Assembly: GCA_015484595.1 (NCBI GenBank)
Contig: WFMM01000104.1
Location: 1 to 32,428 of the forward strand
DNA length: 32,428 nucleotides
DNA from: Nitrospirota bacterium
GTDB taxonomy: Bacteria > Nitrospirota > Thermodesulfovibrionia > Thermodesulfovibrionales > JdFR-85
Direction: 5' to 3'
Within the stretch, counting starts at the first letter, position 1. Each line of letters begins with the position of its first letter. Positions 1 through 32,428 of the stretch are shown piece after piece. The notes below the pieces were generated by a model. The model searched no databases. It was not told the DNA's origin and worked only from the letters and a program-made list of their open reading frames with translations. The position numbers and the translations under genes were made by a program.

Positions 1-721
1 CAGTTAGCCTTTTTCTCTCAAAGTCCATGACCTCCCGGCTCAGGGCATTGTGGATCTCGTAGCTGTCTCTGAACTCGGTCTTATCAGGCCTGAAGTGATA
101 AATCCAGACAGTCTTTAACCTGAGAGTGTCACCAGTCCACTTGCCTTTTTTGGCTTCAATCCTTTCCTTAAGCCTTCCATCTCTGAGGTAAAAGACAGAG
201 ACATCCCTTAAAGCATTTACCTCGGGGAAAAACACCCTTGCATGAATTACTGAGCCATCTCTGCCCCTGAGCCAGAGCCCATTCTTTCCACTCTTGAAGG
301 AACCCTCCTTCTTATGGGAAAGGACACGACTTCTCAGCATCCCAAGGCTTATGGGAGTTAAAAACTCTGCCACCAGAAAATTAAGTAGCACTGCCACAAG
401 ACCAAGCACAAGAAAGGGCAAAAAAAATCTCCTCATGCTCTGCCCTGCTGACTTAAGCACTATCAACTCATTTCTCCTTGATGCAAGACTCAGGATAAAT
501 ATCACAGAAAGCAGTAAACACATGGGAAATAGATATCTGATGAACTCAGGTATCCTTAAAAGTGCATAAAGGAAAAGCCCTCCTCCCTTTACCTTCATCT
601 CGGTAAGCTCGTCAAGCTTTTCAATCAAGGAGATTACTGAAAATAGTGCTGAAAGCGAAAGCGTAAGGGAAAGGAATAAAACCGTAACATCCTTTATGTA
701 CAGCCTCTGAACCCTATTCAC
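1..721 (-). CDS. lptG: LptG-type lipopolysaccharide export permease (partial, C-terminus outside window)
   Basis: Inner-membrane subunit of the LptBFG ABC transporter, which extracts lipopolysaccharide from the inner membrane. About 240 codons are visible of a family length near 360. The N-terminus (VNRVQRLYIKDVTV) leads into a first membrane span, then a hydrophobic block, ELIVLKSAGQSMRRF (the cytoplasmic coupling region typical of YjgP/YjgQ proteins), and another span ending in FLVAEFLTPIS. After this comes the soluble periplasmic beta-jellyroll portion (GLWLRGRDGSVIHARVFFP). The start is taken as GTG at 721-719, which overlaps the upstream lptF stop by 8 nt, indicating translational coupling. 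The order F then G is typical. The lptG versus lptF assignment rests on position and general family resemblance. Confidence 0.88.
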   Translation of the reverse strand, partial: MNRVQRLYIKDVTVLFLSLTLSLSALFSVISLIEKLDELTEMKVKGGGLFLYALLRIPEFIRYLFPMCLLLSVIFILSLASRRNELIVLKSAGQSMRRFFLPFLVLGLVAVLLNFLVAEFLTPISLGMLRSRVLSHKKEGSFKSGKNGLWLRGRDGSVIHARVFFPEVNALRDVSVFYLRDGRLKERIEAKKGKWTGDTLRLKTVWIYHFRPDKTEFRDSYEIHNALSREVMDFERKRLT

Positions 722-1775
722 CTACCCTCCTGTACAACACAGTGGCTGACAATGAAAAAACAATCAGTGGCAACCAGCAAAACAGATGAGGAACCCTTTT
801 AGTCCTTACAAGATTTTCAATGTATATAAGCATGGTATAATACGCAAGAAAAACAATTAATGCAATAAAAAATCCACCTACCCTTCCGGTTTTACCTGAA
901 ATTAATGATAGCGAAGGTGCTAAAAAGGCAATCACCACTATCAGTAGCGGAAATGTTATCCTCCTGTGAAGTTCGATAAAGTAGTCGTTTCTCTCATAGG
1001 GTTTATTTCTTATTGCGTCTCTCAGTTCACTGAGGGTCATCTCGTTTTTTCTTTTTGAAAGGAGCTCTCCGGTAAGGTTTAACCTGAAAAGATATTCAGA
1101 GAAACTGAACTCTGTGGACTCTTCATCCTTTGCGATGTGTACCATGCCATCAAGGAGTTTAAATACCACACCCTTTTCATCAGGTAATACCGAAGCGTTC
1201 CTTGCTGTAATCACCCTTGGATTTTTTTTATCCCTGCTGTCGTAGAGGAAAACACCTCTCAGGCTGTTATCCCTGCCCCTGTCTTTAACCAGAAGCATAA
1301 GCCCGCTGAAGGCATCAAAAAACACACCCGGCTCTATTGCAAGGGGTGCCCTTTTTTTGACAAGGGTGTTTATGCTCTTTCTCAGGTTTCTTAAAGTTAC
1401 TGGCATGAGGTATAGGCTGACCAGAAAACTCAATAATAAAACTAAAGCAGAAAATACAAAGACCGGCTCGTAAAGCCCACTTTTCCTTAGCCCCGATGTT
1501 CTTAGGACCATTACCTCGTTATCCAGAGATAGCCTTCCGTAGGTTATAAGCACTGAAAGTAAAAGCGCCATTGGAAGGCTAAGTAGCATTAACTGAGGCT
1601 GAACAAGCAAAATGACTGATATAAAGTCACCAGCAGTTGCCCCCAGTCCACTTAAAAGTCTGCTCAGCTTTATCAGTTTTTCCATCATAAGCACAAGATT
1701 AAGCCCAAGCAGACTGACTATAAATGCCTCAATAAGCTCTGTAAGTATATACCTTCTGATAACCATAAAAGACAT
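714..1775 (-). CDS. lptF: LptF-type lipopolysaccharide export permease
   Basis: Full-length YjgP/YjgQ permease of 353 residues, partner of LptG in the inner-membrane LPS extractor. It starts MSFMVIRRYILTELIEAF, with a first span (about 15-32), further hydrophobic segments around 55-80 and 100-125, and a central periplasmic domain (about 130-260) containing the family-like segment EPGVFFDAFSGLMLLV. Two or three C-terminal spans follow, from about 270 to the end. ELHRRITFPLLIVVIAFLAPSL near 268-290 is a very recognisable family segment. The ATG lies in a 128-bp divergent gap shared with the toxin-antitoxin promoter. The stop overlaps the lptG start. Confidence 0.92.
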   Translation of the reverse strand: MSFMVIRRYILTELIEAFIVSLLGLNLVLMMEKLIKLSRLLSGLGATAGDFISVILLVQPQLMLLSLPMALLLSVLITYGRLSLDNEVMVLRTSGLRKSGLYEPVFVFSALVLLLSFLVSLYLMPVTLRNLRKSINTLVKKRAPLAIEPGVFFDAFSGLMLLVKDRGRDNSLRGVFLYDSRDKKNPRVITARNASVLPDEKGVVFKLLDGMVHIAKDEESTEFSFSEYLFRLNLTGELLSKRKNEMTLSELRDAIRNKPYERNDYFIELHRRITFPLLIVVIAFLAPSLSLISGKTGRVGGFFIALIVFLAYYTMLIYIENLVRTKRVPHLFCWLPLIVFSLSATVLYRRVGE

Positions 1776-1837
1776 TCTAACATAAAAACAACATACAGCA
1801 GAAACAGACCGTAGTGCGGATATTTTATTTTAAGCTT

Positions 1838-1867
1838 TTGATTTATTTTTTTCATTTTAATTATAAT
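1838..1867 (+). promoter_or_regulatory. sigma70-type promoter candidate for the toxin-antitoxin pair
   Basis: TTGATT at 1838-1843 and TATAAT at 1862-1867 are 18 nt apart, 36 nt before the antitoxin ATG. The downstream stretch 1869-1893 contains an imperfect dyad (GTTAATAT ... AGTATAAC) that could be an operator for autorepression, as is usual for Phd/YefM antitoxins. The promoter call is moderate because the region is very AT-rich; the operator is speculative. Confidence 0.5.
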
Positions 1868-1903
1868 AGTTAATATAATTGATATAGTATAACTGGAGGT
1901 TTT

Positions 1904-2203
1904 ATGGAAAAAGTCGTAGATGCTACAGTTGCAAGACGACAGCTTGGAACACTGCTTGATGAGGTATATTACAAAGGTGAGTCTATAATTATTGAAAGAA
2001 AAGGGAAGGCCTTAGCTAAAATTGTGCCTTTAGAAAAAACGGAAGAAGGCTCTGAAAATAATTTTTTAACCCCAACTCAAAAAAATTTACTCAACGATTT
2101 AAATAGTCTCCCAGCAATTGAAATACATAAAGAGCCAACAGATATCTTAAGAAAACTTAGAAAAAGAAAGGCAAGAAGTGCCAGAACAAGGTACGGAAAA
2201 TAA
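1904..2203 (+). CDS. Phd/YefM-family antitoxin
   Basis: A 99-residue DNA-binding antitoxin. Residues 1-45 show the Phd/YefM fold signature: VVDATVARRQLGTLLDEVYY, then GESIIIERKGKALAKIVPL. The longer C-terminal tail (about 50-99) is the part expected to wrap and inhibit the toxin, and it ends in a strongly basic run (RKLRKRKARSARTRYGK). The Shine-Dalgarno CTGGAGG lies 6 nt before the ATG. The 3' end overlaps the PIN toxin ORF by 26 nt in another frame, the standard antitoxin-first layout. Confidence 0.88.
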   Translation: MEKVVDATVARRQLGTLLDEVYYKGESIIIERKGKALAKIVPLEKTEEGSENNFLTPTQKNLLNDLNSLPAIEIHKEPTDILRKLRKRKARSARTRYGK

Positions 2204-2654
2204 AAGATTTGTTCTTGATGCCAATGTTTTCCTTGAATATATCTTTAACAGAAAGTTAAGGGATATTGCAATAGAGCTCATCTCACAAGCAATAAAGGGG
2301 AAGTACGAACTAATAATACCATCTCTTGCACTGGATGAAATATCAGAGGTTTTATGTGGAAATATTAATCACATAGATAAGATATCTACACATCTGAAGT
2401 TTCTTGAAAGGCTGATATATGAGGGATTTTTAAAAGTAGTTATACCAAATTCAAAAGTTCGCCTTCAGGCGATCAAAATGGCAAGGCAGGGACATAAAAA
2501 GAGTGGATATCCGGAATTTACCGATTGCCTGTATCATTCTCTTGCGATCTTGAATGATGCAGTATTTATAACAAACGACAGGAAACATTTTGCAAAGGTT
2601 AAGCATTCTGGAAACATAGTGTTATTGTCAGAATTACCCCGTCATCTTTTTTAG
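2178..2654 (+). CDS. PIN-domain ribonuclease toxin
   Basis: A 158-residue PIN-domain protein of the 'putative toxin-antitoxin system toxin component, PIN family' type; such toxins are Mg2+-dependent RNases. The acidic centre is visible: D14 in FVLDANVF, E54 in LALDEISEVL, D116 in FTDCLYHSLA and D134 in FITNDRKHF. It begins inside the antitoxin gene, so translation is probably coupled. The ATG at 2178 is the first in frame and leaves about nine residues before the first strand. The target RNA cannot be inferred. The set looks intact rather than degraded. Confidence 0.88.
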   Translation: MPEQGTENKRFVLDANVFLEYIFNRKLRDIAIELISQAIKGKYELIIPSLALDEISEVLCGNINHIDKISTHLKFLERLIYEGFLKVVIPNSKVRLQAIKMARQGHKKSGYPEFTDCLYHSLAILNDAVFITNDRKHFAKVKHSGNIVLLSELPRHLF

Positions 2655-2978
2655 CATAATAACCCTGAAATCTAAAATCCCAAATCACAAATCTGAAATG
2701 AATAATGTGTTTTTTATACAACAGTGTGTTATTTTTGATACAGTTTAGGGTCCAAATTTCAATCAATTTTATTTGCAAATAAGTCATTTTTTATTTTTTT
2801 CTTATCCTTAAGCGTGAAAAAATCTTAACTATTTATTTGATTTTATAGCATTTTTTCGCTTTATTATATATTCCAAATTAAAATTCATCTTAGTGGCTTA
2901 TGCAGATAAAAACTGGCCTGGTATTTGCTATGCATTTTAGTTGTAATCCTTAAATTTGGCTTAATATAAAATTAAGGC
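2655..2978. other. AT-rich intergenic region without genes
   Basis: A roughly 320-bp AT-rich stretch with no convincing coding frame; the 62-codon minus-strand frame at 2599-2787 overlaps the PIN gene and looks non-coding. At 2662-2700 a run of CAAATC/TGAAAT-like words resembles low-complexity intergenic repeats. An imperfect inverted repeat is listed separately at 2810-2861. Confidence 0.6.
2810..2861. repeat. Imperfect AT-rich inverted repeat
   Basis: Left arm AAGCGTGAAAAAAT (2810-2823) and right arm ATTTTTTCGCTT (2850-2861) are reverse complements apart from a 2-nt bulge, separated by 26 AT-rich bases. On the plus strand the second arm has a T-run, but it is inside the arm rather than after it, so this is not a standard intrinsic terminator. 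It could terminate the toxin-antitoxin transcript weakly or extrude as a cruciform; its function is unknown. Confidence 0.45.
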
Positions 2979-3009
2979 TTGACAAAAAGCTCATGAAATG
3001 CTATATAAT
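2979..3009 (+). promoter_or_regulatory. sigma70-type promoter for the porin gene
   Basis: A perfect -35 TTGACA (2979-2984) is followed by TATATA (3002-3007, 17-nt spacer), which overlaps TATAAT (3004-3009, 19-nt spacer). Transcription would begin near 3016, giving a leader of about 195 nt before the porin TTG. It is the best promoter match in the window and suits a highly expressed outer-membrane protein. Confidence 0.75.
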
Positions 3010-3045
3010 GACCATCTTCAGTTTTAGCGGGGAAAGAGTAATTTT

Positions 3046-3203
3046 GTCTTCTTACTTTCTCAGGAAAGGAAGACAGGTTAATAATCGCTTAAATCCCATA
3101 GTGTGGGGAGGTGATAGAAAGAAGAAGATTCACCAATTTGTGTCTCTTTAGTTGAGATTTAAAAACCCTGTTTTACAGGGTCGAACGCTAACCTGAAGGA
3201 GGG
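3046..3203 (+). promoter_or_regulatory. Structured 5' leader of the porin gene
   Basis: Several stem-loops lie between the promoter and the start codon. (1) 3046-3074: GTCTTC pairs with GAAGAC and CTTTC with GAAAG around TCAG, with a 3-nt bulge. (2) Near 3095-3109: CCCA/TGGG. (3) Around 3110-3140: GGTGA/TCACC with a purine-rich loop. (4) About 3165-3181: ACCCTG/CAGGGT around TTTTA. (5) About 3188-3207: CTAACC/GGTTAG, with the Shine-Dalgarno GGAGGG (3198-3203) in its loop and 3' arm. I recognise none of the well-known riboswitch cores here. The pattern suggests mRNA stabilisation or translational control of the porin. Confidence 0.5.
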
Positions 3204-3210
3204 TTAGGAA

Positions 3211-4605
3211 TTGAAGAAATACGGAGCAATAATCTTAGCAATTTTATTCGTTCTGGGTCTTGCAGCAAGTGCTTTCGCAATCCACGCTGAGATACCAGCC
3301 GAGACACAGGCAGTTATAGCAAAGGGCACCCAGATTACACTTGGTGGCTCACTCAGATTTAGGGGTGACCTGAATGAAAACGATTTTGATGACACCACAA
3401 GCCCTAATGCTTACTACGACAGTAGGGTAAGGCTCAGCCTTGATGCAAAGGTCTCTGACAGGGTTCAGGGTTTTGTGCAGGTTGAGGCAGGAAATGGTCC
3501 AAATGCTGACAACTGGACCTGGGGTAGTTCAAGTGCTGCTAAAGGTGTTTATCAAGCTGGGAACGCCAAAAGGGGTGAGTTTAACATCCTTCAGGCATGG
3601 ATTAACTACAAGGCCTCAGATTCCATTGGCCTTAAGGTCGGTCACATGCCCCTTGCACTTGGAAACAAGATATTCTTTAACCATACCAAGTTCGGTGATG
3701 ATGCCATCGTTGCTTACGGAAGCACCTCAAATGTCCACTGGGCGTTGCTGACTGCAAAGTTTAATGAAGGAACAAAGAATCAGACTGATGACTCTACTGC
3801 CTATGTTGGTCTTGTAAACTATAAGGCTGATAATTTCAACATTGATGCAAATGTTACTTATGTTGACGATCAGGGCAGTTATGGCACACCAACTCCTTTA
3901 CCATCGCAGGGTGAGATCCATGCATGGAACTTTGGCCTTGACGGAAGCGTTCAGGTTGCAGGTCTTAACCTGAGGGGAGACCTGGAACTTCAGACAGGTA
4001 AGGCATGTATAGATGTTAGCTCAAGTACTTCATGTTTAGGATTGGGTATGGGCGAGCTTGACATCAATGGTTATGCCTTTATGATCGGTGCTGACTACAA
4101 GATGGGTGCAACCAAGCTCACCCTTGAGGGCGGAGTTGGTTCAGGTGATGACAATCCCAATGACGGTGATTTTGATATGTTCATCACATCCCTTGGTGGT
4201 CATCCAAATGCACCACTTTACACCTTCATCTACGACTACAGCGTATATGGTGCTTCAGGTAGTAAAAATTATGGTATTGCCAATACTACATACCTGAAGC
4301 TTGCTGCTTCAACAAAGGCAACCAAGGACCTCAGCGTAAAGGGCCAGATCGTCTGGCTTAAAGCCACAGAGGACATCCTCTCACCTGTGAAAAGAACTGG
4401 CATGACAGACACAAAGAAGGACGACAACCTTGGCTGGGAAGTAGACGCTAAGGTTACCTATAAGCTTGCCAAGAACTTAGAGTACTTTGTTGAGGGCGGC
4501 TATTTCTTCGTTGGCGATGCTTATGATATTGAGCCAGCAACTGGTAACAGCTACGGTGCAGACGATGCCTGGAGAATCCGCCACGGTATCCAGCTTAAGT
4601 TCTAA
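3211..4605 (+). CDS. Outer-membrane beta-barrel porin
   Basis: A 464-residue porin-like protein. A signal peptide is clear: KKYG then a hydrophobic run to ASAFA, with cleavage probably near residue 23. The mature part alternates amphipathic strands and polar loops: GGSLRFRGDL, SRVRLSLDAKVSDRVQGFVQ, FNILQAWINYKA, IGLKVGHMPLALGNKIFF. It ends in IRHGIQLKF, a terminal Phe strand as recognised by the BAM complex. The start is TTG at 3211, 7 nt after GGAGGG, since no ATG fits before the signal peptide. It has its own promoter and terminator, so it is monocistronic. Substrate unknown; general diffusion porin or anion-channel roles are possible. Confidence 0.85.
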   Translation: MKKYGAIILAILFVLGLAASAFAIHAEIPAETQAVIAKGTQITLGGSLRFRGDLNENDFDDTTSPNAYYDSRVRLSLDAKVSDRVQGFVQVEAGNGPNADNWTWGSSSAAKGVYQAGNAKRGEFNILQAWINYKASDSIGLKVGHMPLALGNKIFFNHTKFGDDAIVAYGSTSNVHWALLTAKFNEGTKNQTDDSTAYVGLVNYKADNFNIDANVTYVDDQGSYGTPTPLPSQGEIHAWNFGLDGSVQVAGLNLRGDLELQTGKACIDVSSSTSCLGLGMGELDINGYAFMIGADYKMGATKLTLEGGVGSGDDNPNDGDFDMFITSLGGHPNAPLYTFIYDYSVYGASGSKNYGIANTTYLKLAASTKATKDLSVKGQIVWLKATEDILSPVKRTGMTDTKKDDNLGWEVDAKVTYKLAKNLEYFVEGGYFFVGDAYDIEPATGNSYGADDAWRIRHGIQLKF

Positions 4606-4635
4606 TTGTTGACAAACAGGGCATATATTAAGTTA

Positions 4636-4670
4636 AAGAAGTGGGGCTTTAAAGCCCCACTTCTTATTTA
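4636..4670 (+). terminator. Intrinsic terminator after the porin gene
   Basis: A perfect inverted repeat with 15-bp arms (4636-4650 and 4651-4665; core GTGGGGCTTT/AAAGCCCCAC) is followed by ATTTATAT. It lies 30 nt after the porin stop. The U-tract is imperfect, but the stem is very strong. Confidence 0.85.
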
Positions 4671-4742
4671 TATCCACCCACCAATCCATTATAATCCTCC
4701 CAAGCTCCTAAATCATAACACAAAAAATTCTTTTAAAATTAT

Positions 4743-4772
4743 TTGACCTGACAGCGATTAAAATGTTATCTT
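4743..4772 (+). promoter_or_regulatory. Extended -10 promoter candidate for the alginate-export-like gene
   Basis: TTGACC (4743-4748) and TATCTT (4767-4772) are separated by 18 nt, and the -10 is preceded by TGT, an extended -10 element. This sits about 90 nt before the gene start and after the porin terminator, so the second barrel gene appears to be independently transcribed. Confidence 0.5.
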
Positions 4773-4819
4773 ATTTGCCAGTTTTTATTGTTCTTTATAT
4801 CTCCTGACCCACGAAAATA

Positions 4820-4840
4820 TGAGGCATCCTTAGTGCCTCA
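4820..4840 (+). promoter_or_regulatory. Stem-loop just upstream of a ribosome-binding site
   Basis: TGAGGCA (4820-4826) pairs with TGCCTCA (4834-4840) around a 7-nt loop. It lies 10 nt before the Shine-Dalgarno GAGGAGG (4851-4857), which stays unpaired. It lacks a U-run, so it is more likely an mRNA 5'-stabilising or translation-modulating hairpin than a terminator. Confidence 0.5.
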
Positions 4841-4862
4841 AATAAAAAAAGAGGAGGTTTTT

Positions 4863-6212
4863 ATGAAACGATTTTTGTTTGGTCTTTCGGTCTTAATGCT
4901 TTCACTTGTGCTCTTTCTACCAACGGTCTTCGCAGAGCATATCTTCGGGCCTGATGAGCTTGATACCAACTATGGTGCCTACTTCAGGATCAGACAGGAG
5001 ACCTGGGACAATGTCTTTGACTTTAAAAACGGTGACCATAAGGACGACAACTTCTTCAGACTAAAGACATCTCTCTGGACAAAACTCGACTACAACAAAC
5101 AGTATATCTTTTTCGTAAAACTTACCAATGAGGCAAGATACTTTATGAACTCAAGTAATACTAAAAGCCGTCCCTTTGGTTTAAACGAGGACGAGCTTGT
5201 ATTTGACAATCTCTATGTTGAGGCAAAATCCCCCTTTGGTCTTCCAGTTGATTTAAAGATCGGTCGACAGGATTTTCTCTTTACTTATGGAGAGGGTTTC
5301 ATGGTAATGGATGGAACACCCTGGGATGGCTCAAGGACTTTTTACTTTAACGCAATAAAGGCAAATGTAAAGGTAAATAAAGACTTTAATTTTGACCTGG
5401 TCTATCTCTCAGACCCTCAGAAAGATACCTACCTTCCATCTCTCTATCCTGCAGAAAAGAGGAAACTCAACTATTCAGACGAGCAGGGATTTATAGCCTA
5501 TGGCAGGCTTAATGCAATGGAGGGCCTCAAAGTAGAGCCCTATTATATCTACAAAAGAGAAGAAACCGACAATGGACCTGACGGAAAGCTTGATCTTAAC
5601 GCAGTGGGCCTGCATCTGGTTTATACCTATGATTCATGGAAATTTGGTGGAGAGTATGCTCATCAGTGGGGTGATTACGACAGTGGGAGAGATAGAAGAG
5701 GTGATGGAGGCTATGTATATGTGAAGAAGGCATTTAAGAATGTAATATGGCATCCTGGTGTTGAACTGAGGTATGTTTATCTTTCAGGAGATGACCCTGA
5801 TACTGACAAAAACGAGGCATGGGATCCAATGTTTTCAAGATGGCCATGGATGAGTGAACTGTTTATTCTTACCCTTGCTCCTGAAACAGGTATCCCTGCT
5901 TACTGGACCAATCTGCAGATGTACAGGGTTGCGGTTAAGGCCTCTTTTACCAAAAACACTGCCATGTCAGTGGCTTATAATTATTTAAGGGCTAATGAAG
6001 ACCCTTCAACTCACTACGGAACCCTTAATAATGCTTCTATATACACAAGAAACAGCAAATCAAGGGGAAGTCTCTTTCAGGGGAAATTATCCCATAAATT
6101 TACCAAAAAGATTGATGGCTACCTGCTTATAGAACACTTCAGGCCTGGTGACTTCTATACCTATGACGACAGTGCTACCTTTGTTCGCTGGCAGCTGCAG
6201 GTAAAGATATAA
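4863..6212 (+). CDS. Alginate-export-family outer-membrane beta-barrel protein
   Basis: A 449-residue barrel with signal peptide KRFLFGLSVLMLSLVLFLPTVFA. Residues after about 25 (YGAYFRIRQETWDN) and the central motif IGRQDFLFTYGEGFMVMDGT followed by PWDGSRTFYFNAIKA are characteristic of the Alginate_exp (AlgE-like) family. Family members often export or admit unknown substrates, so alginate itself is not implied. The start is ATG at 4863 after GAGGAGG; an in-frame TTG at 4788 would add 25 residues ahead of the signal peptide and is rejected. The last strand is FVRWQLQVKI, ending in Ile rather than Phe. The gene is followed by a strong terminator. Confidence 0.85.
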   Translation: MKRFLFGLSVLMLSLVLFLPTVFAEHIFGPDELDTNYGAYFRIRQETWDNVFDFKNGDHKDDNFFRLKTSLWTKLDYNKQYIFFVKLTNEARYFMNSSNTKSRPFGLNEDELVFDNLYVEAKSPFGLPVDLKIGRQDFLFTYGEGFMVMDGTPWDGSRTFYFNAIKANVKVNKDFNFDLVYLSDPQKDTYLPSLYPAEKRKLNYSDEQGFIAYGRLNAMEGLKVEPYYIYKREETDNGPDGKLDLNAVGLHLVYTYDSWKFGGEYAHQWGDYDSGRDRRGDGGYVYVKKAFKNVIWHPGVELRYVYLSGDDPDTDKNEAWDPMFSRWPWMSELFILTLAPETGIPAYWTNLQMYRVAVKASFTKNTAMSVAYNYLRANEDPSTHYGTLNNASIYTRNSKSRGSLFQGKLSHKFTKKIDGYLLIEHFRPGDFYTYDDSATFVRWQLQVKI

Positions 6213-6240
6213 TTAAATTTTTATTTTTATAGAGGCAGTA

Positions 6241-6274
6241 AAAAGGAGGCTGGCAAGTGCCAGCCTCCTTTTTT
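6241..6274 (+). terminator. Intrinsic terminator after the second barrel gene
   Basis: AAAAGGAGGCTGGCA (6241-6255) pairs with TGCCAGCCTCCTTTT (6258-6272) and runs directly into a T-tract (6269-6274): a textbook rho-independent terminator, 29 nt after the stop codon. Confidence 0.93.
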
Positions 6275-6330
6275 ATTGTAATTTTCCTTCTTTTCTGTTA
6301 AGATAAAATGTAAAAAAGGAGGTTTCAGGT

Positions 6331-6681
6331 TTGCAAGAAGCGGTTAAAAGAGTAATAAAAAAGGTCACCCTTGAGTTAATCTACGAGGTTGTTGAAGAAA
6401 GGACAAGAGAGCTTAAAGAGGAGATTGCCTCTCTTAAATCTGAATTGCAAACACACAGGCAAGAAACCAAAGCGGAAATCGCATCACTCAGGCAGGAATT
6501 ACTTGCCTCCAGGAAGGAAACCAAAGATGACATTACCTTACTCAGGCAGGAAACCAGAGAAGAGATCGCCTCTTTGAGGCAGGAATATAAAGAAGACTTC
6601 AGGGCATTGAATGCAAGGATTGACCAGATTAACACAAGACTTGACCAGATAATCCACATGTTGGCAGATATAAAAAGATAA
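6331..6681 (+). CDS. Small coiled-coil protein upstream of a Uma2 nuclease
   Basis: A 116-residue, highly charged, almost wholly alpha-helical protein. Residues 1-22 form a hydrophobic/basic helix (VIKKVTLELIYEVVEE). Residues 31-110 carry repeats of the form EIASLRQE: two units of 18 (7+11) residues, then four of 11 residues, suggesting mixed heptad/hendecad coiled coil. The start is TTG at 6331, 8 nt after AGGAGG. No enzyme motif is visible. The Uma2 gene follows after 21 nt, so co-transcription is likely. Coiled-coil segments occur fused or next to DUF820/DUF3782 PD-(D/E)XK proteins in other genomes, so a partner or oligomerisation role is reasonable but inferred. Confidence 0.75.
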   Translation: MQEAVKRVIKKVTLELIYEVVEERTRELKEEIASLKSELQTHRQETKAEIASLRQELLASRKETKDDITLLRQETREEIASLRQEYKEDFRALNARIDQINTRLDQIIHMLADIKR

Positions 6682-6702
6682 CCCAACAGACATAAGAACA
6701 TC

Positions 6703-7248
6703 ATGGGTATTTTAAAAAACCTCAACATCGATTACCTTCCTCACTACACTTACAAAGACTACGAGCAGTGGGAGGGCAGATGGGAGCTGATAGACGGCAT
6801 TCCCTATGCTATGAGCCCACAGCCTGGTATCTCCCATCAGAAGATAAGCAATAACATTGCTGCTGAACTGAGGAATCTCCTTGAAGATTGCAAAAAATGT
6901 ATTGCTCTACTGCCTGTTGACTGGAAGATAAGCGACGACACAGTGGTTCAGCCAGACAACTTAGTGGTCTGCGGTGAGGTAGAAGGAAAATACCTTACAA
7001 AACCGCCTGTCCTGATTTTTGAGATACTTTCACCAGCCACATCGTTTAAAGACCGGAACATAAAATACAAAATCTATGAATCCCGGGGTGTCAAATACTA
7101 TGTAATGGTTGAACCAGAGGAGAAGGTGGCTGAGGTGTTTGAGCTAATTGAGGGCTCATACCGAAAGATAAGAGATGTCCGGGATGACACATTAACATTT
7201 GAGTTTGAAGACTGTATCATTGATTTTGACTTTTCAAGGATCTGGTAA
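6703..7248 (+). CDS. Uma2-family (DUF820) PD-(D/E)XK endonuclease-like protein
   Basis: A 181-residue protein with the family landmarks in order: WELIDGIPYAMSP (27-39), SHQKISNNIAAEL (44-56), VVQPDNLVV (81-89; D85), IFEILSPATSFKD (105-117; E107) and KYKIYESRGVKYYVMVEPEE (121-140). D85, E107 and a nearby lysine would form the PD-(D/E)XK centre. The biological role of Uma2 proteins is unsettled; many lie near mobile or toxin-antitoxin-like loci. The ATG at 6703 lacks a clear Shine-Dalgarno, hinting at coupling to the upstream coiled-coil gene. The stop lies 4 nt from the convergent livF stop, with no terminator between them. Confidence 0.88.
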   Translation: MGILKNLNIDYLPHYTYKDYEQWEGRWELIDGIPYAMSPQPGISHQKISNNIAAELRNLLEDCKKCIALLPVDWKISDDTVVQPDNLVVCGEVEGKYLTKPPVLIFEILSPATSFKDRNIKYKIYESRGVKYYVMVEPEEKVAEVFELIEGSYRKIRDVRDDTLTFEFEDCIIDFDFSRIW

Positions 7249-7252
7249 AACC

Positions 7253-7990
7253 CTATATCTCCACCTCGGCATCGAGGTCTCTACCGAGATAGGCACGCTG
7301 AACATCACGGTTTTCCAGTAATGCCTCTGCTGGCTCCTGAAGCACAATCCTGCCTGTCTCTATAACATAACCTCTGTCAGAAATAGAAAGGGCAGCCTTT
7401 GCATTTTGCTCTACCAAAAGAATGGTCTTTCCCTGTTTTCTGAGTTCTGAGATTATCCTGAAAATCTCCTTTACAATAACCGGTGCAAGACCCATTGAGG
7501 GCTCATCCATCATGATCAGTTCAGCACCCGACATAAGAGCCCTACCAATGGCAAGCATCTGTTGTTCACCCCCTGAAAGTGTGCCTGCAAGCTGGCCCTG
7601 TCTTTCCTTAAGACGGGGAAAGAGCTCAAAGACCCTGTTCAGGTCGTCCTGGATAGCTTCTTTCGGCTCTCTTTTATATCGAACAGTGGCGCCAAGTTCG
7701 AGGTTTTCTCTCACGGTCATGGTAGAAAAGACCTGTCTTCCCTCAGGCACGAGCACACAACCAAGTGCAACGATACTTTCCGGAGCACCATTGGTAATGT
7801 CTTTGTCTCTGAATCGTATCTCACCTGACCATGTCCTCAAAAGACCTGCTATACTTTTTAAAAGGGTGGTTTTGCCTGCACCATTGGCACCTATGATGGT
7901 GACAATCTCACCAGGGCTTACATGGAGCGAGACCCTTCGCAGGACCTTTACCTTTCCGTAACCCGCCTCTATGTTCCTTACCCGCAACAT
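7253..7990 (-). CDS. livF: Branched-chain amino-acid-type ABC transporter ATPase LivF
   Basis: A 245-residue cytoplasmic ATPase of the HAAT (LIV) importer family. Walker A GANGAGKTT is at 34-42, the signature is LSGGEQQM, Walker B is AELIMMDEPSMGLAP and the H-loop region is ILLVEQNAK. VPEGRQVFSTMTVRENLELG is typical of LivF as opposed to LivG. It is the last gene of the operon; no terminator is visible before the convergent Uma2 gene. ATG start with GGTGGAA upstream. Confidence 0.95.
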   Translation of the reverse strand: MLRVRNIEAGYGKVKVLRRVSLHVSPGEIVTIIGANGAGKTTLLKSIAGLLRTWSGEIRFRDKDITNGAPESIVALGCVLVPEGRQVFSTMTVRENLELGATVRYKREPKEAIQDDLNRVFELFPRLKERQGQLAGTLSGGEQQMLAIGRALMSGAELIMMDEPSMGLAPVIVKEIFRIISELRKQGKTILLVEQNAKAALSISDRGYVIETGRIVLQEPAEALLENRDVQRAYLGRDLDAEVEI

Positions 7991-8000
7991 AATATTAATT

Positions 8001-8032
8001 CCACCCTACACCCTACAGGCTACACCCTGTCT
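8001..8032 (-). repeat. GTGTAGGG-type intergenic repeat between livG and livF
   Basis: On the transcribed strand, immediately after the livG stop, the gap contains ACAGGGTGTAGCCTGTAGGG followed by TGTAGGGTGG. The same words appear after livH, between livK and the ACT gene, and between infA and rpmJ in this window. Confidence 0.6.
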
Positions 8033-8791
8033 TTACTCTCCAAGGTATACCTTCACAACCTCCTCGTTTTTCTGTATTTCAAGGGGAGTGCCTTCGGCTA
8101 TTTTTTGACCATAACTGAGAACCATTATCTCATCGGATATCTTCATCACTAAAGACATGTCATGCTCAACGATAAAGACCGTAATCCCCGAGTCTCTTAT
8201 CCTTTTTATCACACTGCCAAGCTCGGCCGTTTCCTTTATATTAAGCCCTGCCGCTGGCTCGTCAAGCAAAAGCAGCCCTGGCTTCTGGGCAAGTGCCCTT
8301 GCAAGCTCAACGGTTCTTTGCTGTCCGTAGGCAAGAGAGGTTGCCTCCCTGTAGGCAAGTTCGGAAATTCCAAGGTCTTCAAGTATCCTCATTGCCTCCT
8401 CTTTTGCAAAACGGTCATCCCTTCTTGATACAGGCAGGTTCAACATTCCAGAGAAAAAACCTGTCTTTGTATGCAGATGAAGTCCCACCATCACATTTTC
8501 AAGCACCGTCATACCGTGAAAGAGATTTATCTGCTGAAAGGTTCTTGCCATACCGAGAGATGCAATCCTGTGAGGACTGAGCCCCTGAACGGGAATGCCC
8601 TTAAACAGGATGCTTCCACTGTCAGGTCTTATCTGGCCAGAAAGCAGATTAAAAAGCGTGGTCTTTCCAGCACCGTTTGGACCAATTAGTGCCTTGATAG
8701 AGCCCTCGTGCACATCAAAGGAGACACCCTTTACTGCCTCCACTCCACCAAAGGACTTGCTCAAACCCTCTACCTTCAAAATAGCAGCCAC
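8033..8791 (-). CDS. livG: Branched-chain amino-acid-type ABC transporter ATPase LivG
   Basis: A 252-residue ATPase paired with LivF. Walker A GPNGAGKTT is at 37-45, the GMARTFQQINLFHGMTVLENVMVG segment is LivG-specific, the signature is degenerate (SLAYGQQR) as is normal for LivG, and Walker B is LLLLDEPAAGLN. The start is taken as GTG at 8791, but a Shine-Dalgarno-like GGGAAG lies only 1-3 nt upstream; TTG four codons later would give better spacing. livM ends 13 nt upstream. Confidence 0.95.
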   Translation of the reverse strand: MAAILKVEGLSKSFGGVEAVKGVSFDVHEGSIKALIGPNGAGKTTLFNLLSGQIRPDSGSILFKGIPVQGLSPHRIASLGMARTFQQINLFHGMTVLENVMVGLHLHTKTGFFSGMLNLPVSRRDDRFAKEEAMRILEDLGISELAYREATSLAYGQQRTVELARALAQKPGLLLLDEPAAGLNIKETAELGSVIKRIRDSGITVFIVEHDMSLVMKISDEIMVLSYGQKIAEGTPLEIQKNEEVVKVYLGE

Positions 8792-8804
8792 TCTTCCCTG
8801 CCCC

Positions 8805-9833
8805 TTACTGCCTGCGCCCTATCTTTATTATTCCCTCTGGTGCAAAGAGCATTATCAGAATAAGCACTGCACCAAATACTGCATCATCATAGGAGCCAAA
8901 GTAACCCCTCAGTGACAAAAAGTTAAGCACCATTGAGGTTGCAAGTCCGCCCCAGAGGCTTGCCATACCACCTGCTGCTACGATTGCCACATAACGAACT
9001 GATTTCATAACAGAGGACTCACCTGGGCCTATGCCACCGTTGAAATGGGTAAGTAAAGCACCAGCAAAGGCGGCAATCACTGCACTCAGTACAAAGACCC
9101 TGAGCTTATACCCTGCAGTGTCAATACCAACTGCCTCTGCTGCATCCTCTGAACCGTGTATCGCCCTCAGAGCCCTTCCCACTCTTGAATTAATAAGATT
9201 CATCAACAGATAAAGCAACACAAGAACAATCGCCGAAGCAATGTAGTAGTTCATTCGCTTGGTGTCCATCTCTCCATTTATGCTTAAACCCGGGAAAATC
9301 TGAAATCCTGGCACATCTGAAATGCCATCAGCCTCACCAAAGACCGGGGTGCCAAGCACAACACGATAAACTATTATCCCAAATCCAAGGGTTGCCATTG
9401 CGAGATAATGCCCTTTGAGCTTAAGCACAGGGATACCAATCAGATAGGCAACAACCCCTGCAAGCACTACCGCTGTGATAACACCAATCCATGGATTAAA
9501 GCTAAGTATCCTGGCGCCGTAAAGGTCTTCTCTCATCAGGAGAAAACCCATACTTTCAAGAAGCCTTATAATGGGTTTTTCCTTATAGGGCATTAGATTG
9601 ATGGTTGAAAGCACTGCAGTTGAATAACCACCTATTGCAAAAAAGCCCGCATGTCCAAGGGAGATCTGCCCTGCATAGCCCATTAAAAGCACAAGCCCAA
9701 GCACCACCATGCTGTAGTAAAAGGACATGGTAAGCTGTGTAAGATAGTAAGACTTGCCAAGGGCGTGGGTTAATAAATCCACACCCACTATCAGGGCTAA
9801 ATATAACAGAATATGTATATAAGATCGTCTCAT
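8805..9833 (-). CDS. livM: Branched-chain amino-acid-type ABC transporter permease LivM
   Basis: A 342-residue polytopic permease. The family segments YYSMVVLGLVLLMGYAGQ and ISLGHAGFFAIGGY are clear, followed by the long internal spans, GVVAYLIGIPVLKLKGHYLA, and the EAA-like cytoplasmic loop RVGRALRAIHGSEDAAEAVG. About nine to ten membrane segments can be seen. It forms the membrane channel with LivH. ATG start. Confidence 0.95.
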   Translation of the reverse strand: MRRSYIHILLYLALIVGVDLLTHALGKSYYLTQLTMSFYYSMVVLGLVLLMGYAGQISLGHAGFFAIGGYSTAVLSTINLMPYKEKPIIRLLESMGFLLMREDLYGARILSFNPWIGVITAVVLAGVVAYLIGIPVLKLKGHYLAMATLGFGIIVYRVVLGTPVFGEADGISDVPGFQIFPGLSINGEMDTKRMNYYIASAIVLVLLYLLMNLINSRVGRALRAIHGSEDAAEAVGIDTAGYKLRVFVLSAVIAAFAGALLTHFNGGIGPGESSVMKSVRYVAIVAAGGMASLWGGLATSMVLNFLSLRGYFGSYDDAVFGAVLILIMLFAPEGIIKIGRRQ

Positions 9834-9867
9834 AATTTTGAAATCCGAAAACCTGAATTCTTTACTT

Positions 9868-9949
9868 TCAACTCAACACTAAAAACTCAAAATTCAACAC
9901 TCAACACTTTCATAACTCCCCCCTACACCCTACACGCTACACCCTGTCT
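9868..9949 (-). repeat. TGAGTGTT/GTGTAGGG composite intergenic repeat between livH and livM
   Basis: The 118-bp livH-livM gap holds, on the transcribed strand just after the livH stop, a block of GTGTAGGG words and then tandem variants of GTGTTGAGT and TTTTGAGTTTTTAGTGTTGA. It corresponds to one half of the larger inverted structure in the livK-ACT gap. No open frame and no terminator U-tract are seen. Confidence 0.65.
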
Positions 9950-9951
9950 TT

Positions 9952-10842
9952 TTAAAATTCCTTCAATGCCAGTTCCTCTTTACTTCCAAAGAGCCCTCCT
10001 GGGCGGAAAAACAGTATAATAAGCAGGATGCCAATGGCAATGGAATCCTTATATGCTGAAGGAAGCACCCAGACACTGAAGGACTCGATAATACCAAGCA
10101 CGATACCACCAGCCACTGCAGCAAGGTAGTTTCCAAGGCCACCGAGTATGGCGACAGTAAAGCCTTTAATAGCAAGGGGCACACCCATGTTGTACTGGCT
10201 GTAGGTTATAGGGGATACCACACAGCCTGCCAGTGCCCCTATACCAGCGCTTAGCATAAAGGAAAGGGTCACCATGTTTTTTGCCTTTATACCGCAGAGT
10301 CTTGCAGCGTCACGGTTTACAGCACAGGCACGCATCTGCCATCCATAACGGGTAAACTTAAAGAATGCCTGAAGTGCCAGAACAGTTACAGAGCAGACAC
10401 CCACTACCCACAACACCTGAGGGGATACCCTTGCCCCAAGTATGGAAACCGATGTGACCTCATTTCCCGTAAAATAGGGCAATGCCCTTACATTTTCACC
10501 CCATATGGCAAGGGCTGCTTCACGAATAAGGATTGAAAGGCCAATGGTTATTATAATCATCCTTAGGATGGTTGGAGATTCAATCCATCTGAAAAAGGCT
10601 ATCTCCATAATTGCACCAATAAGCATTGTAATGACTACTGCAAGGACTATGGCAGGAAAAAGTGGCATAAAGGGGTGAAGGCTTATGGCAATCATGCTAC
10701 CAAGCATGACAAACTCACCCTGAGCAAAGTTTATAATACCGGTGGTGTTGTAAATAATATTGAACCCTATGGCAACGATAGCATAAATAAAGCCATAGGT
10801 AAGCCCTGCAGCTATGTATTGAAAAAGAAGATCTAAATTCAC
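9952..10842 (-). CDS. livH: Branched-chain amino-acid-type ABC transporter permease LivH
   Basis: A 296-residue permease with about eight membrane spans. FQYIAAGLTYGFIYAIVAIG and IIYNTTGIINFAQGEFVMLG are diagnostic of LivH, as are the loop TRYGWQMRACAVNRDAARLC and the segment GFTVAILGGLGNYLAAVAGG. The start is GTG, overlapping the livK stop by 4 nt (GTGA), so the two are coupled. It pairs with LivM in the channel. Confidence 0.95.
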   Translation of the reverse strand: MNLDLLFQYIAAGLTYGFIYAIVAIGFNIIYNTTGIINFAQGEFVMLGSMIAISLHPFMPLFPAIVLAVVITMLIGAIMEIAFFRWIESPTILRMIIITIGLSILIREAALAIWGENVRALPYFTGNEVTSVSILGARVSPQVLWVVGVCSVTVLALQAFFKFTRYGWQMRACAVNRDAARLCGIKAKNMVTLSFMLSAGIGALAGCVVSPITYSQYNMGVPLAIKGFTVAILGGLGNYLAAVAGGIVLGIIESFSVWVLPSAYKDSIAIGILLIILFFRPGGLFGSKEELALKEF

Positions 10843-11981
10843 TGCTTTAGCAATGTGAATTTTCCGTTTTTAACGGTAAGCATCACGAAGGAATTAATGT
10901 CAAGACCGTTGTGGTCAGTGGGGCTAAAGTTAAAAACTCCACCAATACCAACAAAGCCCTTTAGGTTTTCAATTGCATCTCTTACCTTTTCCTTATCAAA
11001 GCCTGCCTTTTTAATGGCCTTTACCAGGATCATCAGGGCATCGTAGGCATGCCCACCAAAGGTGCTTACCTCTTCGTGGAATCTTGACTCGTAGTCTTTT
11101 TTGTACTTCATAAGTACTGGTTTCTGAGGGTCACTGTCGGGCAGTGAGTCAACCACAAGGAGTCTTCCAGCAGGAAATATTATCCCCTCTGCTGCAGCAC
11201 CAGCAGCCTTTACATACTTGATGTTACCAAACCCGTGGCTCTGAAACAGCGGCACATTAAAGCCAATCTGCCTCATGTTCTTTGCAATAATTGCCTGGGC
11301 AGGCACTATCGACCAGTTAACCACTGCCTGAACACCCCTTGCCTTGAGTTTTGTGACAAGGGCCGTCAGGTCAGTTGCCCTTTTGTCATAGACCTCGCTT
11401 ATCACGATATCTATACCGTACTCAGGGGCTATCTTTTCAAGCTGAGCCTTTCCAGCCAGACCAAACCCTGTATTTCCAACCACAACTCCAATCTTCTTTA
11501 TCCCCATCTTCTGCATCTGCATAAATATCTTCCTTGCAGCAAAGCTGTCTTTCTGAGGGGTCTTGAACACATACTTAGCAACTGGATTAACAATCTTCTC
11601 TGCTGCAGCACAGGAAATACAGATGGTCTTGCCCTTTTCACAGATGCTCTTTATTTTAAGGGTCTCACCACTTGTTGAAGGCCCTATAATGGCAAAGACC
11701 CTCTCTTCTTCGATTAACTGTTTTGCAAAGGATATAGCCTTACCAGGATTGGCACCAGAGTCTTTGATTATGAGCTCAATCTTTCTGCCATTAATTCCAC
11801 CTTTTGAGTTGATCTCCTCGGTAAGCATCTTGAGTGTGTTAGCCTCTGGAGCACCAAGGAAAGAGGCAGGTCCTGTTACAGATAGAATAGCCCCTATCTT
11901 GATTGTCTTAGCAGCCATTGCAGGTGCAACGAGCAGACAGAAGGTCATCACTGCAAACAATAAAGCCTTCAAAAACCTCAT
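10839..11981 (-). CDS. livK: LivK-type periplasmic substrate-binding protein
   Basis: A 380-residue exported binding protein. The signal peptide (RFLKALLFAVMTFCLLVAPAMA) precedes KTIKIGAILSVTGPASFLG, the usual start of Peripla_BP_6 ligand-binding domains. INSKGGINGRKIELIIKDSG and FAIIGPSTSGETL follow as in leucine/isoleucine/valine and aromatic-compound binding proteins. The start is ATG at 11981, after AGGAGGTG; 17 extra in-frame residues upstream are translated repeat DNA. Substrate is not certain: the linked iorAB-paaK genes make aromatic amino acids or arylacetates as likely as branched-chain amino acids. Confidence 0.92.
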   Translation of the reverse strand: MRFLKALLFAVMTFCLLVAPAMAAKTIKIGAILSVTGPASFLGAPEANTLKMLTEEINSKGGINGRKIELIIKDSGANPGKAISFAKQLIEEERVFAIIGPSTSGETLKIKSICEKGKTICISCAAAEKIVNPVAKYVFKTPQKDSFAARKIFMQMQKMGIKKIGVVVGNTGFGLAGKAQLEKIAPEYGIDIVISEVYDKRATDLTALVTKLKARGVQAVVNWSIVPAQAIIAKNMRQIGFNVPLFQSHGFGNIKYVKAAGAAAEGIIFPAGRLLVVDSLPDSDPQKPVLMKYKKDYESRFHEEVSTFGGHAYDALMILVKAIKKAGFDKEKVRDAIENLKGFVGIGGVFNFSPTDHNGLDINSFVMLTVKNGKFTLLKQ

Positions 11982-12003
11982 AAAACACCTCCTGTGAATT
12001 TTA

Positions 12004-12120
12004 GGGGGTAGGGTGTAGGGAGTAGGGGGCATTGAATGTTGAGTGTTGAGTTAAGTTTTTTACTAAACACTAAAAACTATGCACTCAAAATTAACAGCTC
12101 CCCCCTGTACGCTACACCCT
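12004..12120. repeat. Large imperfect inverted repeat between the ACT gene and livK
   Basis: Most of the 144-bp gap is a composite inverted repeat. One flank has GGGTGTAGGGAGTAGGGGG then GAGTGTTGAGTTAAG; the other has ACTAAAAACTATGCACTC then CTCCCCCCTGTACGCTACAC, roughly complementary in mirror order. The RNA could fold into a long irregular hairpin between the ACT stop and the livK Shine-Dalgarno. It is built of the same words as the repeats at about 9.9, 20.46, 24.2 and 28.9 kb. Confidence 0.65.
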
Positions 12121-12125
12121 GAGCC

Positions 12126-12557
12126 CTATATTTTGTACAGTTCTTCTCCCCTTAAAATCCTGACCCCGGCAGATTGAAGTGCATCTATGGCAGAGTCTAT
12201 GTCGTCAAACCTGAAGATGATTATGGCATGCTCACCACTGCTCTGCACAAAGGCATACATATACTCCACATTGATTCCCTTCTCTCCCAGAGTCTTGAGG
12301 ATACCCGCAAGTCCACCAGGTCTGTCAGGAACCTCTATTGCTACCACCTCGGTCTTACCAACTGTAAAACCCTGCTCTTTTAAAACAGCCTTTGCCTTTT
12401 CTGTATCATTAACAATAAGACGAAGGATGCCAAAGTCGGAGGTATCAGCAAGTGAAAGTGCCCTTATGTTTATGTTGTTTTTTGCCAGAAGACCTGTAAC
12501 CTCTGCAAGCCTGCCTGACTTGTTTTCAAGAAATATGGAAATCTGTTCAACCTTCAT
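12126..12557 (-). CDS. Tandem ACT-domain protein
   Basis: A 143-residue cytoplasmic protein made of two ACT domains: about 1-70 ([40 protein letters not shown]) and about 71-143 ([40 protein letters not shown]). ACT domains bind amino acids, and such stand-alone pairs are commonly found beside paaK/ior genes. There is no catalytic domain, so a sensor or regulatory subunit for an aromatic or branched-chain amino acid is inferred. The start is ATG at 12557 after AGGAGGTG; a frame 10 codons longer would overlap the paaK stop and lacks such a site. Confidence 0.9.
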
Positions 12558-12567
12558 CACCCACCTC

Positions 12568-13869
12568 CTAAGACTTTCTTTTGTCAATTACCCTTTTTGC
12601 CTTACCCTCGCTTCGCTGAATGCTTCTTGGCTCAACGAGTTTCACTCTGCATGAAACCGCAAGTGTCTCCTTTAGCTCCTGCTCTATCCTCTTAGCAAGC
12701 CTCTCAAGCACCTTTATCTCATCTGAGAATATCTCCTCACTAACCTCAACCTGAACCTCCATCACATCAAGGGCTCCCTCTTTATCAATGATTATCTGGT
12801 AATGGGGTTCTACCTCCTCAATACTCATAAGGACATGCTCTATCTGAGAGGGAAAGACATTTACACCTCTGATTATTAGCATATCATCGGTTCTGCCCTT
12901 TATCTTTTCCATCCGGTACAGGGTTCTTCCACATGTGCAGGGCTCTGTAATAAGGCGGGTGATGTCCCTCGTTCTGTAACGGATAACAGGAAATGCCTCC
13001 TTTGTAAGGGTGGTAAAAACCAGCTCTCCTGTCTCCCCTGGTGGTAGGACCTCACCGGTTTCAGGGTTGATTATCTCGGGAATGAAGTGGTCTTCAAAGA
13101 TGTGAAGTCCTCTTTTCTGCTCGATACATTCCACAGAAACCCCTGGCCCTATAATTTCACTTAGCCCATATATATCTATGGCATCTATGCCAAGTTTACG
13201 CTCTATCTCCTCTCGCATATTTTCACTCCAGGGCTCAGCTCCAAAGACACCGACCCTTATCTTCAGGTCAGAGGGGTCTATGCCTTCCTGCTTCATCACG
13301 TCGGCAATGTTCAGGGCATAGGAAGGTGTGCAGGTAAGCACAGTAGAGCCAAAGTCCTTCATTATCATTATCTGGCGTTTTGTATTTCCACCAGAGATGG
13401 GAATTACAGTAGCACCAAGCCTTTCAGCCCCATAGTGAAAACCAAGCCCTCCTGTAAAAAGCCCGTAGCCGTAAGCATTATGAACCACATCACCCCGGTG
13501 AACACCAGCACAGGCAAGGGTCCTTGCCATCAGCTCAGCCCAGGTGTCTATGTCCCTCTTTGTATAACCCACCACTGTTGGCTTACCAGTGGTGCCTGAG
13601 GATGCATGAACCCTGACGACCCTTTCAAGAGGCACTGTGAAAAGTCCAAAGGGATAGTTGTCTCTAAGGTCATCCTTTGTGGTAAAGGGCAGACGCCTTA
13701 AATCATCAAGCCTTTTGATATCCTCTGGTCTGACGCCTGCCTGCTGCATCTTCTTTCTGTAAGGCTCTACTGTTGCATACACCCTTTCCACCACATGCTG
13801 AAGCCTTTTAAGCTGAATTGCCTCAAGTGCCTCCCTTGGCATTGTCTCGTACTCTTCATTCCAAATCAT
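12568..13869 (-). CDS. paaK: Phenylacetate-CoA ligase
   Basis: A 433-residue adenylate-forming enzyme that activates phenylacetate or a related arylacetate with ATP and CoA. The P-loop-like motif ASSGTTGKP lies at 89-97. [20 protein letters not shown] and [18 protein letters not shown] are PaaK signatures, as are the later [20 protein letters not shown] and the C-terminal [20 protein letters not shown]. Length matches the family. The start overlaps the iorB stop by 4 nt. Next to iorAB it probably serves interconversion of arylacetates, arylacetyl-CoA and aryl-pyruvates rather than aerobic phenylacetate breakdown, as no paaABCDE genes are nearby. Confidence 0.95.
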
Positions 13870-14459
13870 AATGTCCTCCCTGTCAGTTCTCTTCCCCTTT
13901 TAAAGGCCTCAAGGTTGACATCTACGAACTGCTTTTTAACGCGGCTTTTTATTATATCAAAAAACACCTCTTCCTTCACTGGCAAGAATCTCGAAAGCAT
14001 ACCAACCAGTATGACATTTACCACCCTTACCTCTCCTATCTCCTTTGCCATCTGGAAGGCATCCACAGGATACACCTCTACCCCGTAGTCTTTCAGTTTA
14101 CCAATCACATCCTCGGGGTAGTCCATAAGCCCTGTAGCAACAGAAAGGGGGTATATCCTCTGGGTATTAACTATTACCTTTGATTCAGGTTTAAGATACT
14201 GAATGTATCTGAGTGACTCCATAAGTTCAAAGGAAACCTGAAGGTCAGCGCCTCCAGGCTCTATCAAAGGCGAATAGACCTTCTTGCCAAACCTCAGATG
14301 GGCCTCCACAGCTCCACCTCGCTGGGCCATTCCATGAACTTCGCTCTTTTTTACATCCAGACCAGTCTCAATCAATGCATCCGATGTAATCTCGGAGGCA
14401 AGCAATATCCCCTGACCACCAACCCCGGTAAAAAGGATATTGGTCGTATCAGTCATCAC
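13866..14459 (-). CDS. iorB: Indolepyruvate:ferredoxin oxidoreductase, beta subunit
   Basis: A 197-residue subunit with the glycine-rich start [20 protein letters not shown], followed by [20 protein letters not shown], typical of the gamma-type domain of 2-oxoacid:ferredoxin oxidoreductases. With IorA it oxidatively decarboxylates aryl-pyruvates to aryl-acetyl-CoA, passing electrons to ferredoxin, or runs in reverse for aromatic amino-acid synthesis. It overlaps iorA by 11 nt and paaK by 4 nt. Confidence 0.95.
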
Positions 14460-16242
14460 CAGGCACCTCTTTTATTGCATCAAACTTACACACAATCTCA
14501 CACTCACCACAACCAGTGCATAAAACCTCTGAAATAACAGACAGGCCCTTTTGCTTTTCTCTACCCCTTTTGATAGCCTCCTCTCTGGATATAGGACTCC
14601 ATGAGATGGCTGGGCAGCCAAGACCAAGACACACCCTGCAACCAGTGCATAGCTCTGTATCAACCGCATACAGGGGCTTTTTCCTCTTTCTTTCCTCTGG
14701 AAGCAGGGCACAAGGTGCCTTTGATATGATCACCGACGGCTCATCAACCGCCAGCTCCTCCCTTATTACCTTTTCTGTCTCGTCAATCCTGTGTGGATTT
14801 ATCACCTGAACCCTTCTTACCCCTACTGCCCTGCAGAGCTTTTCAAGGTCTATCTCTACGGTGTCTTCACCCATTGCGGTTTTGCCTGTGGCAGGGTTTC
14901 CCTGGTGGCCTGTCATGGCAGTTGTGCGGTTGTCAAGGATTATAATGGTGGAACTTCCCCTGTTGTAAACCACATCTATCAAGGGGGTGATACCAGAATG
15001 AATAAAGGTGGAATCCCCTATCACAGCAACCACCTTCCCCTTTACTTTGGTACCAAGTGCCTTTTCAATGCCATGGGCATTCCCTATGCTTGCCCCCATA
15101 CACACGCATGTATCCATGGATGAAAGCGGCTTTAGTGCACCAAGGGTATAACAGCCAATATCACCAGACACAAACACCTTAAGCCTTGAAAGGGTGTAGA
15201 AGACACCTCTGTGGGGGCAGCCAGGACACATGGCAGGTGGCCTTGGTGGAAGCTCCACAGATTGAAAGAGTTTTTTCTCCTTACCGGTTATAGCCTTTTT
15301 AATCCTGTACTGGTCAAGCTCACCCCAGGCAGGTATTACCTCCTTTCCTGTACATTCAATACCCATTGCCTTAATCTGTAACTCAAGAAATGGGTCAAGC
15401 TCTTCAACAACATATAGCTTTTCAACCTGCCCTGCAAACTCCTTTATTAGCCTTTCAGGCAGAGGATAAACCATACTTAGCTTCAAAACAGAGGCATCCG
15501 GGAAAGCCTCCTTCACATAACAGTAGCTAACTCCTGATGTTATAAACCCTATACTCCTTTCACCCCAATGGATACGATTCTCCTTAAACTCATTGGAAAA
15601 TTCTCTTAAAGAATCAATCCGCTCGTGTAAAACAAGCTTTCTCTTCCGTGCATGAACAGGCAGCATCACGAACTTTTCTGGCATTTTGACTATGCCTTCA
15701 GGGACCTTCGGTTTAATTGGGTCTTCAGGGAAAACGATCCCCTTTACATGGGATATCCTTGTGGTGGTTCTCAAAAGCACAGGTGTGTCAAACTGCTCAC
15801 TAAGCTCAAATGCAAGTTTCGTAAACCTTCTGCACTCCTCAGAGTCTGAAGGCTCAAGCATGGGAACCTTTGCAGACAGTGCATAGTTACGGTTGTCCTG
15901 TTCGTTCTGGGAGCTGTGCATTGCAGGGTCATCAGCCGTGACAACCACCAGTCCGCCTACCACACCAGTGTATGCGGCTGTAAACAGCGGGTCAGCAGCA
16001 ACATTAAGCCCCACATGCTTCATTGAAGCCATTGCCCTTACTCCAGCAAAGCTGGCACCCAGTGCAACCTCCAGGGCAACCTTCTCGTTTGGAGCCCATT
16101 CAGAGTAAATCTCCTCGTAGGCTGTGAGATTTTCCAGTATCTCTGTGGAAGGCGTACCTGGATAGGCTGAGGCAACCCTCAGACCTGCCTCGTAAGCCCC
16201 CCTTGCAATGGCTTCGTTTCCTGATAAAAAGGCCCTTTTCAT
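14449..16242 (-). CDS. iorA: Indolepyruvate:ferredoxin oxidoreductase, alpha subunit
   Basis: A 597-residue catalytic subunit. The N-terminal domain begins FLSGNEAIARGAYEAGLRVA and SAYPGTPSTEI; the thiamine-diphosphate domain has CPGCPHRGVFYTLSRL, SGDIGCYTLGA and the GDS...N motif (AVIGDSTFIHSGITPL, IILDN). The C-terminus carries two [4Fe-4S] clusters: CTGCRVCLGLGCP and CTGCGECEIVCK. All key cysteines are present. It is the first gene of the operon, with a promoter candidate about 45 nt upstream. The ATG has only a weak GAGAG ribosome-binding site. Oxygen-sensitive enzymes of this type point to anaerobic life. Confidence 0.96.
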   Translation of the reverse strand: MKRAFLSGNEAIARGAYEAGLRVASAYPGTPSTEILENLTAYEEIYSEWAPNEKVALEVALGASFAGVRAMASMKHVGLNVAADPLFTAAYTGVVGGLVVVTADDPAMHSSQNEQDNRNYALSAKVPMLEPSDSEECRRFTKLAFELSEQFDTPVLLRTTTRISHVKGIVFPEDPIKPKVPEGIVKMPEKFVMLPVHARKRKLVLHERIDSLREFSNEFKENRIHWGERSIGFITSGVSYCYVKEAFPDASVLKLSMVYPLPERLIKEFAGQVEKLYVVEELDPFLELQIKAMGIECTGKEVIPAWGELDQYRIKKAITGKEKKLFQSVELPPRPPAMCPGCPHRGVFYTLSRLKVFVSGDIGCYTLGALKPLSSMDTCVCMGASIGNAHGIEKALGTKVKGKVVAVIGDSTFIHSGITPLIDVVYNRGSSTIIILDNRTTAMTGHQGNPATGKTAMGEDTVEIDLEKLCRAVGVRRVQVINPHRIDETEKVIREELAVDEPSVIISKAPCALLPEERKRKKPLYAVDTELCTGCRVCLGLGCPAISWSPISREEAIKRGREKQKGLSVISEVLCTGCGECEIVCKFDAIKEVPGDD

Positions 16243-16285
16243 TTATTAGCTCTCACTTCGTCTCATGATAAAAAAAACAAAGTAA

Positions 16286-16315
16286 ATAATATGTTTTATG
16301 AGGCCCTTTTGTCAA
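16286..16315 (-). promoter_or_regulatory. sigma70-type promoter for the iorA operon
   Basis: On the minus strand TTGACA (16315-16310) and TATTAT (16291-16286) are 18 nt apart, with transcription expected near 16279 and a leader of about 37 nt to the iorA ATG. This is a strong match and the only good candidate upstream of the nine-gene cluster. Confidence 0.75.
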
Positions 16316-16385
16316 GAAAAAAGGACTTTTCAGCCCTCTGGTTGTCATAAGAGGCATTTTCTGATATCTTATTAGTATGGGGACT

Positions 16386-16569
16386 CAAAGGGGCTTTGCC
16401 CCTTTGGAACCCCAATAAGGATAAATAATTGATCATATTTGGAGAGTTTGAGGGGGCTCTGCCCCCTCAAAGGGGCTCTGCCCCTTTGGAACCCCGATAA
16501 TGATTAATAATTTAACCATAGTAGGGAGTTTGAGGGGGCTACGCCCCCTCAAAGGGGCTCTGCCCCTTT
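16386..16569. repeat. 82-bp tandem repeat array of GC-rich hairpins
   Basis: Two full 82-bp units (starting 16386 and 16468) and a partial third (16550) lie in the iorA to Lrp-like gap. Each unit holds two near-perfect stem-loops: AAAGGGGC/GCCCCTTT with a 3-nt loop (16387-16405, 16469-16487, 16551-16569) and TTTGAGGGGGC/GCCCCCTCAAA with a 3-nt loop (16447-16471, 16529-16553). Adjacent hairpins share the CAAA. The AT-rich spacers between hairpins have diverged while the stems are conserved. There is no coding potential. Confidence 0.85.
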
Positions 16570-16601
16570 GGAACCCCAAATTAATGAATAAATATTTAAC
16601 C

Positions 16602-16624
16602 TTGAGCCTGTCGAACAGGCTCAA
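16602..16624. repeat. REP-like palindrome TTGAGCCTGT-CGA-ACAGGCTCAA
   Basis: A palindrome with 10-bp arms and a CGA centre lies just after the tandem array and about 12 nt before the Shine-Dalgarno of the Lrp-like gene. Its arms share GAGCCTGT/ACAGGCTC with the left end of the MITE-like elements at 20528 and 28064. Confidence 0.75.
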
Positions 16625-16646
16625 ATTAAGAAGGGAGGGATTACTA

Positions 16647-16877
16647 ATGGCAAGGGTTTATATGCTTGTAAATGTAACACCAGGTAAAGACAGAGACATA
16701 AGGGATACCTTCAGGGGTATCAACGGCGTGGTTTATGCAGACATTATAACAGGACAGTTTGACCTTGCAGCCGTGCTGGAAGCTGAAAGCACAGAGGAGA
16801 TATTCAACAGGATACTTAAAAAGATCAGAAAGATAAAGGGAATCACCCGAACAGAGACCTTCGTTGCAATCGAATAA
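16647..16877 (+). CDS. Stand-alone Lrp/AsnC ligand-binding (RAM) domain protein
   Basis: A 76-residue protein consisting only of the effector-binding alpha/beta domain of Lrp/AsnC regulators: ARVYMLVNVTPGKDRDIRDT, VVYADIITGQFDLAAVLEAE, IFNRILKKIRKIKGITRTET. There is no helix-turn-helix, so it cannot bind DNA by itself; such proteins form oligomers that bind amino acids. The start is ATG at 16647 after AAGGGAGGG; the long in-frame extension upstream is repeat DNA. The Toprim gene follows after 36 nt, so the two are probably co-transcribed. Confidence 0.88.
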   Translation: MARVYMLVNVTPGKDRDIRDTFRGINGVVYADIITGQFDLAAVLEAESTEEIFNRILKKIRKIKGITRTETFVAIE

Positions 16878-16913
16878 GGATAATAAAACTTAACGGAAAT
16901 AACATTCTTGAAT

Positions 16914-17285
16914 ATGACACTTAAAGATGAGGATCTGGAGATTATCTTCAGGCTGATAGCAGACCTCAGAGAACTTAACAGAACCGTGCCTGTTTTGGTG
17001 GAGGGAAAGCGAGACAGGGAGGCCCTGAGAAGGTTTGGTCTTGAAGGCACAATAGAGCTTGTACATCAGGGGAAAAACCTTTATGAATTGGCCGAGGAGC
17101 TTATCAGTAAGTACGACAGGATCATTATGCTTTTAGACTGGGATAAACGGGGCGAAGCACTTTATGCCAGGCTATGTGAATACCTGAAGGGACACTACGA
17201 AGAATTCAGCTTTATTCGGCAAACCCTGAAACAGGTCTCAAGGGATGAGTTTTTTGAGGTTGAGGAACTGGTGTCTCTTTTATGA
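16914..17285 (+). CDS. Small Toprim-domain protein, UPF0292-like
   Basis: A 123-residue protein with the Toprim core: VPVLVEGKRDREALRRFGLE supplies the catalytic Glu, and YDRIIMLLDWDKRGEALYAR supplies the DxD pair. The layout, including the intermediate NLYELAEELI and the C-terminal EFFEVEELVSLL, resembles the archaeal UPF0292 family; RNase M5 (RnmV) is the alternative but is longer. Toprim proteins cleave or bind nucleic acid with Mg2+; the actual role is unknown. The start is ATG at 16914 or TTG at 16908; neither has a clear ribosome-binding site. It converges with the ribosomal operon. Confidence 0.8.
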   Translation: MTLKDEDLEIIFRLIADLRELNRTVPVLVEGKRDREALRRFGLEGTIELVHQGKNLYELAEELISKYDRIIMLLDWDKRGEALYARLCEYLKGHYEEFSFIRQTLKQVSRDEFFEVEELVSLL

Positions 17286-17338
17286 GACTACTTCCTTGGT
17301 TTCTTCTGTGGGGAGCACGTCCCCTGTGCCTTTGATGC

Positions 17339-17425
17339 TCAGGTGGGTATCCCGAGCCTCGGCAATATAACGGTCTGAAGCAGTATCCAGAGCACCACAA
17401 TGCCTATGGCTATAAGCCAGTCCAT
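17339..17425 (-). CDS. 28-residue predicted single-span membrane peptide after rplQ
   Basis: A small frame beginning directly at the base after the rplQ stop (TAAATG), with AGAGGA as a Shine-Dalgarno inside the end of rplQ. It reads MDWLIAIGIVVLWILLQ and ends VILPRLGIPT: a membrane helix of about 18-20 residues, then a short basic/proline tail. The coupling, tidy amphipathic end and full use of the available gap argue that it is real. From memory, similar mini-proteins with a PKLG(V/I)PT-like ending exist in related bacteria, but I cannot verify this here. Function unknown. Confidence 0.65.
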   Translation of the reverse strand: MDWLIAIGIVVLWILLQTVILPRLGIPT

Positions 17426-17824
17426 TTATTCCTCTTTCTTTGCCTCTTCCTTTTCTTTTCTTTTTTCCTCGTAATCCACAAACTCTATCACAGCAAGTGG
17501 GGCCTGGTCCTTAATCCTGTTGCGGGTTTTAACTATCCTTAAGTAACCACCGTTTCTGTCTGCAAAACGGGGTGCAATCTCATTGAAAAGCCTTGCCACA
17601 GCCTTTCTGTCTGGCAGATAAGACAATGCAAGCCTCTTTGCATGAAGGTCACCCCTTTTACCAAGGGTAACCATCTTTTCTGCCATGCTCCTTAGCACCT
17701 TTGCCTTTGCAACGGTTGTCTCTATCCTTTCATGAATAAACAGGCTTGACATAAGGTTTCTGAACAAAGCCTTACGCTGGTTGGTGGTTCTGTCAAAGTG
17801 TTTTTTTCTCATTCTATGACGCAT
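17426..17824 (-). CDS. rplQ: 50S ribosomal protein L17
   Basis: A 132-residue large-subunit protein at the peptide-exit side. The N-terminus [20 protein letters not shown] and the segment [20 protein letters not shown] are characteristic. The start is ATG at 17824, overlapping the rpoA end by 11 nt; an 18-codon longer frame reads backwards through rpoA sequence and is rejected. The C-terminus is a charged tail rich in Lys and Glu. It ends the alpha operon proper. Confidence 0.97.
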
Positions 17825-18851
17825 CGTTAGCCACACCTCCGAGTTTTTCCTTGTACTTCTCGATAACCTCCGGGTCAATCTTCATACCCAGACTGAGTCC
17901 CATTCCCTTCAGTATCTCTTTAATCTCGTTTAGAGACTTCCTGCCAAAATTTTTGGTCTTCAATATCTCGTGCTCGGTCTTCTGAACCAGGTCAGCAATG
18001 GTCTTTATGTTTGCATTCTTCAGGCAGTTATAGGACCTTACAGAGAGTTCAAGCTCTTCAACCGATTTTAGCAGGTTTTCGTTAAAATCATCATCCCCCA
18101 CTGTAACAGGTGCTTCAACCTCTTCTTCCTCTTTAATCTCCATGTCCTCTGTTTCCTCTATCAGAAAAAAATCAAAGTGGTCTATGAGGATGTTTGCAGC
18201 CCTTGAGACAGCTGCCTTTGGAGTAACGCTACCATCTGTCCAGAGCTCAAGAACCAGCCTGTCGTAATCAGTGGCCCTTCCAACGCGTGCCTTTTCAACC
18301 CAGAAATTCACCTTCTTAATGGGGCTGAATACCGCATCAATTGCTATCATATCAACGGGCTGGTCCTTTTCTTTAAGCATTTCCGATGGGACATAGCCTC
18401 TGCCTCGTGATACATAAAGCTCGGCGTGAAACTCTGCACCCCTGTCAACAGTTGCAATGTAGTGTTCCTTGTTAAGCACCTCAAGCCCTGAAGGACACTG
18501 AACATCTGCACCTGTTACCTCCTTTACCCCTGTGACATCTATCCGTGCAACCTTTGTATCGTTACCATGATGTTTAAACCTCAGTTTCTTAAGGTTTAAA
18601 ATAAGGTCAACCATGTCTTCCTTTACGCCCTCTATGGTTGAGAACTCATGAAGCACCCCTGGTATCTTCACATGAGTGATTGCTGCACCCTCTATTGATG
18701 ACAGAAGTACCCTCCTCAGGGAGTTTCCAACTGTGGTACCAAACCCCCTTTCAAAAGGCTCTGCAACAAGCTTTCCGTATGTATCTGTAAGTGTGTCTTC
18801 TTCAAAGGCCACTTTTTTGGGAAACTGAAAGCCTTTTACCTTAAAACTCAT
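17814..18851 (-). CDS. rpoA: RNA polymerase alpha subunit
   Basis: 345 residues. The N-terminal dimerisation domain (about 1-230) contains [20 protein letters not shown] and [17 protein letters not shown]. The linker is unusually acidic ([13 protein letters not shown]). The C-terminal domain (about 260-330) has the DNA/UP-element and activator-binding helices: [20 protein letters not shown] and [20 protein letters not shown]. It is located between rpsD and rplQ as in most bacteria. Confidence 0.98.
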
Positions 18852-18902
18852 AGAGCCTCCTTTTATTGTTTAGAGACCTTACTGTAGTCTCCTGATTGTC
18901 AA

Positions 18903-19529
18903 TTACTTTGAATAGAGCTCAACTATCAGATGCTCTTTCACATCAAGAGGTATCTGCTCTCTCGTAGGCAGACTCAGGACCTTTGCCCTGAAGTTTTCAG
19001 CATCCAGTTCAAGCCACTCTGGCACTCCCCTGTGCTCTACCTTTGAAAGATTCTCTTCAATGAAGGGGATCTTTCTGCTTTCCTCCTTAAGCTCTATTAC
19101 ATCACCCTCCCTCACCCTGAAAGAAGGAATGTTGACCTTTCTGCCATTGACCTTTATGTGTCCGTGATTGACAAGCTGTCTTGCCTGCCTGATATTCACT
19201 GCAAAGCCTGCCCTGAAGACCACGCTGTCAAGCCGCCTCTCTAAAAACTGCAAAAGCAACTCACCAGTAACGCCCTTTTTCTTCTGCGCCTCTTTAAAGT
19301 ATCTTCTGAACTGTTTCTCCAGAACACCGTATATCCTCTTGACCTTCTGTTTCTCCCTTAACTGAAGTCCGTAGTCACTAATCTTAACCCTTGATGTGCC
19401 ATGCTGTCCAGGTGGATACTTTCTCCTTTCAAAGGCACACTTATCAGTATAACAGCGGTCACCCTTCAGGAAAAGCTTCTGACCTTCTCTTCTGCATAGC
19501 CTGCAGAGTGCCTCTCTGTATCTTGCCAT
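18903..19529 (-). CDS. rpsD: 30S ribosomal protein S4, zinc-binding form
   Basis: A 208-residue primary 16S rRNA-binding protein. It is the C+ (zinc) form: C9, C12, C26 and C31 lie in the first 31 residues. The S4 RNA-binding domain is seen in [16 protein letters not shown] and [20 protein letters not shown]. In other bacteria S4 represses its own operon. The ATG follows the rpsK stop directly (TAAATG). Confidence 0.97.
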
Positions 19530-19916
19530 TTACACCCTCCTCCTCTTTGGAGGTCTACACCCGTTATGAGGAACCGGTGTGACATCCTTTATTATGTTTA
19601 CATCAAGACCTGCTGCCTGAATAGCCCTGATTGCCGATTCCCTTCCAGCACCAGGCCCCTTTATATAAACATCTATCTGCTTCATCCCCATGTCCATTGC
19701 CCTCTTGGCTGCTGTCTCTGCTGCAAGCTGTGCTGCATAGGGTGTACCCTTTCTGGAGCCCTTAAACCCAAGGCTACCAGCACTTACCCAGGTAACCACA
19801 TTACCGTTTTTGTCAGTAATAGTAACTATTGTATTGTTAAAGGTTGTCTGAACATGGGCAATACCGTAGGGGACATTCTTCTTTTCCTTTTTAGGTCCTC
19901 TTCTGCGTCTTGCCAT
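19530..19916 (-). CDS. rpsK: 30S ribosomal protein S11
   Basis: 128 residues of the platform protein S11: [40 protein letters not shown] and the C-terminal [17 protein letters not shown] are all highly conserved. The gene sits 3 nt after rpsM and directly before rpsD. Confidence 0.98.
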
Positions 19917-19919
19917 ATC

Positions 19920-20297
19920 TTATTTACCTCCCTTCTTCTTGCCTGCTACGGTCTTTCTTGGTCCTTTACGAGTTCGGGCATTGGTGCTTGTCCGCTGACC
20001 TCTCACTGGAAGCCCCATCCTGTGCCTGAGGCCACGATAACAGCCAATATCCATAAGCCTCTTTATATTCATGGAGATCTCTTTTCTTAAATCACCCTCG
20101 ACCTTGTAATCCCTGTCAATAACGGTCCTTATCTTTACGATCTCGTCATCTCTGAGGTCCTTGACCCTTGTATTAGGGTCAATACCTGTTTCCTCGAGTA
20201 TCTTCTTTGAAGTAGCCCTTCCAATACCAAATATCCTTGTCAGACCTATCTCTACCCTTTCGTTTTTTGGTAAGTCAACTCCAGCTATCCTGGCCAT
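19920..20297 (-). CDS. rpsM: 30S ribosomal protein S13
   Basis: A 125-residue head protein contacting L5 and the P-site t[23 protein letters not shown] starts it, the helix-two-turn-helix [18 protein letters not shown] is clear, and the basic tail SRG-like motif reads [20 protein letters not shown]. The Shine-Dalgarno AAGGAGG overlaps the rpmJ stop. Confidence 0.98.
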
Positions 20298-20308
20298 ACA
20301 CTGCCTCC

Positions 20309-20422
20309 TTAACCCTGCCTCTGTTTATGTTTTGGGTTCTCACAGATTACCCTTACCACACCTTTACGCTTTATTACTTTGCATTTTGCACAGATTGGCT
20401 TTACCGATGCCCTGACCTTCAT
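20309..20422 (-). CDS. rpmJ: 50S ribosomal protein L36, zinc-binding form
   Basis: A 37-codon gene: [20 protein letters not shown], then [18 protein letters not shown]11, C14, C27 and H32 form the zinc-ribbon site of the standard C+ L36. The Shine-Dalgarno GGAGG is 5 nt before the ATG. Its upstream gap to infA is 254 nt, unusually long for this operon, and is filled by repeats. Confidence 0.97.
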
Positions 20423-20452
20423 TTAAACCTCCATCTTTATTAAATTCTAAAT

Positions 20453-20484
20453 ATAGCGTGTAGGGGGTAGCGTGTAGGGTATAG
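20453..20484. repeat. GTGTAGGG-type repeat between infA and rpmJ
   Basis: The words AGCGTGTAGGGGGTAGCG and GTGTAGGGTATAG lie between the MITE-like element and rpmJ. Only the GTGTAGGG half of the composite repeat is present, on the opposite strand to the copies after livG and livH. Confidence 0.6.
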
Positions 20485-20527
20485 TATATACTTCATTACG
20501 CTTATTCACCACCTCCTACATCTTTTA

Positions 20528-20633
20528 GAGCCTGTTCAACAGGCTCTAACTTACTGATTTTTAATTAATATAATTCCTTATTCCAAAAATCTTTTACCCC
20601 CAGTGTATATCCTCAGTTTTCTTGAACAGCCTC
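20528..20633. mobile_element. MITE-like non-coding element, short copy (infA-rpmJ gap)
   Basis: A 106-bp element with ends GAGCCTGTTCAA and TTGAACAGCCTC (11 of 12 complementary). It is flanked by the direct repeat CTTTTA (20522-20527 and 20634-20639), consistent with a target-site duplication. The left end extends into the palindrome TTAGAGCCTGTT-C-AACAGGCTCTAA. It is nearly identical to the copy at 28064-28220 but lacks an internal segment of about 54 bp and carries a 3-bp insertion. No coding frame. Confidence 0.8.
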
Positions 20634-20676
20634 CTTTTAACGATTAACGCTGGATATTCACAATGTTAAGTCTGAC

Positions 20677-20895
20677 TTACTTGTATCTGTATGTGATTCT
20701 GCCCTTTGTCAGGTCGTAGGGTGACATCTCAACAAGCACCTTATCACCTGGCAGTATCTTGATAAAGTGCATCCTCATCTTACCAGAGACATAGGCGATT
20801 ATCTCCTGCCCGCTCTCCAGTCTAACCCTGAACATGGCATTTGGCAGGGCCTCTATTATCTCACCCTGAACCTCTATGTTATCTGCCTTTGGCAT
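20677..20895 (-). CDS. infA: Translation initiation factor IF-1
   Basis: 72 residues, exactly the family norm when started at ATG 20895: [40 protein letters not shown], then [18 protein letters not shown]. This is an S1-like OB fold that binds the 30S A-site. An in-frame GTG three codons upstream exists but has no homologous residues. No clear Shine-Dalgarno is visible. Confidence 0.97.
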
Positions 20896-20918
20896 TTTAA
20901 CCACTAATTATAATTTAT

Positions 20919-21671
20919 TTAATCCCATTTCGTCAATATCTCGGCACCACTTTTTTTAACAAGCACGGTATGCTCAAAATGAGCTGAAAGACTTCCGTCA
21001 ACGGTCTTTGCTGTCCATCCATCCTCAAGCACCTTTACCTCGTGCCTTCCAGCGTTAACCATTGGCTCTATCGCAAGGGTCATCCCCTCTTTGAGCTTGG
21101 GCCCCTTTCCTGGTGGTCCGAAGTTTGGAATCTGGGGGTCCTCATGCAATGACCTTCCAACACCGTGCCCTACAAAGCTCCTTACAACGGAATATCCCTT
21201 TGATTCAACAAAGCTCTGTATTGCGTGGGATATATCCGAGACCCTTCTGCCAACCCTTGCCTGCTGAATTCCTATGTACAGGGCCTTTTCAGTAACATCA
21301 AGGAGCCTCTTAACCTCTGGTTTAATGTCACCAACAGGTATTGTTATTGCAGCATCACCGATGTACCCCCTGTACACAACCCCAAGGTCAATGCTTATAA
21401 TGTCACCTTCCTTAAGCACAATAGTGCTTGAAGGAATACCGTGAACTACCGTATCATTTACTGATGCACAAATGCTGGAGGGATAACCCCTGTAACCCTT
21501 AAACGCAGGTCTGCCACCTCGGCTCCTGATTATATCCTCTGCAATCTGCTCTAATTCCTTTGTGCTTACCCCCGGGGCTACATAACCCTTTATAGCCAAA
21601 AGTGCCTCAGCAACAATAGCTGAGGCCTTTCTCATAAGCTCTATCTCTCTTTTCGTCTTTATAATGATCAC
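20919..21671 (-). CDS. map: Methionine aminopeptidase, type I
   Basis: A 250-residue dimetal enzyme removing the initiator methionine. All ligands are seen: D95 (SIDLGVVY), D106 (YIGDAA), H169 ([13 protein letters not shown]), E202 (IEPMVN) and E233 (FEHTV); H77 in VVHGIP is the conserved active-site His. The start is GTG at 21671. It directly follows secY; the adk gene that commonly lies between them is absent here. Confidence 0.97.
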
Positions 21672-21699
21672 AAAACAAAAACCAGAAACCTAAACCCCA

Positions 21700-23007
21700 C
21701 TACCTTCTTCTACCCCTGACACGGCTCTTCTTTAACAGCCCTTCATAGGAGCGTGTAAGAAGGTGTGACTCTATCTGAGAGACCGTATCAAGTGCCACAC
21801 CAACCACGATGAGCAGTGAGGTTCCACCAAAGTAGAAGGGGACATTGAATTCCTTTATCAGAAAAGTAGGCAGCACACAGACTATGGAAAGATAAATGGC
21901 CCCCACAAAAGTAAGCCTTGAAAGCACCCTGTAGAGGTAGTCTGCTGTCTTCTGCCCAGGCCTTATCCCTGGTATGAATCCGCCGTACTTCTTTAAATTA
22001 TCAGCCACATCTACGGGGTTAAAGATAATTGCAGTGTAAAAGTAACTGAAGAATATGATCATTGCCACATAAAGTATCGTGTATAAAGCAGTGCCAGGAG
22101 TCAACTGTCTTGCAATCCCCTGCACCCATGGAATAGAGATAAAGCCCGCTATGGTTGCGGGAAACATGATAATGGATGATGCAAAAATAGGGGGGATAAC
22201 TCCGGATGTGTTTATTTTAAGAGGCAGATGGGTTGACTGGCCACCGTAAACCTTCCTGCCAACCACCCTCTTAGCATATTGAACGGGAATCCTTCTTTCA
22301 CCTCTCTCGATGTATATAATTGCACCAACCACAACTACCATCATTGCTATGAGGAATATCAAAAACAGCACCGACAGCTCTCCGGCCTTTATAAGCCTCA
22401 CTGTACTAACGATGGCGTTTGGAAGCCTTGCTACAATACCAGCAAAAATAATAAGCGAGATACCATTGCCAATACCCCTTTCTGTTATCTGCTCACCAAG
22501 CCACATAATGAATGCCGTTCCTGCTGTGAGGGTTATCATTGTCATAAGCCTGAAAGACCATCCTGGATGCTGTATAAAGGCACCCCGTGCCATACTTTCA
22601 AGCCCCACGGCAATACCAAAGGACTGTATCGCACTTATAAGGACGGTTCCATATCTGGTATACTTAACTATCTTCTTTCTTCCCTCTTCGCCTTCCTTGG
22701 CAAGCTTTCCAATTGAAGGTATAACAACGGTAAGCAGCTCAAGTATAATCGCAGCACTGATATAAGGCATGATGCCAAGGGCAAATATGGTTACCCTTGA
22801 CAGGGCACCACCTGAGAAGATATCAAAAAACCCCATCAGGGCGCCACCACGCTCTGCAAGGAACTTGCTTAGCTCTTCTCCATTGATTCCAGGGGTGGGG
22901 ATATGACAGCCAATTCTGTAAACAGCAAGCAGTGAGAGGGTAAAAAAGATCCTCTTTTTTAGTTCCTCAATCTTGAAGATATTTTGAAAAGAAGATAAGG
23001 CCCCCAA
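21700..23007 (-). CDS. secY: Protein translocase channel subunit SecY
   Basis: A 435-residue inner-membrane channel with about ten spans. ALSSFQNIFKIEELKKRIFF leads into TM1, followed by the plug region GGALMGFFDIFSGGALSRVT. GIMPYISAAIILELLTVVIP and QITERGIGNGISLIIFAGIV are diagnostic, as is PVQYAKRVVGRKVYGGQSTH in the cytoplasmic loop. The start is TTG at 23007, immediately after the rplO stop. Confidence 0.98.
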   Translation of the reverse strand: MGALSSFQNIFKIEELKKRIFFTLSLLAVYRIGCHIPTPGINGEELSKFLAERGGALMGFFDIFSGGALSRVTIFALGIMPYISAAIILELLTVVIPSIGKLAKEGEEGRKKIVKYTRYGTVLISAIQSFGIAVGLESMARGAFIQHPGWSFRLMTMITLTAGTAFIMWLGEQITERGIGNGISLIIFAGIVARLPNAIVSTVRLIKAGELSVLFLIFLIAMMVVVVGAIIYIERGERRIPVQYAKRVVGRKVYGGQSTHLPLKINTSGVIPPIFASSIIMFPATIAGFISIPWVQGIARQLTPGTALYTILYVAMIIFFSYFYTAIIFNPVDVADNLKKYGGFIPGIRPGQKTADYLYRVLSRLTFVGAIYLSIVCVLPTFLIKEFNVPFYFGGTSLLIVVGVALDTVSQIESHLLTRSYEGLLKKSRVRGRRR

Positions 23008-23448
23008 CTATATCACCTCTGCCTTGCCACCAGCAGCCTCAATCTTCTGGATGGCAGACTTACTGAAGGCATGAGCCTTTACTGTTATGGCTCTGTTTAA
23101 TTCACCATTTCCAAGAACCTTTAAACCATCTTTAAGATCTGATACTATACCCTCCTTTAACAACAACTCAGGGGTAATCTCCTGAGCGTCAATCTTCTGG
23201 AGCCGTTCTATGTTAATGATTGCATATTCCTTCTTAAAGGGATGATTGGAAAAACCTCTCTTTGGAAGCCTTCTGTGTAAAGGCATCTGACCACCCTCAA
23301 ACCCTGCAGGTATGGTTGCACCTGAACGGGATTTCTGCCCCTTGTGCCCCCTGCAGGAGGTCTTTCCGTGCCCTGAACCAGGGCCCCTGCCCACTCTCTT
23401 TGGTTTCTTCCTGCTTCCAGCTGCTGGTGATAATTCTTCTATTCTCAT
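23008..23448 (-). CDS. rplO: 50S ribosomal protein L15
   Basis: 146 residues. The glycine/arginine-rich N-terminal extension that penetrates the subunit is visible ([40 protein letters not shown]), then [20 protein letters not shown] and the globular C-terminal domain ending [15 protein letters not shown]. Confidence 0.98.
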
Positions 23449-23464
23449 CTTACCTCCAGGTCTA

Positions 23465-23647
23465 TTAACCTTCTTTTACTTCCTGTACTTCAACAAGATG
23501 AGGCACCTTGTTGATCATACCTCTTATAGAAGGGACATCCTCTTTGATAACGGTCTGCCCTATCTTCCTGAGACCAAGGCTCCTGAGAACCCGTCTCTGT
23601 TTCTCCGGTCTTCCTATGTAACTCCTCTTAAGGGTAATCTTAAGCAT
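23465..23647 (-). CDS. rpmD: 50S ribosomal protein L30
   Basis: 60 residues: [56 protein letters not shown]. Bacterial short form. It starts inside the rpsE gene (8-nt overlap), so translation is coupled. Confidence 0.96.
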
Positions 23648-24161
23648 GCTTTGTCACTCCTTCTTCCTTTGCCTCTTCAGTTGGCTTTGACCTTAACTTT
23701 CTAACCTTTTCAGGGTCCTTTAGCTTTAAAAGACCATCAATGGTTGCCTTTGCCTCATTAAAGGGATTATGGCTCCTAATGGACTTTGCCACTATGTTTT
23801 CAAGGCCAGCCACTTCAAGCACAGGTCTCACTGCGCCTCCAGCAATCACTCCTGTACCCTTTCTTGCTGGCTTTAACAGCACCTCGCCAGCACCGTGCTT
23901 ACCCAGGATCTCATGAGGTATGGTGCCATCCATCAGGGGAAACTTTATAAGAGACTTCTTTGCCTGGCCTATTGCCTTTCTGATTGCATCAGCCACCTCG
24001 GCTGCCTTCCCCTTACCAATACCAACTATTCCTTCACCGTTTCCCACTGCTACAAGGGCAGTAAAGGAAAACCTCCTTCCACCCTTGACCACCTTTGACA
24101 CTCTATTGATAAAGATTACCTTCTCCTGTAACTCCAGTTCTGATGGGTCAATCCTCAGCAC
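23640..24161 (-). CDS. rpsE: 30S ribosomal protein S5
   Basis: A 173-residue protein acting in decoding fidelity. The N-terminal dsRNA-binding domain has [20 protein letters not shown] and [20 protein letters not shown]; the C-terminal domain has [21 protein letters not shown] 116-nt repeat-containing gap separates it from rplR, the second largest hole in the spc portion. Confidence 0.98.
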
Positions 24162-24179
24162 TATACCTCCTTAAATTTA

Positions 24180-24275
24180 TAGTTTTTAGTTACGAGTGAT
24201 GAGTGTTGAGTCTTAAAAATACAAAACAGTCTCATTTCCATAACTCAACACTAAACACTCAGAACTCAACACTCC
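24180..24275. repeat. TGAGTGTTGAGT palindromic repeat between rplR and rpsE
   Basis: ACGAGTGATGAGTGTTGAGT (24192-24211) faces AACTCAACACTAAACACTCA (24242-24261), followed by GAACTCAACACT. Pairing gives a hairpin with an apical loop of about 30 nt. On the transcribed strand the repeat begins 2 nt after the rplR stop. No U-tract follows, so termination is unlikely. Confidence 0.7.
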
Positions 24276-24277
24276 CT

Positions 24278-24640
24278 TTAAAACTCCAATCCGCCTTCCC
24301 TTGCAGCATCGGCAAGGGCCTTTATCCGTCCATGATAGCGGAATCCACCTCTGTCAAAGACGACCTTTTTTATACCCTTCTCGATTGCCCTCTTTGCAAT
24401 CAACTGACCAACCTTCTTTGCTGACTCCACATTTCCGCCGTGCTTTATCTCAGCCTTTAGCTCTTTGTCAAGGGTGGACGCAGCCACCAATGTATGACCC
24501 TTCATGTCATCTATTATCTGGGCATAAATATGGTTTAAAGAACCATATACAGAAAGCCTTGGCCTTTCAGGGGTGCCAAAGACCTTCTTTCTGACCCTTC
24601 TATGTCTCCTTATCCTTGCCTGTCTTTTGGTCCTTTTCAA
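24278..24640 (-). CDS. rplR: 50S ribosomal protein L18
   Basis: A 120-residue 5S rRNA-binding protein: [40 protein letters not shown], then [20 protein letters not shown] and [11 protein letters not shown] at the end. The start is TTG at 24640 with AGGAGG about 11 nt upstream. Confidence 0.97.
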
Positions 24641-24657
24641 TTCAGCCTAACCTCCTG

Positions 24658-25203
24658 TTATTTTCCTGCCTTACCTGGTTTGAGTTTCAGACGCTCATCA
24701 GCATACCTTATACCCTTACCTTTATACGAATCCGGTGGTCTCAGTGCCCTTATGTTTGCAGCTGTCTGTCCCAGAAGCTGTTTATCTATTCCCATTAATG
24801 TAAGCTTTAGCGGCCTTGCTTTGTGATCAACCTCAGCCTTGATCCCGTCGGGCAGCTTAAACTCCACTGGATGTGAGTATCCAAGACCGAAAACAAGGGT
24901 ATCACCCTTGAGGTCAACCCTGTATCCAACTCCTACGATCTCCATCTCCTTTTTAAACCCCTCACTCACACCCTTTACCATGTTTGCTATAAGGCTTCTG
25001 GTAAGACCGTGAAGGGCCCTTTTCTGCCTGGTATCATCAGGGCGTTCAACCACTATCTGATTTTCCCTGACCTCTACCTTCATTGCTGGTGGGAACTCCC
25101 ACTGGAGCTCTCCCTTTGGCCCCTTCACCTTTATGGTGGTGTTATTTATGTTCACCTCAACACCCTTTGGAATATCAATCGGTTTCTTTCCTACTCTCGA
25201 CAT
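24658..25203 (-). CDS. rplF: 50S ribosomal protein L6
   Basis: 181 residues, with two tandem alpha/beta domains: SRVGKKPIDIPKGVEVNINN at the start and the C-terminal signature IRALRPPDSYKGKGIRYADE. It lies near the factor-binding site. 40 nt separate it from rpsH. Confidence 0.98.
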   Translation of the reverse strand: MSRVGKKPIDIPKGVEVNINNTTIKVKGPKGELQWEFPPAMKVEVRENQIVVERPDDTRQKRALHGLTRSLIANMVKGVSEGFKKEMEIVGVGYRVDLKGDTLVFGLGYSHPVEFKLPDGIKAEVDHKARPLKLTLMGIDKQLLGQTAANIRALRPPDSYKGKGIRYADERLKLKPGKAGK

Positions 25204-25243
25204 CTATCCACCTCTTCTTAAAAGTAACTGTTTTTAAAAATTA

Positions 25244-25636
25244 TCACCATATATAACAGAGTAGCTCTCCGCCTACCTTTTCCCTTCTGCACGCACGGTC
25301 ACTCTTTATCCCCTTCGGGGTGGTAAGTATGGCAATGCCTACACCACCCATCACACTGGGGATATCTTTGTAACCGACATAGACCCTTCTTCCTGGCTTA
25401 CTGACCCTCTTCAGTCCTGTAATAACACATTCACCATCAACATACTTCAGCGAGATACGCAGTATCCCCTTTCTTTTATCCTTGATGATCTTGTATGCCC
25501 TGATAAAGCCCTCTTCCTTCATAATCTTTGCTATGTCCAGTTTCATCCTCGAGGCTGGTATGTCCACCTTCTCAGCCTTTACCATTATTGCATTCCTAAT
25601 CCTTGTCAGCATGTCTGCAATTGGGTCTGTCAGCAT
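25244..25636 (-). CDS. rpsH: 30S ribosomal protein S8
   Basis: A 130-residue primary 16S rRNA-binding protein: [20 protein letters not shown], then [20 protein letters not shown] and the end [11 protein letters not shown]. In Escherichia coli S8 represses the spc operon by binding near rplE; no obvious mimic was checked here. Confidence 0.98.
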
Positions 25637-25647
25637 CTTTCACTCTC

Positions 25648-25833
25648 CTACCAGCTTGATTTTCTCACACCAGGAATCAATCCCTGGTGAGCAAGGGTTC
25701 TGAAACAAATCCTGCACATCTCAAACTTCCTCATGTAGGCCCTTGGCCTTCCACATATCTTACACCTGTTATAGGCCCTTACCTTGAACTTTGGTGGTCT
25801 CTTCTGCTTTTCAATCAAACACTTCTTTGCCAT
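25648..25833 (-). CDS. rpsN: 30S ribosomal protein S14, type Z
   Basis: 61 residues. This is the short zinc-binding form: C24, C27 (RCKICGRP) and C40, C43 (MCRICFR), with the ending [15 protein letters not shown]. The zinc form, L36 C+ and S4 C+ together show that this locus uses the zinc-dependent paralogues. Confidence 0.97.
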
Positions 25834-25851
25834 TTTATCTCCCTGATAGCT

Positions 25852-26412
25852 TTATTTTCCTCTAAAGGGCATTCCCAGATTCTTAAGAAGAGCCTTTCCT
25901 TCCTCGTCAGTCTCTGCAGTCGTACAGATGGTGATATCAAACCCGTGAACCATCTCAACCTTGTCATAATCAATCTCAGGAAATATGTACTGCTCCTTCA
26001 CACCCATTGAGTAGTTTCCTCTTCCGTCAAAGCTCCTCGTAGAAAGCCCCCTGAAGTCCCTGATACGGGGGATGGCGATGCTAATCAGTTTATCTAAAAA
26101 CTCATACATCCTGTTACCTCTGAGGGTAACCCTGCAGCCTATGGGCATACCCTTTCTCAGTTTAAAGCCCGCAATAGACTTCTTTGCCTTCGTAACGACT
26201 GCCTTCTGCCCTGCTATTAAGCTCAGTTCATTCACTGCTGCGTCAAGAAGTTTAATGTTGCTTATTGCCTCTCCAAGACCACAGTTTAACACAATCTTTT
26301 CAAGCCTTGGAACCTGCATTATGGACTTGTAGGAGAACTCCTCCATTAACCTGGGGACAACCTCTTTAAAGTACTTTTCCTTCAGCCTTGGTATGTATTT
26401 CTCATCAGCCAT
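25852..26412 (-). CDS. rplE: 50S ribosomal protein L5
   Basis: 186 residues binding 5S rRNA and contacting S13: [60 protein letters not shown], then the C-terminal [20 protein letters not shown]. The start overlaps the rplX stop by one base (TAATG). Confidence 0.98.
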
Positions 26413-26732
26413 TACTGATCTATGACCTCCTTACACTTCTTGCAGACCCTCAGTTTTCTTCCATCATCAAGAATCCTGTTACCTATCCTGGTTGGTGCAT
26501 TACACCTCGGACATAAAAGCATGACATTTGATATGTGAATTGGTCCTTCCTTCTCTATAATTCCACCCTGAGAGTATTTCTGCGAGGGCTTCATGTGCCT
26601 CTTTATTATGTTTATCTTCTCCACTATTACCCTCTGTTTTTTGGGCAGAACTGCAAGCACCCTGCCCTTTTTACCCTTTTCCTTACCTGATATGACAAGC
26701 ACATTGTCGTCTTTCTTTATTCTCAATCCCAT
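26412..26732 (-). CDS. rplX: 50S ribosomal protein L24
   Basis: A 106-residue assembly-initiating protein. The KOW motif is seen in [20 protein letters not shown]. The C-terminal half has a zinc-ribbon-like pair, CPRC and CKKC. Two adjacent ATGs follow AGGAGG; the second (26732) has the better 6-nt spacing, the first (26735) adds one Met. A 30-codon longer frame is rplN read in another frame. Confidence 0.96.
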
Positions 26733-26742
26733 CATATTCCTC

Positions 26743-27111
26743 CTATAAAACCTCTGGTGCCAGTGAGATGATCTTTGTAAACTCCTTCCACCTGAGTTCC
26801 CTTGCCACTGGACCAAACACACGGGTTCCTATTGGCTCACCCTGTGCATTTATCAACACACAGGCATTCTGGTCAAATCTGATGTAGGTGCCATCGGGTC
26901 TTCTGGTTTCCTTTTTGGTTCTTACTACCACTGCCTTGACCTTGGCTCCCTTTTTAACCGTTCCATCAGGAGATGCCTCCTTAACACTTGCAACGATAAT
27001 GTCTCCCACCCGGGCGTATCTCCGTTTTGACCCACCCAGGACCCTTATGCACATAACCTTCTTTGCTCCTGAGTTGTCAGCTACTTCAAGTATGCTCTGT
27101 TGCTGTATCAT
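26743..27111 (-). CDS. rplN: 50S ribosomal protein L14
   Basis: 122 residues: [40 protein letters not shown], then the C-terminal [20 protein letters not shown]. It sits near the 30S interface. Its TAG stop lies within the Shine-Dalgarno of rplX. Confidence 0.98.
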
Positions 27112-27138
27112 CTTTGTGCTCTCCCCTTATATTCTTCC

Positions 27139-27384
27139 TTAACTTTCCCTGTTCATTATCTCCAAAACCACCCACCGCTTTGTCTTACTAAGGGGTCTCG
27201 ATTCAATAATCTTCACCGTATCGCCCATCCTGCATCGGTTCTCTTCGTCATGGGCCTTGAACTTGGTGGTTCTCTTGATGTATTTCTTGTATAGAGGATG
27301 CTTATAAAGCCTCGTAACCGCCACAGTTACGGTCTTGTCCATCTTGTCGCTTACAACCTTTCCAACGAAAACTTTTCTTGGCAT
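27139..27384 (-). CDS. rpsQ: 30S ribosomal protein S17
   Basis: 81 residues with an OB fold: [20 protein letters not shown], then [20 protein letters not shown] and [20 protein letters not shown], all strongly conserved. Starts ATG after GAGGGAGAG. Confidence 0.98.
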
Positions 27385-27404
27385 ACTCTCCCTCTTTATT
27401 AACT

Positions 27405-27620
27405 TTAATTATTGTTGTTGCTGGATTTCTCTTCCTTCTGCTTTTCCGTTATTATGGTCAGTATCCTCGCAATGTCCTTTCTCACGGCCTTTATCCGCAT
27501 TGGATTCTGTATCTCACCGGTTGCCTTCTGGAACCTGAGATTAAAGAGCTCCTTCCTCAGTTCCTTCTCCTTTTGTCTAAGCTCCTCTATGGTCATTGTC
27601 CTCAGTTCAGAGGGCCTCAA
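27405..27620 (-). CDS. rpmC: 50S ribosomal protein L29
   Basis: 71 residues, two-helix protein near the exit tunnel: [20 protein letters not shown] then [20 protein letters not shown]. The tail ends in SSNNNN. The start is TTG at 27620, overlapping the rplP stop (TTGA), with GGAGG upstream. Confidence 0.95.
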
Positions 27621-28036
27621 ATTACCGCCTCCTTCCTCCTGACAATCTTCGTTTTAATTGGCAGTTTCTGCGAGGCAAGTCTCAGTGCCTCTGTGGCAAG
27701 CTCCTCTGGTACTCCAGCCATCTCGTAAAGTATCCTTCCAGGCTTTACAACTGCGACCCAGAACTCGGGGTTGCCCTTTCCCTTACCCATCCTCGTTTCT
27801 GCGGGCTTACGGGTGATGGGCTTGTCAGGAAATATCCTTATCCATATCTTTGCACCCTTTTTAACCTTCCTCGTAAGGGCAACACGGGCAGCCTCTATCT
27901 GACGGCTCGTAATCCATCCTGGCTCAAGGGCCTTAAGTGCATACTCTCCAAAGGAGACCTCCGAGCCCCTGTAGGCCTTGCCCTTCATCCTGCCCTTTTG
28001 TGTCTTTCGAAATTTTACCTTTTTTGGCATTAACAT
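27617..28036 (-). CDS. rplP: 50S ribosomal protein L16
   Basis: A 139-residue protein organising the A-site: [20 protein letters not shown], then [20 protein letters not shown] and [20 protein letters not shown]. The start is ATG at 28036, 9 nt after GCGAGG. The frame continues 13 codons upstream into the flank and terminal repeat of the MITE-like element; those codons are not L16. Confidence 0.97.
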
Positions 28037-28063
28037 TGCTTTATACCTCGCTTTGTATTCACT

Positions 28064-28220
28064 GAGCCTGTTCAACAGGCTCTAACTTATTGATTTTTAA
28101 TTAAAATTCCTTATTCCAAAAATCTTTTACCCTTAGTATCTAAACACCAAAAATCTACTATTTTCGGGGCTCTGGGGGCGAAGCCCCCAGTGTATATCCT
28201 CAATTTTCTTGAACAGCCTC
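28064..28220. mobile_element. MITE-like non-coding element, long copy (rpsC-rplP gap)
   Basis: A 157-bp element bounded by GAGCCTGTTCAA and TTGAACAGCCTC and flanked by a perfect 8-bp direct repeat TATTCACT (28056-28063 and 28221-28228). The left end is the palindrome GAGCCTGTTCAACAGGCTC. An internal hairpin CTGGGGGC-GAA-GCCCCCAG lies near 28181-28199, within the segment missing from the short copy at 20528-20633. No coding frame, so any movement would need a transposase elsewhere. Confidence 0.85.
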
Positions 28221-28223
28221 TAT

Positions 28224-28877
28224 TCACTTTATGCTCTTTTGCTCAAGCACATCGCCTTTGTAAATCCACACCTTTACGCCAATCACTCCATATGTGGTCT
28301 TTGCCTCTGCAAAGCCATAGTCAATGTCTGCCCTGAAGGTATGAAGCGGAACCCTTCCGTCACGGTACCACTCACGACGGGCAATCTCTGCACCTGCAAG
28401 CCTTCCAGCTGCCTGCACCTTTATGCCCTGAGCACCAAACCTCATTGCTGCTGCAACTGCCTTCTTCATTGCCCTTCTGTAGGCAACCCTCTTTTCTATC
28501 TGCAAAGCTATGTTTTCAGCAACGAGCTGTGCATCAAGCTCAGGCTTTCTTATCTCCTTTATGTCAATGCTTACATTCTTGCCTGTCATTGCCACTATCT
28601 CTTTCTTTAGCTTTTCTACCTCCACACCCTTCTTACCTATAATAATTCCAGGCCTTGCCGTGTGTATGATAATCCTGACCTTCTGTCCTTCCTTCTCTCC
28701 AAGCCTTTCAATCTCTATCCTTGAAATACCAGCATGGTATAGTTTGTTCTTTATATACTTCCTTATACGCAGGTCTTCATGTAACTGTTCACCATAACCC
28801 TGCTCTCTGTACCACCTGGAATCCCATGTCCTTATGATACCTATCCTGTTTCCTATCGGATGAGTCTTATGTCCCAA
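28224..28877 (-). CDS. rpsC: 30S ribosomal protein S3
   Basis: 217 residues: [22 protein letters not shown] domain around [20 protein letters not shown], and the C-terminal domain with [20 protein letters not shown] and [20 protein letters not shown]. The start is TTG at 28877 after CTGGGGGTG. Its TGA stop (28226-28224) lies inside the 8-bp direct repeat flanking the MITE-like element. Confidence 0.98.
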
Positions 28878-28895
28878 AATACACCCCCAGTAGAA

Positions 28896-28969
28896 GTTTT
28901 GAGTGTTTAGTCTTAAGTGTTAAATCTATTACACCTGAACGCCAAACACTCAACACTAAACACCCAACA
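28896..28969. repeat. TGAGTGTT palindromic repeat between rplV and rpsC
   Basis: TTTTGAGTGTTTAGTCTTAA (28897-28916) faces AAACACTCAACACTAAACAC (28944-28963): an irregular inverted repeat that could give a long hairpin. It starts at the rplV stop codon on the transcribed strand and belongs to the same word family as the copies at 9.9, 12.0 and 24.2 kb. Confidence 0.7.
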
Positions 28970-29317
28970 CTATTCACTTTCTTCCTCCTCTTCTGCAAGC
29001 ACAAGCGTTATGTGACTCGTCTTCTTTTTAATTATATTGGCTCTACCCATGGCTCTCGGGAAAAGTCTCTTCATTACAGGGCCTTCATCCACATAGGCCC
29101 TCACGATCCTCATCTCTTCAGGCTCAGCCACATCCTTTTGCTCGGCATTTGCCATTGCAGAGCGAAGAAGCTTCTCAACGAACCTTGCCCCCCTGTAAGG
29201 CATAAACTTAAGGGCAAGCATTGCTTCACCAGCCTTTTTTCCCCTTATAAGGTCTATTACCCTTCGAGCCTTTCTGGGTGTTATCCTTGCGTATCTTAAT
29301 ACTGCCCTTGCTTCCAT
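28970..29317 (-). CDS. rplV: 50S ribosomal protein L22
   Basis: 115 residues lining the exit tunnel: ARAVLRYARITPRKARRVID, RFVEKLLRSAMANAEQKDVA, then DEGPVMKRLFPRAMGRANII and KKKTSHITLVLAE. A 92-nt repeat-bearing gap separates it from rpsC, whereas rpsS is 2 nt upstream. Confidence 0.98.
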   Translation of the reverse strand: MEARAVLRYARITPRKARRVIDLIRGKKAGEAMLALKFMPYRGARFVEKLLRSAMANAEQKDVAEPEEMRIVRAYVDEGPVMKRLFPRAMGRANIIKKKTSHITLVLAEEEEESE

Positions 29318-29319
29318 GG

Positions 29320-29604
29320 CTACTTACCTCTCACCTTTGTTGTCTTTTCGCTTCCATGCCCTCTGTAGGTTCGGGTTGGTGCAAATTCACCCAGCTTGTG
29401 ACCAATCATGTTCTCCGTCACATACACAGGAATAAACTTGTTACCATTGTGCACTGCAAAGGTAAATCCGATGAACTCTGGCACTATAGTTGAACGTCTT
29501 GACCAGGTCTTGATGATCTTTTTGTCCCCGGTCTCGATCATCTTCTGAACCTTTTTCATCAGCTTCGGATCTACATAGGGTCCTTTTTTTAATGACCTTG
29601 GCAC
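29320..29604 (-). CDS. rpsS: 30S ribosomal protein S19
   Basis: 94 residues in the 30S head: [40 protein letters not shown], then [20 protein letters not shown] and GHGS. The start is GTG at 29604. Confidence 0.98.
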
Positions 29605-29615
29605 CTAATGCCTCC

Positions 29616-30434
29616 TTACTTTCTTCTCTTGATTATGTATTTATCGGTTCTACGGTTCTTTCTCGTTTTCACACCCTCTGGCTTACCCCACGGAGTACAG
29701 GCAGGTCTTCCACCAGAGGCCCTTCCCTCACCACCGCCAAGGGGATGGTCAACAGGGTTCATGGCAACGCCCCTGACGGTGGGCCTTCTGCCAAGCCACC
29801 TCTTTCTTCCAGCCTTTCCAAGATCTATGTTTTCGTGATCAACATTGCTTACCTGTCCCACCGTAGCCATACACTTTATCGGAACCAGCCTTACCTCACC
29901 TGAGGCAAGCTTGATCTGAGCGTATCTTTCGTCTTTTGCAACAAGCTGTGCCTGAACACCAGCACTTCTGGCAAGCTTTCCACCTTCTCCAGGGCGAAGC
30001 TCTATGTTATGTATAAATGTTCCAAGGGGGATGTTTTTAAGGGGAAGGGCATTTCCTATCTTTATCTCTGCATCAGGCCCTGACATCAGCTTATCACCCA
30101 CTTTTAAACCATGTGGAGCTATGATGTAACGCCTTTCTCCGTCAGCATACTTAAGAAGTGCAATCCTTGCGGTCCTGTTTGGGTCGTACTCTATGGTTTC
30201 CACCTCTGCAGGGATACCAATCTTATCTCTTTTGAAATCTATTATCCTGTAAAGCCTCTTGTTACCACCACCACGCTGCCAGGCGGTTATTCTGCCGTAG
30301 TTATTTCTTCCACCTGTCTTTTTCAGCGGCACGCAAAGAGGCTTATAGGGCTTGTCAGTCGTGATCTCACTGAAGTCACTTACTGACATGTATCTTCTGC
30401 CCGGTGATGTTGGCTTGTATATCCTTATTCCCAT
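29616..30434 (-). CDS. rplB: 50S ribosomal protein L2
   Basis: A 272-residue protein essential for subunit joining and peptidyl transfer: [20 protein letters not shown], then [20 protein letters not shown], and the C-terminal [20 protein letters not shown] containing the conserved catalytic-site histidine region. Ends KYIIKRRK. Confidence 0.98.
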
Positions 30435-30435
30435 C

Positions 30436-30726
30436 TTATACTCCCTCTATGAAGTCCAGTTTTTCACCCTTCTTCAGGGTTATTATTGCCTTCTTCATCG
30501 CCCTCGTCCTTCCCTCGGACATGCCCATTCTCTTCTTCTTTGGCTTGACATTTATGGTTGCCACCTTGTCAACCTTCACATTGAAAAGCTCTTCAAAGGC
30601 CCTCTTTATCTCGATCTTGTTCGCCTTTCTGTCAACCTCCACGATTAACTTATTACCTGTCTCCTTCAGGTATGTTGCCTTCTCAGTAAAGAGCGGTCTC
30701 AGTATAACATCGTGCGGGTCTCTCAT
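30436..30726 (-). CDS. rplW: 50S ribosomal protein L23
   Basis: A 96-residue exit-tunnel protein that docks trigger factor and [43 protein letters not shown], then [20 protein letters not shown]. It overlaps rplD by 4 nt and sits 1 nt before rplB. Confidence 0.97.
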
Positions 30727-31349
30727 CCCCAGACCTCCTGTATCTTCTTAAGGGCATCCTTGGTTATCACCAGATTCTGATGAACCAGCACTTCGTAGGT
30801 GTTCAGATCCTGAGCCCTCATCACATCAACTCCTGGTATATTCCTTGCCGAAAGGAAGACATTTTCGTCCTTGTCTTCTGTTACAACAAGTACGCTTGAG
30901 CTGTCAAGATTAAGACCTTTAAGAAAGGCTACCATGTCCTTTGTCCTGGGTTTATCAAAGTTTAAAGAGTCAACAACAGTAAGTTCACCGTCTTTCAGCT
31001 TGGCACTTAAAGCTACCTTTAGTGCAAGCCTTTTTTGCTTCTTCGGCAACTTATAGGAATAATCCCTTGGCTGAGGGCCAAAAACCACACCGCCACCCTT
31101 CCACAGTGGTGACCTAATACTTCCATGCCTTGCCCTGCCTGTGTGTTTCTGCCTCCAGGGCTTTTTTCCACCGCCTCTTACCATGCCGCGTGTCTTTGTG
31201 GCATGAGTGCCCTGGCGCTGGTTGGCAAGGTAATTTACCACGGCTGTGTGGAGTATATCCTTTCTGACCTCCAGCCCAAAGATATTCTCTGGAAGTGTTA
31301 TCTTTCCTACTACCTTATTCTCCCTGTCCTTGACCTCAATCTCTGGCAT
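30723..31349 (-). CDS. rplD: 50S ribosomal protein L4
   Basis: 208 residues. The tunnel-entering loop is intact: [60 protein letters not shown]. In Escherichia coli L4 autoregulates the S10 operon; the leader is outside this window, as tuf precedes rpsJ directly. Confidence 0.98.
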
Positions 31350-31350
31350 A

Positions 31351-31965
31351 TCAGTCGTCCTTCCTCACCTCTATATATCCACCCGATGGTCCGGGTATTG
31401 CACCTTTTATTAACAGGAGATTCTGCTCGGGCTTTACATCCACCACTGTGAGATTCCTGACGGTAACCCTCACATTTCCCATTCGCCCTGGCATTCCCTT
31501 ATTCTTCCACACCCTTGAAGGGAAAGCACTTGCACCAATTGAACCAGGTGCCCTGTTAAACATGGAGCCGTGAGAGCCTGGCCCACCACCATAACCGTGT
31601 CTCTTCATAACACCCTGAAAGCCCTTACCCTTTGAGATACCACTTACATGCACCCTGTCACCCTTCTGAAACCTCTCCACCGTTATGACATCTCCCACAT
31701 TTAGCTCCTTCATAGGAAACTCCCTTAGCACCCTGTAAGGTGGGGTGCCTGCCTTCCTGAAATGCCCCTTCATGGGTTTATTTACCTTCTTTTCCTTTTT
31801 TATCTCATCAAAACCAATCTGCACTGCTTCGTATCCATCGGTCTCTACTGTCTTTACCTGCACCACCTGACAGGGGCCTGCCTCCACCACTGTTACAGGG
31901 ATGACATTGCCCTTTTCATCAAAAACCTGCGTCATTCCAAGTTTTCTTCCAAGAATCCCTGTCAT
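31351..31965 (-). CDS. rplC: 50S ribosomal protein L3
   Basis: 204 residues: [20 protein letters not shown], then the extended loop [60 protein letters not shown]. It overlaps rpsJ by 4 nt. Confidence 0.98.
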
Positions 31966-32267
31966 AACTTTATCTCCACATCCACCCCTGCAGCCAGCTC
32001 AAGCCTCATAAGCTCATCCACTGTCTGAGGGGTTGGGTCATAGATATCAATAAGTCTTTTGTGAGTCCTTATCTCAAACTGCTCCCTTGACTTTTTATCT
32101 ATATGAGGAGACCTCAGCACCGTGTACTTCTGTATCCTTGTTGGAAGCGGAACCGGCCCTGCTATCCTTGCTCCGGTCCTCTTTGCAGTCTCCACTATCT
32201 CCTTTACCGACTGATCAAGTATCCTGTGGTCGTATGCCTTGAGTTTTATCCTTATCTTCTGATCCAT
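31962..32267 (-). CDS. rpsJ: 30S ribosomal protein S10 (NusE)
   Basis: 101 residues: [60 protein letters not shown] and the end [11 protein letters not shown]-like ([11 protein letters not shown]). S10 also acts with NusB in antitermination. Directly downstream of tuf (13 nt). Confidence 0.98.
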
Positions 32268-32280
32268 GGTCTCCCTGCTT

Positions 32281-32428
32281 CTTTACTCTAAGATTTTAGT
32301 AACCACACCTGCTCCTACCGTGCGGCCACCTTCCCTGATTGCAAACCTCAAGCCCTCTTCCATTGCAACCGTCGTTATCAGCTCCACCTCTATGTTTACA
32401 TTGTCCCCTGGCATCACCATCTCCACTC
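32281..32428 (-). CDS. tuf: Elongation factor Tu (partial, C-terminal part only)
   Basis: The last 49 codons of EF-Tu are present: [20 protein letters not shown], then [20 protein letters not shown] and VVTKILE before the stop. This is domain III. The N-terminal GTPase domain is beyond the window edge. Position before rpsJ is the usual str-S10 junction. Confidence 0.97.

Follow-up and report, generated by a model that had tools for sequence, protein, structure and literature searches.

Short, probably MITE-like repeats placed at a set distance from Shine–Dalgarno motifs in a Nitrospirota genome

Three repeat copies in the window

The window, a 32,428-nt stretch from a draft Nitrospirota genome (2.11 Mb in 170 contigs), contains three copies of a short repeat, all of them directly upstream of a Shine–Dalgarno (SD)-like sequence. 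Copy A, a 106-bp short form delimited by sequence comparison, lies between infA and rpmJ on the plus strand (20528–20633), palindromic left end first. Its 19-bp palindrome GAGCCTGTTCAACAGGCTC, which has no strand and was recognised by pattern search and folding, occupies 20528–20546 and forms the end with the variable joint. Flank identity reveals a CTTTTA target duplication on the gene-proximal (20522–20527) and the far side (20634–20639), both on the plus strand, and on the rpmJ side a minus-strand GGAGG motif (20512–20516) lies 5 nt from the duplication. The rpmJ gene now has a second SD closer to its start than this GGAGG. Between the motif and the rpmJ start there are ~80 bp with an internal repeat, TAGCGTGTAGGG (20428–20510), which do not occur in the same-genus genome G001 and may be a second insertion or duplication in the infA–rpmJ spacer.

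Copy B, the 157-bp long form, occupies the rpsC–rplP spacer in the same orientation (28064–28220, plus strand). It is flanked by the target duplication TATTCACT on its gene-proximal (28056–28063) and far side (28221–28228), both on the plus strand, and CGAGG, the SD of rplP, is found on the minus strand (28046–28050), 5 nt from the duplication. Copy A lacks 54 bp of copy B (28130–28183, plus strand), a gap bounded by CCC microhomologies that removes the CTGGGGGC hairpin, and has three additional bases near its left end and a few substitutions. A preliminary description of this DNA had reported the two matching copies, their positions and common orientation, the CTTTTA duplication and a CCC-bounded deletion of the hairpin part, and all of this is confirmed, with exact coordinates. 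Both the SD-adjacent placement, the feature that says most about the family, and the third copy were absent from it. This third copy is decayed and runs on the minus strand, opposite to A and B, from about 16378 to 16622; it comprises several GC-rich hairpin modules and a palindrome (16604–16622), and precedes the GGAGG (16634–16638) of a gene encoding an Lrp/AsnC domain.

Copies A and B are independent insertions, as had been supposed: their duplications differ, their flanks are unrelated and the alignment between them ends at the element borders. At the copy B site G001 carries one uninterrupted TATTTACTTAATACTC in the rpsC–rplP spacer, and this empty site identifies copy B as a clean insertion. 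An origin by segmental duplication, the alternative named in the preliminary description, is thereby excluded for copy B and unlikely for copy A, given its unrelated flanks. The infA–rpmJ spacer of G001 is about 25 bp long and free of the element.

Conserved ends and a variable interior

Around 40 copies of 63 to about 364 bp are present in the source genome, a figure that under-counts palindrome-less copies because the copies were located through the palindrome. BLAST with copy B returned 53–69 matches in the genome, and the 19-bp palindrome GAGCCTGTTNAACAGGCTC occurs at 47 sites with at most three mismatches versus none for a reversed control pattern; six 3-mismatch sites that looked like chance were dropped and 41 sites were analysed. 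Chance would not produce anything near this level of matching. The left end of the element combines the palindrome with an AT-rich block and the right end resembles GTGTAAAACCCTTGATTTTCTTGAACAGCCTC; the terminal inverted repeats GAGGCTGTTCAA and GAGCCTGTTCAA match at 11 of 12 positions. The interior may be free of GC-rich hairpin modules or contain several, repeating every ~81 bp or so, and internal deletions that leave the ends intact are seen among the copies. In some copies (C110:152, C36:1083) a different hairpin module, CCCCGTGGCnnGCCACGGGG, replaces the usual GC-rich one. The elements share their ~81-bp hairpin-pair module (CAAAGGGGCnnnGCCCCTTTG / GAGGGGGCnnnGCCCCCTC) with another repeat, whose ends read TTTACGAAAACTGCC, in genome G010 of another genus. 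The copy at position 1501 of stretch L018 has parS-like palindromes, TGTTCCACGTGGAAC(A), on both sides.

The elements are short, non-coding and multi-copy, with terminal inverted repeats and with target duplications that are significant by permutation, though 5–10 bp long instead of one length. The earlier suggestion of a short, non-autonomous family is supported by these repeats and duplications, and that of recent activity by copies which are 93–95% identical across their full length. As to whether the short form is a subfamily of its own, the 106-bp form is found at two loci, copy A (C104:20528) and C83:2878, and looks like one sub-lineage. Since the deletion point is identical at both loci and the extra A/T bases are shared, the short form has probably transposed as such, with modest branch support. 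We do not claim that solo palindromes are separately inserted units of 19–29 bp, as a clear flanking repeat was found only at C15:6646 (p about 0.02).

The distribution of the family is narrow. Two of 176 genomes of the order match, the source genome and G011, and the same-genus G001 lacks the element. One G011 copy lies 13 nt before a GGAGG; its apparent 8-bp duplication GAGATTTT was discounted, since a second G011 copy contains these bases internally. The palindrome is absent from viral contigs, in which there are 14 exact matches to the far end of the element. Exact palindromes in unrelated genomes, mostly one per contig, were taken as unrelated. Several Tenacibaculum species and Calditrichia/Calditrichales carry the exact palindrome at one site per stretch, perhaps as a conserved unrelated hairpin.

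Target choice at the Shine–Dalgarno motif

Oriented by the palindrome, the insertions share the context X-dup-[GAGGCTGTTCAAG ... GAGCCTGTTGAACAGGCTC]-dup-N5-GGAGG-start codon. Along the reading direction of the adjacent gene, the palindromic end stands ~10–13 nt before the SD, nearly always in this one orientation, and an exact GGAGG follows the palindrome at about 5–16 nt in 31 of the 41 copies. At that distance beyond the non-palindromic end neither GGAGG nor CCTCC was found (0 of 20 copies). Duplications, called by flank identity alone, reached a total score of 83, whereas 20,000 permutations averaged 23.5 and never exceeded 55. Among the 11 strictest insertions, duplication length (5–10 bp) tracks the palindrome–SD spacing (10–15 nt) with a rho of 0.93, and the inner edge of the duplication lies 5 nt from GGAGG in nine of the 11 clearest cases and 4 nt in the other two. 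Shuffled duplication lengths matched this fixed offset in 8 per 100,000 trials (p 8e-5). The offset rule is drawn from 11–14 readable insertions, and the weaker duplications at C57, C83:2878 and C53 also have an offset of 5. Many copies had been proposed as a means of determining the true duplication length; there is no single one, and the family ranges from 5 to 10 bp with one edge fixed. The difference between the 6 bp of copy A and the 8 bp of copy B is explained by a pair of joints of which GGAGG fixes one and leaves the other loose. Statistically, a GGAGG-like motif, as a rule the SD of a gene, sets both the orientation and the position of insertion. A conventional MITE belonging to a known IS family, with a preference for A/T-rich TA targets that happens to coincide with 5′ leaders, is a very improbable source of this pattern. 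Roughly half of the sequences following the palindromic end do begin with TA and the leaders are AT-rich, but such a preference accounts neither for the constant spacing from GGAGG nor for the one orientation and the SD-free other end.

One fixed and one variable joint are what is expected of R2/L1-type insertion, which raises the possibility of a retro-element, a bacterial SINE-like unit that inserts as an RNA copy through target-primed reverse transcription. The gene-sense strand would first be nicked site-specifically, 5 nt ahead of GGAGG, to prime cDNA synthesis at the non-palindromic end; imprecise nicking in the second step would account for the variable duplications and for some copies truncated at the palindromic end. 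A few copies do have this form: C15:11397 and C10:21424 keep the non-palindromic end and are truncated at the palindromic one, close to the SD. Against this route, both ends are retained in most copies, it would not be expected to give matching terminal inverted repeats, and neither the source genome nor its same-genus relative contains a reverse-transcriptase domain (RVT_1); we regard it as unlikely.

The position of the elements also invites a functional reading, in which a hairpin before the SD is kept by selection as a regulatory RNA leader that controls or stabilises many mRNAs. In G001, the leaders of rpsO and of the gene behind the third window copy consist of a promoter-like region followed by the SD within about 10–15 nt. 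At both loci of the source genome the element sits between these two, and is therefore predicted to be transcribed within the leader. In the SD leader the palindrome forms a stable hairpin, extended where the target starts with TA(A). At several loci it has outlasted the remaining parts of the element, the palindrome-only loci including the cysK, aspS, tusA and skp leaders, and in two copies (C21:9514, C125:1192) paired changes preserve the stem. The downstream genes include rplP and, from reading translations, rpsO, rpsR, rplU, dapA, cysK, aspS and glgC, among which no common pathway is evident by eye. A known Rfam RNA was rejected, as no match exceeded the gathering score and the one hairpin match stayed below it (32.5 versus 117 bits). 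A promoter or terminator element was likewise rejected, copies A and B having no match to a sigma-70-like promoter or a terminator consensus. Selection for a leader RNA gives no reason to expect a constant 5-nt edge alongside duplications of varying length; insertion itself is demonstrated by the target duplications and the empty site, and the element is missing from the same-genus relative. The insertion at C152:58960 follows the same rule and precedes no gene, that side being occupied by the 3′ end of a gene on the opposite strand, with a GAAGG 5 nt from its duplication. Selection for translation can hardly account for this, which argues for recognition of DNA. Position as a consequence of function is therefore improbable.

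Mobilisation and comparison with known elements

The family has two conserved ends, whose terminal inverted repeats are nearly identical, around an interior that varies; target duplications flank its insertions, and for copy B the empty site is seen as well. We consider it likely that it is a non-autonomous, MITE-like family that recently multiplied in this Nitrospirota species, inserted with guidance by GGAGG and mobilised in trans. Target choice is the best-supported step of the mechanism. A putative trans-acting enzyme would bind the element ends and recognise GGAGG in DNA, fixing the distance of one strand transfer and leaving that of the other flexible. The non-palindromic end (GAGGCTGTTCAAG) is joined 5 nt 5′ of GGAGG and the palindromic end (GAGCCTGTTCAACAGGCTC) 5–10 nt farther upstream, often at TA, which yields the variable duplications. 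The inverted repeats fit strand transfer of the DDE type in which the second joint is loosely spaced. The SD may serve as a safe landing site, even in essential operons; since it is left intact, with AT-rich sequence and a short hairpin before it, the gene should stay translatable after insertion.

Several points speak against the MITE-like explanation. Practically one species is sampled, and duplications of varying length are not what a classical transposase usually leaves. No autonomous copy or mobilising enzyme was found: none of the end sites found in the draft assembly belongs to an autonomous copy, which may be lost or unassembled, and the enzyme search, which covered the domains DDE_Tnp_1, Y1_Tnp (PF01797) and RVT_1, returned no match to the first two in profile searches of the genome, as for RVT_1 above. 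The gene after C13:29842 was rejected as a transposase; its start looks transposase-like by eye, and its C-terminus reads as a DnaJ-type domain. The enzyme thus appears to be lost from the genome, unassembled, or of a family other than those searched.

The family shares with prokaryotic MITEs such as MITEAba12 of Acinetobacter the short, non-coding form, the terminal inverted repeats, the target duplications and the near-identical multiple copies. MITEAba12 makes 9-bp duplications at targets without a sequence trend (PMC6382973), unlike the duplications of 5 to 10 bp and the GGAGG-set target seen here. Correia elements of Neisseria are also short and lie mainly just upstream of genes, and they carry promoters (PMC10969869). 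The gene-upstream position is common to both families, whereas the ends differ and copies A and B have no sigma-70-like promoter. The YPAL/RU-2 elements of Yersinia have internal palindromes and duplications of 3–26 bp, and their targets span or adjoin dyad symmetry (PMC2229807); palindromes and variable duplications are thus shared, but YPAL has neither an SD target nor such terminal inverted repeats. REP/REPIN sequences are extragenic palindromes too, and likewise depend for their spread on an enzyme acting in trans, a Y1-type RAYT transposase. Y1 elements are not known to create target duplications, in contrast to the family described here, in whose host genome no Y1_Tnp domain was found. 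In the open-licence PubMed Central literature no bacterial repeat was found described as inserting at a set distance from an SD, and the target rule appears to be new relative to known MITE-like elements.

A more far-reaching proposal, which we put forward tentatively, is that the element uses the SD as a genomic address and is inserted asymmetrically by an enzyme outside the common transposase families, spreading through essential operons without silencing them. If true, an SD-reading enzyme would have very many sites at its disposal that do not disrupt coding sequence, since most bacterial genes have an SD. Yeast retrotransposons target safe sites at tRNA genes, and SD targeting would be a bacterial analogue of this strategy. 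The proposal makes the 5-nt rule a testable prediction and points to a further integration enzyme, and the insertions illustrate how repeats can remodel the 5′ leaders of essential genes.
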